This document shows, one piece after another, positions 1 through 64,000 of a DNA stretch of 64,000 bases. The stretch's first letter is position 1. The number at the start of each line of letters is the position of its first letter. The position numbers and the translations under genes are program-made. Location: assembly GCA_002709955.1 (NCBI GenBank), contig PAQY01000013.1:248001-312000 (forward strand), given 5' to 3'. The notes beneath the pieces are model-generated. The model searched no databases. It was not told where the DNA came from and saw only the letters and a program-made list of their open reading frames with translations. Source of the stretch: Rhodospirillaceae bacterium. GTDB taxonomy: Bacteria; Pseudomonadota; Alphaproteobacteria; UBA8366; Aestuariispiraceae.

Positions 1-541
1 AAGACCCTGCGACAACCCAACCCAGTCTGGTTTCGATAAAGTCTCGAATGGGGGCCCCAAATTTCCACAGCAGGGCCGCGACCAGGAAGAACCGCGCCCC
101 GCGCCCCACAATTGAAGACGCCATAAAGGCCCACGGATCCAGCCCCAGCGCGCCAGACGCAATGGTGACGACCTTATACGGAAACGGGGTCATACCGCCG
201 CCCAGGACGATCCACCACCCATTTTCCGCGAAATCCCCCTGAATGCCCTGCAATGCCTCCGTCGCGCCATACAGGGCGACCAGCGGCCGCCCGATGGATT
301 CGAACAGGAAATGCCCGATTCCATATCCGGCCAAGCCGCCCAATACAGAGGTAACGGTACAGATCAGGGCAAACCGGAACGCCAAGTCCGGGCGCGCCAG
401 GATCATGGGAATCAACAGCACATCGGGCGGTATCGGAAAGACCGAACTTTCGATAAAAGAAACCGCCGCCAACCACCAAACCGCATGGCGATGCGCGGCA
501 AGAGACAACGTCCAATCATACAGGCGATGCAGCAGGAGCAT
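1..541 (-). CDS. DedA/YqaA-like (SNARE-associated) inner-membrane protein, C-terminus cut off
   Basis: Reading leftward from ATG at 541, the frame stays open to the window edge (about 180 codons). It carries the YqaA/DedA hallmarks: an N-terminal hydrophobic stretch with a F-I-E-S-S-x-F-P-I-P-P-D-V motif (about residues 24-36), a Gly-rich G-G-L-A-G-Y-G-I-G-H segment, and further on G-G-G-M-T-P-F-P-Y-K-V. These acidic/proline and T-P-F-P-Y-K motifs are typical of the SNARE-associated/VTT family, which is linked to lipid-carrier recycling and membrane homeostasis. Several hydrophobic segments indicate a polytopic inner-membrane protein. The start lacks a strong ribosome site, so the N-terminus is tentative. 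The C-terminus lies outside the window. Overlapping open frames in this stretch look like shadows because only this frame gives a recognisable protein. Confidence 0.8.
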   Translation of the reverse strand, partial: MLLLHRLYDWTLSLAAHRHAVWWLAAVSFIESSVFPIPPDVLLIPMILARPDLAFRFALICTVTSVLGGLAGYGIGHFLFESIGRPLVALYGATEALQGIQGDFAENGWWIVLGGGMTPFPYKVVTIASGALGLDPWAFMASSIVGRGARFFLVAALLWKFGAPIRDFIETRLGWVVAGS

Positions 542-641
542 GGGGGGTCCATTTTCTTAACGGTTTCCTGCTGTTAGCCCATACGACCATTATCGTCCAC
601 AAAATAACCAGACCTGCAGTTACAAAGCGACAATCAGATTG

Positions 642-1442
642 TTAAAACATGCCATTGTTTACAGCCATTTGATGACCGATTGGAATGTCGGAATTTAGAT
701 AAAAGGGGGAAGAGTCTAAGCGCATTAAATCAATTATAATCTGCTGATGTTCCAAAGATTTATTCCTGATGGCTATGTCTGCCGATGATCCGGCGTAGAA
801 GTGTGCTGGTTCACAATTATAGTATGTATTGTTTGTGCACACAGGATTGATTTTATTTCGGAAATCAAATCGGATGGCACAGTCCAAGCCCTGTTGATTT
901 GGAATAATAGCTGTCTGGTGTATTTCATTTAGTTTACCCAGCAGGTCGGGCCAAGGCATTGCTGGCAATGCCTGAAGCATTCTAATCTTATTATTAAAAT
1001 CGGGCTCTATATTAAGAAACGAACCGACTGTATGATGAGTGCTAGGATTTCCGCTCGGACCAAAAGTTTGGGTATTGTCTTCGACTGAATAGAGATTTCC
1101 GCGTTTCCAAACGATCACAAATGCAGATCGTGGCTTTAAGACTACCCAATATGATGTTTTGTTGGTGTTAGGGTTATTTACCCCAAAATTACGGGTAAAA
1201 GGTCTTTGCTGTAATGTTATGTATAAGCAAGATTTTGGGATACTTTTGTCTCTTAGTTTTTCTATTTCAAGGTCAATTTCGGACGGGTTCACCGGCAAAG
1301 TAGATGGGGCGGAAGCACCCTTAACCGTGCCGCTATTTGGGAAAGATGAAAAAAAATCAGTACCGGAAAGTGAAATAATTCCAAATACAAAAAGAAGGAG
1401 TATTGAAAGTTCAGATAGAGTGCTTTCTACAATTCGTGACAT
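642..1442 (-). CDS. Hypothetical membrane-anchored protein, last gene of the five-gene operon
   Basis: A 266-residue protein with one N-terminal hydrophobic segment (about residues 10-28) that would act as a signal anchor. The rest is soluble, presumably outside the inner membrane. A short cluster with four cysteines (about residues 185-210) could form disulfides in the periplasm. I recognise no family. Its ATG directly abuts the TAA of the preceding gene (TAAATG on the minus strand), so it is almost certainly translationally coupled to the membrane protein upstream. The DNA is clearly more AT-rich than the metabolic genes to the right, which suggests horizontal acquisition of this part. Function unknown; the operon context suggests an envelope-associated partner. 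Confidence 0.7.
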   Translation of the reverse strand: MSRIVESTLSELSILLLFVFGIISLSGTDFFSSFPNSGTVKGASAPSTLPVNPSEIDLEIEKLRDKSIPKSCLYITLQQRPFTRNFGVNNPNTNKTSYWVVLKPRSAFVIVWKRGNLYSVEDNTQTFGPSGNPSTHHTVGSFLNIEPDFNNKIRMLQALPAMPWPDLLGKLNEIHQTAIIPNQQGLDCAIRFDFRNKINPVCTNNTYYNCEPAHFYAGSSADIAIRNKSLEHQQIIIDLMRLDSSPFYLNSDIPIGHQMAVNNGMF

Positions 1443-2342
1443 TTATAAGTCACTCTTGTTTTTGCGGTGACCCCATTTACGAACTACATAGTGTGCAAAA
1501 TCAGATATTTCATTATTTGTATTTAGATCATATAAATTTAAATGAGGTGTTGTTCTGGAAATTCTTGTTACTTGTAATAACTTTATGTCTTCTTGGCCAA
1601 GGTTTGGACGACTTCCGTCTGGATGCATTCTGCACGTACAATCCTTTATCTGATTTAGTAAAGTTATGATATTCTTTGCCCAGTTGGTTTTAGAAAAATT
1701 GCTCCAGTCCAATACATTTGAACTATGTTTGTCATTATTATTGAATCCAATATTGTCCATTAGGCTGCGTGTTATCAGGCCAAAGATCGTTGAAATGATC
1801 GCCGCCCCCGCTATTGGAACAATTTTTACCCCAAATGCTAACCGAACATCCGTGCTGTTGCTGTTGCCTAGTATAGCGTTCTGGCCAGCCAAATTAATAA
1901 GCAGTGATGTTGCAATTCCTGTTTGAAGGAATCCATAGGCCAAACTAGCCAAAGTGCATATAAACCCAATGAAATAAAATTTATCTGTAGACCAGCCGCA
2001 ATTAAATAAAGCCTGTTTTGGATCTATATTTTCGAGGGTGGCGGTTGGTTTTATATTTATATAATACAAATACAGAAAAATTAATAAATATAAAAAAACA
2101 AAAAATATTCCACCAAACATAGAATGAATTATCATCTGAATAGAATTGTCTACGCTTACAAAATTTAATAAACTATTTATATTATTATTTTGAATTATTT
2201 CTAATATTTTTTCATGAAAATTTAATGTCAGGTATATTGCGAAAAAAACTGGAGCCCCGTAGCCGATCAGATCAACGATCATGATTTTGAGTCTCAGATT
2301 TCTATAAAATGTTGAAGCTGGATCAGACGCAGTTTCTGCCAT
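1443..2342 (-). CDS. Hypothetical four-helix integral membrane protein
   Basis: About 299 residues from ATG at 2342, where an AAAGGA ribosome site sits 8 nt upstream; an in-frame GTG at 2348 is a less likely start. Hydrophobic stretches near residues 22-42, 72-97, 124-152 and 170-192 predict four transmembrane helices, followed by a polar cytoplasmic-type C-terminal tail of about 100 residues. No catalytic motif or family is recognised. The gene is AT-rich, with poly-A/T runs and Asn/Ile-rich codon use unlike the flanking housekeeping genes. It sits 39 nt after the deoxyribosyltransferase-like gene and abuts the next gene with no gap, so it belongs to the same leftward operon. Confidence 0.7.
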   Translation of the reverse strand: MAETASDPASTFYRNLRLKIMIVDLIGYGAPVFFAIYLTLNFHEKILEIIQNNNINSLLNFVSVDNSIQMIIHSMFGGIFFVFLYLLIFLYLYYINIKPTATLENIDPKQALFNCGWSTDKFYFIGFICTLASLAYGFLQTGIATSLLINLAGQNAILGNSNSTDVRLAFGVKIVPIAGAAIISTIFGLITRSLMDNIGFNNNDKHSSNVLDWSNFSKTNWAKNIITLLNQIKDCTCRMHPDGSRPNLGQEDIKLLQVTRISRTTPHLNLYDLNTNNEISDFAHYVVRKWGHRKNKSDL

Positions 2343-2381
2343 AACCACAATCCTTTATGACTAATAGTCTCGTTCTCACCC

Positions 2382-3110
2382 TCAACGATGATCGAAAAGG
2401 CGTTGTTGCAATTTTCGCGCGGCATAGTTGCTGTTGTCTTCGTTCAGCAGGGCGCGGATGCGGGCTTTCAGGAAGCGATCGAAGGCGTCGGTATCGTCAG
2501 AATCGTCGCTTCCTGTGTATTTTGTGGTGTTTTCGGCTTTGGTATGCATGGCGGGATAGGCGCCGTCCTGACCGATGGGGTCGCCAGCGGGTTTGTTCCA
2601 ATCGATGAATTGGCCGACGGAATGGATCAGATCATTGCGCGCGCTTTGAATGGTGTCGGCGACATTGGTCTCTTTGCTGGTCTCGACTTTCAGATGATCC
2701 TCTGAGGTCAGGCCATAGGGAATGGGACCGACGATGACACTGGGCAGGTCAAAGATATTGACCTGTTCCCGATCCAGCAGACCGATTACGGAATGGTTGG
2801 GATTTTCCTTTGCCACCGCATAGCGCAAGGCCAGGCAGAACATGACAATCGGGTCAGCGGTGGTGATATTGGCGATCACTAGGTCCGCTTTTGACGTATA
2901 ATCTTTGTGTTCGCGCGTCATGTTACCCGACCGCGTGATATGAGAGGATCGAACAATCCTGAATCCCCGACCGGTGATGGATGGCTCTATGATCTGATTG
3001 AAGATCGTATTTAAGTCGCCATGGGTCAGGGCATGGGGATGCGCGTCATCGCGCTGTTTCACAGGGGTCGGCTCCAGCACGAAGCACAAATTTGTATCTT
3101 TGATCGTCAT
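2382..3110 (-). CDS. Nucleoside 2-deoxyribosyltransferase/TIR-like domain protein, degenerate active site
   Basis: Start chosen at ATG 3110 because GAGAAGGG lies just upstream; longer frames run into the preceding gene. The first 110 of 242 residues follow the nucleoside 2-deoxyribosyltransferase/TIR-like pattern: beta strand with C-F-V-L-E-P (9-14), a His-Asp-rich helix leading to I-I-E-P-S (40-44), a G-F-R-I-V-R strand, then A-D-L-V-I-A-N-I-T-T-A-D-P (75-87). In active family members the last motif continues into an N-V-x-Y-E-L-G helix carrying the catalytic Glu. Here that helix reads I-V-M-F-C-L-A-L, so the Glu is absent and the protein may bind rather than hydrolyse nucleotides. The C-terminus is acidic and helical. 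Such domains act as sensors or NAD/nucleoside hydrolases in bacterial conflict systems; a role here is inference. Confidence 0.6.
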   Translation of the reverse strand: MTIKDTNLCFVLEPTPVKQRDDAHPHALTHGDLNTIFNQIIEPSITGRGFRIVRSSHITRSGNMTREHKDYTSKADLVIANITTADPIVMFCLALRYAVAKENPNHSVIGLLDREQVNIFDLPSVIVGPIPYGLTSEDHLKVETSKETNVADTIQSARNDLIHSVGQFIDWNKPAGDPIGQDGAYPAMHTKAENTTKYTGSDDSDDTDAFDRFLKARIRALLNEDNSNYAARKLQQRLFDHR

Positions 3111-3124
3111 TGTGTTTGCCCTTC

Positions 3125-3940
3125 TCAATATTCCAGGGAAAGCCGAAATGCCTTTGCTGGCATGGTTGTCTTGAAGAAATCGGTCCAAAAGGCGCGAAAC
3201 TGGGTCGCTGGGCCGGGGGGCAGTAAAGCCGCCGCATATCCTTTTTCTTCGATCAGACTCTGTTGTCCCAATCGCTTGCCAAAGCCAAAGGCCGAAACAG
3301 TCGCATTTGCCAGAAAGTGATTTTCGGGAATAACCCCACGCGCCTTGCGTTCCAATTCTTGCCGCGCTTTGAGATCAAACCCGTTGATTTTTTTGTTTAG
3401 CGGAGAGTATTCCAGCATATCGGAGAATATGTAGAATTTGCTGATTGAACTGTCGGCATATTGATAGGTCAGGTTCTCCAGGGTGTTGACCAGATGGGTC
3501 GTGTCAGAAACTGCGGGCACGGTGTTCAAATCATTCATGAACTTTGTAAATGCGGCGACAAACAGGCGTTTATCGCGCTGAATCAGAACATTCGAACAGA
3601 TATGCTGCCAGTTGGAATTGCCGGATTCGATTTCATCTGGACAGCCCGGGATGCAGGATGAAAAGGCGCGCGTTAAGGCACCGGGCTGCCCGGCGATCAG
3701 ATAAACATCCAACTGGTTGCCCGGAATCAGTTCCTGGAATATGCGATTGAAGCCTTCGGCAAAGCGCGTCATGTCGATGGTGTCGAAGTTTTCTGTTCGA
3801 TCAATCAGCATCAGGGTGTGGGGGGGCGGACTGGTAGGACCGCAATAGTTGGAATATGCCTGTGCCTGTGCGGTGTCGGGGGTGCTGACGCTGACAAGAA
3901 GTGCCAGAAATCCCAATAGGGACGGGTGTAACTTTGTCAT
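3125..3940 (-). CDS. Secreted von Willebrand factor A-like protein
   Basis: 271 residues with a clear signal peptide (cleavage after A-Q-A, about residue 26). The mature part begins with a VWA/integrin-like first strand, L-M-L-I-D-R-T-E-N (43-51), in which Asp47-x-Thr49-x-Asn51 sits where the MIDAS D-x-S-x-S loop would be. Later strands K-F-Y-I-F-S-D-M and V-S-A-F-G-F-G fit a Rossmann-like alpha/beta fold. Four cysteines (one near the mature N-terminus, three near residues 95-120) suggest disulfides. The substitutions make metal binding uncertain. The start codon overlaps the end of the upstream gene by 4 nt (ATGA), so it is coupled to the coiled-coil membrane protein. Likely a periplasmic adhesion or scaffold component; exact role unknown. 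Confidence 0.6.
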   Translation of the reverse strand: MTKLHPSLLGFLALLVSVSTPDTAQAQAYSNYCGPTSPPPHTLMLIDRTENFDTIDMTRFAEGFNRIFQELIPGNQLDVYLIAGQPGALTRAFSSCIPGCPDEIESGNSNWQHICSNVLIQRDKRLFVAAFTKFMNDLNTVPAVSDTTHLVNTLENLTYQYADSSISKFYIFSDMLEYSPLNKKINGFDLKARQELERKARGVIPENHFLANATVSAFGFGKRLGQQSLIEEKGYAAALLPPGPATQFRAFWTDFFKTTMPAKAFRLSLEY

Positions 3941-5280
3941 TCGACCAATACCTCCTCGCCCAAAAGTTTTAATCCGAAATTGCCAAAATAGACGGGCCGT
4001 TGCGACATGCGGGCCTGGGCATTGCTTTCCTGATAGGCGGTCAGTTGCTGGGACAGGATGTTCAGGACCGTGCGGATATCATTCTCGATCTGACGCTTTA
4101 GCTGCATCCGCTCTTCTTCAAGCCTTTGGATATCCTGATCAATTTGATCGGCCAATCGCTCGGCGGAGGATATCCGTTTGGACATATCGTTTTCCACGTC
4201 GGACGCATCGCGGTTGAAATCGCGCATATAGTAATCAACGGCACGTTCCGTCTGGCGCTTTTTCAAATAGGCTTGCTCCAGCTCTGGCTCCTTATCGTGG
4301 CGCAGGCAGGACAGAACCGTTCCGATCAGCAACACCAGCCCGTTCAAAAGCAACAAACCGACCTGGGCGAAGTTGCTTTCTGTCGGGTCGCCGAACAGAG
4401 CATTGGATAGATTTCTAAACAGGTTTGAAAAGAAGTTGCTGGCCCCGATCTGCGCCACTTCGGGTGGGGGTGTCGCCCCTGGCACCTGAATAATTGCAGA
4501 TTGCGCGGCAACCGTTGCCGTGACTTCCCCGCGCATCTGGAACAGCACCAGGATCATGGTCGCCATCAGCAGCAGGGTCAGCAGGATAAGCACCAAATGC
4601 CACACTTTATGCCAGCCGGACACAGCGATAAATCGCAGCATCTGGACGCCTAGAAAATGGGCCTGCAGGATAAAGGTCACACCGACCAGGAAGGCGATGA
4701 TGTAGGATATCCAGGCGGAAAATTCGAAGGATAACTGAATCGCCAATTGATTGACCGGCACTTCCAGAACAGCGAGAAACAGCAGGACCAGAATGTAAAT
4801 GGACAGCCACGAGAACCAGGGTCGGTCAATAATGGGTTCATGCATGCGCAAACTGGGCGCGCGCCCGAATTCGTGTTCCCGCTCGCGATAGGTCCGGTTC
4901 GCCTCATCCCGTTGCCGCACCAATTCGGTATAGCGATGCGATCCCTTGCCAACCAGGTCATTCACCCGTTGCAGGCGGGATTGCTTTTCCACATACAGCG
5001 AGCTTTTCCGTGAACTGTAATCGTCATCACGCAATGAGACGAATTCACGGATGCGCAAATCGATCTTGTCGATTTCGGTGCGCATGCGCCGGATATATTC
5101 GTTCAGGGCGGTCCGGGCTTCAGCAATGCGATAGGCCTCATGCGGAGAAAAGTCGGTATCTTGTGCCGCCGGTAATTCCCGGTAGCCATCCTCAGCCCCC
5201 CGTTGCCGATCAAGGCGCGCGTCTCTGCTGCTGAAATTCTGGTAATAAGCCAGAGTTTCAGCCGCTATAAATCTATCCAT
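3937..5280 (-). CDS. Hypothetical membrane protein with flanking coiled coils, first gene of the operon
   Basis: 447 residues from ATG 5280; a TTG at 5295 is in frame, but a run of G residues 5 nt upstream of 5280 fits a ribosome site better. Architecture: a highly charged helical region (45-140) typical of a coiled coil, three transmembrane helices (about 158-176, 189-210, 227-247), a periplasmic-looking Pro/Ala loop (250-300), a fourth helix (306-326), then a second long charged coiled coil (330-415). No known family is recognised. The layout of coiled coils on both cytoplasmic sides of a four-helix core resembles force- or signal-transmitting membrane proteins. The next gene overlaps by 4 nt. 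It heads the operon that runs leftward to 642. Confidence 0.7.
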   Translation of the reverse strand: MDRFIAAETLAYYQNFSSRDARLDRQRGAEDGYRELPAAQDTDFSPHEAYRIAEARTALNEYIRRMRTEIDKIDLRIREFVSLRDDDYSSRKSSLYVEKQSRLQRVNDLVGKGSHRYTELVRQRDEANRTYREREHEFGRAPSLRMHEPIIDRPWFSWLSIYILVLLFLAVLEVPVNQLAIQLSFEFSAWISYIIAFLVGVTFILQAHFLGVQMLRFIAVSGWHKVWHLVLILLTLLLMATMILVLFQMRGEVTATVAAQSAIIQVPGATPPPEVAQIGASNFFSNLFRNLSNALFGDPTESNFAQVGLLLLNGLVLLIGTVLSCLRHDKEPELEQAYLKKRQTERAVDYYMRDFNRDASDVENDMSKRISSAERLADQIDQDIQRLEEERMQLKRQIENDIRTVLNILSQQLTAYQESNAQARMSQRPVYFGNFGLKLLGEEVLVE

Positions 5281-6559
<1,279 letters not shown>

Positions 6560-6571
6560 AGCAAATCCCGA

Positions 6572-6589
6572 GCAAACGGAATCGTTTGC
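6572..6589. repeat. Short palindrome after mdh
   Basis: GCAAACG-gaat-CGTTTGC, a perfect 7-bp stem with a 4-nt loop, 13 nt after the mdh stop. Not followed by a T run. With the longer hairpin 32 nt downstream it resembles composite intergenic palindromes dispersed in many alphaproteobacteria. Confidence 0.7.
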
Positions 6590-6620
6590 GACGACGTATT
6601 TGCAGAGAAAACAAGGGGTA

Positions 6621-6660
6621 AGAACATCATGTGTGAGCTAATGCGAGCACATGATGTTCT
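6621..6660. repeat. Long perfect hairpin between mdh and ygfZ
   Basis: AGAACATCATGTG (6621-6633) pairs perfectly with CACATGATGTTCT (6648-6660) around a 14-nt loop. It lies between the convergent mdh and ygfZ-like genes and its last bases touch the ygfZ stop codon. There is no U tract on either strand, so it is better read as a dispersed palindromic element or an mRNA 3'-end stabiliser than as a classical intrinsic terminator. Confidence 0.75.
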
Positions 6661-7537
6661 AATCAGACAGGGTTATCCAGTCTGGAATTTCTGGATGAAG
6701 GGCGGTGCTGCCGGAAGTCAGCGCCGCCTTTCTTTTGACGGCATCCAGGCGCAGAAGGGCCAGCCCCCAATCCCCCGCGATGCTGAACAGCGTGCCTGCA
6801 TCCTTTCCCTCCGGCGTCAGGACCTGGCTGCCTTCTTCGGGTGTCCCGCCAGACAATCGGACCGGCAACAGGCGCTTTTTGGTCAGGCCCCTATATTTCG
6901 TGCGGGCCGTCAGTTCCTGGCCCATGTAACAGCCCTTTTTCCAGTCCAGGCCATTCAGTTCGTCAAAGCCGTGCTCCAACAAGATCGCCTTGTCGGGCTG
7001 AATATCCCGTGCACCATCCGGAATGCCCAGCGGGATGCGGTGGGCGTCCCAGTCCGCGCGGCTACGCTCGGTCGCGCCATGGTCCAACAACCAGGGGCGT
7101 GCCGCGTCTGCGGGGGCAATCAATCTGTATCCCATGGCGGGCAGGCGGGGATCTGCATACAACACGCCCCCGGCAAGAGTGTCTATCGTGCCATCGGTCA
7201 ATGGGTCCTTTGATCCATCCCCCCAGAGTGCAAAGCAGTGCAGCGCTGGTTCAACACCCAATTTGGCATCGGCCCGCAAGACATAGCGGCGCAATGTCTG
7301 CCCCAGATCCATCAGGCGATCACCGCCTTCGCAATCGATCAGAATCCGGTCGCCATCCTCGATCAGGAAAAAGTCATGACGAAATTTCCCCTGCGCCGTC
7401 AGCAGGGCCGACCACAGGGCGCGTCCGGGCTCCAGCTTGGTCACATCGTTGGATACCAGCCCTTGCAGAAACGCAACCCTGTCGGTCCCGGACAGCGTGA
7501 TGACGCCCCGGCCCGTCAGTTCGGCAAAATTTGTCAT
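6659..7537 (-). CDS. ygfZ: YgfZ-type folate-binding protein (GcvT-like, Fe-S cluster maintenance)
   Basis: 292 residues. The diagnostic YgfZ motif K-G-C-x-x-G-Q-E is present (201-208, with the conserved Cys203). The N-terminal part is GcvT-like (L-S-G-T-D-R-V-A-F-L-Q-G-L-V-S-N-D-V, near residues 15-32). The family binds tetrahydrofolate and supports repair or assembly of certain iron-sulfur enzymes such as MiaB; it is not an aminomethyltransferase. The ATG at 7537 was chosen for its AGGAGAG ribosome site and family-like N-terminus; an upstream frame to 7612 is spurious. Convergent with mdh. Confidence 0.92.
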   Translation of the reverse strand: MTNFAELTGRGVITLSGTDRVAFLQGLVSNDVTKLEPGRALWSALLTAQGKFRHDFFLIEDGDRILIDCEGGDRLMDLGQTLRRYVLRADAKLGVEPALHCFALWGDGSKDPLTDGTIDTLAGGVLYADPRLPAMGYRLIAPADAARPWLLDHGATERSRADWDAHRIPLGIPDGARDIQPDKAILLEHGFDELNGLDWKKGCYMGQELTARTKYRGLTKKRLLPVRLSGGTPEEGSQVLTPEGKDAGTLFSIAGDWGLALLRLDAVKRKAALTSGSTALHPEIPDWITLSD

Positions 7538-7684
7538 AACGCACTCTCCTTGACGCGAAACAGCTCTTTTACACAGGTAAGCATGACCGGTTCTGTTGGC
7601 AAGCGGTGGCAAGGCGGGTATAGGGTCCTCCCGATACCGGACCCAGCATTTGGACCAGCACTTGGAAAGGCCCGTTAAACCTCT

Positions 7685-8632
7685 ATGCGCCTGCTTTTCA
7701 TAACCTCCAATCGAATTGGGGATGCGGTTTTATCGACCGGTCTGTTGTCGCATTTGATTGATCGGGATCCAGGCATCCGTGTGACTATTGCGGCGGGCCC
7801 GGCCTCTGCCCCTTTGTTTGAGGCTCTGCCGGGGCTGGAACGGCTGATCGTCTTGAACAAGTCGCGCTTCCACGGTCATTGGTGGCGTCTGTGGCGGGCC
7901 GTTGGCTTGCGAAAATGGGATGTTGCTGTGGATCTGCGTCGATCCGCTGTTTTAAGCGCATTGCGGGCGGAAGAAAAACTGCGCGTACCAAAGCCTGTGC
8001 ACCCAATTCATCGCGTCGATGTTCTGGGCAGCATGGTAGGGCGTGCGGACAACCCGCCCCTACCAAAGATGTGGTGGTCACCCGTTCATGAGGAGCGCGC
8101 CACAGCCTTGGTCGGGTCCGGACATGGGAAAGTTCTGGCAATCGGCCCAACCGCCAACTGGGAGGGAAAGATATGGCCCGCCGATAGATTCGTATCGGTG
8201 ATTAAGGCTTTGACCGACCCAACTGGTCCATTGCCCAACGCGAAAGTGGCGGTCTTCGGTGGGCCGGGGGAGCGTGCACAGGCACTGCCGATCCTGCAAT
8301 CGGTGCCTGAAGACAGGCGCATTGATCTGGTGGGGACAGTAGATCTGTTGACCGCTGCGGCGGCAATGTCGCGAATGGCCCTGTATATTGGCAATGATTC
8401 CGGGCTGATGCATATGTCCGCTGCGGTCGGCACCCCGACTTTGGGGCTGTTTGGGCCATCGCAAGATGCCCTGTATGCGCCCCGTGGGCCGCGTGCCGCT
8501 TTTCTGCGAACACCGGAAACCATGGCGGAACTGATCGGTTTTCCAGGCTATGACCGGCATACGGTCGGAAGTTTGATGGGAAGCCTGTCCACCGATCAGG
8601 TTATTGCAGGCGCAAAGGATTTGCTGGAATAA
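7685..8632 (+). CDS. Glycosyltransferase family 9 (heptosyltransferase-like)
   Basis: 315 residues, GT-B fold of the LPS heptosyltransferase family, which moves ADP-heptose or a similar sugar onto the lipopolysaccharide core at the cytoplasmic face of the inner membrane. Seen: N-terminal M-R-L-L-F-I-T-S-N-R-I-G-D-A-V (the R-x-G-D acceptor loop), K-I-W-P-A-D-R-F (162-169) typical of the family, and nucleotide-sugar binding Y-I-G-N-D-S-G-L-M-H (234-243). It opens a glycan gene block continuing with GT2, ligase/polymerase, GT4 and asparagine synthase genes, so a role in LPS core or a surface glycan is likely. The exact sugar cannot be read from sequence. Confidence 0.88.
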   Translation: MRLLFITSNRIGDAVLSTGLLSHLIDRDPGIRVTIAAGPASAPLFEALPGLERLIVLNKSRFHGHWWRLWRAVGLRKWDVAVDLRRSAVLSALRAEEKLRVPKPVHPIHRVDVLGSMVGRADNPPLPKMWWSPVHEERATALVGSGHGKVLAIGPTANWEGKIWPADRFVSVIKALTDPTGPLPNAKVAVFGGPGERAQALPILQSVPEDRRIDLVGTVDLLTAAAAMSRMALYIGNDSGLMHMSAAVGTPTLGLFGPSQDALYAPRGPRAAFLRTPETMAELIGFPGYDRHTVGSLMGSLSTDQVIAGAKDLLE

Positions 8633-8640
8633 CAGCGCGG

Positions 8641-9429
8641 TTAGTTGTGAGTCCGGCGTTCCAGAATCTCACGCGCCTTTAAATGAATTTGCAGGCTATA
8701 GCCCGCCGCGAAAAAGGCCAGGGCAACGCCATAGATCCCTTCGCGATATCCCTTGCGCGCGATGTAGGATTTCCAGCCGCGTGTCAGAATTCGGCGCAGC
8801 GCGGAACTGAGGGACGGGACGGTATTCTTATCCACCGCATCCTGGGCCATCAGGGTTGTGTAGCGGTTCATCCGGTCGAACATATCGGCCAGATCCTTAT
8901 CCACCAGATGGATCAGGCCATGGCGCAGCGATCCCAACCGCGCCCCGGTTTGCAGGGACGGATGCACCCGTTCCGGGCCCCAGACCTTGGCCCCCTTGGA
9001 AAACAGGCGGGGTGCAGAGGCCGCACCATTATAGGCGCCCCAGCCATATCGTACTTCGCGGTCACCGATCATGTTGCGGATGGGGATCAGGTATAATCCG
9101 TCCGGGCTGGTCTGGATCAGGCCGGTCACTTCCTGGGCGACCGACTCGGTTGCGCGTTCATCTGCGTCCACTTCCAGAATCCAGTCGCTGGTGCAGGCCG
9201 CAATGCCCGTATTGCGCCGTTCCCCTTCGGACGGCCAACTGCCTTCGATGATTTTGGCCCCGGCCTGGTCTGCGATGGCTTTGCTGTTATCTGTCGTGCG
9301 GTCCAGGACGACAACGATCTGGTCTGCAAACCCTAATGATTTCAAACAGTCGGGCAGCATCGCCTGTTCATTCCGGGCGACGATCAGGCAGGATAGGGTC
9401 TTGCGTTCGGCTGTGGTGTTTTCCGTCAT
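8641..9429 (-). CDS. Glycosyltransferase family 2 (WaaE/KdtX-like)
   Basis: 262 residues, GT-A fold. Seen: L-S-C-L-I-V-A-R-N-E-Q start (12-22), D-R-T-T-D-N-S (43-49) and the metal-binding D-x-D in L-E-V-D-A-D-E (85-91). The C-terminal region ends in a hydrophobic A-L-A-F-F-A-A-G-Y-S segment that could peripherally anchor the enzyme. This matches the KdtX/WaaE group that adds glucose or a related sugar to the LPS inner core. ATG 9429 is the family-like start; a longer frame to 9630 would overlap the promoter of the divergent ligase gene. It points opposite to its neighbours within the same glycan block. Confidence 0.87.
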   Translation of the reverse strand: MTENTTAERKTLSCLIVARNEQAMLPDCLKSLGFADQIVVVLDRTTDNSKAIADQAGAKIIEGSWPSEGERRNTGIAACTSDWILEVDADERATESVAQEVTGLIQTSPDGLYLIPIRNMIGDREVRYGWGAYNGAASAPRLFSKGAKVWGPERVHPSLQTGARLGSLRHGLIHLVDKDLADMFDRMNRYTTLMAQDAVDKNTVPSLSSALRRILTRGWKSYIARKGYREGIYGVALAFFAAGYSLQIHLKAREILERRTHN

Positions 9430-9577
9430 GACCTTGCGTATATCCGAGATTTCCAACCCCGAAAAGGAAGGATTAATTTGCCTCTGGAAACGAGCATCTG
9501 TAGTCTCGCGCTGAAACCCGCGCGTCTGGCTGGCCCAGACGCTTCTTAAAATCGGATGATCCAGTGTCCGCGTGCTA

Positions 9578-11059
9578 ATGACAGAGCCAAGCAGTCTTCG
9601 CCCCCCAGACCAATATATGGATGGCCGCATGTTTCTTGCCGCAGCGCTGGTTGCGGCCTGGATAGGGTTGGTTCTGGCACCGGGATGGGCGCCCTATGGC
9701 GTCGTATTGGTCTCAGTATGCGCCTGTATTATCACGATTATTCGCGGGTATTCGCATCTGTTGGCCCTGCCCAGGGCGATGGGGTCAATGGGATGGATCG
9801 CGCTGGCATTGGCACTGTGGGTTGCGGCCAGTGTGTTCTGGTCCGCCCAGCCTGGCGTTTCAACGCCCTTCGTGATCGTGCTATGCGGGGCCGTCTTGCT
9901 GGGGGTTCCTGCAATTCTGGTCGGGTGTCGTCTGACACCGGACTCGGCGGCGGTCGTACCCACATTGTATGGTGCATTCGCGGTGGTCGCGATTCTTGTT
10001 TTTGAAGCCGCCTCCGGTGGTGCCTTGCGCGGTATACTGCGGATCGACGCGGCGCAATTTGACATTCTTTACGTCTTGTTGAGCATTTTTATGTGGCCGG
10101 TCGCGGCATTGGTACAGCGCGCCTATGGATGGAAAGAAGCGACACTGTGGCTGGTGATCTGTCTGGCAGTGATGGTGATTGCGGCGGGTCCAATTGCCCG
10201 GATCGTCTCCGGTGTTGGTTTGGTGTGTTTCCTGTTGTGCTTTGCCTCCATCGTTCTAGTGCGCCTGATGCTGTTATTGGCCTTATTGGTATGCAGTTTT
10301 GGCCCGGCCGTCGCTGTAACATTATATGGGGACGGCCTGAACCAGTGGGTATTGGATAATGGAACGGCCTTTCCAATCCTCGGCACCAAGCTGGATGCGT
10401 GGTATGCCGGTCTGGCATCCTGGGCTGACTCGCCCTTGCTTGGCTGGGGGGCCGGCATTGTCTCGGCAGATGGGGCACAATCCTTTTCAAACGCGTCGGT
10501 GCAAACCAGTGCATTTTTGGAATTGATGCTGGGAACTGGCGTTGTCGGATTGATATTGGCGATTCTGGGCGTCTGTTTCCTGATCTTGCGCTGTGTTCAG
10601 GGCCCGCGCGAGGGATGGCGGGTGCCGTCGGCTGCCGCAGTTATTGGGGCCGGTCTGGCGGTTGCTGTATCCGGCCTGGGCTTCTGGCAGGCCTGGATCC
10701 TTGGTGCATTTGTCCTGTCGGGTCTTGCTGTCGCGGGATGCCGTCCCATTGAGTCGAAAGGGGCGGCACTAGGGTCAATTTTTGACAGCGCCAGAAATGA
10801 TCCGACCCTCTATCATTTCGATAATGATCTGTATGACGATGACGATCAGGACGCAGAATACGAGCGTGAAGACGAAGACGAATACGACCATGAAGATGAA
10901 GACGGTTTTGATGAGGATGATCCAGACGGGCAGGCCCCTGATAGGGCCCGACAGACATCCCACGCAATGGAACGGTCGCATTTAAGCACTGAGACATCGG
11001 AAGAAGACGAGGAATGGCAAATTGATGTCGATCCCCTGGATTCCGACAAACGGAGGTAA
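9578..11059 (+). CDS. O-antigen ligase/polymerase-like membrane protein with an acidic tail
   Basis: 493 residues. About ten hydrophobic segments cover residues 20-390, with the large periplasmic loop (about 245-310, containing W-A-D-S-P-L-L-G-W-G-A-G) characteristic of the Wzy/O-antigen ligase (WaaL) superfamily, which joins or polymerises undecaprenyl-linked glycans at the periplasmic face. After the last helix comes an unusual tail of about 95 residues, extremely rich in Asp and Glu (roughly 412-450) and ending in a second acidic patch. Such tails are not standard in WaaL. Start ATG 9578 is preferred over the in-frame GTG 9572. It is followed 10 nt later by a GT4 gene. Ligase versus polymerase cannot be decided. 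Confidence 0.82.
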   Translation: MTEPSSLRPPDQYMDGRMFLAAALVAAWIGLVLAPGWAPYGVVLVSVCACIITIIRGYSHLLALPRAMGSMGWIALALALWVAASVFWSAQPGVSTPFVIVLCGAVLLGVPAILVGCRLTPDSAAVVPTLYGAFAVVAILVFEAASGGALRGILRIDAAQFDILYVLLSIFMWPVAALVQRAYGWKEATLWLVICLAVMVIAAGPIARIVSGVGLVCFLLCFASIVLVRLMLLLALLVCSFGPAVAVTLYGDGLNQWVLDNGTAFPILGTKLDAWYAGLASWADSPLLGWGAGIVSADGAQSFSNASVQTSAFLELMLGTGVVGLILAILGVCFLILRCVQGPREGWRVPSAAAVIGAGLAVAVSGLGFWQAWILGAFVLSGLAVAGCRPIESKGAALGSIFDSARNDPTLYHFDNDLYDDDDQDAEYEREDEDEYDHEDEDGFDEDDPDGQAPDRARQTSHAMERSHLSTETSEEDEEWQIDVDPLDSDKRR

Positions 11060-11069
11060 AGGGTAACAA

Positions 11070-12104
11070 GTGTCAGTATCCGTTCTACAAGTGATGGCCG
11101 GGGCACAAACCGGTGGGGCTGAGGCCTTTTTCGTGCGTTTGGTCAGCGCCTTGGCGCGCGCAGGAACGCCGCAACACGCAGCCATTCGCCACCATGACGG
11201 TCGACGCAAAACCCTGATTGATGCCGGGGTGCCCGTCACAGAACTGGCGTTTTCCGGTAAATTTGACATGATCACCAAAGGTAGCGTTAAGCGTCTGGCG
11301 AAAAGTTTCAATCCGGATGTTGTGCTGGTTTGGATGAACCGCGCTGCCAAAATTGCCCCAAAGGGGGATTGGACGGTGGTCGGTCGATTGGGCGGCTATT
11401 ACAAGCTGAAGAACTATAAGCGCTGTGATCATCTGGTCGCCAATACCCATGATATCAGGGACTATCTGATCCGGGAGGGCTGGCCGGAGGAGCGGGCGTG
11501 GTATCTGCCCAATTTCGTTGATGATCGGCGCATGCCGCCTGTGGATCGTGCAGAATTTGACACGCCACAGGGCGCGCCACTGCTGTTATGCCTTGGGCGA
11601 TTGCATCCCAATAAAGGGTTCGACACGGCGCTGGAAACACTGGCGCAATTGCCAAAGGCGTATTTGTGGATTGCAGGCGATGGCAAGGAAGAACAGGCGC
11701 TGAAACAGCAGGCGGCGCAATTGGGCATCAGCAACCGTGTGCGTTTCCTGGGTTGGCGTGAAGATACGCCAGCCTTGCTGTCTGCGGCGGATGTATTCTT
11801 TTGTTCGTCGCGACATGAACCTTTGGGTAACATCGTCCTGGAAGCCTGGGCGCAGGGTGTGCCGGTCGTCGCTGCGGCGTCGCAAGGCCCCAGCCAGTTG
11901 ATTGAAGATGGAAAGACCGGCCTGTTGGCCCCTGTTGACAATGCCAAGGAGTTGTCGCGCGCCATTGCGCGGCTGTTGGATGATCCCAGCCTTGGTCAGG
12001 AAATCACCGGGCATGCGCATGCGGAATTTACCGACAAATACTCCGAAGGCCCGGTCGTCGCCGCCTATCAGGAATTTTTTGAAAAGATCCGCCAAACCTC
12101 GTGA
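11070..12104 (+). CDS. Glycosyltransferase family 4
   Basis: 344 residues, GT-B fold. Seen: N-terminal G-A-Q-T-G-G-A-E acceptor loop (11-18), L-C-L-G-R-L-H-P-N-K-G-F-D (173-185) and the GT4 E-x7-E motif (Glu250 to Glu258 in H-E-P-L-G-N-I-V-L-E). Retaining enzyme expected to use a UDP- or GDP-sugar in the cytoplasm for LPS or exopolysaccharide assembly. It starts with GTG, preceded by GGAGG and AAAGGG in the tail of the ligase gene, and is followed by the asparagine synthase gene 34 nt on, so an operon with both is likely. Confidence 0.9.
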   Translation: MSVSVLQVMAGAQTGGAEAFFVRLVSALARAGTPQHAAIRHHDGRRKTLIDAGVPVTELAFSGKFDMITKGSVKRLAKSFNPDVVLVWMNRAAKIAPKGDWTVVGRLGGYYKLKNYKRCDHLVANTHDIRDYLIREGWPEERAWYLPNFVDDRRMPPVDRAEFDTPQGAPLLLCLGRLHPNKGFDTALETLAQLPKAYLWIAGDGKEEQALKQQAAQLGISNRVRFLGWREDTPALLSAADVFFCSSRHEPLGNIVLEAWAQGVPVVAAASQGPSQLIEDGKTGLLAPVDNAKELSRAIARLLDDPSLGQEITGHAHAEFTDKYSEGPVVAAYQEFFEKIRQTS

Positions 12105-12138
12105 TGGGGTGGCGATCCCTGGAGCATGATAAAAGTAT

Positions 12139-13908
12139 ATGTGCGGCATTGCTGGCCTTATGATGCGGGATGGGTCCGCGCCGAATGACGCGGTTCTGGA
12201 TCGCTTGATCACGGCCTTGGGTCATCGTGGCCCCGATGGCAGTGGCCGTCATATTGCTGGCGATACGGCGCTGTTGCAGACCCGATTGGCAATTATCGAT
12301 CTGACCACCGGGGACCAGCCCTTGTATGAACCCGGCGGTGCGGCCCTGGTCGCCAATGGGGAAATCTATAATTACATTGAATTAAAGGCAGCGATGCCAG
12401 ATACGCCGTTTCGCACCGCATCCGATTGCGAGGCCGCGCTGTTCCTGTATCGCCGGGATGGGGTGCAATATGCCAAGGCGTTGCGCGGCATGTATTCCAT
12501 CGCGATCCATGATCCAACAGCGGGGGGCAGTCTGGTCCTCAGCCGGGATCCGTTTGGCATTAAGCCCCTGTATTATGTTGAAACGCCCAGCGCCTTTGCC
12601 TTCGCGTCTGAGCCGGGGGCATTGATCAAGGCGGGATTGATTGATCCAAAACTGGATGAAGAAGCCCGGGATACCTTTTTGCAGCTGCAGTTTTCCTGTG
12701 GGCGGGATTTGCCCCTGAAAGGCATAAAGCGTGTGCTGCCGGGGGAAACGCTGATCGTGCGGCAGGGCCGGATTGTTGAGCGCCACAGGCTGCCCGCACT
12801 TCCCCAGGGTGGACCGGAGCCGATTACCGAAGCCGAAGCGCTGGCCCGGTTGGATGATGCGTTGAGGGACAGCGTTCGGGTTCATCAACGATCCGACGTG
12901 CCCTATGGCATGTTTCTGTCCGGCGGGATCGATTCCAGCGCTATTCTGAGGATCATGGCGGATTTGAATGATGCCCCCGTTGTGGCATTCACCGCAGGGT
13001 TCGATGGAACCACCGTGCAGGATGAGCGCAGCCATGCTCGCATGCTGGCCAAACGCCTGGGCGCACAGCATGAAGAAGTTTCATTCGGACAGAAGGATTT
13101 CAATCAATTGCTGCCTCGCATTGCGGCGGCCATTGATGACCCGACGGCAGATTATGCGGTTTTGCCCAGCTGGGCCCTGGCAGAACGCGCCGCACAGGAC
13201 TTAAAGGTCGTCTTGTGCGGGGAGGGGGGCGACGAGCTGTTCGGGGGATATGGACGCTATAGATCGGTTCTGCGTCCCTGGTGGATGGGGGGAAAGTCCA
13301 TCCGGGGTAAGGGGGTGTTTGATCGGTTGGGCGTCTTGCGTGATGTATCGTCAACCTGGCGCGACAGCATCGCGGGGCGCGAGGCATCGGACAGCATGGA
13401 TGGGCTGAACCGGCTGCAGGCCGCCCAGGCGACGGATTGTCAGGATTGGCTGCCCAATGACCTGCTGGTTAAACTGGACCGCTGTTTGATGGCCCATGGG
13501 CTGGAGGGGCGCACCCCATTCCTGGACCCGGTCGTGGCCCAGGCGGCCTTTCGCCTGCCGGATGTTTTGAAAATTCGCGACGGGCGCGGCAAATGGATCC
13601 TGAGAAAATGGTTGGATCAGCATTTGCCGGAAGCCGACGCCTTTGCCCGTAAGCGTGGCTTTACCGTCCCGGTTGGTGCCTGGATCAAATCAGACGCCGC
13701 CCGGTTGGGCGCAGCCGTCGCCCGCCAGGACTGTATCGCGGAAATCGCCCATCCGGATCGTGTCATCGCCCTGTTCAAAGCGGCAGATAAAAAGCGTGAA
13801 GGGCAGGCGGCCTGGGTTCTGTTATTCTATGCCCTGTGGCATAAGGCCTGGATAGAACGGGTCGATACCCATTCGGCAACAATCCTGGAAGCGTTGGAGG
13901 CGGCATGA
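12139..13908 (+). CDS. asnB: Asparagine synthase (glutamine-hydrolysing), first copy
   Basis: 589 residues. The N-terminal class II glutaminase starts with Met-Cys-Gly, Cys2 being the nucleophile after Met removal, and contains R-G-P-D-G (30-34) and N-G-E-I-Y-N-Y (73-79). The C-terminal synthetase domain has the ATP pyrophosphatase loop S-G-G-I-D-S-S (261-267) and [11 protein letters not shown]. The family makes Asn from Asp, but copies inside polysaccharide clusters often amidate sugar acids or other substrates. Its place after four glycan genes favours a glycan-modifying role or simple co-transcription. Overlaps pyrC by 4 nt. A second, divergent copy lies at 21834. Confidence 0.92.
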
Positions 13909-14942
13909 CACAAGACACACTCAGTCTAATCCGACCAGATGACTGGCATATTCATTTCCGTGATGGGGATATGCTAAAGACTGTGGTTCCGGCCACTGCA
14001 TCCGTCTTTCGCCGCGCCATTGTCATGCCAAACTTGGTGCCGCCCGTAACCACTGCGGCAGCCGCGCGGGCCTATCGCCAGCGTATTCTGGATGCCTGCC
14101 CGCCGGGATCTGATTTCCAGCCCCTGATGACCGCCTATCTAACGGAAACCCTGGACCCGGATGATCTGGCAGCGGGGCATGCGGCTGGTGATTTGACGGC
14201 GGTGAAACTGTATCCAGCGGGCGCGACGACAAATTCAGATGCCGGTGTGCGCGATATCCGCAAGGTGGATGCGACGCTGAAACGGATGGCAGAAATCGGG
14301 ATGCCCCTGCTGGTCCATGGGGAAGTCACGGATCCAGCGATTGATATTTTTGACCGCGAAGCCGTCTTTATTGAGCGGGTGCTGAAACCCTTGATGGATC
14401 GCCTGCCAGATTTGAAGATCGTGCTGGAACATATCACGACGCGCCAGGCGGTTGACTATGTTGCCACTGCCGGGGACCATCTGGCCGCCACGATCACCCC
14501 CCATCACATGGAAATCAATCGCACGGATATTTTCCGGGGGGGCATTCGCCCGCATCTGTATTGCCTGCCCATCGCCAAGCGGGAGGAGCATCGCCAGGCG
14601 GTTCGGGCGGCGGCGGTCAGCGGCAATCCCAGATTCTTTCTGGGCACGGATTCAGCGCCGCACCCGGTTCATGCGAAAGAAGCCGCCTGCGGCTGTGCCG
14701 GGATCTATAACGCGCCGGGTGCATTGTCGGTCTATGCCGCGATGTTCGAGGCCGATGGGGCCCTAGACAAGCTGGAAGGATTCGCCAGCCTGAATGGGCC
14801 CAGATTCTATGGTCTGCCGGTTAATGAGGAAAAGATAACCCTGCGCAAGACCGGCTGGACCGTGCCGGATGCCGTGACGACTGGCGGTGACACGATCCTG
14901 CCCTATCACGCCGGGGAAACCTTGTCCTGGGCGGTGCTCTAG
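13905..14942 (+). CDS. pyrC: Dihydroorotase, type II (PyrC)
   Basis: 345 residues, typical of the E. coli PyrC type. Third step of pyrimidine synthesis: cyclisation of carbamoyl-aspartate to dihydroorotate. Metal ligands visible: His15 and His17 in W-H-I-H-F-R-D, the carboxylated Lys101 in [12 protein letters not shown], later L-V-H-G-E and L-E-H-I-T, and the catalytic Asp in [10 protein letters not shown]. The ATG overlaps the asparagine synthase stop (ATGA), so translation is coupled. It ends 8 nt from the convergent aminotransferase gene. Confidence 0.96.
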
Positions 14943-14949
14943 ATACCAA

Positions 14950-15798
14950 CTAAGCCTTTTTGTGGGAAAACTCCCAATAAAGATCATGGGCCAGTTTGAA
15001 TTTTGGCCCGGGCTGAAGGTCACGATTTTCATAGCGAATGACCGGCATGACCTTGCCATAATTGCCTGTGTTGAAAATCTCATCCGCCTCAATCAGATCC
15101 TGGGCGGTCAGGCGGGTTTCCAGCACGGTTTCCCCCCGGTCGCGCAATAATTTGATAACGCGCTGGCGGGTGATGCCGTTCAGGAAGGTGCCATTCACAA
15201 CCGGTGTCTTCACCACGCCATCCTTGGCCATGAACAGGTTCGCCGTGGCAAATTCTGCAACATTGCCCAGCGGGTCCAGCATGACACAGTTATCGAACCC
15301 CTTGGCGCGGCATTCCAATAGTGCGCGCCCCGCATTGGGATACAGGCAGGATGCCTTTGCATCCGTCGGTGCCGCATCGGGCATTGGCCGGCGTCGCGAT
15401 GACAGGCAGGCGGAAAAGCCCTTCGTCCCCGGCATTGGCAGAGGGTTGACCGTCAGTGCAAATTTCGTTGAGTCCGGGTCCGGTGCCACAAAGCCAACTT
15501 CTGCCCAGAACATCGGGCGGATATAAAGGGCGGTATCGGATGAAAACTGGGCAACGCCATCGCGCGCAATTTCTTCAATCTCCTTGGCCCCCATCGTGGC
15601 GCGCAGACCCAGCGCCCCAGCGGATCGCACCGCACGCTGGCAATGCAGGTCCAGATCCGGCGTGACGCCTTCAAAGGCACGCGCGCCATCAAAAATCATA
15701 GAAGACAGCCAAACACCATGGGACATGGAACTCCACAAAGGGGCATTGGCATCGACCCATTTGCCATCGACATAGGTGATCGCGGTGGTTGTTGTCAT
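14950..15798 (-). CDS. Class IV aminotransferase (branched-chain amino acid aminotransferase-like)
   Basis: 282 residues, fold-type IV PLP enzyme. Seen: N-terminal S-H-G-V-W-L-S-S-M-I-F-D-G-A-R-A-F-E-G, the PLP lysine in D-A-K-A-S-C-L-Y-P-N, V-A-E-F-A-T-A-N-L-F and F-L-N-G-I-T-R-Q-R-V-I, all typical of IlvE/DAAT-like enzymes. Most likely transfers amino groups between branched-chain amino acids and 2-oxoglutarate, although D-amino-acid or aminodeoxychorismate activity cannot be excluded. It is shorter than E. coli IlvE and may be a second, specialised copy. Single gene, convergent with pyrC. Confidence 0.88.
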   Translation of the reverse strand: MTTTTAITYVDGKWVDANAPLWSSMSHGVWLSSMIFDGARAFEGVTPDLDLHCQRAVRSAGALGLRATMGAKEIEEIARDGVAQFSSDTALYIRPMFWAEVGFVAPDPDSTKFALTVNPLPMPGTKGFSACLSSRRRPMPDAAPTDAKASCLYPNAGRALLECRAKGFDNCVMLDPLGNVAEFATANLFMAKDGVVKTPVVNGTFLNGITRQRVIKLLRDRGETVLETRLTAQDLIEADEIFNTGNYGKVMPVIRYENRDLQPGPKFKLAHDLYWEFSHKKA

Positions 15799-15851
15799 TC
15801 TATTGGTCCTTCACTGTGGTGTGGAGTTCGGCGGAAAGGAGCCAAATTCCG

Positions 15852-16493
15852 TTACTGACGGGCCCAGGCGATGCGGGTGAGCCAGGGAATATGCTGTGCC
15901 TGGATGGTTTCAACATCGTCCCCAACCAGGGAGGCAATATCAATGGTGTACGGAGTTTGCCGCAGCAAGGTTCCGATGAAAAGCCCGCCTTGTCCCGTCG
16001 GGTCCTTCCTGTGTCGATAGACCACACGATCACCCCGACGAACGCTGATTCCAGGCGCACATACCAGCAAGTCGCCCGCACGATAAATAGGTGCATACTG
16101 ATCAGATTTTATGTGCAGGCCAAAGCAATGGGGGTCTTGCACATCCGGAAACTCCACAAGGTCCCAACCAGCGCCTGTGGGAAATCCATCTTCATCATAG
16201 TTCTGTTCATCGGCGGCTTTTTCCAAAGACAGGGTTGGCAATTTAAATCCGGACCGGGCCGCAGGATTGCCATGCATGTAATTCACGAAATCCCCCAGGG
16301 AAACACCCGCGACATCCAGCACTTTTGCCAGACTGTCCATCGACGGCCAGCGAAGCTCTCCATTGGGCTTCCGACGGCGGCCCGCGCTGAATACAGCCTG
16401 ATCCAATCCTGCCATCCGTGCGAGACGCGCAGGGGATACCCCGACCTGATCTGCAAGATGGTCAATGCCCAGCCAAATGTCTTCTTGCTTCAT
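15852..16493 (-). CDS. XRE/S24-like phage-type transcriptional regulator
   Basis: 213 residues. The N-terminal HTH region (L-A-D-Q-V-G-V-S-P-A-R-L-A-R-M-A-G-L, about 13-30) is followed by a C-terminal LexA/CI-type S24 domain with L-H-I-K-S-D-Q-Y-A-P-I-Y-R-A-G-D-L-L, corresponding to the Ser-loop of self-cleaving repressors. A Ser is present, but the catalytic Lys normally found about 40 residues later in a V-K-R-L context is not evident; the matching segment reads I-G-T-L-L-R-Q. Autocleavage is therefore doubtful. The ribosome site AGGAAAG precedes the ATG. It is divergent from the phage head genes to the right across an AT-rich operator-like region, the classical arrangement for a prophage repressor. 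Confidence 0.85.
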   Translation of the reverse strand: MKQEDIWLGIDHLADQVGVSPARLARMAGLDQAVFSAGRRRKPNGELRWPSMDSLAKVLDVAGVSLGDFVNYMHGNPAARSGFKLPTLSLEKAADEQNYDEDGFPTGAGWDLVEFPDVQDPHCFGLHIKSDQYAPIYRAGDLLVCAPGISVRRGDRVVYRHRKDPTGQGGLFIGTLLRQTPYTIDIASLVGDDVETIQAQHIPWLTRIAWARQ

Positions 16494-16841
16494 ATGTCTT
16501 TCCTAAAGTGGCAAATTTAATATTTTCACACTTACGATTAATTAAATCCATTTAATCAGGATAATTCTAAACCTCAAGAAAAACAATTTTCGAACGAATG
16601 GAGGGGGCGCAAACCGTTTGGTCGCATGGTTGATGATGTGTTGACCGAACCAGGGTTTGTTTGATAACAAAATAGCCTTATTAAATTTATTAAATTAAAA
16701 ATTAAAAAGAACATATATAATATAAAATGACATAATTGATTAATTTTCTCGTTTTTGTGGTTGACCATATAAATTTCGAGCAATACGATTGATTGCCTGT
16801 TTGGAAATGCAAAGTCCATGAAATTTGTAATGGAGGATTGG
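16494..16841. other. AT-rich divergent control region between the repressor and the phage module
   Basis: About 350 bases, much more AT-rich than the surroundings, without a credible gene. It contains an inverted pair GATTAA/TTAATC near 16536-16558 and long A/T runs near 16675-16745 that would bend DNA. This is where operators of the S24-type regulator and the rightward phage promoter would be expected; I cannot define the boxes further. A long leftward frame across 16574-17119 looks like a shadow. Confidence 0.5.
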
Positions 16842-17309
16842 ATGACGCGAATGCGACTCATCCCGCGCCCGACTGTTGTGTCAGAGGGTGTGGCATTCGA
16901 TACGGCACAGGAGGCCTGGTTATGGGCCGCCTTTATCACGCGCCATGGGGCGGATGGGGGCAGCCTGACCGCCCATAAATCAAATACCCCAAAACCATGT
17001 GAGCCCCGGGATGTAATTTCCGTGGCCTGTCGCCTGCGTCGTTCGGGGGTGTTGAGCGGGTATGAATTTGGCACCTTATGTCGATATGGTGCGGCAGAAC
17101 GTCCCCCAGATGCGCGCATCTGGGAGGAAGTTCAGGATGATCGCTATTGGTCCCAGGCATTAGGAAAGCTGACTGGCCCCCTGGAGGAGAAGGGAATTGT
17201 GACTGCTTCTCCCTTTAGCATCCCTGCACCCCAGAGATCCCGCATCAGGTATAATCAGGATATGCAGGTGGGATGCAATTTTTCCTGCCATGAAAGGAAC
17301 ATAAAGTGA
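16842..17309 (+). CDS. Hypothetical protein, first gene of the phage-derived module
   Basis: 155 residues from ATG 16842, chosen because GGAGG sits 5 nt upstream; an in-frame ATG at 16818 has no ribosome site. The protein is soluble and basic. It has an N-terminal F-D-T-A-Q-E-A-W-L-W-A-A-F motif, a central K-P-C-E-P-R-D-V-I-S-V-A-C-R-L-R segment and a repeated R-Y/P-P pattern. I do not recognise a named family. Its stop overlaps the next start by 4 nt (GTGA), placing it in the phage operon. It could be a small-terminase-like or packaging-associated DNA-binding protein given its position before the portal gene, but that is only positional inference. Confidence 0.6.
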   Translation: MTRMRLIPRPTVVSEGVAFDTAQEAWLWAAFITRHGADGGSLTAHKSNTPKPCEPRDVISVACRLRRSGVLSGYEFGTLCRYGAAERPPDARIWEEVQDDRYWSQALGKLTGPLEEKGIVTASPFSIPAPQRSRIRYNQDMQVGCNFSCHERNIK

Positions 17310-17707
17310 ATAAACCGACAGGGCAAATTCCTTTAAGGCGGGCCGTGATTATCGCCTATACAAACCGCAGCAGCTTTGCGTTTTTACGGTGGCTGCGGCC
17401 AGGCTTTCGCCATTGCATAGCAATCTCCGCAGCCCCACCTTATTGGGTTCTGGTTGATCCAATTTCAAACAAACTATCCCATTCTGTGTTAGATCTTAAA
17501 GGGTTGGCCGATTACTTGGTGACACTTCATCAATACGGATATCGGTGTCAATTGACCTATACGATCCGCAGCCCCAGAAGAGAAATCAGTGTCATGCCCT
17601 ATACCTGCACCGAAGCTGTTAAGCGAACCCTGGGGCTTGTGAGCTATCGAATCTGGACGCCGTATCAGCTTTTTAAGCATATTAAGAAAAACATATTGAC
17701 AACATAA
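17306..17707 (+). CDS. Small permuted papain-like (NlpC/P60-type) candidate in the phage module
   Basis: 133 residues, GTG start inside the previous stop. Two motifs stand out: G-F-R-H-C-I-A-I (about 33-40) followed by W-V-L-V-D-P, and much later Y-T-C-T-E-A-V-K-R-T-L-G-L (about 98-110) followed by I-W-T-P-Y-Q-L. A His on a strand before a Cys at a helix start is the order found in permuted papain-fold enzymes (LRAT/YiiX group). In a phage setting this could be a cell-wall or peptide hydrolase or a maturation protease. No family match can be confirmed by eye. The C-terminus is more AT-rich. Followed by about 130 bases without a gene. Confidence 0.5.
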   Translation: MNKPTGQIPLRRAVIIAYTNRSSFAFLRWLRPGFRHCIAISAAPPYWVLVDPISNKLSHSVLDLKGLADYLVTLHQYGYRCQLTYTIRSPRREISVMPYTCTEAVKRTLGLVSYRIWTPYQLFKHIKKNILTT

Positions 17708-17837
17708 AATAGCAATGCAATTGTTTAACCCGCAAGAGTAATTCTGATTGAATCACATACGTCCTATCTGCGTGACCGGGGGCGATGTCTGTTGGTCGGT
17801 TGCGCGCAACACTAAAAAAGAACAAAAGGAGTCTAAA

Positions 17838-18059
17838 ATGGGTTTTTCATCAAGTGCACCAACACCGCCCCCGATCGTTCCGGTCGATCCATTGCCGGAA
17901 AAAGATCCAGCCTTAGAGGAACGGGATCGCCGGGTTGAGGAATTGGATCGTCGACGCCGGGGGCGCAGCGGAACCGTTGAAACGGGATTCCGGGGTGTTT
18001 TGACGCCTGCTTCCACATCGGGTGCGACCAAGCCCGGCAAGACTTACCTTGGGGAATAG
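17838..18059 (+). CDS. Small phage structural-module protein
   Basis: 73 residues, too short to classify by fold. Starts at ATG 17838 with AAAGGAG upstream. Composition: a proline-rich start (T-P-P-P-I-V-P-V-D-P), an acidic/basic helical middle (E-E-R-D-R-R-V-E-E-L-D-R-R-R-R) and a Gly/Thr-rich end. Small proteins of this make-up often sit directly before podovirus portal genes. It ends 2 nt before the portal start, so co-expression is certain. Exact role unknown. Confidence 0.6.
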   Translation: MGFSSSAPTPPPIVPVDPLPEKDPALEERDRRVEELDRRRRGRSGTVETGFRGVLTPASTSGATKPGKTYLGE

Positions 18060-18061
18060 AT

Positions 18062-19816
18062 ATGACAGTCACATCGCTTGAAACGATGCCGGCTGACTCC
18101 CTCCTGGGTCGGTTCGAGCGGGCGAAAGCCCGCCGTTCCGCCTGGGAAAGTCACTGGCGTGAATGTTACGACTATGCCATGCCTCAGCGGGACGGGGCCT
18201 TATCGGAAACGGTTCCGGGTCAGAAAAAGACGGATAAGCTGTTTGATGGCACGGCACCCGATGCGGTGGATCAATTGGCGGCCAGTCTGATGGCGGAATT
18301 GACGCCGCCCTGGAGCCGCTGGTTCGATCTGGTGCCAGGCCCCGACGTACCGGCACAGGACGCCATGCGGATTGCCGGTCCTTTGGAAGAAGCGTCGGCA
18401 ACCTTGCAGCGTCACTTTGACCGGTCCAACTTCGCGGTTGAAATTCATCAATGCTATCTGGACCTTGTGACAGTGGGGACTGCCTGCCTGCTGTTTGAAG
18501 AGGCCGCCCTGGGAGAGTCGACAGCCTTCCGTTTTACAGCCGTTCCCCTGGGGGAGGCTGTGTTGGAAGAAGGGCCGACTGGGCTGTTGGATATCAGTTT
18601 CCGTCGCAGCGAATTTACGGAAGATGCCTTGAAGGCGCGCTTCCCCAAAGCGGATGTGATCACCGATCAGGCGGTCGGTGAAACCGATCAGGGGGACAAA
18701 AAATACGCCGTGCTGGAGGCGGTGATTCCCGATCCGGATCGCGGCTATACCTATCGTGCCCTTTTGACCGAAGGGTCCCATACGGCGGATCGGGCCACGG
18801 AGCTGGCGCAAGGGAGTTTCCCGGCATCACCGTTTATCAATTTTCGGTGGATGAAAGCCCCTGGTGAGATCTATGGGCGCTCCCCCGTGATGAAGGCGCT
18901 GCCGGATATAAAGACCGCCAACAAGGTCGTTGAACTGGTGCTGAAGAATGCCACCATTGCTGTGACAGGCATCTGGCAGGCGGATGATGATGGCGTGCTG
19001 AACCCGGCGACGGTCAAATTGCTGCCGGGGACAATTATTCCAAAGGCGGTCGGGTCCAGTGGTCTGACCCCGCTCTCTGCGCCCGGCAATTTTGATGTAT
19101 CGACATTGATGCTGGACGATATGCGTGGTCGCATTCGCGCCAGCTTGCTGGCCGATAAGCTGGGCCAGGTGAATGCGCCCAAAATGACGGCGACGGAAGT
19201 GTTGGAACGATCGGCGGAAATGGCGCGTCAATTGGGGGCGACCTATGGGCGGTTACAGGCGGAACTGATGTTCCCCCTGGTGCGGCGCGCCGTCTCCATT
19301 TTGCGCCGACGGGGCGAAATTCCAGATATCGTGCTGGATGGACACGAGGTTGATTTGCAGATCGTATCGCCCATCGCCCTGCATCGTCGTCGGGCAGAAG
19401 CACAATCAGCCATGCAATGGTTTGAAATGATCGGTCTGTTTGGCCCAGAAGCCGCCCAGATCGTCAAACCACAGGAAGCCGCGCGATGGCTGGCCAAATC
19501 CTTCCGCATCCCGGACACCTTGCTGCGCACGCCGGAAGAAATGGCGATTGCACAAAACCAGGCTGTGCACGGTCAGGGGGCAGCAACAGGAGCCGATCCA
19601 ATGGCAGGACTTGGCGAAATGTTGGGGCCATTGGCAGGGGGTATTGGTGGGGGTATTGGTGGGGGCGCTGGTGCGCTGGATCCCGCTGCGGCGTTAAGCA
19701 GTCTGGCAGGGGCGGCACAATCAACGGTCAATCCTGCGGCTGGCGCTCCGGCACCCATTCCTGCCCCCGTTCCTGCAATGGCAGGTCCGTTGAAACAGGG
19801 AGGGCGCAATGTCTGA
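18062..19816 (+). CDS. Podovirus-type portal (head-to-tail connector) protein
   Basis: 584 residues, the usual size for T7-like head-tail connectors. Seen: R-R-S-A-W-E-S-H-W-R-E-C-Y-D-Y-A-M-P (near 26-43), the conserved K-L-F-D-G-T-A-P-D-A-V-D-Q-L-A-A-S-L-M-A-E-L-T-P-P-W-S-R-W-F block, and F-R-R-S-E-F-T further on. Portals form the dodecameric ring through which DNA is packaged and ejected. The last 75 residues are low-complexity Gly/Ala/Pro, an atypical tail. The gene is intact, and its end overlaps the next gene by 8 nt. No terminase gene is present in the window, so packaging would need genes elsewhere. Confidence 0.88.
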   Translation: MTVTSLETMPADSLLGRFERAKARRSAWESHWRECYDYAMPQRDGALSETVPGQKKTDKLFDGTAPDAVDQLAASLMAELTPPWSRWFDLVPGPDVPAQDAMRIAGPLEEASATLQRHFDRSNFAVEIHQCYLDLVTVGTACLLFEEAALGESTAFRFTAVPLGEAVLEEGPTGLLDISFRRSEFTEDALKARFPKADVITDQAVGETDQGDKKYAVLEAVIPDPDRGYTYRALLTEGSHTADRATELAQGSFPASPFINFRWMKAPGEIYGRSPVMKALPDIKTANKVVELVLKNATIAVTGIWQADDDGVLNPATVKLLPGTIIPKAVGSSGLTPLSAPGNFDVSTLMLDDMRGRIRASLLADKLGQVNAPKMTATEVLERSAEMARQLGATYGRLQAELMFPLVRRAVSILRRRGEIPDIVLDGHEVDLQIVSPIALHRRRAEAQSAMQWFEMIGLFGPEAAQIVKPQEAARWLAKSFRIPDTLLRTPEEMAIAQNQAVHGQGAATGADPMAGLGEMLGPLAGGIGGGIGGGAGALDPAAALSSLAGAAQSTVNPAAGAPAPIPAPVPAMAGPLKQGGRNV

Positions 19817-20078
19817 TCCAATACAGACCGGTTGGGGAGCACTGACGCCTGTTATCGCGGGCGGTGATCCAGACCTGAAGGCAAAAACGGAACGGGCCTT
19901 CGCGCGATGTTTCGCCGGGGTGGAGGGGGAACTGGCTCTGTCCCATTTGCGGGGGTTGACCCTGGACCGGGCGCTGGGACCAAACAGCACGGATGCTGCC
20001 CTGCGTCACCTGGACGGGCAACGCTGCCTTGTCCTTCACATCCAGTCCCTGATCGATCGCGGTCGTGGACTTTCTTAA
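19809..20078 (+). CDS. Bbp19-like small phage protein
   Basis: 89 residues. The pattern A-F-A-R-C-F-A-G-V-E-G-E-L-A-L-S-H-L-R (about 29-47), then D-A-A-L-R-H-L-D-G-Q-R-C-L-V-L-H-I, matches the Bbp19 family named after the Bordetella phage BPP-1 gene, a small protein encoded near portal and capsid genes whose function is not settled. Starts inside the portal gene end (overlap 8 nt). Supports the podovirus identity of the module. Confidence 0.75.
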   Translation: MSDPIQTGWGALTPVIAGGDPDLKAKTERAFARCFAGVEGELALSHLRGLTLDRALGPNSTDAALRHLDGQRCLVLHIQSLIDRGRGLS

Positions 20079-20093
20079 TGAAGGGAACAAATC

Positions 20094-20846
20094 ATGAATA
20101 AAACTATTGAAACAGCGACTAAACCAGCGCAATCCCCCTCGCAAGGGACAGCAGCGGAAATGAACATTCCGCAAAAGTTCAAGGATCCCGCAACGGGGGA
20201 GGTTAATGTCACCACTCTGCTGCGGTCGTATCAGGAATTGGAACGCAAACTGGGCCAGGGACAGGCACCGGGGGGTGATAATGGCCCCGCGCTAGAACTG
20301 GATCAGGCCGCCATGTTGAAAGCCCTGGGCGTACCCGACACACCCGAACAATACCGCATTGATATTCTGGAAGACTATCTTGAGCGGGATATGGAGATGG
20401 AGGCCGTGCTGCATCGCGCGGGCTTTACGGAGGCTCAGGTACAACTGGTCTATGACCTGGCGGCTGAAAAGCTGGCCCCTTTGATTGTGGAGGTCGTGCA
20501 GGCGGCCCGCGGGGCTGGTGACTCTGCCCGATTGGAAGCACATTTCGGCGGTCCGGAGCGATGGAAGGAAATCCGTCGCCAGATGCGAAAATGGGGCCAG
20601 AAGAACCTGCCGGGGGACGCCTTCAACTCCCTGTGTTCCAGCTTTGATGGGGTCATGGCGGTGCACCGCATGATGGCCGCCGGGGACGAGCCTGGCCTGA
20701 CCAAGGGTGGGGATCGTGGAGAACCGCTGAGCGAGGAACAGTTGAAGCGCCTGATGAATGATCCCCGCTATTGGCGCGATCACGACCCGGCCCTGACCCG
20801 CAAGGTTCAGAACGGCTTTAAGCAACTCTATCCCGACGGTGCCTGA
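20094..20846 (+). CDS. Phage capsid assembly scaffold-like protein
   Basis: 250 residues, soluble and strongly helical, acidic. An early N-I-P-Q-K-F-K-D-P-A-T-G-E-V-N (24-38), then L-L-R-S-Y-Q-E-L-E-R-K-L-G, is the typical opening of phage scaffold-like proteins located between portal and major capsid genes. The last 30 residues contain D-P-R-Y-W-R-D-H-D-P and G-F-K-Q-L-Y-P-D-G, which recur almost unchanged at the end of the next gene. AGGGAACAAATC precedes the ATG. The major capsid gene expected downstream is absent. Confidence 0.75.
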   Translation: MNKTIETATKPAQSPSQGTAAEMNIPQKFKDPATGEVNVTTLLRSYQELERKLGQGQAPGGDNGPALELDQAAMLKALGVPDTPEQYRIDILEDYLERDMEMEAVLHRAGFTEAQVQLVYDLAAEKLAPLIVEVVQAARGAGDSARLEAHFGGPERWKEIRRQMRKWGQKNLPGDAFNSLCSSFDGVMAVHRMMAAGDEPGLTKGGDRGEPLSEEQLKRLMNDPRYWRDHDPALTRKVQNGFKQLYPDGA

Positions 20847-20983
20847 TCGCCGGGATGATGCCCTTGCGCCTTTGCCTTTTCACTGCGACCGCGGGCGGGG
20901 GCGTGTCCATCTGAAGAGACCTTCAGGCATGGAAGACAATCGCGGTCGCACTTACTCAACCACGCGAAAGGAATGACAGTATC

Positions 20984-21304
20984 ATGTTTAACAATAACCA
21001 CTCGGTCCAAGTGATCGCCAATGGCCTTCAATCTCTTACCCAGGCGGAACTGGCGGAACTGGATTCCATCATCACGCCTCGGGCGGCGATTTTGCTGGCC
21101 AAGGCCTTCGGGCCGGAAATCGGCGAATTGCTGGGCCCGTTGCTCAGCAATGATGACCCGAAGGGGAAGGCGGATGCGGAAGAACAACTCCGCCAGATGA
21201 TGCGCGATCCCCGCTATTGGCGCGACCGGGACCCACAGGTCCTCAATGCCGTCAGCGAGGGCTTCAAGCAGCTCTATCCCGAAGGCAGCGCACCGGCTGT
21301 CTGA
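20984..21304 (+). CDS. Short paralogue of the scaffold-like protein C-terminus
   Basis: 106 residues. Its C-terminal 40 residues repeat the end of the preceding protein: E-E-Q-L-(R/K)-x-(M/L)-M-x-D-P-R-Y-W-R-D-x-D-P then V-x-x-G-F-K-Q-L-Y-P-(E/D)-G. The underlying DNA is also very similar (about 20759-20835 and 21197-21283). The N-terminal half is unrelated and helical. This looks like duplication of a terminal domain onto a new start, perhaps a capsid- or portal-docking tail. It follows about 137 nt of non-coding DNA and ends the phage module. Confidence 0.65.
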   Translation: MFNNNHSVQVIANGLQSLTQAELAELDSIITPRAAILLAKAFGPEIGELLGPLLSNDDPKGKADAEEQLRQMMRDPRYWRDRDPQVLNAVSEGFKQLYPEGSAPAV

Positions 21305-21380
21305 CCGGGGAAAGACAACACCGATGGGCGGTGGACCGGCAGTGACTTTGCCCGGACAGGCCCCACCGCTCATCGGGGTT

Positions 21381-21496
21381 GGCTGTAAGCGCAGTGCATT
21401 CGGCGGGCGCACCCTTCGAGACGCTCCGCTCCTCAGGGTGAGAGTGCATTTGGCTAACATTGCGTCACCCCGGACTTTGATCTGGGGTCCAGGGCA
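21381..21496. repeat. Compound repeat, copy A
   Basis: Starts GGCTGTAAGCG and contains ACCCTTCGAGACGC...CAGGGTGA (a hairpin-forming unit), then GAGTGCATTTGGCTAA, then CACCCCGGACTTTGATCTGG. Copy B lies 190 bases downstream. Both sub-units are common dispersed palindromes of alphaproteobacteria. Confidence 0.8.
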
Positions 21497-21544
21497 GTGT
21501 GAAGAGATTTAGGCGTTCCGTTCATTGATCCCCAACACCATTCT

Positions 21545-21582
21545 CATCCTGAGGAGGCGCGTATGCGCCGTCTCGAAGGATG
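21545..21582. repeat. Palindromic element between the two compound repeats
   Basis: CATCCT...AGGATG ends with an internal GGCGC-gtat-GCGCC stem (21556-21569). Matches the layout of frequent alphaproteobacterial intergenic palindromes (CTGAGGAGGCGC / GCGCCGTCTCGAAGG). Confidence 0.8.
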
Positions 21583-21686
21583 GGCTGTAAGTGTAGGCGC
21601 ACCCTTCGAGACGCTGCGCTCCACAGGGTGAGAGTGCATTTGGCTAATGCTTCGTCACCCCGGACTTGATCCGGGGTCCAGGGCGG
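21582..21686. repeat. Compound repeat, copy B
   Basis: Direct repeat of copy A with few substitutions and a 1-nt deletion in the CACCCCGGACTTGATCCGGG part, which here is a better palindrome (CCGGACTTGATCCGG) than in copy A. Confidence 0.8.
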
Positions 21687-21833
21687 CAAGTGCTAAGTGT
21701 AGACCGCGCACTCCATTTCCGATATACATGTTTCAAGGTTCAGAAAGAACCTGAAAGAATGCGTCTTTAAAAGCGGCAGAAGGCCGGATGATGACCGAAG
21801 TGATTTCACCCTTCTATACGGGGGTCGCCTGAT

Positions 21834-23666
21834 ATGTGCGGCCTTGCGGGCTATATCGGCAGCCAGCCGCCCGATGCGGATGTGCGGGCGCGGGTCTTGC
21901 GGGCCATGGCCCATCGCGGACCGGACGGGTCGGGCCAGCGAGTGATTGCCCTGTCGGATTCGACCGTCGTTCTGTTGCATACCCGCCTTGCCATCATTGA
22001 TCCCGATCCTCGTTCTGCCCAACCCTTTGAAGCCGATGGCTGTGTTCTGGTCTTCAATGGGGAGATTTATAACTATCTGGAAATCCGCGACGAGTTGATT
22101 GCGCTGGGTCATTCCTTCCGCACCCACAGCGATACAGAAGTGCTGTTGCAGGCCTATCTGGCCTGGGGAGAGGCAGCGCTGGATCGCCTGGAAGGGATGT
22201 GGGCCTTTGCCCTGCTGGACCCACGGGACGGCGGTCGCCTGCTGTTGTCGCGGGATCGCTTTGGGGAGAAGCCGTTACATCTGCATCGCTGTTCCCATGG
22301 GCTGTATTTCGCGTCAGAGATCAAACAGCTTGCCGCCCTGACCGGTAAACACTTCACAGTGAATGCGGAAAAGGTTCATCGCTTTCTGGCCCATGGCTAT
22401 CGCGCCCTGTTTCGGGACCAGACCTGTTTCTTTCAGGATGTTACGGCCTTCCCCGCAGGTCAGGCAGCCTGGATATCCCAATCGGGCGCAGGGGAGCCTA
22501 AGCCCTACTGGACGCCAACATTTTCGCCCGTTGCAATGACGGCGGGGGAGGCGGCAGAGGGGGCGGCGGCAGAAATCGACCGCGCCATTCGCATCCGGCT
22601 ACGATCAGACGTCCCAATTGCCATCAGCCTGAGTGGCGGCATTGACAGCAATGTTCTGGCCGGGATCGCGGTGCATCGCCATGGCCAGCAATTGCATACC
22701 TTTTCAATGCTGGAGGCAGACCGCGACTATGACGAAAGCGCGGCCATTCGTGCCGCAGCGGCCGCTCTGGGCACGCCCCATCATGAAACCCGTGTCTCCA
22801 GCGACGGCTTCCTGGACCGTCTGGCGCGGATGAGCCTGGCCTATGACGGGCCGGTCCCGTCGCTGGGCATGTATCTGGACGGGTTTCTGTCAGAGGCCGT
22901 GGCCCAGGCGGGCTATAAGGTGCTGATCAATGGCAATGGCGCGGATGAAATCTTTGCCGGCTATTATGATCATTATCTTTTCTGGCTGGCCGGGCAGGCA
23001 GGTCGCGCTGATTTTGACGATTTGATCGCTGAATGGCAGGCATCTTTTGGCCAGCATGTGCGCAATCTGCTGTTGCGCAATCCGCGCGCCTTTATCGATC
23101 ATCCGCGCGAGCGCGGGCATGTGCATCTGAATGCGCCACAGGTTGCTGACTACCTGAAGGCACCGGTGGCAGGGGAATTTGACGAGGCATCCTATTGCCC
23201 CGACCTGTTGCGCAACCGGATGCTGAATGAATTGCTGCGGGAATCTGTACCCGTGCTGACCTGGGCCCATGACAGCCATTACATGGCCCATTCCATCGAA
23301 AATCGCGGTGCCTATCTGGACCGTGGCCTGGTGGATTTCATGCTGACCGTCCCGTCACAACATCTGATTCAGGACGGCTATTCCAAAGCGCTGCTGCGCC
23401 AAGCGGGGGAGGGACTCGTGCCACAGGAAATTTTAAAACTGAAGAAAAAGCTGGGCTTCAACGCGCCCATTGCCTCCCTGTTGGACAGGCGGGCACGGGA
23501 TGTGCGGGACCGGTTGCTGGCTGACAGCGCCCTTTGGGACATTGTGGAGCGCGACTCTGTGGCCCGGCTTTTGCAACCTGAAACAGACAGTCAGGGGATG
23601 GACAATTTCCTGTTCTGCCTGACATCTGCCCGATTGTTTTTTGAAACCAGTGTTGATCCTCGCTAA
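21834..23666 (+). CDS. Asparagine synthase (glutamine-hydrolysing), second divergent copy
   Basis: 610 residues. Glutaminase domain with Cys2, R-G-P-D-G (28-32) and N-G-E-I-Y-N-Y (75-81); synthetase domain with S-G-G-I-D-S-N (267-273) and a N-G-N-G-A-D-E-I-F-A-G-Y block in place of the usual G-E-G-A-D-E. Clearly different in sequence from the copy at 12139. AsnB homologues outside Asn synthesis often build amide bonds in glycans or secondary metabolites. It is followed 15 nt later by a methyltransferase gene, a pairing that favours a specialised modification pathway rather than bulk Asn supply. Confidence 0.9.
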   Translation: MCGLAGYIGSQPPDADVRARVLRAMAHRGPDGSGQRVIALSDSTVVLLHTRLAIIDPDPRSAQPFEADGCVLVFNGEIYNYLEIRDELIALGHSFRTHSDTEVLLQAYLAWGEAALDRLEGMWAFALLDPRDGGRLLLSRDRFGEKPLHLHRCSHGLYFASEIKQLAALTGKHFTVNAEKVHRFLAHGYRALFRDQTCFFQDVTAFPAGQAAWISQSGAGEPKPYWTPTFSPVAMTAGEAAEGAAAEIDRAIRIRLRSDVPIAISLSGGIDSNVLAGIAVHRHGQQLHTFSMLEADRDYDESAAIRAAAAALGTPHHETRVSSDGFLDRLARMSLAYDGPVPSLGMYLDGFLSEAVAQAGYKVLINGNGADEIFAGYYDHYLFWLAGQAGRADFDDLIAEWQASFGQHVRNLLLRNPRAFIDHPRERGHVHLNAPQVADYLKAPVAGEFDEASYCPDLLRNRMLNELLRESVPVLTWAHDSHYMAHSIENRGAYLDRGLVDFMLTVPSQHLIQDGYSKALLRQAGEGLVPQEILKLKKKLGFNAPIASLLDRRARDVRDRLLADSALWDIVERDSVARLLQPETDSQGMDNFLFCLTSARLFFETSVDPR

Positions 23667-23681
23667 AGGGACGTGAACCTT

Positions 23682-24728
23682 ATGGAAAAGACCTATCTGT
23701 CGCGCCTGCAAGACCTGAAGCGCCTTGCCGCTGACCTGCCCCGAACCCGGTTCATGGCCTTGGCGCGGATTGAGGCGCTGATCCGCATGAATATGGGCTG
23801 GGAGGCACTGCAATATGATCAGGCGCTGCCGGAACATCCCTTTGTGCTGACCTATGCGCTGGTGGAGCGCGCCATAGAGGACCTGCAGGCCGCGCGAAAG
23901 ATCGCCTTCTGTGATGGCGGCCTTCCCCTGGATCACGATCCGCGTGATCAGGCGATGGAGGAGGAACATCAGGACCTGTTCCAATCGCTATGGACCCAAT
24001 TCGATGCAGATCAGTATCGCGACCGGATTACCCGCTATGATGATCGCCTGCGCTTTAATGGATTGGACAAGGGTACTTTTGAGGGCATGCGCATTATTGA
24101 TATGGGATGCGGGCATGGGAATTTTGATCACGCGCTGCTGAATGCGGGGGCGGCGGAAGTTGTGGGGGTTGATTACGGATCAGACAGCATCCGCTATGCC
24201 GAAGCCGCGCGCGATAATCTGGGTGTCCCGGAAAGCCGTCTGCGCTTTATCCATGGCACGGTCTATGATGTGCCCGAACAATCCGGCAGCTTTGACGCCG
24301 CCGTTCAAAATGGCGTGTTCCATCATCTGGATGATGAAGACCGCGCATACCGCGAAATGCATCGGCTCCTCAAACCCGGTGGCATTGCCTGGATCTATAC
24401 GGAAGGGGAGGGATCCATCGCCCGTGACTTGTTCCATGTTTCGGTTCAGATCCTGGCAGATGTCCCCGCAAAACTGGTTCAGGATCACCTGGCCCATCTG
24501 GGTTTTTCCATCAACAAGCGCTATCATCTGGGCGATGGGCTGAAGGCAGTATATCGCGCCACCAGCTGGGCCAATATAACGGGGCGTCTGGAAGCCATCG
24601 GCTTTGGGGACTTCAAGCGTCTGATCGGTGGCTTTGATACCGATCTGGATATCACGGATGCCGACCCCTATGCCGCCGAAAAATATGGCGAGGCCGACAT
24701 CCGCATTCTGGCAACCAAGCGGGCCTGA
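23682..24728 (+). CDS. Class I SAM-dependent methyltransferase
   Basis: About 348 residues from ATG 23682 (GTG 23673 is an alternative). The SAM-binding motif I is I-I-D-M-G-C-G-H-G-N-F (138-148), then V-V-G-V-D-Y-G-S-D-S-I, and a V-Q-N-G-V-F-H-H-L-D-D-E motif IV. The N-terminal 120 residues are helical and may bind the substrate. This is the Methyltransf_11/25 type; the substrate is unknown. Sits directly behind the second asparagine synthase gene and is convergent with the lipoprotein gene. Confidence 0.88.
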   Translation: MEKTYLSRLQDLKRLAADLPRTRFMALARIEALIRMNMGWEALQYDQALPEHPFVLTYALVERAIEDLQAARKIAFCDGGLPLDHDPRDQAMEEEHQDLFQSLWTQFDADQYRDRITRYDDRLRFNGLDKGTFEGMRIIDMGCGHGNFDHALLNAGAAEVVGVDYGSDSIRYAEAARDNLGVPESRLRFIHGTVYDVPEQSGSFDAAVQNGVFHHLDDEDRAYREMHRLLKPGGIAWIYTEGEGSIARDLFHVSVQILADVPAKLVQDHLAHLGFSINKRYHLGDGLKAVYRATSWANITGRLEAIGFGDFKRLIGGFDTDLDITDADPYAAEKYGEADIRILATKRA

Positions 24729-24741
24729 AGCGCGCCCCAAA

Positions 24742-25716
24742 CTAATTTGCCGGGCAGGTGACAGCTTTCACAAGCTCACCATTTTGATAGCAGTTTTTTT
24801 GACCGCCATAATACCCACTGGCAGTTTGCTGAGGATAGAGTATTTGCCATCCGTGCAATTTGCCGTTTTTCATTGTCTGCTCGGAAACGACTTCGGTGCC
24901 TTTATAGGAAATTGTCCTGGTTGTGTCGCCGCCAATGGGTTGTGTCACATTCGTCGAATACAGGCCGGACTCGGGTTGGCGGCCAAAAGAGATTGAGGTG
25001 GTGGACATCGGTGCTGCGGCATCTTCGATATACGTGTAGGTGGCAATGGGCGCTTGCCCCATTTCATTCAGAAAAGACCAGTCATTCTTTTCGGCCTTTA
25101 ATGCTCCTGATTCATCGGGGCGCAGAGTGACATTCTTTTGAATCTGGATCGCCCGCATCGGTCCGCTCCATTTCCCGTCCTGATATGTCGCGCGCAGTTG
25201 CGCCACACTATCGGTGACCATGATGGATTCATACTCTGTACCTTCAGCGCTTCGGGTAATGGTTCGTTCCGTTGTGACCAGGGTGACGGGGCCTTCGACA
25301 CCGGATTCATCGCATTTTCCAGAGACGATTGAGGTGTTGTAGGAATTGAAGTCAACCAGATAGGTGCTGCCGAAGCCTTTAAACATTTCCTGATAGTCTT
25401 CGTATTCCATGCTGTGCAGAAGCTTGAAAAGCTTCTTTGGGTCCATTGGACAGGCTGCCTTCGCTTCCGCTTTCAGCTTTTCCGCATCGCGGCCATATTT
25501 GGCGTAATCCGCTTCAAACTCTGTAACAATCGCGTTCAATTTTGGATCAGAGAATTTCGGGTTGCCCTGGGCTTCCAGCCTTGCCGACTCCGCCCTGTAA
25601 TCCGCCTCAACCGAAGACTGAGCCATTTGTGTGATTGCAGCATCGCAGGCGGTCAGTGACATTGCCGCCAGGATCACAGCGACGGATTTAAAATTTCTAA
25701 GGACATGATTGATCAT
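24742..25716 (-). CDS. Hypothetical lipoprotein
   Basis: 324 residues with a signal peptide ending in the lipobox L-T-A-C (Cys24), so exported and lipidated. The mature region has a helical E-A-K-A-A-C part, then beta-rich sequence. The C-terminal segment contains M-K-N-G-K-L-H-G-W-Q-I-L-Y and Y-Q-N-G-E-L-V-K, which resemble MORN-like / YwqK-like antitoxin repeats. No family is certain. Second gene of a leftward pair, 36 nt behind the Cys-rich secreted protein, so the two probably act together at the cell envelope. Confidence 0.65.
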   Translation of the reverse strand: MINHVLRNFKSVAVILAAMSLTACDAAITQMAQSSVEADYRAESARLEAQGNPKFSDPKLNAIVTEFEADYAKYGRDAEKLKAEAKAACPMDPKKLFKLLHSMEYEDYQEMFKGFGSTYLVDFNSYNTSIVSGKCDESGVEGPVTLVTTERTITRSAEGTEYESIMVTDSVAQLRATYQDGKWSGPMRAIQIQKNVTLRPDESGALKAEKNDWSFLNEMGQAPIATYTYIEDAAAPMSTTSISFGRQPESGLYSTNVTQPIGGDTTRTISYKGTEVVSEQTMKNGKLHGWQILYPQQTASGYYGGQKNCYQNGELVKAVTCPAN

Positions 25717-25752
25717 TCTAGACGGTCCTGTTTGTTTTATAAATGGATAGGA

Positions 25753-26991
25753 TCAGTTCACTTCGGCGCATTGATTGTTGCCACAAGCCTGCAGGCATTG
25801 CTGACCCACTTTGGCAAAGTCATCAATCAGGTTGCAGGAATAGGTCCTGGCAAAGTCCTTCATGGCACTGCCGCAGCTGGGTTTCTTATAGGTTATGGGA
25901 ATGGTGTAATTGCCCCCCATTGGACAGCTAAAGTTGAAATTCTCCGTTTGCATCGATGATGAAGACGCTGCCGTGGATTGCGCGCTGCTGGAAGTTCCAG
26001 ATGGTGTGCTTTGAGGCGATGCATTGGAAGGGCTGGTTGTGGATGTGTTGATGGTCTGACCGGCTGCGGCCGCAAGGATCGCATTCAATCCCGGCGCGTC
26101 AAAAGACTGTTCCCCCGTGAAAAGTCCGCCCAGATTGCTGCCCCCACCACTGTAAGAACTCATGATATTCGCCAGCGCATTGCCGCTGCCATCCCCGCTT
26201 ACATCACTGATGAACGCCTGCGCAAGATTCAGCTTTTCCATGTCTGGTAAATCGGAAGATCCGATCATCGCAGCCCCAAGGCCCAGCGCCAGGACCTGTC
26301 CGAAGTCCCATTCATCATCGGAAGAGGCAAGTTGTTGTTGATAGGATTGAACCGCGGCAGTGTGGCGTTGTTCAAACTGCTTTAAGTATTCCGGTGTGGC
26401 GCGGACGAATCGTAAGGAAAAGCCAGCGACCGCGTCTTCGGCGATATAAATGCCATTCTCGGAAGTACCGTCCGCCTTGATCCTTTTACCGATGACGACA
26501 AAACTGCCCTTGGGGAATGAGTCCCATTCTTCGGTTGGCTGTCCGAAATAGTGGAAGTTTCCGACATAAACAGCGTCGCCTGGAATGGCATAGGCCCCTT
26601 CATCATAGGATACAAAGGTTCGGTTCAAATAGGGGTGATGTGTTCGTTTGAACGTCCCCTCGAAATAGGGATCACGTTGGGCTGGTTGCAAAGGGTCGTC
26701 GCGAACCTGCACCCCCCTGTGTGATTGTGCACCCGTATTCAGCATATGACGCGCGACATCATCGGTGAATGTTTCAGGTGGCGTTGGTGCCATAAAGGAA
26801 AACTGGGTGGATGAGTCTGAGTTCTGTTTTTCGGCATCATGCTGCTGTAAAAGCTGCATGACATCCAGACCCAGAGTGCTGTTTGGATCCGATGTATCCT
26901 GTGCCGATGCTATGGAACTGAAAAGCACACAGACAAGACTGGTCAGCAGACTAAAAACGCTCCTAAACCGCACCGCATATCTCCCCAACAT
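25753..26991 (-). CDS. Secreted protein with Ser/Thr-rich linker and Cys-rich C-terminus
   Basis: 412 residues with an N-terminal signal peptide (cleavage after A-S-A, about residue 30). The mature chain starts with a Gln-rich segment, followed by a beta-rich central region, a low-complexity Ser/Thr linker (about 310-345) and a C-terminal domain of about 60 residues with seven cysteines. This modular layout fits an exported surface or periplasmic protein. No family is recognised. Upstream lies a perfect palindrome (27005-27021) that probably controls the pair. Confidence 0.65.
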   Translation of the reverse strand: MLGRYAVRFRSVFSLLTSLVCVLFSSIASAQDTSDPNSTLGLDVMQLLQQHDAEKQNSDSSTQFSFMAPTPPETFTDDVARHMLNTGAQSHRGVQVRDDPLQPAQRDPYFEGTFKRTHHPYLNRTFVSYDEGAYAIPGDAVYVGNFHYFGQPTEEWDSFPKGSFVVIGKRIKADGTSENGIYIAEDAVAGFSLRFVRATPEYLKQFEQRHTAAVQSYQQQLASSDDEWDFGQVLALGLGAAMIGSSDLPDMEKLNLAQAFISDVSGDGSGNALANIMSSYSGGGSNLGGLFTGEQSFDAPGLNAILAAAAGQTINTSTTSPSNASPQSTPSGTSSSAQSTAASSSSMQTENFNFSCPMGGNYTIPITYKKPSCGSAMKDFARTYSCNLIDDFAKVGQQCLQACGNNQCAEVN

Positions 26992-27004
26992 GCAGAAAAT
27001 ACAA

Positions 27005-27021
27005 TACCTTAACGTAAGGTA
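27005..27021. promoter_or_regulatory. Perfect palindrome upstream of the secreted-protein/lipoprotein pair
   Basis: TACCTTA-acg-TAAGGTA, 7-bp perfect arms around 3 nt, 14 nt before the start codon of the 26991 gene. The ACCTTA/TAAGGT arms resemble MerR-family operators; the regulator is not in the window. Confidence 0.55.
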
Positions 27022-27103
27022 ACTCGTATACTAAAAAGGATTTCTTGCAGCAGCAAGAGAAAAGCCTTTAATCCCTAAATCCTGAAATTCATCTATTCCA
27101 TTG

Positions 27104-27439
27104 TTAGGATATTTGAAATGGGTTCACGCCATTCCGATCCTCAATTTCGATGACCCACAGGTCTGGGTCCCGGGCACTGTTGCGGGTGATATAGGCATCG
27201 GCGTCGGCCTCTTTGGGGGTCGGGTCTTTGGGCAGGGCATCGACCCAGCGCAGCACGCCCGCCATGTCCCGCTGTTGTGTCAACAGGCGACAGGCCCCGT
27301 CCAGGGTGGTGATTTTGACCAGCACGACACCGGTATGGGGATCGCCCTTGTGCAGGACCATGGCGGAAATGCCCCTGGTGCTGCACTGCGCCAGTCCGGC
27401 CTGAACCCAAAGGGCGGTTGGCAGGCGATCATCACTCAT
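27104..27439 (-). CDS. DUF1491 family protein
   Basis: 111 residues. Recognised by L-P-T-A-L-W-V-Q-A (6-14), V-L-H-K-G-D-P-H-T-G-V-V-L-V-K, and the C-terminal A-D-A-Y-I-T-R then R-D-P-D-L-W-V-I-E-I-E-D-R. The family is almost confined to alphaproteobacteria and has no known function. Its start overlaps the CoA-transferase stop by 8 nt on the same strand, so the two are co-transcribed. Confidence 0.9.
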   Translation of the reverse strand: MSDDRLPTALWVQAGLAQCSTRGISAMVLHKGDPHTGVVLVKITTLDGACRLLTQQRDMAGVLRWVDALPKDPTPKEADADAYITRNSARDPDLWVIEIEDRNGVNPFQIS

Positions 27440-28613
27440 CTGTCAGGCCCAGTTCGGCCAGAATTTTGGCCCGATCCGCATCCAGCTTTGGCGCGGGGGG
27501 GCGCGTTGATGGATCGGCGACACCGGATATCTTAATCGGGTTTCCAGCCATCATCAGGTCTGGACCATCGGGATCCCGCATATGAACGACCATATTGCGG
27601 GCGCGAACCTGTGGGTCATTCAGGGCCTGCTCAACATTGTTGATCGGCCCATGGGGAACGCCTGCCGCATCCAGGACGTTCAGCCAATGCGCAGTCGGTT
27701 TGGTTTTCAGGGTGGTTTCTAATTCGGTCTTTAGGGCATCCACATTTGCTGCGCGATCTGAATTGGTCAGGAATCTAGGGTCAGTGGCCAAGTCGGGTCG
27801 GTTCAATCCAGAGCATAGATCGGTAAACAGCTTGTTATTCCCTGCGGCGATAATCAAATACCCATCCTGTGTCTCATAGGCTTCGAATGGCGTGATGGAG
27901 GGATGCCGGGCACCCAGCGGACCCGGTGGCTTGCCAGTGACGGCATACCGCGCGACGGCATTTTCCAGAATCGCGATTTGGCTGTCCAGCATGGAAACGT
28001 CGATCATGCGGCCCAGTCCGGTGCGCTCCCGCTCATACAGGGCCACATTGATTGCGCCCAAGGCGAACAGGCCGGCCGTCAGGTCGCCAACAGACGTACC
28101 AACGCGGGTCGGCGGCCCGCCTGGATGGCCGGTAATCGACATCACGCCGCCCATGCCTTGCACCACCATGTCATAGGCGGGTTTTGTCTTGTAAGGACCG
28201 GTCTGACCGAAGCCGGAAATTGCGGCATAGATCAATTTGGGATTGGCCGTGTGCAATGCATCCCAGTCATAGCCCAGACGCGCCATCGCGCCGCCGCGAT
28301 AGTTTTCTACCAGCACATCGGCTTTCCGGATCAAGGCATCGAAAACAGCGCGGTCCTTTGGGTTCTTCAGGTTTATGGCAATTGATTCCTTGCCGCGATT
28401 AAGGCTCAGGAAATAGGCGGAAACACCCTGTATGAAAGGGCCGAAACTGCGGGAATCATCGCCGGTTTCCGGTGATTCCACCTTTATCACCCGCGCGCCC
28501 AGATCGTTCAGCATCATCGTACAATATGGACCGGCCAGGACGCGGGTCATATCAATGATCATCAGACCGGCCAAAGGTCCTTTGTCGGAGGGGGTTTCAG
28601 GACTGGTGTGCAC
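27432..28613 (-). CDS. CaiB/BaiF-type CoA-transferase (class III)
   Basis: 393 residues, normal for class III CoA-transferases such as formyl-CoA or succinyl-CoA:mesaconate transferases, which move CoA between carboxylic acids in the cytosol. Seen: D-M-T-R-V-L-A-G-P-Y-C-T-M-M-L-N-D-L-G-A at the N-terminus, L-N-R-G-K-E-S-I, and the catalytic Asp region P-A-Y-D-M-V-V-Q-G-M-G-G. The start codon is GTG. It is divergent from the malonyl-CoA decarboxylase gene across a 138-nt region with interleaved inverted repeats, which suggests shared control of acyl-CoA metabolism. Confidence 0.9.
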   Translation of the reverse strand: MHTSPETPSDKGPLAGLMIIDMTRVLAGPYCTMMLNDLGARVIKVESPETGDDSRSFGPFIQGVSAYFLSLNRGKESIAINLKNPKDRAVFDALIRKADVLVENYRGGAMARLGYDWDALHTANPKLIYAAISGFGQTGPYKTKPAYDMVVQGMGGVMSITGHPGGPPTRVGTSVGDLTAGLFALGAINVALYERERTGLGRMIDVSMLDSQIAILENAVARYAVTGKPPGPLGARHPSITPFEAYETQDGYLIIAAGNNKLFTDLCSGLNRPDLATDPRFLTNSDRAANVDALKTELETTLKTKPTAHWLNVLDAAGVPHGPINNVEQALNDPQVRARNMVVHMRDPDGPDLMMAGNPIKISGVADPSTRPPAPKLDADRAKILAELGLTDE

Positions 28614-28651
28614 GGGGACTCCCTACAGGATAGCAATTTTTATCGATTTTT

Positions 28652-28748
28652 TATTGGATAGATCATACTGTTTTGTACCATGCCGGTTGCGTCCTCTTTT
28701 TTCCAGGCCATATCCAATAGAATTAATGCGACAGTGTGAAGGTACAAA
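28652..28748. promoter_or_regulatory. Interleaved inverted repeats between CoA-transferase and malonyl-CoA decarboxylase genes
   Basis: Two perfect inverted repeats interlock: TATTGGATA (28652-28660) with TATCCAATA (28711-28719), and TTTGTACC (28672-28679) with GGTACAAA (28741-28748). The last arm lies 3 nt before the mcd start. Order A-B-A'-B' would be a pseudoknot if transcribed rightward, or paired operator half-sites in DNA. Confidence 0.5.
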
Positions 28749-28751
28749 GCA

Positions 28752-30167
28752 ATGAGCACGACCCTGGTTGTTAGACAAGAGACTGGTTTTTTTGCCCGCA
28801 CGCTGGCCAGTTTGCGCGACGTTTGGGATGATCTTGCGGGGACGGAAAGCGTTGAGGCGCTGAAACCGGATCTGGAAGGACGCGACCTGACCGTTGTTCG
28901 CAAACAAATGGCGGCGTGCCTGGAACGGAAAGGTGGGGAAGTATCCGCCCGCAAACGCGCCGCCGCCCTGGGTCAGGCCTATTTGTCGCTCAGCCGGGAT
29001 GGACGCCGCCGGTTTCTGCTGGTCCTGGCGAAAGAATTCGGCGCCCGTCCAGAAGACATCGATAAAGCTCTGGAAGGGTGGAAAGAAGCGGGGGACGATG
29101 CCGCCCGCCACAAGGCGGAAGAAGCGTTGAGAAACGCGCTGACCCCGGCCAGCACCATCCTGTTGATGCAATTCAATGCGCTGCCGCAGGGCGTGAAGTT
29201 TCTGGTGGATATGCGCGCTGACATCCTGTCCTTCCTGTCAAAGGAACCGGATCTGCAACCATTGGATTCCAGCTTACAGGCCCTGCTGGTCAGTTGGTTT
29301 GATATTGGCTTCCTGGAAATGCAGGCAATTTCCTGGAACTCTCCGGCCTCTTTGCTGGAAAAGCTGATTGAGTATGAGGCCGTTCATGAAATCCGATCCT
29401 GGGAGGATTTGCGAAACCGTTTGGAATCGGACCGCAGGCTGTATGCCTTTTTCCATCCCCGCATGCCGGAAGAACCGTTAATCTTTGTCGAAGTTGCTTT
29501 GGTCAACGGCTTGTCGGGCAATGTTCAGAAACTGCTGGATGAATCGGCCCCGACGGGTGATCCGGAAAAGGCGGATACGGCGATCTTTTATTCCATTTCC
29601 AATACCCAGAAAGGGTTGCGGGGTATCAGCTTCGGGAATTTCCTGATCAAGCGGGTGGTGGATGATCTGCGTCGTGATTTGCCGAATTTGAAGACATTCT
29701 CCACCTTGTCGCCCATTCCGGGATTCCGCAAATGGCTGGAAAAGGCGGTGGCGGAAGGTCTGCCCAATATTCTGACAGCAGAAGATCGTCGCCGTTTGAA
29801 GGATGTGACCGGCGAAACCGCGACCAAGGGCTATCTGATGAAGATTCTGGCCGATCCGTCCTGGACCCAGGATGATGCTTTGGTCGCGGCCTTGAAAGAG
29901 CCGCTGACCCGGTTATGCGCCCGCTATCTGGTGGAAGAAAAGCGTGGGACCCTGCCGCTGGACCCGGTCGCACGGTTCCATCTGCAGAATGGGTCCCAGG
30001 TCGAGCGGATCAACTGGATGGGCGATACATCCCCCAAGGGCATTGAGCAATCCGCCGGGATGATGGTGAACTATCTGTATCGTCTGGGTGATATCGAACG
30101 AAACCACGAACGGTTCTCCAGCGATGGCACCGTGGTCTATTCTAGCGCGGTCAAAGCCCTGCTATAG
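28752..30167 (+). CDS. Malonyl-CoA decarboxylase
   Basis: 471 residues, the usual size for bacterial MCD. Catalyses malonyl-CoA to acetyl-CoA plus CO2, allowing growth on malonate or removal of malonyl-CoA. The helical N-terminal domain (about residues 60-150) and the C-terminal GNAT-like catalytic domain are recognisable, with P-L-I-F-V-E-V-A-L, F-Y-S-I-S-N-T-Q-K-G-L-R-G-I-S-F-G-N-F-L-I-K, T-L-S-P-I-P-G-F, and near the end the conserved R-F-H-L-Q-N-G then M-V-N-Y-L-Y. No malonate transporter or malonyl-CoA synthetase gene is adjacent; the divergent CoA-transferase may supply malonyl-CoA. Convergent with the WYL regulator gene. Confidence 0.93.
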   Translation: MSTTLVVRQETGFFARTLASLRDVWDDLAGTESVEALKPDLEGRDLTVVRKQMAACLERKGGEVSARKRAAALGQAYLSLSRDGRRRFLLVLAKEFGARPEDIDKALEGWKEAGDDAARHKAEEALRNALTPASTILLMQFNALPQGVKFLVDMRADILSFLSKEPDLQPLDSSLQALLVSWFDIGFLEMQAISWNSPASLLEKLIEYEAVHEIRSWEDLRNRLESDRRLYAFFHPRMPEEPLIFVEVALVNGLSGNVQKLLDESAPTGDPEKADTAIFYSISNTQKGLRGISFGNFLIKRVVDDLRRDLPNLKTFSTLSPIPGFRKWLEKAVAEGLPNILTAEDRRRLKDVTGETATKGYLMKILADPSWTQDDALVAALKEPLTRLCARYLVEEKRGTLPLDPVARFHLQNGSQVERINWMGDTSPKGIEQSAGMMVNYLYRLGDIERNHERFSSDGTVVYSSAVKALL

Positions 30168-30184
30168 GGGGGTAAAGCGGCTGT

Positions 30185-30865
30185 TTAAGTCAGGTTTGTC
30201 GTCTCGCGCCATTTTTGGCGCAGGCTGACCGCGCGGTCTTTGAACGGGGTGTTAAGGCGATCCGCCATGGTGATCCGGTCCAGCCGGAAATGACGGAAAT
30301 CCTCGCGCAACTCGCACCACGCAGCCAGGACGATTGCGTCGATGTAATAGATCATCGCCAGCGGCAGGATCGTTCGGGTGCTTTCCGCGCCTTGGGCATC
30401 GGTATATGCGATTGAAAGGCGGTCTTCGTCGCGCAACGCTTCACGAATGAACTGTGTGTCTGTTTCGGACTCTGGAATCGCATTCCAATGGGAAGCATAC
30501 AGGGCACGGTCTGCCAAGGGACCTGCATGCTGTGGGGTGGCAGAGGCGATCTTGCGGCTTGCCCGTTCAGCCGCGCGTAACAGACCAATATCCCGCGTCC
30601 GTCCCAACATGGCCAGGCCGACAACAATGGCTTCGATCTCCTCCGCCTCGAACATCAGGGGCGGCAGATCATAGCCCGGTCGCATGATATAACCGATCCC
30701 TGCTTCTCCTTCGATTGGAACCCGCATCGCCTGCAGCGTTGCGATATCGCGATAAACCGTCCGTTTCGCGACTTCCAACCCATCAGCAATGGTTTGCGCG
30801 GTTACCGGCCGATCAGCCGTGCGCAGGATTTGAATGATTTCAAACAGGCGTCCTGACTTGCTCAC
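30185..30865 (-). CDS. YafY-type WYL-domain transcriptional regulator
   Basis: 226 residues. An N-terminal HTH_11 domain (R-L-F-E-I-I-Q-I-L-R-T-A-D-R-P-V-T-A-Q-T-I-A-D, 6-28, then V-A-K-R-T-V-Y-R-D-I) and a C-terminal WYL domain (I-A-Y-T-D-A-Q-G then L-P-L-A-M-I-Y-Y and F-R-L-D-R-I). WYL domains bind small ligands or nucleic acids. Divergent from the small ORF and the YqfO-like gene; the palindrome 36 nt upstream of its start is its probable operator. Confidence 0.93.
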   Translation of the reverse strand: MSKSGRLFEIIQILRTADRPVTAQTIADGLEVAKRTVYRDIATLQAMRVPIEGEAGIGYIMRPGYDLPPLMFEAEEIEAIVVGLAMLGRTRDIGLLRAAERASRKIASATPQHAGPLADRALYASHWNAIPESETDTQFIREALRDEDRLSIAYTDAQGAESTRTILPLAMIYYIDAIVLAAWCELREDFRHFRLDRITMADRLNTPFKDRAVSLRQKWRETTNLT

Positions 30866-30900
30866 TCAAAGTCTCCTCAATTCAGCGACGATAGCACCAT

Positions 30901-30922
30901 TGCTGACATGCTGTTGTCAGCA
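30901..30922. promoter_or_regulatory. Probable operator of the WYL regulator
   Basis: TGCTGAC-N8-GTCAGCA, perfect 7-bp arms, containing TGACA-N6-TGTCA. It lies in the divergent promoter region of the WYL regulator, suggesting autoregulation and control of the rightward genes. Confidence 0.6.
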
Positions 30923-30979
30923 GCAATTTGATAGTCTTCCTGGACCAAGAATGGAACTTTGTAATCAGGAGACTTTGCA

Positions 30980-31051
30980 ATGAAACGCTGCCCGTCTGGG
31001 GATGGAAACTTGCAGGAAACCCCTGTTCTATGCGGGGGTCGGCATGACTGA
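30980..31051 (+). CDS. Possible 23-codon leader ORF
   Basis: ATG at 30980 preceded by a good CAGGAG ribosome site, encoding a Cys-containing 23-residue peptide. Its stop overlaps an in-frame ATG of the next gene (ATGACTGA). It could be a leader whose translation feeds the downstream gene, or the 5' remnant of a frameshifted gene. Confidence 0.35.
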   Translation: MKRCPSGDGNLQETPVLCGGRHD

Positions 31052-31496
31052 ATCAACGCTGTTATCGGCATTTGAAACCCATTCGGTTCGCATGTTGAAA
31101 TTCTGGACTGTTACCATTCAGGCCCCTGTGGAAGACATCGCACGCATAATGGAGCATGTCAGCGCGGTCACGCCATTGCGGCAAGGTCCCTATGACAATA
31201 ACGCTTATGTCACGGCGGTGGGAACGGAGCGGTACCGACCCCTGGACGGGGCAGCAGCGGGGGCCGAAAGTGCCGTGCGGGAGCGCCCAGGTGTGGTCGA
31301 AGTCAGTTTCGATCTAACACCCGATCAAGATATTCTGGGGCAAGTGGTCGAAGCGGTATTTCAGGTACACAGTTATCAGGAACCGGTTATAAAGGTGCAG
31401 GACACTCTGGTCAGCCGCTCAAAAGGGTTGGATGATCGCAACAATCCGCATCGCTGGTGGAATACGACGGGTGACTGGAAACAGGCTGATGGGTGA
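31044..31496 (+). CDS. NIF3/YqfO-like (CutA-fold) small protein
   Basis: About 150 residues. The conserved part begins at Met31092 (L-K-F-W-T-V-T) and carries the YqfO/NIF3 insert-domain signature: G-T-E-R-Y-R-P-L-D-G-A after a short strand, V-V-E-V-S-F-D-L, then H-S-Y-Q-E-P-V-I, the counterpart of H-P-Y-E-E-P in the family. The fold is PII/CutA-like; family members bind metals or act in homo-oligomeric rings, with no firm function. The upstream ATG at 31044 overlaps the leader ORF stop, so translation is probably coupled; 31092 is an alternative start. In line with the GNAT gene that follows. Confidence 0.6.
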   Translation: MTESTLLSAFETHSVRMLKFWTVTIQAPVEDIARIMEHVSAVTPLRQGPYDNNAYVTAVGTERYRPLDGAAAGAESAVRERPGVVEVSFDLTPDQDILGQVVEAVFQVHSYQEPVIKVQDTLVSRSKGLDDRNNPHRWWNTTGDWKQADG

Positions 31497-32064
31497 TATG
31501 GATACAATTGAACTGCGCGAGGCTGGCCCGGATGTTTGGGATGCTTTCGTTGAGTTGATGGGACCCAAGAAAGGCGGTTCTGGGGGGTGCTGGTGCATGC
31601 TGTGGCGATTGGATCGCAAAAGCTTTGATGCAGGCAAGGGCGCGCCGAACCGTGATGCGCTAAAGGCATTATTTGAAACCGATCCACCGGGGCTGCTGGC
31701 ATTCGATGGGGACCGGGCGGTTGGCTGGTGTGCCATCGCGCCGCGCCCGGCCTATCCCTATCTGGACCGGTCGCGCCTGTTCAAACCACTGGATGATATA
31801 CCGGTTTGGTCGGTGTCCTGCCTGACAATTGCCAAGAGCCATCGGCGGCAGGGCCTGTCGGTGAAATTGTTGGATGGTGCAGCGGATTTTGTGCGACGCC
31901 GGGGTGGCCCAGCGGTAGAAGGCTATCCAGTCGACCCGAACGTCCCCAATTACCCAGCCGTCTATGCCTGGACGGGTCTTGCTGCGGCTTTCCGCCGGGC
32001 GGGGTATCAGGAAGTCGCCAGGCCGTCTGAAACACGCCCCATCATGAGAAGGATTTTGACATGA
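31489..32064 (+). CDS. GNAT family N-acetyltransferase
   Basis: About 191 residues. The acetyl-CoA-binding motif A region is S-V-S-C-L-T-I-A-K-S-H-R-R-Q-G-L-S-V-K-L-L (the R/Q-x-x-G-x-G/A-type P-loop in variant form), and G-W-C-A-I-A-P-R-P-A-Y is characteristic of a subgroup often annotated only as acetyltransferase. ATG 31489 overlaps the preceding stop. The last codons overlap the PEP-mutase-like gene start (ATGA), so the two are coupled. Substrate unknown. Confidence 0.8.
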   Translation: MGDMDTIELREAGPDVWDAFVELMGPKKGGSGGCWCMLWRLDRKSFDAGKGAPNRDALKALFETDPPGLLAFDGDRAVGWCAIAPRPAYPYLDRSRLFKPLDDIPVWSVSCLTIAKSHRRQGLSVKLLDGAADFVRRRGGPAVEGYPVDPNVPNYPAVYAWTGLAAAFRRAGYQEVARPSETRPIMRRILT

Positions 32065-32891
32065 GCATTCTGTGTGAAGAAAAGCGCGCGGCCTTCCGGG
32101 CCTTGCACCAGCAGGATATCCCCTTTGTGATTCCCAATCCCTGGGATGTTGGATCTGCGCGAATTCTGCATGGATTCGGGTTCAAAGCCCTGGCGACGAC
32201 CAGTGCCGGGATGGCTTTTTCCATGGGGGTCTGTGAAGGGGAAAGCACGCGCGACACCGTGATGGATCACTGTCGGATGTTGGTGGATGCAACACCGCTG
32301 CCGGTATCGGCCGATCTGGAAAAAGGGTTTGCCGATACGCCAGACGGGGTTGCTGAAACCGTGACGCTGGCCGGGGAAATTGGTCTGGCGGGTTGCTCCA
32401 TCGAAGATCATACCGGGGATCGCGCCAATCCGATCTTTGATCAGGGTCTGGCGGTAGAACGGGTGGCCGCAGCGGTGGAAGCGGCGCATGCTATATCCCC
32501 CAACTTCATTCTGACGGCGCGCTGTGAAAGTTTCCTGTGGGGCGGGACAGACCTGGATGCGGTGATCCGCCGTTTGCAGGCCTTTGAGGCGGTGGGCGCG
32601 GATGTCCTGTATGCGCCCGGCCTGAAGGATCTGGATAGTATCCGCACCCTGTGTCAGTCCGTCACACGTCCGGTCAATATTGTGATGGGAATGCCGGGTG
32701 CGACTTTCGATCTAGACGCGCTGAAACAGGCGGGCGTCAAGCGGGTCAGCATTGGGTCCGCCTTTGCCCGTCTGGCCTATGGGTCCTTGCTGGCGGCGGC
32801 ACAGGAAATTCAGGACCATGGCAGCTTTGGCTTTTCGGCTCATGCTGCCGGGTTTGCAGCGATTGAGCACTATTTCCGCAAATCCCCTTAA
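32061..32891 (+). CDS. Isocitrate lyase/PEP mutase superfamily enzyme
   Basis: 276 residues, a TIM-barrel carboxyvinyl-/C-C lyase family protein. Seen: I-P-N-P-W-D-V-G-S-A-R (23-33), T-S-A-G-M-A (47-52), the metal-binding D-L-E-K-G-F (82-87), and G-C-S-I-E-D-H-T-G-D (110-119). The C-E-S-F-L segment (about 154-158) replaces the K-K-C-G-H loop of isocitrate lyase, so a 2-methylisocitrate-type or oxaloacetate-type reaction is possible but not provable. Start overlaps the GNAT stop. Similar proteins are often misnamed phosphonomutase. Confidence 0.82.
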   Translation: MSILCEEKRAAFRALHQQDIPFVIPNPWDVGSARILHGFGFKALATTSAGMAFSMGVCEGESTRDTVMDHCRMLVDATPLPVSADLEKGFADTPDGVAETVTLAGEIGLAGCSIEDHTGDRANPIFDQGLAVERVAAAVEAAHAISPNFILTARCESFLWGGTDLDAVIRRLQAFEAVGADVLYAPGLKDLDSIRTLCQSVTRPVNIVMGMPGATFDLDALKQAGVKRVSIGSAFARLAYGSLLAAAQEIQDHGSFGFSAHAAGFAAIEHYFRKSP

Positions 32892-32958
32892 AGGATCAAT
32901 GGCACGTCTCTTGCTTCATGCCTCTTGCCAGATCTGATGCTGGTTGGAGGCCGATACG

Positions 32959-33495
32959 ATGAAGATAACATCCTTTTTAGAACCAATCCGCGATGATGGT
33001 TCTTCAACAACGTTGTTTGGAGAAACCGGGACCCCGCTGTTGGGTCACAGTCGGCGCATCAAGCGTTCTATGGGTCCCGGCAAGGCTAGGGCTGCGGGCA
33101 AGGCTGGTCGCCTTCAGGATCGATTACCAGATCCGCCACCACGGGGCCCTTTTGGCGATGATTTTGACCGCGTCACGCCCAGCCTGGAAGCAACCTATCT
33201 GATGATCGGGGACCGCTATGACCCGCGGTCACTGGCGCTGCATGATATGATTGATATGACCGATATGCTGGTCGCCGGTCATGTCATCACCCGCAGCGAT
33301 CAGGCCTTGTTGTTGCGGGGCCCCACAGGGCGGGGCTATTCCATGACGACCGTGACCCAGCCAATAAACAGAATTGCCGAATGGCAGGACTATCTTGCCC
33401 AGGGGGTCGCCCGATCCGACCTGAATGCTGTCAGCCGGGCGACCCGGGCGTTGGGCATATTCGGCCGTGTTGCAGCAACTCGGTTGCCGAAATAG
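32959..33495 (+). CDS. Hypothetical protein
   Basis: About 178 residues from ATG 32959 (an ATG at 32944 is in frame). The N-terminus is basic and Gly-rich, followed by a charged helical part (R-Y-D-P-R-S-L-A-L-H-D-M-I-D-M-T-D) and a C-terminal amphipathic region. It may be a small cytosolic protein of flagellar or regulatory type; no family is recognised. Stands alone after the PEP-mutase-like gene and is convergent with the DUF934 gene. Confidence 0.65.
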   Translation: MKITSFLEPIRDDGSSTTLFGETGTPLLGHSRRIKRSMGPGKARAAGKAGRLQDRLPDPPPRGPFGDDFDRVTPSLEATYLMIGDRYDPRSLALHDMIDMTDMLVAGHVITRSDQALLLRGPTGRGYSMTTVTQPINRIAEWQDYLAQGVARSDLNAVSRATRALGIFGRVAATRLPK

Positions 33496-33521
33496 AGTTT
33501 AACTCAGCCCTAATGCGCGTG

Positions 33522-34025
33522 CTATTCAGCAGCCGCGATGGCGTGGCGCTGGGCCCAGACGGCGGGCGTACCGTCGGCAGCGGGCTGATAATAGTGGGAC
33601 AGTTCGCCCATTGCCGCGATCCAGGCCTGTGTCTCTGCACCGTCTTTCACCTGGAAGGCATCAAAGCCTGCGCGCTTCATGAACAGATATTGGTCGCGCA
33701 GAACATCCCCCGTGGCGCGGACTTCCCCCTGGAAGCCATAACGCTGACGCAGCAGGCGCGCGGTGGAATAGGCACGCCCGTCGGTGAATTTGGGGAAATC
33801 CAGGGCGACAACCTGCAATCTGGGCAGATCGGAGGCAATGGCCGCCACATCGTCGCCGGGTGCCAGCTTCACACCCAATTCGGCGCGGCTGCGCACCAGG
33901 GTATCACGCTCTGCCAGGAACCGCTTGTAGGATACGATGGTCGGAATATCCGCCTGGACCGGTGTATCATCGCCTGCCACCAGCCATTGATCTGACACTT
34001 GGGTACCATTTTTAAGAAGGGCCAT
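33522..34025 (-). CDS. DUF934 family protein (sulfur-assimilation-linked)
   Basis: 167 residues, the typical DUF934 length. Seen: R-L-Q-V-V-A-L-D-F-P-K-F-T-D-G-R-A-Y-S-T-A-R-L-L-R and the G-E-V-R-A-T-G-D-V-L-R-D-Q segment, which define the family. In alphaproteobacteria it nearly always sits in the cysI/cysH operon; its biochemical role is unknown. Follows cysI by 18 nt in this leftward operon. Confidence 0.93.
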   Translation of the reverse strand: MALLKNGTQVSDQWLVAGDDTPVQADIPTIVSYKRFLAERDTLVRSRAELGVKLAPGDDVAAIASDLPRLQVVALDFPKFTDGRAYSTARLLRQRYGFQGEVRATGDVLRDQYLFMKRAGFDAFQVKDGAETQAWIAAMGELSHYYQPAADGTPAVWAQRHAIAAAE

Positions 34026-34043
34026 GGTGTTCGCTTCCTTTCG

Positions 34044-35714
34044 TCAGGCGGCCTTTGGGCCGTACAGGTTTTCCTTGAAGGGGGCGTGACCCACCCGTTC
34101 CAGGGTATCAATGAACCGTTCCGCGGGGTCCTGGCGCAGGGACAGATAGGTCTCTACAACATTTTCAACGGCATCAATGATGCCATCCGCACTGAAACCA
34201 GGGCCGGTGATGTCCCCAATGGCAGCCGCATTATCGGCGCGTCCGCCCAGGGTCAGCTGATAATGCTCTTCCCCTTTCCGATCGACGCCCAGAATGCCGA
34301 TATGGCCGACATGGTGATGTCCACAGGCATTGATACAGCCGGAAATCTTGATCTCCAGATTGCCGATATCGTATTGCCGGTTCAGATCTGCAAACCGGTC
34401 GGAAATCTGTTGTGCGATGGGGATCGCGCGCGCATTCGCCAGGTTGCAGTAATCCAGCCCCGGACAGGCAATAATATCGCCCGCCAGCCCGATATTGCCT
34501 GTGGCCAGACCGGCTGCGACCAGCTTGTCATAGACGGCAGGCAGGTCCGACAGCTTCACATGGGGCAGAACCAGATTCTGCTGCAGCGTTGCGCGGATTT
34601 CACTGTCCAGTGCATAGGCATCAGCAATATCGGCCACTGCATCCATTTGATCGCCGGAAATATCACCCGGAATGCCGCCCGTGGGCTTTAGGGAGATATT
34701 GACGATGGCATAGCCTGGCTGGCGATGAGCAACGACATTGCTGCGCACCCAATGGCGGAAGTCGCGGTCTTCAAACCGGCGGGCCTCGTACCCGGTATCG
34801 GTATCCGCCAGGACCTCAAAATCCGGGGCACGGAAATAGGCGGCGATCCGGTCGCGTTCTTCGGCGGGAAGATCGACGCTGGTTTCCTTTTTCAGGTTCG
34901 CCCATTCGATTTCAACAAGGCGACGGATTTCCTCAATGCCAACTTCATGGACCAGTATCTTGATGCGCGCCTTATACTTGTTATCGCGCCGGCCCAGCAT
35001 GTTATAGACCCGCAGGATTGCCTCCAGATAGGACAGCAGATTGTCCCTGGGCACAAAGTCACTGACCGTTTTGGCAATGAAGGGGGATCGCCCCTGGCCG
35101 CCACCGATCATGACTTCGAAGCCTGTTTCACCGGCGTCATTTTTCTTAATCGTCAGGCCAATATCGTGTACGCGTACGGCGGCACGGTCATTGGGCGCAC
35201 CGGTGACGGCAATCTTGAATTTGCGCGGCAGGAAGGAAAATTCCGGATGGAAACTGGACCATTGCCGGATCACCTCTGCCCAGATGCGCGGGTCTTCATA
35301 TTCATCCACGGCCGCACCCGCATAGGGGTCTGCGGTGGTGTTGCGGATGCAGTTGCCCGACGTCTGAATGGCGTGCATTTCAACCTTCGCCAAATCCTCC
35401 AGGATATCGGCAGTATCCTCCAGCTTGATCCAGTTGAACTGAATATTCTGCCGGGTGGTGAAATGGCCATAGTCCTTGTCATACTTACGCCCGATATGGG
35501 CCAGCATGCGCATCTGTTTCGCATTAAAGGTGCCATAGGGAATGGCAACGCGCAGCATATAGGCGTGAATCTGTAGATACAGGCCATTCATCAGCCGCAG
35601 CGGCTTGAACTCGTCTTCTGTCAATTCACCCGACAGGCGACGTGCGATCTGGCCCCGAAATTGGGCGACGCGTTCCTTTACCAGGGTGTCATCAAATTCA
35701 TCATACCGGTACAT
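34044..35714 (-). CDS. cysI: Sulfite reductase hemoprotein (CysI/NirA type)
   Basis: 556 residues, siroheme- and [4Fe-4S]-dependent enzyme that reduces sulfite to sulfide (ferredoxin- or NADPH-type). Cluster ligands are visible as C-x5-C (Cys417, Cys423 in C-P-G-L-D-Y-C) and C-x3-C (Cys460, Cys464 in G-C-I-N-A-C-G-H-H). The siroheme/sulfite-binding side shows T-S-G-N-C-I-R-N-T-T and H-F-T-T-R-Q-N-I-Q. No cysJ flavoprotein is present, so electrons probably come from ferredoxin. Start overlaps the DUF2849 stop by 1 nt (TAATG). Part of the cysG/DUF2849/cysI/DUF934 operon. Confidence 0.95.
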   Translation of the reverse strand: MYRYDEFDDTLVKERVAQFRGQIARRLSGELTEDEFKPLRLMNGLYLQIHAYMLRVAIPYGTFNAKQMRMLAHIGRKYDKDYGHFTTRQNIQFNWIKLEDTADILEDLAKVEMHAIQTSGNCIRNTTADPYAGAAVDEYEDPRIWAEVIRQWSSFHPEFSFLPRKFKIAVTGAPNDRAAVRVHDIGLTIKKNDAGETGFEVMIGGGQGRSPFIAKTVSDFVPRDNLLSYLEAILRVYNMLGRRDNKYKARIKILVHEVGIEEIRRLVEIEWANLKKETSVDLPAEERDRIAAYFRAPDFEVLADTDTGYEARRFEDRDFRHWVRSNVVAHRQPGYAIVNISLKPTGGIPGDISGDQMDAVADIADAYALDSEIRATLQQNLVLPHVKLSDLPAVYDKLVAAGLATGNIGLAGDIIACPGLDYCNLANARAIPIAQQISDRFADLNRQYDIGNLEIKISGCINACGHHHVGHIGILGVDRKGEEHYQLTLGGRADNAAAIGDITGPGFSADGIIDAVENVVETYLSLRQDPAERFIDTLERVGHAPFKENLYGPKAA

Positions 35715-36025
35715 TATGCGGCCTTTCCAAGGCTGTCTGCTTGTTTGCCCAGATCCAGACGGACCGTCGGGCCCAGGGCACGAATGCGTTCCTTGTTCTT
35801 GGTGGGGACGGGTCTGCCGTCTTCCAGCTTCACATCAATCGGCAAGGCATCCACGACGGTGCAGGCCTTTGTCGACTGGGCGGCGATGGCTTCCATTGCG
35901 GCCAGGGTGTCTGCATCCTCTGCAACCCGTGCGTCATAAACGCTCTCGCTCCAGCGACCAGCAGGGGTCAGCCAGACGGCAATGCCATCGATCAAACGAT
36001 TTGCGGTAGTGGCTTTCAGGTTCAT
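35714..36025 (-). CDS. DUF2849 family protein (sulfite reductase-associated)
   Basis: 103 residues. The motif L-I-D-G-I-A-V-W-L-T-P-A-G-R-W-S-E-S-V (11-29) followed by A-R-V-A-E-D-A-D identifies DUF2849, which in alphaproteobacteria is encoded between the siroheme synthase and sulfite reductase genes. Function unproven; possibly a small accessory subunit. Overlaps cysI by 1 nt. Confidence 0.92.
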   Translation of the reverse strand: MNLKATTANRLIDGIAVWLTPAGRWSESVYDARVAEDADTLAAMEAIAAQSTKACTVVDALPIDVKLEDGRPVPTKNKERIRALGPTVRLDLGKQADSLGKAA

Positions 36026-36042
36026 GGTGATTTCCTCTTGTA

Positions 36043-37014
36043 TCAGGCGCTTAGGGCGTGGGGCAGTGGATCGGCGCTGCCATGTCGCAGGGTTTCATAA
36101 TGGGTGTTTGCAGTTTGACCCGGTAGGGCCAGGATAACGACAGTCCTGCCAGCGCTGCGTGCGATTTCCGCGCGGTGCAGGGCATCTGCGGGACTGCAGG
36201 TGATCAGGCGGTCGGCATCACGGCGCACCAGTTCCAGTGCGGATGCCCCAAATTGCGCATCGTGCAACAGGATATCGGCACGCTGTAACTTGCGCAGCGC
36301 CCTCAGGCTTAACAGGTCAGGCTCATTGGGGGGCAGTTCCACAATGGTGATGTGACCGACGGCCTGGTATTGAACCTCACGGCCATTCAATGCGGTCAGC
36401 ATTGCGTCATTTGCGCCGCTGTCATCGCCCTCCAGAACCAGTTGCGCGATGGGGCCGTCAAAGAATCGCTCCCAAAAGGCGCGGCGCAGGGGACCTTCCG
36501 AAATGGTGGCAGAGACTGCGCGACGAAACCGCTGGGAAAACGCAGCCAGGGCCCCCAGACGGGCGGGCAGGATGGCTTCCAGTGTTTCGCGTACTGAACG
36601 CGCCAGAATGGGTGCGGCCCCACCGGTTGCGATACCGATGATCACCGGATTGCGGTCCACGATGCTGGGGATCAGAAAGTCACACAGTTCCGTGCGATCG
36701 ACCGCATTGACCGGGACACGGTGGGTGCGCAGCCGGGCAACGCTGGCCTCAGCTTCTTCATCATCATTGGTTGCGACAATGCCAAAGGCTGTATTTTCGG
36801 CGATATCCTGATCTGTCAGGGCGCGGCAATGCAATGTGACCCGACCCGCAACTGCCATTTCCGCAATGTCAGCCACAACAGGGGCCTGACTGAAAACATC
36901 AATTTTTGCCGCAGTCCGGGCGATCAGACGCAGTTTACGCAACGCAGCATCCCCACCGCCAACGACGATGATTGCTTTGCCTTCCAGGCGCCAAAAGGAC
37001 GGAAACACGTCCAT
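36043..37014 (-). CDS. Siroheme synthase-like protein with a truncated methyltransferase part
   Basis: 323 residues versus about 460 for full CysG. The N-terminal half is complete for precorrin-2 dehydrogenase/ferrochelatase: I-I-V-V-G-G-G-D-A-A-L-R-K (15-27), N-A-V-D (118-121) and S-I-V-D-R-N-P-V-I-I-G-I-A-T-G-G-A-A-P, then the CysG dimerisation segment. After about residue 225 a stretch (L-L-S-L-R-A-L-R-K-L-Q-R-A-D-I-L-L-H-D) aligns to the start of the uroporphyrinogen methyltransferase domain, but its G-A-G-P-G-D-P loop reads E-L-P-P-N-E-P and most of the domain is missing. Thus it probably makes siroheme from precorrin-2 but cannot methylate; a separate CobA must exist elsewhere. First gene of the operon. 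Confidence 0.88.
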   Translation of the reverse strand: MDVFPSFWRLEGKAIIVVGGGDAALRKLRLIARTAAKIDVFSQAPVVADIAEMAVAGRVTLHCRALTDQDIAENTAFGIVATNDDEEAEASVARLRTHRVPVNAVDRTELCDFLIPSIVDRNPVIIGIATGGAAPILARSVRETLEAILPARLGALAAFSQRFRRAVSATISEGPLRRAFWERFFDGPIAQLVLEGDDSGANDAMLTALNGREVQYQAVGHITIVELPPNEPDLLSLRALRKLQRADILLHDAQFGASALELVRRDADRLITCSPADALHRAEIARSAGRTVVILALPGQTANTHYETLRHGSADPLPHALSA

Positions 37015-37040
37015 GATACTGTCGCTTTCGTTGCGGGTTA

Positions 37041-37134
37041 ATTCACACTTCTAAATGTGTGAATAATGTTATAGACAAAATATAAGTGTGAATTAGGGAA
37101 TTGTCCAGTCTGAACCGATGAATTAAGTGTGAAT
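37041..37134. promoter_or_regulatory. Cluster of GTGTGAAT boxes upstream of the siroheme/sulfite operon
   Basis: A perfect inverted repeat ATTCACAC (37041-37048)/GTGTGAAT (37057-37064), plus two direct copies AAGTGTGAAT at 37084-37093 and 37125-37134, spaced 41 nt apart (about four helical turns). Located just upstream of the cysG-like start. A multi-site operator or activator array is likely; the regulator is unknown. Confidence 0.65.
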
Positions 37135-37251
37135 AATGGGATCAGGTGTTAGGCAGGGTAGCATTTCTTTTCACCCCCGCTCCCCTTTGAGGGAGAGAGG
37201 GCAATGAAAAGTTCACGGTATGGGACGGAATAAGCAATCCGTCCTTAAAAC

Positions 37252-38244
37252 TCAGTTTGAAATTTTAGTGCCAAAGCCGTTTTCTTCGGCAACGCTCAGC
37301 GTATGGATGGCAATGGCGGTGTCTTGTACGCCGGTGCCGGTCAAATCACAGATGGTCACATCACTGGCGGATTTGCGCCCCTTTTTGGGGGTGTTCAGGA
37401 TGGTGCCTAATTCTGCGACGGGCATGTCCTCTGGCACGATTCCCGCGCCGACCGCGTGATGCAATTCGCCCAGGCGGGCCGACTGGCTGTGACGGTCACA
37501 GGTGAACAGATCCGCTTCTGCGATCACATCGGGCGCCAGTTCGTTCTTATGTTCGGCATCGGATCCCATCGCTGTGATGTGCAATCCTGGATGCAACATG
37601 CTGGCATCAATCAAGGGTTTGCGGCTGGGTGTGGTGGTGACCACGATGTCGGAATCCCGCACCAGACCGGCGATAGAACTGGATACCGTAACATTGGCCG
37701 ATGTCAGGCGTTCAATATCCTGGGCACAGGCTTTGGCCTTATCGGCGTCGCGTCCCCAGACATGGACCGTATCAATCGGGCGCACCATCGCCAGGGCCTG
37801 CATTTGCAACCGCGCCTGAACGCCGGTTCCGATCACACCAGCGCGGGTGGCTCCTTCCGGGGCCAGACATCGGGCGGCGACCGCACCCGCCGCGGCGGTG
37901 CGCAAGTCAGTCAGATAACCATTGTCCAACAGCACCGCGCGAACCTGGCCTGTCGTGGCATCATGGACAACCATCAGTCCGCTGGTCGTCGGCAGGCCAA
38001 TTTTGGGATTGTCAAAAAAGCCGGGGCTGATCTTGATCGCAAAACCGTCCAGACCGGGGACATAGGCGGTTTTTACGTCCACTTCGCCATTCTTGTCTTC
38101 CATATCCATCCGCAGGATGGGCGGCATGGAAACCTTGCCCGCCGATAGTTTCTTGAAAGCATCCGCGATCAAATCAATCAGGGTCGTGTCCAGCGATACC
38201 GCTTGGCGCAGCTCGTTTTCTGTCAGGATCAGAATTTCCCGCAT
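37252..38244 (-). CDS. Ornithine cyclodeaminase/mu-crystallin family protein (EutC/BhcD-like)
   Basis: 330 residues. NAD-binding G-V-I-G-T-G-V-Q-A-R (after the N-terminal dimerisation half), R-D-S-D-I-V-V-T-T-T-P-S-R-K-P, and a typical G-M-D-x-like substrate part (A-M-G-S-D-A-E-H-K-N-E-L). The family includes ornithine cyclodeaminase, ectoine-pathway EutC and iminosuccinate reductase BhcD. The dehydratase gene 4 nt upstream makes the EutB/EutC or BhcB/BhcD reading likely over ornithine cyclodeaminase. Start ATG 38244 is chosen because longer frames have no family support. Confidence 0.85.
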   Translation of the reverse strand: MREILILTENELRQAVSLDTTLIDLIADAFKKLSAGKVSMPPILRMDMEDKNGEVDVKTAYVPGLDGFAIKISPGFFDNPKIGLPTTSGLMVVHDATTGQVRAVLLDNGYLTDLRTAAAGAVAARCLAPEGATRAGVIGTGVQARLQMQALAMVRPIDTVHVWGRDADKAKACAQDIERLTSANVTVSSSIAGLVRDSDIVVTTTPSRKPLIDASMLHPGLHITAMGSDAEHKNELAPDVIAEADLFTCDRHSQSARLGELHHAVGAGIVPEDMPVAELGTILNTPKKGRKSASDVTICDLTGTGVQDTAIAIHTLSVAEENGFGTKISN

Positions 38245-38248
38245 TGGG

Positions 38249-39262
38249 TTATGCTCCTCCGTCGGGTTGCACAGTGGCAAGGTCAACATCTTCCCCACCT
38301 CCGATGCGGGTGAAGATATCCATATCAACATTTCTGCCGCTGATCACAACGGCAATTCGTTTGCCTTTGGCTTGTATTTTATTGGCCAGCAGGGCGGCAA
38401 TGCCGACGCTGCCCCCGCCTTCTGCAACAATTTGTTGATCGCGATACAGGGCGCGCATGCCTGCTGCGATTTCCGCCTCGCTGACCAACAGTGTCTCATC
38501 CACCAGATCGCGGCACATGGCGAAGGTATAGTCATTGTCCAGACCAATGCCGCCACCCAGAGAATCCGCCAGGGTTGGCGTTTCAACGACTTCGACGGGA
38601 TGGCCTGCGCGGATGCTGTCATACATGGCGGGACCGCGTTCCATGGTCACGCCGATAATTCTTGTGTCGGGCTTAAGTGTTTTCACAGCCTTGGCAATAC
38701 CCGCCATCAGGCCGCCCCCGGACAGGGGTACGATGACCATATCCAGTTCCGGCCAATCCTCGATTAACTCAATCCCGATCGTGCCCTGACCGGCAATGAC
38801 ATCTGGATGATCAAAGGGGGACAGATAGACCAGGCCTTCATCCCGCATCAGGCGCAGGGCTTCCACTTCTGCCTCATCCTGGCTTTTGCCACAGATGCGG
38901 ACCTCACCCCCGAATCGTTTGATGCCGTCGATCTTAACCGTCGGCACCAACTCGGACATACAGATCACCGCGCGCACGCCCAGCAAATTGGCGGCATAGG
39001 CAACGCCGCGCCCGTGATTGCCTGTCGAGCATGTCACGACGCCCTTGGCACGGTCTTCCTTCGATAGAGTCATAATCGCATTGGTCGCGCCGCGCAGCTT
39101 GAACGCGCCGGTTGCCTGCAAGGTTTCCAGCTTCAGGCGAACCTCCCCCCCACACACATCGGACAGCGGAAAGGCTGGCACCAGGGGTGTGCGCAGGACA
39201 TGCGGGGCTATTTGATCGCGGGCCGCCTCAATCGCGGAAAAGGGAACATGTTTCTGTGTCAT
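38249..39262 (-). CDS. Threonine dehydratase-like PLP enzyme (EutB/BhcB-like)
   Basis: 337 residues, fold-type II PLP enzyme. PLP Lys55 in G-A-F-K-L-R-G-A, S-T-G-N-H-G-R-G-V-A-Y-A (about 85-96) and the P-L-S-G-G-G-L-M-A-G phosphate loop. Resembles hydroxyectoine-utilisation EutB and beta-hydroxyaspartate dehydratase BhcB more than biosynthetic IlvA, since it lacks the regulatory domain. Together with the ornithine-cyclodeaminase-like gene it could convert a hydroxy-amino acid to an imine that is then reduced to an amino acid. ATG 39262 preceded by GGCAGG. Confidence 0.85.
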   Translation of the reverse strand: MTQKHVPFSAIEAARDQIAPHVLRTPLVPAFPLSDVCGGEVRLKLETLQATGAFKLRGATNAIMTLSKEDRAKGVVTCSTGNHGRGVAYAANLLGVRAVICMSELVPTVKIDGIKRFGGEVRICGKSQDEAEVEALRLMRDEGLVYLSPFDHPDVIAGQGTIGIELIEDWPELDMVIVPLSGGGLMAGIAKAVKTLKPDTRIIGVTMERGPAMYDSIRAGHPVEVVETPTLADSLGGGIGLDNDYTFAMCRDLVDETLLVSEAEIAAGMRALYRDQQIVAEGGGSVGIAALLANKIQAKGKRIAVVISGRNVDMDIFTRIGGGEDVDLATVQPDGGA

Positions 39263-39393
39263 CCTGCCAAGGTATGTGCCTGAACCCGATAGCACAAGAT
39301 ACCGATATGTTGTCGTCGAAACGCGAACCTGATCTAGTATCAAATCTATTGAGGTGAACTTCCCTAAACGGTCGGCGCGAAAGGTCGCACACT

Positions 39394-40794
39394 ATGGATA
39401 TTACACGGCAATCCGCTGGTGTTCTGGTTGCGGAAATGCGTGCAGGGCATTTGCGTTGTGTTCAGGTGATGGAGGCTTTTGCCCAGCGTATTGAGCGGTT
39501 CAATAACCGCGTGAATGCGATCATTCAGTTGGACCTGCCCAAGGCCCTGGAGGCCTCGGCTGCTGCGGATAAGGCGCGCGATGCAGGGGGCGAAATGGGG
39601 CCGCTGTTCGGTCTGCCTGTGGCCGTTAAGGATAATTATGATGTGGTCGGGTTTCGCACCACCTATGGCGCACCCGCCTTGCGCAATAATTGGCCCGAGG
39701 CTGATAGTTTGCATATCGCGCGGATGAAGGCAGCGGGTGCCATCATTGTTGGCAAGACGAATATGCCGGAATTCGCCTTTGGGGAGGATACGGATAATCC
39801 CCTATGGGGCCGCACGCGCAATCCCTATTGCCTGAGCCGCACGGCCGGATCCAGCTCCGGCGGGTCCGGCGCGGCACTGGCATTGGATCTGGTCGCGCTG
39901 GCCGATGGCAGTGACCTGGGGGGATCAACCCGCATCCCCGCCAGTTGGTGCAATATCGTCGGTTACCGCCCAACCACGGGGGTGGTGCCTAAGGTTCCCA
40001 GTGTGGCCCCGTTCGACCGGCTGCATGTGATGGGGCCCATGGCGCGGCGGGTCGATGACATCCGACTTTCCCTGTCGGTGATATGTGGCCGTGATGTCAG
40101 AAGCCCGATTACCGCCCCGTTCGGGCCGCAGGAATTCGCCGCACCGCTGACAGGCAATCTGGCAGGAATACGGATCGCCTTTTCCGTGGACAGCGCGATC
40201 TTTCGCATCGATTCCTCGGTGACGGATGCCTTGACCCCCTGCGCGGATGTGCTGTCTAAAGCCGGGGCCACCGTTACGGATGCCGCACCGGATGTGCGGT
40301 TCCTTGCCCGTAGTCAGCCGGTCTTTCGCGCCCTGTGTGCGGCGGAATATGCCGGTTGGGCGGTCGATGAACATGGCCTGGAACTGGGGCATCTGATCCT
40401 GGATCTGGTGGGCCAGTCCCGCCGCCTGACAGGGTATGAGATTGAGCGCGCCAATATGATGCGGGTCAAGGCCTGGCACCGTATGGCAAATTTCTTCGAC
40501 AGTTATGATCTGGTCTGTTGGCCGACCAGCAGCGGTTCCCCCTTTGCGCCGGATATGCCGGGCCTGAAGGAATTTGACTGGGATACCGTTTGCATCAGCC
40601 CGGCGCTGGATTTGCCCAGCATCTCCGTTCCGGCAGGGTTCACCCAGGATGGATTGCCAACAGGTCTTCATATCCTGGGCCCACCGGGCAGTGATCGGCT
40701 GGTGCTGGAAGCAGCAGAAGCGATAGAGCGCGGTCTGCAAATGTGGCAGCGCAATCCCCCGAATGAGAAGCTGGAAGTGGCGTCAACGCGATAA
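39394..40794 (+). CDS. Amidase (amidase signature family)
   Basis: 466 residues. The Ser-cisSer-Lys triad is visible: Lys79 in V-A-V-K-D-N, cis-Ser154 in A-G-S-S-S-G-G-S-G, and nucleophile Ser178 in D-L-G-G-S-T-R-I-P-A-S. Spacing 24 between the two Ser matches FAAH and GatA. Without GatB/GatC neighbours it is an independent amidase hydrolysing a small amide in the cytosol. Its substrate is unknown; the neighbouring amino-acid enzymes suggest nitrogen scavenging. Divergent from the dehydratase gene and convergent with the dehydrogenase gene. Confidence 0.92.
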   Translation: MDITRQSAGVLVAEMRAGHLRCVQVMEAFAQRIERFNNRVNAIIQLDLPKALEASAAADKARDAGGEMGPLFGLPVAVKDNYDVVGFRTTYGAPALRNNWPEADSLHIARMKAAGAIIVGKTNMPEFAFGEDTDNPLWGRTRNPYCLSRTAGSSSGGSGAALALDLVALADGSDLGGSTRIPASWCNIVGYRPTTGVVPKVPSVAPFDRLHVMGPMARRVDDIRLSLSVICGRDVRSPITAPFGPQEFAAPLTGNLAGIRIAFSVDSAIFRIDSSVTDALTPCADVLSKAGATVTDAAPDVRFLARSQPVFRALCAAEYAGWAVDEHGLELGHLILDLVGQSRRLTGYEIERANMMRVKAWHRMANFFDSYDLVCWPTSSGSPFAPDMPGLKEFDWDTVCISPALDLPSISVPAGFTQDGLPTGLHILGPPGSDRLVLEAAEAIERGLQMWQRNPPNEKLEVASTR

Positions 40795-40805
40795 TTGAGC
40801 TGGAT

Positions 40806-41573
40806 TCAGGCAGAATTGCCTGTCTGTGGAATTGGATTCAGGTTCAACAGCCTTTGTCGGATGGATTGTTCGCTGATATCGAACCGCCGGACGACATCCT
40901 GACAATAGGGGTTGAAGCGGCAGACTTCTTCAAACAGTTGCATATCATGGCGCACGCTGTCGACCGCATCCATCAGGAAGCCGAAGGATACCGTGTCGAT
41001 TTCTGTGCGCTCAAAACCGCTATGGGAAATGATCTGACCGATGTAATGGGTCAGGAACAGTGTTTCGGCCAATTCACGGTCATGGGTGTCGGCAGTCTTT
41101 TCCACCACGACAAAGCCTTCCTGGCACAACCGCTCCCGGAAGGGTTGGTCCAGTTCAGGGCCTAGATTCGATTCCGTGATGACAATGCGGAAACCAGAGA
41201 CATTTCCTGCCTTTTTGGCATAGCTTTCGGGACCGAACATCGGGTGGGTACAGATATAGGGCTGATTGGGCACCAGGTCGCGGATCAGTTGGCCCGTATA
41301 GCCTTTGACGGTTGCGACATCGATCAGAATGGTATCGGGGCGCAAGCGGTCGCGGATCGACAGCAGCGTATCGGCATAGGCACTGATTGGCATGCATAAC
41401 AGCAAGGCATCACAGTCCAGGGCGTCTTCCAGCGTTGTGAACAGGCCGTCGCCCGGTGTGGCCCGACGGCGATACAGGCGCACAGATACATCTGGCAAAA
41501 AGCGTTCCGCCAATTTGTGCAGGAACGAGCCAAAATGCCCATATCCCAAGATACCCAGCGAGAACCCCGCCAT
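40806..41573 (-). CDS. Prephenate/arogenate dehydrogenase-like protein
   Basis: 255 residues. N-terminal Rossmann motif G-I-L-G-Y-G-H-F-G (7-15) and the prephenate dehydrogenase pattern V-A-T-V-K-G-Y-T, then H-P-M-F-G-P-E-S-Y (about 126-134), which contains the His of the active site. The C-terminal helical domain is shorter than in E. coli TyrA and no chorismate mutase or ACT domain is present, as in plant- and cyanobacteria-type arogenate dehydrogenases. ATG 41573 is preferred over a 17-residue longer frame. Makes the tyrosine precursor. Confidence 0.86.
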   Translation of the reverse strand: MAGFSLGILGYGHFGSFLHKLAERFLPDVSVRLYRRRATPGDGLFTTLEDALDCDALLLCMPISAYADTLLSIRDRLRPDTILIDVATVKGYTGQLIRDLVPNQPYICTHPMFGPESYAKKAGNVSGFRIVITESNLGPELDQPFRERLCQEGFVVVEKTADTHDRELAETLFLTHYIGQIISHSGFERTEIDTVSFGFLMDAVDSVRHDMQLFEEVCRFNPYCQDVVRRFDISEQSIRQRLLNLNPIPQTGNSA

Positions 41574-41617
41574 ATTCACCACTCCAGCATTTTTTAAAAC
41601 GGCAACTTGGGCAACGA

Positions 41618-41635
41618 TAGCCAATTGGTTGGCTA
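41618..41635. promoter_or_regulatory. 18-bp palindrome between tyrA-like gene and mutB
   Basis: TAGCCAA-ttgg-TTGGCTA, 7-bp perfect arms, 45 nt upstream of the dehydrogenase start. Possible operator for the divergent promoters. Confidence 0.45.
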
Positions 41636-41755
41636 AAGATTTGCCATAACGTCCGCGTCTTTATCGATTTCATTGCCATTGGGCAACCATACTGCCATTG
41701 AAACGCTCTGCCGGGCGGTTTTAACTGGCAAGAATTGAAGGGTTGGACGAACTGA

Positions 41756-41782
41756 CTTTCGACGCGATATACTGGTCGAAAG
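41756..41782. promoter_or_regulatory. Palindrome over the mutB promoter -10 box
   Basis: CTTTCGAC (41756-41763) and GTCGAAAG (41775-41782) flank a TATACT box (41768-41773); TTGGAC at 41743-41748 is a possible -35 with a 19-nt spacer. The arrangement suggests a repressor or MerR-type regulator acting on mutB. Confidence 0.5.
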
Positions 41783-41800
41783 ATAAAGGAGCGAAGCGGA

Positions 41801-43963
41801 ATGGCGGATTTTGAGAAGAAGACTCTGGCGGAATGGCGCGCCCTGTTGGAAAAAGAATCCAAGGGGAAGGGCGAAGCTGATTTGACATGGGATTCGCCAG
41901 AAGGAATATCGGTAAAGCCGCTTTATACCGCCGAAGACCTGGCCGGGTTGGACCATATCGATACCATGCCAGGATTTGCGCCTTTCACACGGGGGCCCAA
42001 GGCGTCGATGTATGTCGGCCAGCCCTGGACCGTTCGGCAATATGCCGGTTTCTCAACAGCCGAAGAATCCAATGCCTTCTATCGCCGCAATCTTGCGGGG
42101 GGCCAGAAAGGGTTGTCTGTTGCCTTCGATCTGGCAACCCATCGTGGCTATGACAGTGACCATCCCCGTGTTGTGGGCGATGTGGGCAAGGCGGGCGTTG
42201 CGATTGACAGCGTTGAGGATATGAAAATCCTGTTCGACCAGATTCCCCTGGATCAGATGTCGGTTTCCATGACCATGAACGGGGCGGTTCTGCCGGTTCT
42301 GGCAGGCTATATCGTCGCGGCAGAGGAACAGGGCGTGTCGCCGGAAAAGCTGTCTGGGACGATCCAGAATGATGTTTTGAAGGAATTCATGGTCCGCAAC
42401 ACCTATATTTATCCGCCGACCCCATCGATGCGGATCGTGGCGGATATTATCGAATATACAGCCCAGAACATGCCGCGCTTTAACTCAATCTCGATTTCTG
42501 GCTATCACATGCAGGAAGCGGGATCGACGCTGACGCAGGAATTGGCCTTCACCCTGGCCGATGGTCTGGAATATGTGCGTGTCGCGGTTGCCAAGGGATT
42601 GGATGTGGATGCCTTTGCCCCGCGCCTGAGCTTCTTTTTCTGTATCGGCATGAACTTCTTCATGGAGGTCGCGAAGCTGCGCGCCGCACGGTTCCTGTGG
42701 GCCGATCTGATGAAAAAGCACTTCCAGCCAAAGAATCCGAAATCGCTGATGCTGCGCACTCATTGCCAGACATCCGGCTGGTCGCTGACGGAACAGGACC
42801 CCTATAACAACGTTGTGCGCACGGCGGTTGAGGCGATGGCAGCCACCCTGGGCGGTACACAATCCCTGCACACCAATGCCTTTGACGAGGCGATTGGCCT
42901 GCCGACAGATTTTTCTGCCCGGATCGCCCGGAATACTCAGTTGATCCTGCAGGAGGAAACCCAGATCACCCGCACGGTCGATCCGATGGCCGGGTCCTAT
43001 TATGTTGAAAGCTTAACCGGCGCGATGATCCAGGAAGCCCGCAAGCTGATTGATGAAGTCGAAGCCATGGGCGGCATGACCAAGGCGGTTGATTCCGGCT
43101 GGCCCAAGATGAAGATCGAAGAAAGCGCGGCAGCCCGCCAGGCCCGAATTGATCGGGGCGAGGAAACCATTGTTGGTGTCAATAAATACAAGTCCGGCGA
43201 TAAAGACCGCATCGATATTCTGGATATCGACAATGATCAGGTGCGCGAAAAGCAGGTCGCGCGGTTGAAGAAAATTCGGGCCAGCCGAGATCAGGCGGCA
43301 TGTGACGCGGCCCTGGACGCCCTGACCGCTGCGGCGCAGGATGGTTCTGGCAATTTGCTGGATTTGGCCGTCAAGGCAACCCGTGCCCGCGCAACAGTGG
43401 GAGAGATTTCCGATGCGATGGAAAAGGCCTTCACCCGGCACCGGGCTGTCATTCGTTCAATCACTGGGGTGTATGGCTCTGCCTATGACGGGGATGCGGG
43501 CTTTATGAAGATACAAGACGATATCGCTGGATTTGTCGAACGCCAGGGCCGCCGCCCGCGTATGCTGGTGGTTAAAATGGGCCAGGACGGTCACGATCGC
43601 GGTGCCAAGGTCATCGCCACCGCCTTTGCCGATATTGGCTTTGACGTGGATATCGGGCCGCTGTTCCAAACCCCGGAAGAGGCCGCCAATCAGGCGATTG
43701 AGGCCGATGTTCATGTAATTGGTGTTTCTTCTCAAGCAGCCGGTCACAAAACACTAGTGCCCCAGATGATCAAGGCCCTGAAGGACAAGGGTGCCAGCGA
43801 TATCCTGATCGTCTGCGGCGGCGTCATCCCGCCTCAGGACTATGATTTCCTGCTGGGGGCAGGCGTCTCTGCCATTTACGGCCCGGGCACCAACATCCCA
43901 GCGGCCGCAGGCGAAATTCTGGGCCTGATCGAAGAGGCGGTAGCAGCACAGGCGGCGGAGTAG
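41801..43963 (+). CDS. scpA: Methylmalonyl-CoA mutase, large subunit type (ScpA/BhbA)
   Basis: 720 residues, single-chain mutase. Reaction: (R)-methylmalonyl-CoA to succinyl-CoA, the last step of propionyl-CoA use, with adenosylcobalamin. The C-terminal B12 domain has D-G-H-D-R-G with axial His598, then G-V-S-S-Q-A-A-G-H and C-G-G-V-I-P-P-Q-D. The N-terminal barrel includes [22 protein letters not shown] and M-T-M-N-G-A-V-L-P. Ribosome site AAAGGAG before ATG. The propionyl-CoA carboxylase, epimerase and MeaB genes are not in the window. Confidence 0.97.
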
Positions 43964-43979
43964 GGTTGCAAAAAGGACC
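43962..43979. repeat. 18-bp direct repeat, copy 1
   Basis: AGGGTTGCAAAAAGGACC, starting inside the mutB stop codon. Identical copy at 44749-44766. Confidence 0.8.
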
Positions 43980-44017
43980 ATATAGACAGCGTCGCTATTA
44001 GTGCCTATATTAACATC

Positions 44018-44164
44018 ATATGATTTAGAGGTGAGAACGGCCTCCTCACGCACCCGGGAACGGGTATAGTAGCCAAAAGGTGAAGAGATCCAGGGGTGGG
44101 CAACCTGGCTAAATCTGATTGAATTGGTAAGGCTCTCACAGAAATGTGGGAGCTTTACTTTTTG
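44018..44164 (+). ncRNA. Candidate structured small RNA with own promoter and terminator
   Basis: A sigma70-like promoter TAGACA (43983-43988)-N17-TATATT (44006-44011) predicts a start near 44018. The downstream sequence contains successive hairpins: GTGAG/CTCAC (44031-44048), ACCCG-ggaa-CGGGT (44052-44065), AGAT-CCAGG...CCTGG-ctaa-ATCT (44086-44115) and the terminator GCTCTCAC-agaaat-GTGGGAGC (44132-44153) followed by a T-rich run. The transcript would be about 147 nt and end over the stop codon of the opposing nuclease-like gene. It matches none of the housekeeping RNAs I know (not SRP, 6S, RNase P or tmRNA). Confidence 0.45.
44132..44164 (+). terminator. Intrinsic terminator of the candidate small RNA (and possibly mutB)
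   Basis: An 8-bp stem GCTCTCAC/GTGGGAGC (one G-T pair), loop AGAAAT, followed by TTTACTTTTT. It lies at the tail-to-tail junction with the 44155 gene. Confidence 0.7.
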
Positions 44165-44577
44165 GGCACGCTTTTAAGGTATCCCTTTCCACATCGATTG
44201 GTGATTTTAGCAAAGGAAACAGGATAGAATGAAGCGATATGATAGTTTCCTGATGAATCTCTTTGTATTGAAAGTGCAATCAAGAGGCCATTCCCAAGCT
44301 CAGGAATCAGCGAAATCAACTCAATCTTATTCTCATTTTTAAAATCATCTCCAATATAATCGGGTGTTGAGATAACGCGCTGTAAATAGGGCAGACAGCG
44401 GGAAAAATCTTCAGGATGACGACGTGCCGCGTGAATTTGAGCTTTGGCGGAAAGGACAACCTCACCTTCTTCCAACTCTATACCAAGGTACTTAAAAATC
44501 GTGTCCACAGGGATTGGACCATAATTACGGGCCTTAGGGGTTTGAGCTTTTTTCGTTATCTTTTCGGATGGTGTCAT
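44155..44577 (-). CDS. PBECR-like nuclease-domain protein (toxin-like)
   Basis: 140 residues from ATG 44577; a TTG at 44592 is also in frame. The central pattern V-V-L-S-A-K-A-Q-I-H-A-A-R-R-H-P-E-D-F, followed by L-Q-R-V-I-S-T-P-D-Y-I-G-D-D, resembles the PBECR (phage Barnase-EndoU-ColicinE5/D-RelE-like) nuclease family, in which the His-rich helix is catalytic. The match is by eye and moderate. The gene is AT-rich against its surroundings and is flanked by 18-bp direct repeats, suggesting a transferred toxin-like gene. It faces the candidate small RNA tail to tail. Confidence 0.5.
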   Translation of the reverse strand: MTPSEKITKKAQTPKARNYGPIPVDTIFKYLGIELEEGEVVLSAKAQIHAARRHPEDFSRCLPYLQRVISTPDYIGDDFKNENKIELISLIPELGNGLLIALSIQRDSSGNYHIASFYPVSFAKITNRCGKGYLKSVPKK

Positions 44578-44728
44578 TGGTGTAACATTCAATAAATTTC
44601 TATCTTACGTTTTTTTTATTATTTGATTAACATTCAATGCACATAAAATCATTGGGTAATTTGTCCGTTTTCAACATCATCTTTCGGTAAGGGATTGGCT
44701 ACCTTACTGCGACGTAACGAAAGCTCTT

Positions 44729-44754
44729 TCGTGATTTGAAACGCGGGCAGGGTT
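44729..44754. repeat. Relic of a toxin gene 3' end
   Basis: TCGTGATTTGAAACGCGG followed by AGGGTT, matching with two mismatches the end of the intact toxin gene at 45279-45304 (codons for R-D-L-K-R-G). A stop codon upstream prevents any open gene here, so it is only a fragment. Confidence 0.7.
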
Positions 44755-44766
44755 GCAAAAAGGACC
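44749..44766. repeat. 18-bp direct repeat, copy 2
   Basis: AGGGTTGCAAAAAGGACC, identical to 43962-43979; it is followed by two more GGACC boxes at 10-nt steps. Confidence 0.8.
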
Positions 44767-44786
44767 GAAAGGGACCATTTTGGACC
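44762..44786. promoter_or_regulatory. Three GGACC boxes with 10-bp spacing before the toxin-antitoxin pair
   Basis: GGACC at 44762, 44772 and 44782, about 30 nt before the GTG start of the antitoxin. The exact one-turn spacing suggests binding sites for the antitoxin or its complex (autoregulation). Confidence 0.5.
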
Positions 44787-44812
44787 AATTCAGTGACTGA
44801 GGAGGTTCTGCT

Positions 44813-45025
44813 GTGACTGTAAATGTAAAGTTATCAGAAGCGCTGGTTGCAGAGGCCAAACGGGTGGGGTCTGTTAGTCATCGCTCTTTACCTAAGCAGA
44901 TTGAGTATTGGTCGCAGCTCGGAAAAATATCCGAAGAAAATCCCGACCTGCCCTTCAGTGTCATTAAAGATATTCTGACGTCGCGAACTGAAACGGCGAC
45001 GGAAGAGTATGTCTTTGACGAATGA
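44813..45025 (+). CDS. ParD-like antitoxin
   Basis: 70 residues, GTG start with GAGGAGG upstream. Ribbon-helix-helix-like start (V-N-V-K-L-S-E-A-L-V-A-E-A-K-R, 3-17) and H-R-S-L-P-K-Q-I-E-Y-W-S-Q-L-G-K-I, the signature of the TA_system ParD-like antitoxin family. Neutralises the adjacent toxin and represses the operon. Overlaps the toxin start by 4 nt (ATGA). Confidence 0.88.
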   Translation: MTVNVKLSEALVAEAKRVGSVSHRSLPKQIEYWSQLGKISEENPDLPFSVIKDILTSRTETATEEYVFDE

Positions 45026-45300
45026 CGCGCGTTTTTCAAACGCCCACATTTAAGCGATCCGTAAAAAGGCTGCGTGGCGAACAAAAGGCGGCCCTTGATG
45101 CTGCGATCCGGGCTGTTCTGAACGCACCAACGCTGGGAGATGTCAAAGTTGGTGATCTGGCGGGCGTGCGCGTTCACAAGTTTCGCGATCATACCCATAT
45201 GGTGCTTATGGCCTATGCGTATTCTGAGGCAGACGATGCAATCACGTTACTGGCGCTTGGCAGTCACGAAAATTTCTATCGTGATTTGAAACGCGGTTAG
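45022..45300 (+). CDS. RelE/ParE-type toxin
   Basis: 92 residues. F-K-R-S-V-K-R-L (10-17), then V-G-D-L-A-G-V-R-V-H-K-F-R-D (about 43-56), A-Y-A-Y and the C-terminal L-L-A-L-G-S-H-E-N-F-Y-R-D-L-K show the RelE/ParE fold as in YoeB/HigB-like relatives. Either mRNA cleavage or gyrase inhibition is possible; the sequence does not decide. Its 3' end is duplicated as a relic at 44729-44746. Stop abuts the antiporter gene on the other strand. Confidence 0.88.
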   Translation: MTRVFQTPTFKRSVKRLRGEQKAALDAAIRAVLNAPTLGDVKVGDLAGVRVHKFRDHTHMVLMAYAYSEADDAITLLALGSHENFYRDLKRG

Positions 45301-45303
45301 GGT

Positions 45304-47139
45304 TCAGTCTGTGCCGGGCTTGTTGTCCCGGATAAGCCCGCGCCTGCGGGAAAAGTCGCTGAGGCGCAGTTGGGTGCGTTGTCGCATCAACTGAACATGG
45401 CTGCGCAGGGTGGGGGTCTGTTTGGGTTCCAGGACCAGACCAATTTCTGTGATTTTGCCATCGTCATCAATGGTCCGCACCACCAGTTCGACGCTGCCCA
45501 GGCGGGCGCGGTCGCCCTGGGCGGGCTGGCCATGGAATTCCTGGGTCATGAAGTCCGCCAGGGACAGTTGGGTATTTGCGGCAGGAACGGTCGCGCCATA
45601 TTGTTCTGATACGTCCGCCAGTGTCGCCTCCGCCGATAGGGTGAAGTCACCCAGAATGGCAGTATCATCGGACCCGGCGGGTGCCGCATAGATGTTATCC
45701 AGCAAGGATATCAGGCGGGGGGCGGCGAATAGATAAACATGGTCATTCGCCTTCAAAGGCCCGGCCTTATGCACGGTCAGGGCCTGACCATCGCGCAGGA
45801 TCAGCACCGGCCTTGCCCAGCGCGGCACACGGTCGCCCCGGGCGACGGTGCTGTCTGGGTGAATGCGATAGGAAATCAGCTCCATCGCGGCATTGCCGGG
45901 CAGCTCCAGTTCCACGCGCTCCACAATACCCGGCTCGTCCGGGGCCAGCACCTTTAGTTTTCGGGCCATCAGCGGGATCGTCCAGCCCTGAATCAACAGG
46001 GAGGACAGAACCATGATGAAAACGATATTGAAGTATAAATCCCCATTGGGAACACCGCCCAGTGTCGGCATGACTGCCAACAGGATAGAGACCGCACCGC
46101 GCAACCCGACCCAGCCGACAAAACCGATTTCGCGGTTAGAAAACCGAAAGGGCTTGAGGCACAGATAGGTCGCAACGGGGCGGGCGATGAAGATCAGGAA
46201 CAGCGCCAGAATGATCGCGGGCAGGGCAACGGCGGCAAATTGTGATGGGGTCGCCAACAAGCCCAGGGCCAGGAACATGCCAATCTGGGCCAGCCATGTC
46301 ATGCCCACCTGAAAGCGCCGCAACCGGGCGGCATATCGAACCCCCCGGGCGCGGGCGACGACACCAGCCAGATAGGCCGCCAGAAACCCGCTGCCGCCAA
46401 TCAATCCCGTCCCGGCAAACAGAATCAGGGCGGCGGCCAGGGCCAGGATGGGGTACAGCCCGGCCTCAAGACTGCGCATCCAGTTCAGCATCCAGGCGAT
46501 GGCGAACCCGCCGATCAGCCCGGCCAGGAACCCGATCCCAATTTGTTGGGCAAACTGGTTCAGAAATTCCCAACCCAGGGTTTCCAGCGGCAATCCTTCA
46601 CTGGCGGCAATCAGACTGACCAGACTGGCGACCAGAAAGATCGCCATCGGATCGTTGGCCCCGGATTCGATTTCCAGCGTCGTGCGCACCCGATTGCGCA
46701 GTGTGATGCGCCCGGTGCGCAGCAAAAAGAACACCGCAGCCGCACCGGTAGACGCGACAATCGCCCCGATCAGCATCCCTTCCTGCCAATCCAGATCCAG
46801 CAGAAGATAAGCGGCTACACCGACCAGACCGGTTGTCAGGATGACGCCCAGTGTGGCCAGAACCAAAGCCGGGGCACCAGCCGTGCGATAGCTTTTCAAG
46901 GGGGTTTCAAAACCACTGTCGAACAGGATGATCGCCAATGCCAGGGAGCCGATGAAATAGGCGGTCGCCCCGCTGTCAAAATCAATTCCCAACAGGCCGT
47001 CTTCACCCGCTAAAAGACCGATACCCAGAAACACCAACAACAGGGGCGCGCCAACACGCTGGGAAACCAGACTGGTCAGCGCACTTATGGCGACCAGTCC
47101 AGCCCCGATAAGAATGGCGATATTGATGCCGTCAAACAC
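45304..47139 (-). CDS. K+/H+ antiporter, NhaP2/CvrA type
   Basis: 611 residues. The N-terminal half (1-390) is a CPA1 exchanger with about 12 helices, the conserved D-S-G-x-E-T region (I-L-F-D-S-G-F-E-T) and E-S-G-A-N-D-P (the ion-binding Asp pair of the family). The C-terminal half is cytosolic: an RCK/TrkA_C-type part (G-N-A-A-M-E-L-I-S-Y-R-I, about 415) and a CorC-HlyC-like end. This layout is typical of NhaP2 K+/H+ antiporters for pH and osmotic balance. Independent gene, convergent with the toxin gene. Confidence 0.92.
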   Translation of the reverse strand: MFDGINIAILIGAGLVAISALTSLVSQRVGAPLLLVFLGIGLLAGEDGLLGIDFDSGATAYFIGSLALAIILFDSGFETPLKSYRTAGAPALVLATLGVILTTGLVGVAAYLLLDLDWQEGMLIGAIVASTGAAAVFFLLRTGRITLRNRVRTTLEIESGANDPMAIFLVASLVSLIAASEGLPLETLGWEFLNQFAQQIGIGFLAGLIGGFAIAWMLNWMRSLEAGLYPILALAAALILFAGTGLIGGSGFLAAYLAGVVARARGVRYAARLRRFQVGMTWLAQIGMFLALGLLATPSQFAAVALPAIILALFLIFIARPVATYLCLKPFRFSNREIGFVGWVGLRGAVSILLAVMPTLGGVPNGDLYFNIVFIMVLSSLLIQGWTIPLMARKLKVLAPDEPGIVERVELELPGNAAMELISYRIHPDSTVARGDRVPRWARPVLILRDGQALTVHKAGPLKANDHVYLFAAPRLISLLDNIYAAPAGSDDTAILGDFTLSAEATLADVSEQYGATVPAANTQLSLADFMTQEFHGQPAQGDRARLGSVELVVRTIDDDGKITEIGLVLEPKQTPTLRSHVQLMRQRTQLRLSDFSRRRGLIRDNKPGTD

Positions 47140-47251
47140 GTCGTTTCTTCTTATTAATGAATGCGATGCACTAGATATAGGGCATCTGATGATTATTCAT
47201 AGCGATTGTATTTTTTAAAGAGTGAAAACAGGCTTGGGCCATTCTGCGGAA

Positions 47252-47503
47252 TCACCCCCCGGCCTGGCTGCGGCACAAGGCATCGGCACGGGATTTGAAC
47301 AGGCTGGCCTGGTCTGCGGAAATCGTGCCATCGGCCTGCATCGTGTCGATCCCGGCACTGCGTTCGGTGATACAGGCCTGATAGGCGGCCTCTGCTGGGT
47401 CAATCGGGGCGGCGGGGGCGGGCATCAGGTCATCGCGATGGTGCCAGGCAATCACGCCCGCACTGGCAATCATGACCAGAACTGCAATCACACGGGCCAG
47501 CAT
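47252..47503 (-). CDS. Small membrane-anchored or exported hypothetical protein
   Basis: 83 residues with a hydrophobic N-terminal segment (about 4-20) acting as a signal anchor or signal peptide, then a Pro/Ala linker and a short helical domain with two cysteines (A-Y-Q-A-C-I-T and A-D-A-L-C-R-S). Last gene of the leftward DUF6494/DUF6352/ligase-like block. Family unknown. Confidence 0.65.
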   Translation of the reverse strand: MLARVIAVLVMIASAGVIAWHHRDDLMPAPAAPIDPAEAAYQACITERSAGIDTMQADGTISADQASLFKSRADALCRSQAGG

Positions 47504-47526
47504 GATTGGATCCTTACTCCATAGGA

Positions 47527-47727
47527 TTAAGCGACATCAATGGTACCGTTGATTTCCACAGTCAGGTCCACCCCGTCGACCGTCAGGACGATTTTTGCGT
47601 TCAGTGGGGAGTCCAATTCCCCTTTTTCTGAGGCCTGACGCACGGCGGCCTCTATTTCCCGCTGAGAGGTGACCCCCACTGTTTTCAGGAATTTGCGGAC
47701 GGACATGTTAAAGGCATCTTCATTCAT
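47527..47727 (-). CDS. DUF6494 family protein
   Basis: 66 residues, M-N-E-D-A-F-N-M-S-V-R-K-F-L-K-T-V-G-V at the N-terminus, then R-E-I-E-A-A-V and a beta hairpin at the C-terminus, typical for DUF6494. In alphaproteobacteria it clusters with DUF6352 and formate dehydrogenase genes, from memory. Good ribosome site (GGAG). Function unknown. Confidence 0.82.
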   Translation of the reverse strand: MNEDAFNMSVRKFLKTVGVTSQREIEAAVRQASEKGELDSPLNAKIVLTVDGVDLTVEINGTIDVA

Positions 47728-47744
47728 GGCAGATTACTCCTTTT

Positions 47745-48767
47745 TCAGCCGACTTCATTCAAGGGCAGGTTGACCAGAAGGTTCTGGGGCTTCATGCGCA
47801 GGGTGTTGGTATCATCCATGGCCAGGCCCAGATAGATCGGGCGACCCTGGACCCGCTCCAACACGGCATCCTGGTTTTTGATCTCCAGACGGAACAGGGA
47901 CAGCAAACGGGTAAGCCGGGCTTCTTCCGGTTCCTTCCCATGATACAGATCATTCAGCAGGGCAGACGATTCCGCATCCAGCCCGGTATGCCAGACCCAT
48001 TTTTCATCCCGAATGGATTGCACGGGGTGAATACGGCATTCCACGTCCAGAAAATAGGCAATCCATTTTTCCGCCACCCGACAAAACGCATCCAGCCCCG
48101 GCTGGGCGAAGGTCAGATTCAACACCGTGTCGAACCGATCGGACCGCGCCCAATAGCTGCCTGCCGTTTCCTCTGTCAGGACATCCAGATCCACCTGGGG
48201 CATCGCAGTCTTGCTTTCCACCAACAGGCGTCCCAGGTCGCCAAAGCCGCCGGTTGTGGCATAGCGATCCACGGTTTCCTGGTCTGCCAGCATGATCTGT
48301 CCATCCTGGACCGTGACCTTCTGCGTGCGAAAGAACAGCTCTGCTGCGCGCGCCTGCAGTGGGTTTTGTTCCGCATTCAGGATATGGCGCATCACGGCAT
48401 GGGCCAATTGATCCATAAACAATGCGGGAACGGGGAAGGCCGGCCCCTGCACCAGCTTGCGATAGGCGGCTTCCAGGGTGCCTGCCTGAACCAGAAGGTC
48501 CCGGAAATTCAGAAAGACCTCAAAATTGTACCGCGCATCCTGATCTTCGAAGGCATCCAGCCGCGCGGTTTCAATCTGTTGGCGCGGGTTTTCCATCAGG
48601 TCGGCATGAACCGCGCGCTCTATGGCGCAGGACTCGGCGACCGGTGCTAATTCAGGGCGGCTCAGATAGGCGCTAATCAGCGCATCGGTGACCGGCAAAT
48701 GTCCTTCGGCATTCGGGGGGGTCAGACCATAACCGGAAGATATCCAAAAATCGGGACGCGCAGCCAT
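47745..48767 (-). CDS. DUF6352 family protein
   Basis: About 340 residues. Recognised by F-W-I-S-S-G-Y-G-L (7-15 region) and the later D-R-F-D-T-V-L-N-L-T-F and W-V-W-H-T-G-L-D-A-E-S-S-A-L-L-N-D-L-Y segments. Helical, soluble protein of unknown role. ATG 48767 is chosen over GTG 48773 because AGGTG lies 4 nt before. The stop of the previous gene directly precedes the alternative GTG, so translation is coupled. Confidence 0.82.
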   Translation of the reverse strand: MAARPDFWISSGYGLTPPNAEGHLPVTDALISAYLSRPELAPVAESCAIERAVHADLMENPRQQIETARLDAFEDQDARYNFEVFLNFRDLLVQAGTLEAAYRKLVQGPAFPVPALFMDQLAHAVMRHILNAEQNPLQARAAELFFRTQKVTVQDGQIMLADQETVDRYATTGGFGDLGRLLVESKTAMPQVDLDVLTEETAGSYWARSDRFDTVLNLTFAQPGLDAFCRVAEKWIAYFLDVECRIHPVQSIRDEKWVWHTGLDAESSALLNDLYHGKEPEEARLTRLLSLFRLEIKNQDAVLERVQGRPIYLGLAMDDTNTLRMKPQNLLVNLPLNEVG

Positions 48768-48773
48768 AATCAC

Positions 48774-49583
48774 CTATAACTCCCAGCTTGGGCCAGCAAG
48801 CAAGCCGCTGAGCATCAGGGTTTGCGGTTTTCCATCGCGGGTGATGATCAGGTCACCCGTGTTGGTCAGGTCCGTGACCAGACCGCGTATCAACGTCCCG
48901 TCATTGGGGAAGCTTACCGCTTTATCGCGCCCGGCGGCGCGTTCCAGCCATAACTCTTTGATAGAGGTCAGTCCATCGCGCTGCCAGCGGTCCAGCCAGT
49001 TCAGGAAATAGCGGCAGAAGCTTTCCAAAAGGGCCGGGGCGGAGGCTTCGCCAGCCCCTTCCTCATACAGCGATGTTCGGTCCAGCGCTTCACCAGGAAA
49101 GGGGTTTTTGGGATTGCCCATGATATCAATGGAAATCCGGGCCAACATCCAGTCTGGAACTGTTGAAAGGTCCTCGTGCTGGGTGAACAAGGCCAGCCCC
49201 CCGGCCAAAGCGCCATTCACGAACAAGCGGTCCGGCCATGCCATATGCACCGCAACGCCCGGCGGCAGGGTTGCGCCCAGGGCATCATTGGCCGCCAGCA
49301 TCAGGGGATAGATCACCTGAATGGCATGGGACAATTCCGTTTCCGGGGCCAGCATGATAATGGCGTCCAGCTGATCGGGGCGTTGTGAATAGCACACCGT
49401 ACCGGGGTCCATCCGCCTGCGTGTTGCGCGATACAGCGCCTCCCCCGGCAGGTTTGCATCAGGGGCAAAACCCATTCCGGTAAACAGCGGTGGCAGATTT
49501 AGGTCTTGTGACGACACCCGGCATACACTTTCACGAAACGAAGTCTTGCGATCAGCGGTTCTGACGGTAAGACTGTTCAACAT
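48774..49583 (-). CDS. Biotin/lipoate protein ligase family protein
   Basis: 269 residues. The N-terminal L-N-L-P-P-L-F-T-G then P-G-E-A-L-Y-R-A-T-R-R-R-M-D-P-G-T-V-C-Y-S-Q-R-P-D are typical for the family annotated as biotin/lipoate--protein ligase. The fold is the biotin/lipoate-ligase type, but a G-R-G-R-x-G adenylate loop is not obvious, so an active ligase function is uncertain. First gene of the leftward block, divergent from the HTH-PBP regulator. Confidence 0.78.
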   Translation of the reverse strand: MLNSLTVRTADRKTSFRESVCRVSSQDLNLPPLFTGMGFAPDANLPGEALYRATRRRMDPGTVCYSQRPDQLDAIIMLAPETELSHAIQVIYPLMLAANDALGATLPPGVAVHMAWPDRLFVNGALAGGLALFTQHEDLSTVPDWMLARISIDIMGNPKNPFPGEALDRTSLYEEGAGEASAPALLESFCRYFLNWLDRWQRDGLTSIKELWLERAAGRDKAVSFPNDGTLIRGLVTDLTNTGDLIITRDGKPQTLMLSGLLAGPSWEL

Positions 49584-49628
49584 TAATCCTAGTGAATATC
49601 TTTACGGTATCGGAGCCGACGTTTCCAG

Positions 49629-50543
49629 ATGTCGAAACAGCATTTAATGACAACCAGTGAAATCGCGGCCTATCTGCGCATCAAAGAACGCAAGATTTAT
49701 GATCTGGTCGCTTCGAACCGGATTCCGTGTACGCGGGTGACCGGCAAGCTTCTGTTTCCCAAGCCCTTGATTGATTTATGGATCGCATCCGAAACGGAAG
49801 GTGGCGGATTGGAGCGGACAGAGCGCCGCCCGCCGATTGTCGCAGGCAGCCATGATCCATTGCTGGATTGGGCCTTGCGCCAGGCCGATGCCGGGTTGGC
49901 GACCCTGTTTGATGGCAGCCTGAATGGATTGCGGCTGTTCCTGGATGGTCAGGCGCTGTTCTGTGGTCTGCATGTCCCGGATGCCAGTGCGGAGGATCCG
50001 CTGGGGGCGACGGCGAACCAATATCTGTTTGGCGCTGGGGGAGAGGCCGGTGGCGCTGCCGCCCGGGTTGTTCTGGTGGAATGGGCACGGCGCAGCCAGG
50101 GGCTGATCCTGCCAAAGGGGAATCCCAAAAACATTCAATCCTTGCAGGACCTGGTTGAACAAGGGGCGCTGTTGCGGCCACGCCAGCCCCAGGCCGGCAG
50201 TCGCGTCCTGCTGGAAATCCTGATCATGAAGGCGGATATAAAACCCGGCGCTTTGCAGATGGACAAGACCATCGCGCGCAGTGAAATGGAAGCCGCGACC
50301 GCCATTGCGGATGGAGAAGTCGATGCGGCCTTTGGCATTGCAGCGGTTGCCAAGCGGTTTGATCTGGATTTCGTTCCCCTGGCGACGGAACGCTATGATC
50401 TGGCCATCGACCGGCGGGATTATTTTGAAGAGCCGTTTCAGGCCTTGTTGGCGGTGACGCGCAGTTCCGAATTCGCCCAACAGGCAGAACGGCTGACCGG
50501 TTATGATATTTCCAGCCTGGGTCAGATCGTATTCAACGGCTGA
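49629..50543 (+). CDS. Excisionase-type HTH regulator with periplasmic-binding-protein-like domain
   Basis: 304 residues. The N-terminal 60 residues form a MerR/excisionase-type HTH (T-S-E-I-A-A-Y-L-R-I-K-E-R-K-I-Y-D-L-V-A), then a C-terminal substrate-binding-like domain (about 75-300) with G-S-H-D-P-L-L-D-W and D-A-A-F-G-I-A-A-V-A similar to molybdate/tungstate-binding or ModE-like regulators. Proteins of this type often control formate dehydrogenase or molybdoenzyme genes; here it is divergent from the DUF6352 block and probably controls it. Confidence 0.82.
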   Translation: MSKQHLMTTSEIAAYLRIKERKIYDLVASNRIPCTRVTGKLLFPKPLIDLWIASETEGGGLERTERRPPIVAGSHDPLLDWALRQADAGLATLFDGSLNGLRLFLDGQALFCGLHVPDASAEDPLGATANQYLFGAGGEAGGAAARVVLVEWARRSQGLILPKGNPKNIQSLQDLVEQGALLRPRQPQAGSRVLLEILIMKADIKPGALQMDKTIARSEMEAATAIADGEVDAAFGIAAVAKRFDLDFVPLATERYDLAIDRRDYFEEPFQALLAVTRSSEFAQQAERLTGYDISSLGQIVFNG

Positions 50544-50562
50544 GGATTGATTTAGTTCTTTA

Positions 50563-52350
50563 TTACAGCGCGTCGTCTGGAATGCTGCGCAGCGTTTGCC
50601 AGCCGCCTTCCATTGCGATGAACAGGCCCGGCACTTGCGGCAGTATGTTTTCCGCATAGAATCGTGATGTGGCAATTTTCGCCTTCAGGAAATCGGTATC
50701 CTTTCCTGGGTCCTGGGCCAGTTTTTCCAGGCATGTGCGGGCTGCGCGGGCCAGGACTGCACCCCCCGCCGTGATGCCAAAGGCCCGCAGATAATAGGCA
50801 GCACTGCCGCCCACTGCATCCGGATTATCTTTGGCGGTTTCCAACAGCCATTCCGTTGCATCTTCCAGCGTGTCCACGGCGATGGCAAAACGCTTGCGAA
50901 TGACGGCCATATCTTCGCCCTCAACATCATTTAAGGCCGTGATCAGAATATGAACCTCGTCCAGATATTCCTGGGTGGCCTTGCCTTCATCGCGCAGCAA
51001 TTTGCGACCGACCAGATCCATTGCCTGAATGCCATTCGTGCCTTCATAGATCGGCAGGATACGGCTGTCGCGGAAATGCTGGGCGATGCCGGTTTCTTCA
51101 ATAAAGCCCATGCCGCCGTGAATTTGCACACCCATGGATGTCAATTCGACCGCCATATCGGTGAACCAGCCTTTTATGACTGGCGTCAACAGACCAACCC
51201 GGCGTTCCGACCATAGACGCCAGGATTCATCATGATGTCGCTTTTGCTGATCCAGGGCCAGCATGGTTTCCAGCACCAGCCCGCGCATCGCTTCGGCATG
51301 GCTGCGCATCGTCATCAACATGCGGCGCACATCGGCATGATCGGCGATGGGGGCCAGCTTCTTGTCACCGGCGCGCCCCTGTTTGCGGTCCAGGGCATAG
51401 CTGCGCGCCTGCTGATAGGATCGCTCAATAATCGACAGGCCTTGCAGACCAACGGCCAGACGGGCGTTGTTCATCATCGTGAACATATATTCCAGGCCCC
51501 GGTTTTCTTCGCCCACCAGATAGCCGATTGCCCCACCATTATCACCATAGGACATAACGCAGGTGGGTGATCCGTTGATCCCTGTCTTGTGTTCGATGGA
51601 GACACAGCGCAGATCATTGCGCTCGCCCGGCGTGCCATCGTCTTTAAGGATATATTTCGGCACCACGAACAGGGATATGCCCCGCACCCCTTCGGGCGCA
51701 TCTTCACAGCGGGCCAGCACCAGATGGATGATGTTTTCCGCCATTTCATGTTCGCCATAGGTGATGAAAATCTTCATCCCCTGAATGCGATAGTGATCAC
51801 CCTCCCGCTTGGCCCTGGTCTTGATCAAGGACAGGTCCGATCCGGCCTGGGGCTCTGTCAGGTTCATGGTGCCGGACCATTCGCCGGAAATCATTTTCGG
51901 CAGATAGGCCGCTTGCTGTTCCGGCGTGCCATGGACCTGCAACGCCTCGACCGCGCCCTGGTTCAACAGGGGGCACAGGGCCCAGGCCATATTGGCCGAT
52001 TGCCACATTTCCGTGACGGCGGTGGCAACCGTCCAGGGCAGTTCCTGACCGCCAAATCGTTCTTCAAAGGGTACGGAATTCCATCCCCCGTCGACAAAGG
52101 CCTTATAGGCTTGTGTATAGCCATCGGGCAGGCGCACCACGCCATTTTCAATGGTCGCCCCCTGCTTGTCGCCGGACGCATTGATCGGGGCTAATTGTTC
52201 TGAGGCAAATTTTCCCGCTTCCTCAAGAATCGCATCCACCAGATCCGGAGTCACTTCCCCACAGCCCGGCAATTGCATGACCTGTTCCAACAGCCCCATT
52301 TCTTTCAGGACAAATTGCAGGTCGCGGATCGGCGCAGCGTAAGGAATCAT
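50563..52350 (-). CDS. Acyl-CoA dehydrogenase (long, DmdC-like)
   Basis: 595 residues, longer than classical acyl-CoA dehydrogenases because of a C-terminal extra helical domain, as in 3-methylmercaptopropionyl-CoA dehydrogenase (DmdC) and related enzymes. Seen: M-N-L-T-E-P-Q-A-G-S-D-L (about 160-171) for FAD binding, F-I-T-Y-G-E-H, E-E-N-R-G-L-E-Y-M-F-T-M-M-N-N-A-R and the C-terminal Q-I-H-G-G-M-G-F-I-E-E. Start set at ATG 52350, where the AAGAGG site lies upstream. DmdC versus a general fatty acyl-CoA dehydrogenase cannot be settled without neighbours. Confidence 0.9.
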   Translation of the reverse strand: MIPYAAPIRDLQFVLKEMGLLEQVMQLPGCGEVTPDLVDAILEEAGKFASEQLAPINASGDKQGATIENGVVRLPDGYTQAYKAFVDGGWNSVPFEERFGGQELPWTVATAVTEMWQSANMAWALCPLLNQGAVEALQVHGTPEQQAAYLPKMISGEWSGTMNLTEPQAGSDLSLIKTRAKREGDHYRIQGMKIFITYGEHEMAENIIHLVLARCEDAPEGVRGISLFVVPKYILKDDGTPGERNDLRCVSIEHKTGINGSPTCVMSYGDNGGAIGYLVGEENRGLEYMFTMMNNARLAVGLQGLSIIERSYQQARSYALDRKQGRAGDKKLAPIADHADVRRMLMTMRSHAEAMRGLVLETMLALDQQKRHHDESWRLWSERRVGLLTPVIKGWFTDMAVELTSMGVQIHGGMGFIEETGIAQHFRDSRILPIYEGTNGIQAMDLVGRKLLRDEGKATQEYLDEVHILITALNDVEGEDMAVIRKRFAIAVDTLEDATEWLLETAKDNPDAVGGSAAYYLRAFGITAGGAVLARAARTCLEKLAQDPGKDTDFLKAKIATSRFYAENILPQVPGLFIAMEGGWQTLRSIPDDAL

Positions 52351-52387
52351 GGGGAACCTCTTAATCAATTGGAATTGGCGCAGACCC

Positions 52388-53836
52388 TTATGCGTCTGGG
52401 ATCGTCTTGCCGGGGTTCATCAGCCCTTTTGGATCAAACAGCGATTTCAGTGATCGCATCATATCCAATTCCACTGCGGATTTACAACGCAACAACTCGT
52501 CGCGCTTGGATCGCCCGATGCCGTGTTCCGCAGAAATCGACCCATCCAGGGACAGGGCGACGTCATGAACACGGTGCTGCAGTTTTGCATAATGCCCCAA
52601 AAATTCCGCGGCAGGCATATCGATGGGCTGGGACAGGTTATAGTGGATATTGCCATCGCCGACATGGCCAAAGGGATAGGGGCGAATGCCGGGCATCATT
52701 TCTGCCACCGCAGCATTGGCCTCGCGGATAAAGCGCGGAACCTGGCTTACGGGGACGGAGACATCGTGTTTCACCTGTGCCCCTTCACGAACCTGGGCTT
52801 CCACGATGGCTTCGCGCAGGAACCAGATCTGGGTGCGTTGATCTTCGGATTGTGGCAATACCGCATCGATCACAAGGCCGTCTTCAAAGGCACTTTCCAA
52901 CAGGGATTCCAGGGCAATTCTGGCGGCCCCATCGGTGCGGGGCCCACCGATTTCCATCAGGATCGTCCAGTCATAGGTCGTCTCAAACGGCTGTTTGGCC
53001 CCCTCGACATGTTTTTCTGCCCAATCTAGCGCAAACCCTGGCATCAATTCAAAGGACATCAGCGCATCGCCGCTGGCGGACCGGGCCCGTTCCAACAAGG
53101 TAACAGCCGTATCCAAATCGGCAATCGCGACCAGGGCGGTTGCGCGTTCTTTCGGCAGGGGGAACAGCTTCAACACCGCTGCTGTAATAATGCCCAAAGT
53201 CCCTTCGGACCCTAAAAATATCTGTTTCAGGTCATAGCCGGTATTGTCTTTGCGCAACCGTCGCAATCCGTTCCAAATCCGCCCGTCGGGCAGCACGACT
53301 TCCAGCCCCAGCACCAGATCGCGGGCATTGCCGTATCGCACGACATTAATCCCCCCGGCATTAGACGCAAGATTGCCGCCGATCTGACAGGACCCTTCCG
53401 CCCCAAGGCTGAGCGGGAAGAGACGATCCGCCTGTTCCGCAACACCTTGCAGGTCCTTCAGAATGCAGCCCGCTTCAACCGTCATTGTATAATTGGCGGC
53501 ATCCACGTCGCGCACCGAATTCATGCGCGCCAGATTAAGCAGCAACTGACGCCCCGTTGCATCGGGTGTCGCGCCCCCGACGCGACCGGTATTGCCACCC
53601 TGTGGCACAATTTGCAGGCCGGCCTGATAAGCGATCGCCAGTATTTCAGCAACTTCCTGTGTGTTGGCGGGGCGGGCCATTCCCAGGCAACGCCCTTCAT
53701 AAACGCGCCTGGAATCAATCAGCCAGGGAGCCAAAGCATCAGCATCATCGACCCATCCTTTTGGGCCAAGGCATGCGCGGATACGAGACAGCGCATCGCG
53801 CTCTGTGTCGTTTGGTGTATAGGGCATCTGTGTCAT
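52388..53836 (-). CDS. FAD-linked oxidoreductase (GlcD/D-2-hydroxyglutarate dehydrogenase-like)
   Basis: 482 residues. N-terminal FAD-binding PCMH domain with V-P-Q-G-G-N-T-G-R-V-G-G-A-T-P (about 73-87) and L-S-L-G-A-E-G-S-C-Q-I-G-G, then a C-terminal FAD-oxidase_C domain with H-V-G-D-G-N-I-H-Y (near 377-385) and E-H-G-I-G-R-S-K. Oxidises a D-2-hydroxyacid (lactate, 2-hydroxyglutarate or glycolate) to a keto acid in the respiratory chain. Start ATG 53836. Lies 38 nt behind the acyl-CoA dehydrogenase gene on the same strand. Confidence 0.93.
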   Translation of the reverse strand: MTQMPYTPNDTERDALSRIRACLGPKGWVDDADALAPWLIDSRRVYEGRCLGMARPANTQEVAEILAIAYQAGLQIVPQGGNTGRVGGATPDATGRQLLLNLARMNSVRDVDAANYTMTVEAGCILKDLQGVAEQADRLFPLSLGAEGSCQIGGNLASNAGGINVVRYGNARDLVLGLEVVLPDGRIWNGLRRLRKDNTGYDLKQIFLGSEGTLGIITAAVLKLFPLPKERATALVAIADLDTAVTLLERARSASGDALMSFELMPGFALDWAEKHVEGAKQPFETTYDWTILMEIGGPRTDGAARIALESLLESAFEDGLVIDAVLPQSEDQRTQIWFLREAIVEAQVREGAQVKHDVSVPVSQVPRFIREANAAVAEMMPGIRPYPFGHVGDGNIHYNLSQPIDMPAAEFLGHYAKLQHRVHDVALSLDGSISAEHGIGRSKRDELLRCKSAVELDMMRSLKSLFDPKGLMNPGKTIPDA

Positions 53837-53974
53837 AGGTACAGATTTAGACCCTGGCCTGCCGTCAAGCAAGAAGCTGCATTGGGGGATGGGCGAGTGA
53901 CCGCTTCAAAACGATATGAAATATTAAATTTGTCACATCCGGGTCACACAGAAGTAACGCGGAGAAACTAAGAA

Positions 53975-53988
53975 TGTAAACGGTTACA
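53975..53988. promoter_or_regulatory. LacI-family operator upstream of the ABC importer operon
   Basis: TGTAAACGGTTACA: TGTAA/TTACA arms with central CG, the classic LacI/GalR-type half-site layout. 43 nt before the lacI start; suggests autoregulation of the operon. Confidence 0.7.
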
Positions 53989-54031
53989 GCATGGCTTGGA
54001 TGCGCGCGTGAATGTGTGGTAATGGTGAAAA

Positions 54032-55114
54032 ATGACAGACAAGAAACGATCAAAAAATACGATCAGGGATGTAGCGCTGGATGCGGGTGTTTCTATTGCC
54101 ACGGTTTCCCGGGTGGTCAACAAATTGGGGACGGTCAGCAAAGAAACAGAGGAGCGGGTTCAGCGCTCTATTGATCGTATGGGCTTTCGGTTGAATGCCT
54201 TTGGGCGTGGTCTGTCTACAGCGCGCAGCTATACCATCGGGGTGATGATCCCCAGCCTGTCCAACCCGGTTTTCGCCGATGCCGTATCCGGGATCACGCA
54301 AGAGGCCAGCAAGGCTGGCTATAATGTCATGATCGCCGCGACGGACTATCAGCATGCGGCGGAAATCAGCACCGTATCGACATTTCTTGAGCGACAGATC
54401 GATGGAATGATTTTGACCGTCGCTGATCCGATGCACAGTGATGCCCTGGATATGCTGGAGGGGGCACAGGCCCCCTATGCCCTGATTTACAATCAAGTCT
54501 CAAAGAGTGACAGGGTGACTGTTACGGTCGATAACGTGGCGGCCGGGGATGCCGTGGCACGGTGTTTTCATGCCCAGGGCCACAGAGTCATGGCCATGAT
54601 ATCTGGCAGTTTTGCAGAATCCGATCGCGCCATTGCCAGGCGTGATGGCTTTGTGACTGGGATTGCCGCACTTGGTCTGCCCGCCCCCGTCATTCATGAA
54701 GTCGGCTTTGTGAACCTGGATATAGAACCTGTCCTGCAGTCTCTTTTTGAAAATCAGGATACAGCCCCGACCGCGCTGTTCTGTTCTAACGATCTGCTTG
54801 CGATATCTGTCATCAGCGGCCTGGAGCGACGCGGCCTCCGTGTGCCCGATGATGTTTCGGTCATGGGCTTTGATGGAATCGCCATTGGCACACATCTTCA
54901 CCCCACGCTGGCAACGGTTATTCAGCCGTCCAAACGCATGGGAGAAGTTGCGGCGCAGTGTTTGCTGTGTCGTATCAAGGGGGAGGGGGGCATGCAGTCA
55001 ACACTCCTTCCCTTCACATTGAGACTGGGAGAATCGACGGGGCGCGCCTGCAAGCAACTCCCCGCCGATCTTCAGACCCCCCATAAATCCGTGCACAGGA
55101 GACCCGCACAATGA
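54032..55114 (+). CDS. LacI-family transcriptional regulator
   Basis: 360 residues. N-terminal HTH T-I-R-D-V-A-L-D-A-G-V-S-I-A-T-V-S-R-V-V (10-29), then the hinge and periplasmic-binding-protein core with Y-T-I-G-V-M-I-P-S-L-S-N-P-V-F-A-D (near 70-86). A LacI operator lies directly upstream, so it is likely autoregulated. Its stop overlaps the substrate-binding protein start by 4 nt, so regulator and importer are made together. It should sense the imported compound. Confidence 0.93.
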   Translation: MTDKKRSKNTIRDVALDAGVSIATVSRVVNKLGTVSKETEERVQRSIDRMGFRLNAFGRGLSTARSYTIGVMIPSLSNPVFADAVSGITQEASKAGYNVMIAATDYQHAAEISTVSTFLERQIDGMILTVADPMHSDALDMLEGAQAPYALIYNQVSKSDRVTVTVDNVAAGDAVARCFHAQGHRVMAMISGSFAESDRAIARRDGFVTGIAALGLPAPVIHEVGFVNLDIEPVLQSLFENQDTAPTALFCSNDLLAISVISGLERRGLRVPDDVSVMGFDGIAIGTHLHPTLATVIQPSKRMGEVAAQCLLCRIKGEGGMQSTLLPFTLRLGESTGRACKQLPADLQTPHKSVHRRPAQ

Positions 55115-56124
55115 TTCATAGGACCCTGAAACTATTAGGTTTGGCCGCTGCATTCAGTGTAACGGCAGGATTATCCGCAGCGCAAGCTGAAGACGCCATT
55201 TGCTATAACTGCCCCCCGCAATGGGCCGATTGGGCAACGCAATTGACGGTGATTAAAGAAAATCTGGGATATGACATTCCCCATGACAATAAAAACTCCG
55301 GTCAGACATTGTCCCAGCTTCTGGCGGAAAAGGACAATCCTGTCGCAGACGTTGCCTATTATGGGGTGTCCTTTGGCATCCAGGCGGCCGAACAGGGTGT
55401 CGTAGACGCCTATAAGCCCACCCATTTCGATGAAATTCCAGAAGGCCTGAAAGATCCGGAAGGCCGCTGGTTTACCATTCATTCCGGTACGCTGGGCTTT
55501 TTCGTGAATGTGGCTGCGCTGGAAGGCAAGCCGGTTCCCCAGTCCTGGGCTGATCTGCTGAAGCCGGAATATAAGGGCATGGTGGGTTACCTGGATCCGA
55601 CATCTGCCTTTGTCGGCTATGCCGGTGCCGTTGCCGTTAATCGCGCAATGGGGGGCAGCCTGGACGATTTTGGTCCCGGTATCGAGTATTTCAAGAAACT
55701 GGCCGCTAATGATCCAATCGTGCCGAAACAGACCGCCTATGCGCGTGTCGTATCGGGTGAAATTCCGATCCTGCTGGATTATGATTTCAACGCCTATCGC
55801 GCGAAATACAAGGACATGGCCGATGTTGCCTTTGTCATCCCCACCGAAGGCACCGTGGTTGTCCCCTATGTTATGAGCCTGGTCAAGAATGCCCCTAACG
55901 CAGACAAGGGCAAAAAGATTCTGGACTTCATCATGTCCGACAAGGGTCAGGCTGTTTGGGCCAATGCCTTCCTGCGTCCGATCCGGGCTTCTGCCATGAG
56001 TGCAGATGTGGCGAAGAAATTCCTGCCCGAGTCAGATTATGCGCGTTCCACACCGGTTGACTATTCCAAGATGGCCGCTGTGCAGGACGGGTTTGCCCAG
56101 AAGTACCTTGCCGAAGTTCGCTAA
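55111..56124 (+). CDS. ABC importer substrate-binding protein
   Basis: 337 residues with a signal peptide (cleavage after A-Q-A, about 26). Family 1/6 extracellular solute-binding protein, as for iron(III), thiamine or phosphonates: Y-G-V-S-F-G-I-Q-A-A, N-V-A-A-L-E-G-K-P-V-P-Q-S-W-A-D-L-L-K-P-E-Y-K-G, and L-L-D-Y-D-F-N-A-Y-R. Two cysteines right after the signal peptide. The phosphodiesterase at the operon end suggests that a phosphodiester or phosphonate is the ligand; this is inference. Confidence 0.9.
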   Translation: MIHRTLKLLGLAAAFSVTAGLSAAQAEDAICYNCPPQWADWATQLTVIKENLGYDIPHDNKNSGQTLSQLLAEKDNPVADVAYYGVSFGIQAAEQGVVDAYKPTHFDEIPEGLKDPEGRWFTIHSGTLGFFVNVAALEGKPVPQSWADLLKPEYKGMVGYLDPTSAFVGYAGAVAVNRAMGGSLDDFGPGIEYFKKLAANDPIVPKQTAYARVVSGEIPILLDYDFNAYRAKYKDMADVAFVIPTEGTVVVPYVMSLVKNAPNADKGKKILDFIMSDKGQAVWANAFLRPIRASAMSADVAKKFLPESDYARSTPVDYSKMAAVQDGFAQKYLAEVR

Positions 56125-56212
56125 GGTTTAAGCGTCTCCAGGCGCGGTGGGCATTTGTTTCGCCGCGCCTGGATGGCCCTTCAGATTGACCCTTTATTGC
56201 TTGGATCGCCTG

Positions 56213-57031
56213 ATGAAAGCCAACAATACCATTTTGTTTTTCCTTGCCTTGCCAGCAGGGCTTGTCTTTTTAGCCTTCTTTCTGATCCCCATGGTCCGGC
56301 TGTTGGGTATCGGCGCATCCGGGGACGAAGGGGTGGCGGCCTATTTCTCTATCCTGACAACGCCGCGCCATTTTCAAAGCATGGTCGCAACAGTGCTTCT
56401 GTCCTGTAGCGTGACCCTGGCGGCGGTGGCTGTTTCGACGGTTTCTGGGCTATTTCTGGTCCGCAATCAGTTTCCTGGCCGCAGCGTTCTGATTTCCATG
56501 CTGACCTTGCCGCTGACCTTTCCCGGCGTTGTCATTGGCTTTCTGGTCATCCTTTTGGCCGGACGACAGGGAGTCCTGGGGACCTTCACCCAGGCCGTTA
56601 TTGGGGACAAGGTTGTCCTGGCTTATTCGATGGCAGGATTGTTCATCGGCTATCTGTATTTTTCAATTCCACGGGTGATTTTGACGGTTATGGCCGCGGC
56701 TGAAAAACTGGATGCTGCATTGGAAGAGGCGGCCCGCTCGCTTGGTGCGCCGACCTGGCGTGTTGTGTGGGATGTGATTTTGCCCGCGCTGAAACCCGGC
56801 CTGATCGCGTCCGGCGCAATCTGTTTCGCCACATCGATGAGCGCTTTCGGCACCGCCTTCACGCTGGCGACCAATATCGATGTGTTGGCCATGACGATTT
56901 ATACGGAATTTACCCTGGGTGCCAATCTCGCAGGCGCAGCCAGCCTTTCCATTGTCTTGGGGCTGGTTACTTGGGCGGCCTTGTTTATCGCCCGCAGCCT
57001 GTCAGGCTCCGCTGTTGCCGGGGGCGGGTAG
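56213..57031 (+). CDS. ABC importer permease 1
   Basis: 272 residues from ATG 56213 (an ATG at 56147 is in frame but lacks a membrane-protein N-terminus). Six helices and the E-A-A-x(2)-L-G-A motif (E-E-A-A-R-S-L-G-A-P) that contacts the ATPase. First permease of the importer; partner of the next gene. Confidence 0.88.
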   Translation: MKANNTILFFLALPAGLVFLAFFLIPMVRLLGIGASGDEGVAAYFSILTTPRHFQSMVATVLLSCSVTLAAVAVSTVSGLFLVRNQFPGRSVLISMLTLPLTFPGVVIGFLVILLAGRQGVLGTFTQAVIGDKVVLAYSMAGLFIGYLYFSIPRVILTVMAAAEKLDAALEEAARSLGAPTWRVVWDVILPALKPGLIASGAICFATSMSAFGTAFTLATNIDVLAMTIYTEFTLGANLAGAASLSIVLGLVTWAALFIARSLSGSAVAGGG

Positions 57032-57041
57032 GAGACATCCC

Positions 57042-57821
57042 ATGAAATCGCGCACTTTCTTTTGGCTGCAATTGGCATTCACACTTGTGCTATGTGCCTT
57101 TCTGATTGGCCCGGTCCTGTTGTCTGTCGCGGCCGGTGTCACAGAAAACTATTTCCAAGGCATTTCCAGCGGCATCACATTGCGTTGGGTGATGGAAGTT
57201 TTGGCCCTGTATATGGATACAATCTATCTGTCCCTTTGGATCGCGGTGTGTTGTCTGCTGTCCAATCTGGTGCTTGGTGTGCCTGTCGCCTATGTCCTGG
57301 CAAAAAAGGGGGGGCGTCTGGCGCGCTTCCTGGAAGAATTGATCGTCCTGCCCATCGCCATTCCAGGCCTTGCCATCGCCTTGGCTTTGATTGTCAGCTA
57401 TGGTGGTTTTCGGGATTTCCGAACCGGGTGGGCTTTCATTCTGGTTGGGCATATTCTCTATACGCTGCCCTTTATGGTGCGGTCGGTCCTGGCCGTCTTG
57501 CAGAGCATCAATTTCCGTGAATTAGAGGAAGGGGCCGCCAGTCTGGGGGCTGGTTTCAGTCAGCGTTTCTTTGGGATCATCATTCCCAATTGCCGTTCCG
57601 GCATATTGGCGGGGGCCTTGATGACTTTCACGCTGTCTATTGGTGAATTCAACCTGACCTGGATGCTGCATACGCCGCTGACAAAGACATTGCCCGTCGG
57701 GCTGGCGGATTCCTATGCATCGATGCGGTTGGAAGTGGCCAGCGCCTATACCCTGATTTTCTTTATCCTGATCGTGCCAGTCCTGATTCTTATGCAGGCG
57801 CTGACCAATCGACGTTTCTGA
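57042..57821 (+). CDS. ABC importer permease 2
   Basis: 259 residues from ATG 57042, GGAG upstream. Six helices, with the ATPase-coupling loop L-E-E-G-A-A-S-L-G-A. Forms a heterodimer with permease 1. Followed 18 nt later by the ATPase. Confidence 0.88.
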   Translation: MKSRTFFWLQLAFTLVLCAFLIGPVLLSVAAGVTENYFQGISSGITLRWVMEVLALYMDTIYLSLWIAVCCLLSNLVLGVPVAYVLAKKGGRLARFLEELIVLPIAIPGLAIALALIVSYGGFRDFRTGWAFILVGHILYTLPFMVRSVLAVLQSINFRELEEGAASLGAGFSQRFFGIIIPNCRSGILAGALMTFTLSIGEFNLTWMLHTPLTKTLPVGLADSYASMRLEVASAYTLIFFILIVPVLILMQALTNRRF

Positions 57822-57839
57822 TCGCAGAAGGGGACCCAA

Positions 57840-58862
57840 ATGTCCGCCAAGACTGAAATACATCTGCGCCAATGCGGCAAAACCTTTCCAGATGGCACCC
57901 GCGCGCTTGAACCCTTGGACCTGACCATTGCAGGCGGGGAAACACTGGTTCTGCTGGGGCCATCGGGCTGTGGCAAGACGACCCTGTTGCGGATCATTGC
58001 CGGATTGGAAAGCCCGGACCAGGGTGGCCAGATTATTTTCAACGACGATAATGTCACCCATCTTCCTATCGAAAAGCGGGCTGTTGGGATGGTGTTTCAA
58101 TCCTATGCCCTGTTTCCAAACATGACCGTTTGGGAAAATGTTGCCTATGGATTGAAGGTCCAGCGACGCCCGGCTGCAGAAATCAAACAGCGCGTTCAGG
58201 GCGTCATGGATATGATGCAGATCACCCAATTGGCGGATCGTCGCATCAATCAGCTTTCCGGGGGGCAGCGCCAGCGTGTGGCCCTGGCCCGTGCGACGGC
58301 GGTTCAGCCCCGGGTGCTGTTGTTGGATGAACCCCTGACTGCCCTGGATGCGCTATTGCGGGACCATCTGCGCGTCGAAATCGATACCCTGTTGCGCACG
58401 CTGGGAATTACAGCGGTCTATGTCACGCATGATCAGGGGGAAGCCATGGCGCTGGGGGACAGGATCGTGGTGATGAGCAACGGTCGTATTGAACAGATCG
58501 GGACTCCGCGCCAGATCTATTTTGAACCCCAGACGGATTTTGTCGCTGATTTTATCGGCACCATAAACCGTGTGCCCTCTGCCTTGATCGCAGGTGACAG
58601 GGAAACCGCCGGTCGGGGGGCCTCCGTAATGTTCAGACCGGAAGATGTTGAAATTGTACCCGTCGGGCAAGGTGACATGGAAGGTCGTGTCGTCTCCTCC
58701 CTCTTCCTGGGGGATCGTGTTCGCATTGTTTTGGACATTGCGTCGACACATACCATCACGGTCGATCTGCCCGCCCGCCACACTGTTGAAATTGGTCAAA
58801 AGCTGGCGCTGGTCATCGCAAAGAAGATGGCCCTTTCTTCTGTCGACCCTGTCTTGTGCTGA
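57840..58862 (+). CDS. ABC importer ATPase
   Basis: 340 residues. Walker A G-P-S-G-C-G-K-T-T (40-48), Q-loop, signature L-S-G-G-Q-R-Q-R (about 139-146), Walker B L-L-L-D-E-P (near 160), and a C-terminal TOBE domain (F-R-P-E-D-V-E-I, G-D-R-V-R-I-V), as in CysA/PotA/PhnT-type importers. The stop lies in a 16-nt tandem duplication. Regulation with the operon. Confidence 0.94.
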   Translation: MSAKTEIHLRQCGKTFPDGTRALEPLDLTIAGGETLVLLGPSGCGKTTLLRIIAGLESPDQGGQIIFNDDNVTHLPIEKRAVGMVFQSYALFPNMTVWENVAYGLKVQRRPAAEIKQRVQGVMDMMQITQLADRRINQLSGGQRQRVALARATAVQPRVLLLDEPLTALDALLRDHLRVEIDTLLRTLGITAVYVTHDQGEAMALGDRIVVMSNGRIEQIGTPRQIYFEPQTDFVADFIGTINRVPSALIAGDRETAGRGASVMFRPEDVEIVPVGQGDMEGRVVSSLFLGDRVRIVLDIASTHTITVDLPARHTVEIGQKLALVIAKKMALSSVDPVLC

Positions 58863-58879
58863 CCCCGTCTTGTGCTGAA
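58847..58879. repeat. 16-nt tandem duplication at the ATPase stop
   Basis: ACCCTGTCTTGTGCTG followed by ACCCCGTCTTGTGCTG, one mismatch. The stop TGA lies at the junction, so the second copy is not translated. Confidence 0.7.
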
Positions 58880-58899
58880 CGAAGCAAAAGGAAAATAAC

Positions 58900-59718
58900 A
58901 TGCGCATCGCGCAATTAACCGACACTCATATAAAAGCCCCCGGAACCCTGGCCTATGGTCGGGTAGATACTGCCCAATATTTGGAAGCAGCGGTCGCCCA
59001 TATCAATGGCATGGCATCGGATCTGGATGCCGTCTTTATCACAGGCGATTTGGTCGATGGCGGGAAAGCCGCAGAATATGCCGTTTTGTATTCAATCCTG
59101 TCGGGATTGACCGTTCCCTTCTATCTGGCCTGTGGCAATCATGATGATCGCGCGGGGATCCGTCAGGCGTTTCCCGATCCCCGGTATGACGATGACCCCA
59201 AGGCCCCGTTGCACTATGTGATCGAATGGAAAAATCTGCGCGGTATTGTGCTGGACAGTTCGGTTCCCGGTGCCTCCCACGGACAGTTTTGCGAAAGCCG
59301 TCTGGCATGGCTGGAAGACACATTGAAAGCGCGCCCGGATATTCCCGTCATGATCTTCATGCATCATCCGCCCTTCATAACCGGCATTCATCATATGGAT
59401 GTTCAGAATTTGCGGCAGTCTGAGCGATTCTTTGAGGTGCTGGTTAAGGCGGGCACGGTACGCCATATCGCCTGTGGACATGTTCACAGGGCCTGCGAAA
59501 CGGTCATGAATGGCATCGGCGTCAGCATCGCCCCAAGTCCTGCCCATGCGGTTTCCCTGGATTTCGACCCAAATGGACAGCCTGGATACACCCTGGAACC
59601 GCCCCTGCTGAGAGTGTTCAATATTAGTGAGACCGGAAACATTGTTTCCCATCTTAGCCCGATTGGACAATTTGACGGTCCCCATCCGTTTTTTAACAGC
59701 GATGGTACATTCTTATAA
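58900..59718 (+). CDS. Metallophosphoesterase (GpdQ/CpdA-like)
   Basis: 272 residues, close to the 274 of GpdQ. Metal-binding motifs are complete: D-x-H in Q-L-T-D-T-H (8-10), G-D-L-V-D-G, G-N-H-D (about 79-82), H-H-P-P and G-H-V-H (near 197-200). Binuclear metal phosphodiesterase for glycerophosphodiesters or cyclic nucleotides. No signal peptide, so it acts in the cytoplasm on the imported compound. Last gene of the LacI/ABC operon. Confidence 0.9.
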   Translation: MRIAQLTDTHIKAPGTLAYGRVDTAQYLEAAVAHINGMASDLDAVFITGDLVDGGKAAEYAVLYSILSGLTVPFYLACGNHDDRAGIRQAFPDPRYDDDPKAPLHYVIEWKNLRGIVLDSSVPGASHGQFCESRLAWLEDTLKARPDIPVMIFMHHPPFITGIHHMDVQNLRQSERFFEVLVKAGTVRHIACGHVHRACETVMNGIGVSIAPSPAHAVSLDFDPNGQPGYTLEPPLLRVFNISETGNIVSHLSPIGQFDGPHPFFNSDGTFL

Positions 59719-59827
59719 TCAGTATCGGATATTTTGACACACGGGCGAAGAAGTGTGCCGCGTTAAGCACACGTTAATACCTGCTGCTTTATCTTTTATG
59801 GATACACGGTAGTAGGAGTGTGATGAC

Positions 59828-60055
59828 ATGATATCTGCATGCAAGAATGCTGTCAGCAAAGCATATCGTATGATCGGGGATCTGGACGAATCCGGTGCAT
59901 CGCGCGTTGAAAAGCATCTGTCGGCGTGCAGTATCCGCGATGCCTGTCCCTATGCCCAAGAATGCAGCCGCACGCTGGCCCTGTTGCGCCGTGATATCGG
60001 TGATACGAATGGTTCAGATATCGTCTATCTGTTTTCCCGTCACGCGGCACAGTAA
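59828..60055 (+). CDS. Small Cys-rich hypothetical protein
   Basis: 75 residues. The middle has H-L-S-A-C-S-I-R-D-A-C-P-Y-A-Q-E-C, a His/Cys pattern that might bind zinc, as in small zinc-binding anti-sigma-like proteins. N-terminal helix, no signal peptide. No family is recognised. Independent gene. Confidence 0.55.
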   Translation: MISACKNAVSKAYRMIGDLDESGASRVEKHLSACSIRDACPYAQECSRTLALLRRDIGDTNGSDIVYLFSRHAAQ

Positions 60056-60078
60056 TCTCAATGTGCTGGAAAACACAA

Positions 60079-60105
60079 ACGCCCCCGTATCCAGGACGGG
60101 GGCGT
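60079..60105 (-). terminator. Intrinsic terminator of the peroxiredoxin gene
   Basis: ACGCCCCCGT / ACGGGGGCGT, a 10-bp perfect stem with 7-nt loop. On the minus strand it is followed by TTGTGTTTTC, a T-rich run, so it suits the leftward peroxiredoxin gene. It could also stop rightward readthrough from 60055. Confidence 0.75.
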
Positions 60106-60133
60106 CGGTGTAACGCAGTATTGGCCTGCTGAT

Positions 60134-60616
60134 TTACAGGGCTTTCAAGATCGCCTCTGCGGAGGAAACTTCGAAAGCGCCAGGGGCTTCAACGGCCAGA
60201 TGGGTGACGGTGCCATCGTCAACGACCATCGCAAATCGCTGACCACGCACGCCCAGACCAGCCGCGATCAGGTCCAATTCCAGACCCAGGGCTTTGGTGA
60301 AGGCGGCGGAGCCGTCGGCCAGCATATCAACCTTATCACCGGCACCCTGGTCCTTGCCCCAGGCACCCATGACAAACGCGTCATTGACCGCAAGGCAGGC
60401 AATCTTATCGACGCCCTTTGCCTTCAACGCATCGGCGTTTTGGACGAATCCGGGTACATGCTTGGCAGAGCAAGTCGGGGTGAACGCGCCAGGAACCGAA
60501 AACAGGACGACCTTGCTACCTGCGAAATATTTTGCCGTATCAACATCTTCAGGGCCGTTTGTGCCCATCTTTTTCAATGCGATGGCAGGAACTTTTTCGC
60601 CTTCTTGAATGCTCAT
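60134..60616 (-). CDS. Peroxiredoxin, Prx5 type
   Basis: 160 residues. Peroxidatic Cys49 in P-G-A-F-T-P-T-C-S, plus the Arg in V-R-G-Q-R. Reduces H2O2 and alkyl hydroperoxides with glutathione or a thioredoxin-like donor. The DsbD-like gene upstream could provide reducing equivalents to the envelope but not to this cytosolic enzyme. Confidence 0.94.
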   Translation of the reverse strand: MSIQEGEKVPAIALKKMGTNGPEDVDTAKYFAGSKVVLFSVPGAFTPTCSAKHVPGFVQNADALKAKGVDKIACLAVNDAFVMGAWGKDQGAGDKVDMLADGSAAFTKALGLELDLIAAGLGVRGQRFAMVVDDGTVTHLAVEAPGAFEVSSAEAILKAL

Positions 60617-60724
60617 TGGTTTGCTTCCCTTTGATCTGGTTTCGGGTCACGCCGGATATGTGACCCTTGTTAATCTTATCTGGACATAGGCGATTTTCAG
60701 GACTTGTCCAGAGGGTCCTGTTTC

Positions 60725-62917
60725 TTAATCCGAGGTCGCGATGCGCGCCTGAGGATCTGCCTGCACGGCGGCTGATTTAACCGCACCCGCTGACAGCAAT
60801 TCCGGCAACGCTATGCCTTGTGGGGCGGCAGGTCCATAGACAATGTTAAATGGAATACCATAGCGTCCGTGTTGGGACAGGAAGTCCGCTATGACTGGGT
60901 CTGGTTGGGTCCAGTCAGCCTTCATCGCAACAACGTCTGGGCCCGATAACCAATCGGCGATGGCGCCAACCTCAAGCACCGTCTTCTTGTTCCATTGGCA
61001 GGTGACGCACCAATCCGCCGTGACATCGACAAAGACGGTCTTGCCCCCTGCGACCAGAGTGGAAATGGCAGCAGGATCGAAGCGCTGCCACTGAATGCCA
61101 GCGGCATCTGCCCTGTTCTGATCATCCGACATCGGGATGTGCGGGGTCATAGTCAGGGGGGCCAGCACGGCGGCCAGGGCCAGGACGGCGGAAATGGGCC
61201 AGGCCGCCCGCCCCAGCCTGGAACCCGTGAGTTTCCGGGTCGCCAGGACCAGCGCGGCCAACAGGGCCAATGCACCGATCGACAGGGCGTTTTCAGCACC
61301 AATCGTCGCGCCCAACACGGTCAGCAACCAGACCGCCGTGCCTGCCAGGGCCAGGGCCAGGACCCCTTTCAGCACCAGCATCCATCGGCCGGGGCGCGGC
61401 AGGAACCGAACAATACCGGGGACCATGGCGACCATCAGATAGGGCAGTGCCAAACCCAATCCCAGCGCCAAGAAAACAGCCAGAATTTCCAACGGGCCCG
61501 CTCCTAAGGCAAAGCCTACCGCCGTCCCCAGAAAGGGCGCGCTGCACGGCGTTGCCAACAGGGTTGCAAAAGCCCCGGTCAGAAAATCGTGAAACAGGCT
61601 ATCGCGTCCGGCCCCCATTGCCGCCGCCCGATCTCCCAGCCGCCCCGGTAGGCGGAATTCGAACAGGCCCAATAGGTTGCAGGCAAATAACGTGACCAGT
61701 GCGACCATCAGGGCCAGGAAGACCGGCTGTTGGAACTGAATGCCCCATCCTACGCTCAGGCCAGCCTGTTTGACGGCAATGGCAGCCCCCGCCAGGATCA
61801 GGAAGGAAACGATAATCCCGGCGGAAGATGCCAGGAACCCGGCGCGAATGGACGCGGCAGACTTGCCGGATTTCGCCATAACCGACATCAGCTTTAGGGA
61901 CAGGACTGGCAGCACACAGGGCATCAGGTTCAAAATCAGCCCGCCCAAAAGGGCAATTCCCAGAATGGTCCAAAGCGGTGTCTGGTCGGTGGGGCCTGCC
62001 ATGGCCCCCTTCAGGGGCAGGGCACCCTGAACGGGCGTGATGCGGGATTCCAGCGCGCGCGGACCATCCACAACGGTCACCGTGACACCTTCTTCTTGCA
62101 GGGAGGCCAGTGTCATCCGGGTCGGCGCGGTGACACGCAGCACTGCCGACATTTTATCCTCAGACAGGGAAACCTTTGGTGCGTCAAAATAGGCACCGCC
62201 CGGTCCTTCAATAAAGGCGTCGGGCTGGGTAAAGGGGATACCTTGTGCGGTCACAGTAATGCCGACCTCGATCTGATCCTGGGGGCGGTTTTGCAGGTTG
62301 GCATGTGTGATCGTCATTCCAGCCAGGGCGGTATCCGTGGCAGGCACCGTGGCGCGATACTGGTCGATCAGATGAGCTCCCGACGCCAGATCCGGCGTGC
62401 CGGATGGAAGGTCCAGGCTGACGCTGGCATGGCCGGGGATACAGATTTCCTCACAGACCAGGAAATCAATCTCTCCATTCAACTGGATTGGCGCGCCGGG
62501 ATGGATGGGGGTCACTGTCAGCGGAAAGACGACTGCATCTTCGTATCCCAATGTCCCGATATCAAAGATTTCAAACCGTTTGGGGACGGGCCATTGCATG
62601 CTGACAGCATCCACATTGTCGGATCCTGTCCAATCCGCAACGGGGGGCAGTCCGGCATCGCCAGGGCTGCGCCAATAGATTTTCCAACCCGGCTGCATGC
62701 GAAATTGCAGACCCAGGCGCAGGGTTTCATCCTGACCAACCGCTGTTGTTGCCGATATCAGACGCGCCGCAGCATGGTCGATCCCGTCCCAGGCGCTTTC
62801 CCCAGGGTTTTGTTGGGCATGACTGGACCCGGCAGTGCCCATGATCAGAAGAATCGCGGCAATACCGGCATAGAATACCTTAAGAAACCTGACCTGGATC
62901 GCATGTGAAAGCGGCAT
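60725..62917 (-). CDS. Thiol:disulfide interchange protein DsbD/ScsB type
   Basis: 730 residues. Signal peptide, then an N-terminal periplasmic immunoglobulin-like domain with redox pair C-x3-C (V-C-E-E-I-C), a DsbD transmembrane core of about eight helices with M-P-C-V-L-P-V-L and T-P-C-S-A-P-F-L, and a C-terminal thioredoxin domain with C637-x2-C640 in D-W-C-V-T-C. It passes electrons from cytosolic thioredoxin to periplasmic partners. The large N-domain fits the ScsB subgroup. Upstream of the peroxiredoxin gene, same direction. Confidence 0.93.
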   Translation of the reverse strand: MPLSHAIQVRFLKVFYAGIAAILLIMGTAGSSHAQQNPGESAWDGIDHAAARLISATTAVGQDETLRLGLQFRMQPGWKIYWRSPGDAGLPPVADWTGSDNVDAVSMQWPVPKRFEIFDIGTLGYEDAVVFPLTVTPIHPGAPIQLNGEIDFLVCEEICIPGHASVSLDLPSGTPDLASGAHLIDQYRATVPATDTALAGMTITHANLQNRPQDQIEVGITVTAQGIPFTQPDAFIEGPGGAYFDAPKVSLSEDKMSAVLRVTAPTRMTLASLQEEGVTVTVVDGPRALESRITPVQGALPLKGAMAGPTDQTPLWTILGIALLGGLILNLMPCVLPVLSLKLMSVMAKSGKSAASIRAGFLASSAGIIVSFLILAGAAIAVKQAGLSVGWGIQFQQPVFLALMVALVTLFACNLLGLFEFRLPGRLGDRAAAMGAGRDSLFHDFLTGAFATLLATPCSAPFLGTAVGFALGAGPLEILAVFLALGLGLALPYLMVAMVPGIVRFLPRPGRWMLVLKGVLALALAGTAVWLLTVLGATIGAENALSIGALALLAALVLATRKLTGSRLGRAAWPISAVLALAAVLAPLTMTPHIPMSDDQNRADAAGIQWQRFDPAAISTLVAGGKTVFVDVTADWCVTCQWNKKTVLEVGAIADWLSGPDVVAMKADWTQPDPVIADFLSQHGRYGIPFNIVYGPAAPQGIALPELLSAGAVKSAAVQADPQARIATSD

Positions 62918-63082
62918 AAAAATCCAACGTTATCTGCTGTGCCTTTGAGTACAGCACCCTATATAGGCCAGATGGCGGTCGCTAAAAACTCACAACTGCG
63001 TGCGGCCCTTCGTCGCTTGATAAATGTGATATGTGTCGATGGCGCTGGAACTGACCCCTAATTTCTTGATAGACTGGGTCCA

Positions 63083-63697
63083 ATGTCAACGCCAACTCAA
63101 ACCAATGATACGGGGCCGATGCCAGAAAAAACCCATAATCATTCTGGATACTTAACCGGACAATTCCTGGTGGCGATGCCCAGCATGAATGATCCGCGCT
63201 TTCAACGGACGGTGATTTTCCTGTGTGTGCATAATGCAGAAGGGGCGATGGGCCTGGTGGTCAACCGGCATGTGGACTCGCTGACCTTCGATGAATTGCT
63301 GGAACAGTTGGATATCAGCCGCGCGGGTATTGGGGATCCGATCAGCGTGCATTTTGGGGGGCCGGTCGAATCAGGACGCGGATTTGTGCTGCATTCCACG
63401 GACTATATGCGTGAAGGCACTGTTGTTATGGATAACGGCATCGGATTGACGGCAACGGTTGATATCCTGCGCGATATTGCGGAAGGGGCGGGACCCCAGG
63501 ACAGCTTGTTGGCGTTGGGATATGCCGGTTGGGGCCCAGGACAATTGGATGCTGAAATTCAGGAAAATGCCTGGCTGACCGTTCCGGGCGATGCCAGCCT
63601 GCTGTTTGATTCCTCACTAGAGGAGAAATGGGACCGGGCGGTCGCGTTGTTGGGATTTGACCCCAATCTGTTGTCGTCGGACAGTGGTCGCGCCTGA
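63083..63697 (+). CDS. YqgE/AlgH family protein
   Basis: 204 residues. Typical N-terminus L-T-G-Q-F-L-V-A-M-P-S-M-N-D-P-R-F-Q-R-T-V-I-F-L-C-V-H, then G-A-M-G-L-V-V-N-R and G-G-P-V-E-S-G-R-G-F-V-L-H. Family function is not clear. In alphaproteobacteria it is often found beside msrP. Confidence 0.94.
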   Translation: MSTPTQTNDTGPMPEKTHNHSGYLTGQFLVAMPSMNDPRFQRTVIFLCVHNAEGAMGLVVNRHVDSLTFDELLEQLDISRAGIGDPISVHFGGPVESGRGFVLHSTDYMREGTVVMDNGIGLTATVDILRDIAEGAGPQDSLLALGYAGWGPGQLDAEIQENAWLTVPGDASLLFDSSLEEKWDRAVALLGFDPNLLSSDSGRA

Positions 63698-63813
63698 ACA
63701 TACTTTCTCACGTCCGCGTTACCTGCAATTGACGCGGGCGGTATTTCGCTCAAATTAAGCTCTAGGCGCTGGATTTTCGGCGTGGTCACAGTTTTTGAGG
63801 GAGCGCGATTTCA

Positions 63814-64000
63814 ATGCTAATCAAGATTAAACGGGGTTGGGAACTGCCTGAATCCGCCGCTATCAGCGAGAGCGACTATCACAACCGTCGCCAATTGTTG
63901 AAGGGCCTGGCCAGCGGTGCCTTTCTGGCCGGGACCGCTTTGGCAACCGGCATTGGCGGCAGCCGCCGCGCCTTTGCTGATACCGACCCGTCCGCTGGAT
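63814..64000 (+). CDS. msrP: Methionine sulfoxide reductase catalytic subunit MsrP, N-terminus only
   Basis: Partial, 62 codons to the window end. M-L-I-K-I-K-R-G-W-E-L-P-E at the N-terminus and a Tat signal N-R-R-Q-L-L-K-G-L are characteristic of the molybdopterin enzyme MsrP (YedY), exported folded and reducing oxidised methionine in periplasmic proteins. The membrane partner msrQ would lie beyond the edge. Confidence 0.92.
   Translation, partial: MLIKIKRGWELPESAAISESDYHNRRQLLKGLASGAFLAGTALATGIGGSRRAFADTDPSAG

Follow-up and report, generated by a model that had tools for sequence, protein, structure and literature searches.

Zorya defence systems combine ZorA–ZorB with ZorC/D, ZorE or ZorF/G – a transmembrane (TM) protein whose coiled-coil tail is long and a TM/OmpA-like protein, with a nuclease alongside (PMC11890865, partial text). 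A further group of motor-linked proteins comprises vWA proteins encoded beside TolQ-like, presumed 5:2 motor genes; these have been termed force transducers, with no function assigned, the vWA domain being tethered to the motor as a transducer or axle (PMC12204202, partial text). We identified a gene cassette in many Alphaproteobacteria, apparently undescribed so far, whose usual form encodes a coiled-coil/TM (CC-TM) protein, a VWA protein, a membrane protein with a coiled-coil tail and a TM+OmpA protein related to PomB. On pRL11, a symbiont plasmid of Rhizobium johnstonii 3841, the four cassette genes, RL_RS31080–31095, are annotated only as hypothetical (three) and ‘OmpA family’ (one). The third and fourth of them, RL_RS31090/RL_RS31095, form a typical pair, and the strain also has a thermonuclease gene, RL_RS31100.

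The typical cassette shares with Zorya the coiled-coil-tailed TM protein, the TM/OmpA-like protein and the accompanying nuclease. It differs in its additional VWA and CC-TM proteins, which are not among the Zorya components listed in that portion of PMC11890865, and in the identity of the nuclease – a staphylococcal nuclease (SNase) that is fused to the TM-OmpA protein in two genomes. Models of ZorA (PADLOC, NCBIfam) match the third cassette protein in its tail region only and were not counted as indicating a ZorA homologue. Likened by description to the vWA force transducers, the cassette also places a VWA gene beside presumed motor genes, though its VWA domain is a separate protein whose gene neighbours those of an OmpA-type B protein and a CC-TM protein. 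As in MotAB/PomAB, TolQR and ExbBD, the fourth protein is PomB-related (profile match 7.6e-5, in the peptidoglycan-binding domain) and has an invariant acidic residue in its TM helix. The third protein has conserved TM threonines. Unlike the A subunits of those systems, it shows no sequence relation to MotA/ExbB/TolQ by profile-profile comparison (probability 4.5, below the 7.8 of an unrelated control). The literature searches found no nuclease attached to the periplasmic side of a motor-type defence complex.

A five-gene operon with a cassette-type gene pair

The window – the whole 64,000-nucleotide stretch analysed – contains a five-gene block that includes members of this cassette:

3937..5280, minus strand: g1, 447 aa, membrane protein with four TM helices between two coiled coils (CC-TM family)
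3125..3940, minus strand: g2, 271 aa, predicted VWA-fold protein with a signal-peptide-like N-terminus
2382..3110, minus strand: g3, 242 aa, nucleoside-deoxyribosyltransferase/TIR-like (NDT/TIR-like) protein
1443..2342, minus strand: g4, 299 aa, AT-rich multi-TM protein with a short tail, in the third-protein (motor-A-like) position of the cassette
642..1442, minus strand: g5, 266 aa, AT-rich protein anchored by a single TM helix, in the MotB-like position

The open reading frame coordinates bear out the original prediction of five tightly packed leftward genes: g1 and g2 overlap by 4 nt, gaps of 14 nt and 39 nt separate g2 from g3 and g3 from g4, and the TAA of g4 is followed directly by the ATG of g5. 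This spacing supports the proposed single transcription unit. Hydropathy agreed with the four helices expected of g1, gave three peaks rather than four for g4, and gave one for g5. The part of the operon described as AT-rich corresponds to g4 and g5 (GC 0.338 and 0.396, versus 0.51–0.54 for g1–g3 and 0.557 for the window).

No match above the curated cut-offs of Pfam and NCBIfam was found for any of the five proteins, and PADLOC yielded none under E 0.01 except LeoC for g1 (2.1e-4), which was set aside as a probable coiled-coil match. Effectors ZorC–ZorG were not found among g1–g5 with PADLOC or NCBIfam. The operon had been said to match no known system; this holds for curated families, whereas its uniqueness does not, as g1 and g2 define a widespread cassette. 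A CC-TM model built without window sequences matched g1 at E 3.9e-28 (999 shuffles reached 0.15 at best), and g1 aligns with its CC-TM relatives. The corresponding VWA family model, likewise built without window sequences, matched the adjacent g2 at E 6.5e-21. By sequence, g1 and g2 clearly belong to the alphaproteobacterial cassette.

Consistent with the earlier VWA-like reading of g2, its AlphaFold model (pLDDT 74.6, pTM 0.73) resembles VWA-type folds at Z 9.8–12.0, and a VWA fold is accordingly predicted. A complete VWA MIDAS comprises DxSxS, T and D; the part conserved in g2 is D47 and S173-D174, and two cysteines (C33, C96) are conserved as well. Searched against PDB sequences, the g2 family produced only faint VWA signals, to collagen VI (E 0.014) and to integrin alpha-M (0.15), and a larger alignment produced none. 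The proposed signal peptide is recognizable at the N-terminus by eye, but hydropathy there falls below the threshold used. The closest g2 relatives by identity outside the genus are at L053 (28%) and L047 (25%), two loci without motor genes; others share 14–18%.

Among 385 genomes of the class, a VWA gene follows the CC-TM gene in 12 of 12 loci, counting L051, where the CC-TM gene is a fragment at the contig start. The third protein is also present in eight of the 12, and the other four hold only g1–g2 relatives. Scanning with the third protein yielded 213 relatives, of which the best 80 were kept: the CC-TM, VWA and third-protein genes occur in this order in all 80 loci, followed by the OmpA protein in 78, and the two loci without it stop at a contig end. 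Of 102 matches of the full-length third-protein profile to PDB sequences, the 60 listed are mostly coiled-coil and helical-bundle proteins; with the TM core, neither ZorA nor MotA was retrieved up to E 1. No relatives were found in viral contigs with the third-protein profile.

The AT-rich g4–g5 pair and g3

In the window, g4 and g5 occupy the slots of the motor-A-like and MotB-like proteins, and the gene order is that of the cassette. A third-protein model built without window sequences matched g4 at E 0.0059 (999 shuffles reached 0.51 at best), and g4 retains 15 of 33 columns that do not vary among 30 relatives, compared with at most seven for shuffled residues. Its fold model is weak (pLDDT 65.8). 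Among the 50 Foldseek matches listed, at least 14 are chains of ZorAB, TolQ, PomAB, MotAB or ExbBD complexes, assigned as A subunits by length and each at E 4.7 to 9.0. Likeness of the fold to PomA (Z 6.6, rmsd 5.1, 146 residues aligned) was rejected as proof because unrelated helical matches score as high or higher. Pfam gave no match of g4 to MotA/ExbB/TolQ (PF01618). Assignment of g4 as the third cassette protein is weakly supported.

The operon lacks the PomB/MotB-like TM+OmpA protein of the cassette: g5 has a single TM helix only, with no OmpA domain found by Pfam. Of 42 columns that are the same in all of 23 relatives, g5 retains nine (at most seven after shuffling), among them T, E, L and F of the TM helix. 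A model of that helix matched g5 at E 0.55, with two of 425 decoys scoring higher, and a whole-protein model of the fourth family gave no match. Identification of g5 as the fourth cassette protein is barely supported. Neither g4 nor g5 matched ZorA or ZorB up to E 1 (PADLOC, NCBIfam), and they were found in none of the 357 and 369 genomes searched, respectively, a set outside which lies G009, which carries both. No g4 was found in phage records.

G009, a second species of the genus at ~91% DNA identity, has all five frames intact, with dN/dS of 0.03 (g1), 0.09 (g2), 0.19 (g3), 0.25 (g4) and 0.25 (g5). These ratios indicate that purifying selection acts on all five genes, and the retention of five frames at low dN/dS suggests that the block is more than a chance arrangement. 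Against the same species, dS is 0.13 for g4–g5, 0.38–0.60 for g1–g3 and 0.27–0.49 for four neighbouring genes. Because both GC and dS set them apart from g1–g3, g4 and g5 may have been exchanged or acquired separately.

Sequence relatives of g3 agree with its reading as a deoxyribosyltransferase/TIR-like protein, whereas the nucleotide processing once suggested for it probably does not hold. Nucleoside deoxyribosyltransferases and TIR enzymes carry their catalytic glutamate in the motif NPNxxYE. At this motif g3 and its G009 orthologue align as DPIVMFC, and with cysteine in place of the glutamate, g3 is unlikely to be an active nucleotide-processing enzyme. It aligns with the N-terminal domain of NDT/TIR-like proteins that have TPR-S sensors, one of which has a TIR gene as its neighbour on a Vibrio plasmid; in contrast to them, g3 has neither a TPR-S match nor the NPNxxYE glutamate. 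Two PHROGs families, both of unknown function, matched g3 in a search without curated cut-offs (phrog_3634, E 6.2e-10). No relatives were found in phage records or viral contigs, and a search of PDB sequences gave no match. Within the cassette, g3 occurs only in this window and in G009.

Transfer and neighbouring genes

The block is carried by two of the six genomes of the genus. An empty site in another gives its approximate extent:

552..5420, no strand: block absent from G011 (same genus), where mdh and yqaA are adjacent; blastn breaks at approximately 551 and 5421

Because of this empty site, the patchy presence within the genus and the occurrence of g1 relatives on 24 plasmid records (11 of them conjugative), the five genes probably form one transferable unit, in line with the transfer proposed originally. 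Nor were g1 and g2, the genes searched singly in all four of G010–G013, found scattered in these close relatives: they have no g1 or g2 match and no five-gene block at the mdh–yqaA spot. With the window proteins themselves as queries, tblastn of plasmids gave seven matches for g3, one weak match for g2 and none for g1, g4 or g5.

An SNase gene lies near 36 of the 80 cassette loci, on the opposite strand in 13 of these, and was not found near the other 44. The background is 74 SNase genes in ~127 Mb (20 of these genomes), or ~0.006 expected per 10 kb. In two further genomes, SNase is fused to the OmpA protein. The window itself has no SNase; the single SNase gene of this genome lies on a different contig.

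Proximity to defence genes had also been raised. It was seen for some relatives of the cassette, with a small contrast to controls. The flanks of 20 loci include proteins matching GajA (Gabija, 1.1e-236), pAgo (Argonaute, 1.9e-220) and AbiEi (AbiE, 2.4e-97), compared with a best PADLOC match of 3.6e-23 among control proteins. Flank and control genes were chosen by length and GC3, the controls by hand, and rates are approximate, with 115 of 161 flank proteins and 115 of 174 control proteins scanned. Three very strong flank proteins stand against none in controls. The difference is much smaller when matching proteins are counted instead, with up to 6 in controls (of 45 flank families 25 are listed, and many of the 45 represent several models on one protein). 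Ten flank proteins were scanned singly, eight of them without a match. The defence-gene company of the cassette is suggestive, in a small sample.

At two loci the CC-TM/VWA pair adjoins a gene for a coupling protein – VirD4/TraG at L151 (T4SS-DNA_transf, 5.4e-38) and one assigned by reading the sequence at L150 – and both loci also contain a recombinase-like gene.

Candidate roles of the cassette

We tentatively favour the reading, at somewhat less than even probability, that the window operon is a divergent member of this cassette and encodes an ion-driven envelope defence machine, Zorya-like in its working though not a member of Zorya. The motor role of g4–g5, ion flow, sensing, effector action and defence are what we infer within it. 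The third and fourth proteins would assemble into an ion-driven, wall-anchored complex. The VWA protein would sense or relay a disturbance in the periplasm, and the CC-TM protein would couple it to the cytoplasm, with an effector acting on DNA that enters. In typical cassettes this effector would be a periplasmic SNase; in the window, the probably inactive g3 may serve as a ligand-binding or signalling part. A more specific proposal, which we consider unlikely, is that the cassette makes up an independent line of defence, in which the ion-driven, wall-anchored complex and VWA sensor bring SNase, fused to the anchor in two genomes, onto phage or plasmid DNA in the periplasm, before or during inner-membrane crossing; the window copy would then be a variant that has an NDT/TIR-like signalling protein in place of the nuclease arm and a motor pair swapped as a module. 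If the cassette defends, Zorya would be joined by a second motor-type defence, one whose nuclease is attached, in some genomes, to the periplasmic side of the complex. The site and manner of phage sensing by Zorya-type systems would then become directly testable as periplasmic versus cytoplasmic nuclease action.

The same components could instead make up an envelope machine outside defence, serving envelope upkeep, transport or motility. It would be an ion-driven force transducer, the role proposed for the vWA proteins beside TolQ-like motor genes (PMC12204202, partial text); the OmpA/PomB-like anchor and the four class loci with a motor-less CC-TM/VWA pair speak for it as well. We regard this as rather unlikely for a cassette that is accessory, patchy and plasmid-borne, that is associated with SNase and in two genomes fused to it, and that has some defence-gene neighbours. 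The SNase association would suit a role in keeping out or processing non-phage foreign DNA, acting in exclusion of conjugating plasmids or in periplasmic DNA scavenging, and carriage on plasmids, conjugative ones included, points the same way. The coupling-protein genes that argue for it are limited to L150 and L151, however, and phage-defence genes also flank the cassette, making this role improbable.

Apart from function, the operon could be a mosaic of g1–g3, an older motor-less unit, and g4–g5, an unrelated AT-rich membrane pair. The motor-less loci of the closest g2 relatives, the distinct GC and dS of g4–g5, the lack of a significant g5 match and the absence of both genes from the genomes searched are each consistent with such an origin. 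It is nonetheless quite improbable compared with the favoured reading of a divergent cassette member, given the cassette-like gene order, the purifying selection indicated for all five genes, and the invariant columns retained by g4, which outscores all 999 shuffles.

The window operon as a divergent member of an envelope cassette

Five leftward genes (g1–g5, minus strand, positions 5280 down to 642) lie between mdh and a gene that reads in sequence as YqaA/DedA-like. The gene junctions described in the original prediction (a 4-nt overlap, a zero-gap junction and gaps of 14 and 39 nt) match exactly for all five genes. All five stay below the curated cut-offs of Pfam and NCBIfam, and only g3 clearly matches PHROG families, themselves of unknown function. 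A match of g1 to PADLOC LeoC (2.1e-4) was set aside as probably a coiled-coil match. GC content steps from 0.51–0.54 in g1–g3 to 0.34 in g4 and 0.40 in g5.

A tblastn search of plasmids with g2 returned a single weak match, on pRPC1 of Rhizobium sp. BG4 (21% identity, E 5e-4). There, a staphylococcal nuclease (SNase) gene precedes four genes ordered as in the window: one for a protein with four transmembrane (TM) helices flanked on either side by coiled coils (CC-TM, the g1 type), one for a VWA-like protein (the g2 type), one for a membrane protein ending in a coiled-coil tail and one for a TM protein that matches OmpA weakly. Within the class, a g2 alignment matched 12 of 385 genomes, our own included, and gave 12 loci in the 11 others. 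The CC-TM gene directly precedes the VWA gene in all 12 (in L051 as a fragment at a contig start); a third protein follows in eight, and four hold the pair only. In genome G007, the CC-TM gene ends one contig (L033) and the VWA and third-protein genes end another (L148) – probably one cassette split by assembly.

Scanning genome contigs for the third protein identified 213 relatives among 229 stretches, of which the best 80 were kept as loci. Record titles place nearly all of these in the Alphaproteobacteria; one MAG carries the label Flavobacteriaceae, and another record is titled just ‘Bacterium’. CC-TM, VWA and third protein occur in order in 80 of these best 80, a set in which Tistrella pTM3 recurs from the model-building loci and several loci are near-identical; the CC-TM and VWA genes were outside the search, and the models that recognized them came from earlier loci. 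An OmpA protein is also present in 78 of the best 80, and the other two stop at a contig end. Relatives of the CC-TM gene occur on 24 plasmid records, 11 of them typed conjugative. A VWA profile matched 8 of 43 genomes in the order and 14 of 398 in the phylum; 11 of the 14 are in the same class (both counts include our own genome) and the three outside it are weak (E 1.5e-5 to 1.7e-4).

Both g1 (3.9e-28) and g2 (6.5e-21) were recognized by models that contained no window sequences; g4 scored weakly (0.0059, against 0.51 for the best of 999 shuffles), and g5 was not recognized. The window operon is a divergent, mosaic member of this envelope cassette. The cassette is apparently undescribed; searches of an open-access library, which covers few subscription journals, turned up no description.

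Properties of the encoded proteins

Hydropathy places four TM helices in g1, between coiled coils that are presumably cytoplasmic. Structure modelling predicts a VWA fold for g2 (Z 9.8–12.0), and nearly all of the 50 structure matches listed are, going by title, proteins with VWA or VWA-like domains. The metal site of g2 is only partly kept; its two conserved cysteines are consistent with a periplasmic location.

A profile of the fourth cassette protein matches PomB (7.6e-5, from an alignment of 24 rows of which g5 is one), and this protein carries an invariant acidic residue in its TM helix. Two TM helices of the third contain conserved threonines, and typical members also have a coiled-coil tail. 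Outside that tail, neither sequence nor profile comparison links the third protein to MotA, TolQ, ExbB or ZorA, so we infer its role as a motor part from its company and topology. In the window, g4 has a short tail and g5 lacks the OmpA domain. Of 33 columns invariant in 30 relatives g4 retains 15, and of 42 invariant in 23 relatives g5 retains 9, against at most 7 for shuffled residues in either case; as both proteins had been aligned to the family, these counts lean in its favour.

The remaining protein, g3, aligns to the nucleoside deoxyribosyltransferase (NDT)/TIR-like domain of proteins that elsewhere carry TPR-S sensors. Two of these relatives match a TIR effector model in the aligned stretch, and one is encoded beside a TIR gene. 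In the alignment g3 has lost the active-site glutamate. A gene cluster on a Vibrio coralliilyticus plasmid (L027, 4244–7233) encodes a TIR protein together with an NDT-like protein bearing a TPR-S domain, and resembles a conflict system of its own.

Other arrangements were also observed. In L150 (genome G395; CC-TM gene truncated by the contig start) and L151 (G006), the CC-TM/VWA pair adjoins a gene for a VirD4/TraG-type coupling protein, Pfam-confirmed in L151 only, and what appears to be a serine-recombinase-like gene; this setting differs from that of the motor cassette. In L152 (G003) and L153 (G002), a VWA-like gene lies beside a different multi-TM protein, in L152 with an OmpA-domain protein as well – perhaps another layout built on the same principle.

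Nuclease and defence-gene neighbours

SNase genes flank 36 of the best 80 of the 213 third-protein relatives (32 by clustering alone): 14 lie on the same strand less than 400 bases before the first cassette gene, and 13 on the opposite strand. Twenty of these genomes together hold 74 SNase genes in about 127 Mb, the cassette's own included; chance therefore predicts about 0.006 per 10 kb, or fewer than one among 80 loci. On pRL11 of Rhizobium johnstonii 3841, the cassette (RL_RS31080–31095, annotated as three hypothetical proteins and an OmpA family protein) adjoins a convergent thermonuclease gene, and such a gene adjoins the cassette in two further plasmid records examined. L052 and L051 each encode a fusion of an OmpA and then an SNase domain; the SNase domains exceed the Pfam cut-off in both (3.4e-13 and 9.2e-7, respectively), the OmpA domain in L051 only. 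Because 22 of 33 SNase proteins have a hydrophobic N-terminal segment by our own hydropathy threshold, and the fused domains follow a TM helix and an OmpA domain, the associated nuclease is probably periplasmic. The window contains no SNase gene, and the genome's single one is on another contig.

Three flank proteins matched defence models very strongly: GajA (1.1e-236, in L120), Argonaute (1.9e-220) and AbiEi (2.4e-97). This flank sample, small and with recurring relatives, comprised 115 of 161 proteins from 20 loci; the control, 115 of 174 proteins from 20 hand-picked stretches of the same genomes. The flanks matched 45 PADLOC families at 1e-15 or better (25 listed), many being several models on one protein, and the controls six (best 3.6e-23). 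The contrast is one of match strength; by number of matching proteins the sets differ less than family counts suggest. When ten flank proteins were scanned singly, eight had no match at 1e-20. A candidate defence protein (PDC-S37/Hhe) was found in L108, outside the 20 sampled loci. Our best reading, tentative, at somewhat less than even odds and slightly weakened by this comparison, is that the cassette may act in defence by a Zorya-like principle; tested for membership, the window operon itself did not qualify as Zorya. L108 also encodes a DUF4236 protein (6452–7651, Pfam 2.3e-14), with similar proteins in 12 of the best 80 loci, mostly directly downstream of the cassette.

Presence in the genus and possible exchange of g4–g5

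The block is variably present: g1 occurs in two of six genus genomes (our own and G009, a second species), and mdh in all six. G009 carries g1 on two contigs that share 99.97% identity across 11.7 kb and probably reflect duplication in the assembly. In G011, yqaA adjoins mdh, and the homologous stretches break off near 551 and 5421 of the window; G010, G012 and G013 have neither a g1 nor a g2 match and no such block at the mdh–yqaA spot.

Comparison of our genome with G009 shows purifying selection on all five genes (dN/dS 0.03–0.25). dS from g1 to g5 is 0.60, 0.59, 0.38, 0.13 and 0.13, falling to 0.14 in the last quarter of g3, and four neighbouring genes (mdh left out) give 0.34, 0.49, 0.48 and 0.27. 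Together with the GC step, this drop suggests that g4–g5 were exchanged as a module, though low dS can also come from base composition.

Two other genus members encode a short, secreted-looking 135-aa protein at the mdh–yqaA spot (L023, 3947–4354; L025, 2315–2722), so the cargo at this site may vary. Some 11 to 15 kb to the left of where the window begins, putative integrase-like and HNH-like genes lie together (L006, 74–3589), possibly a small mobile element.
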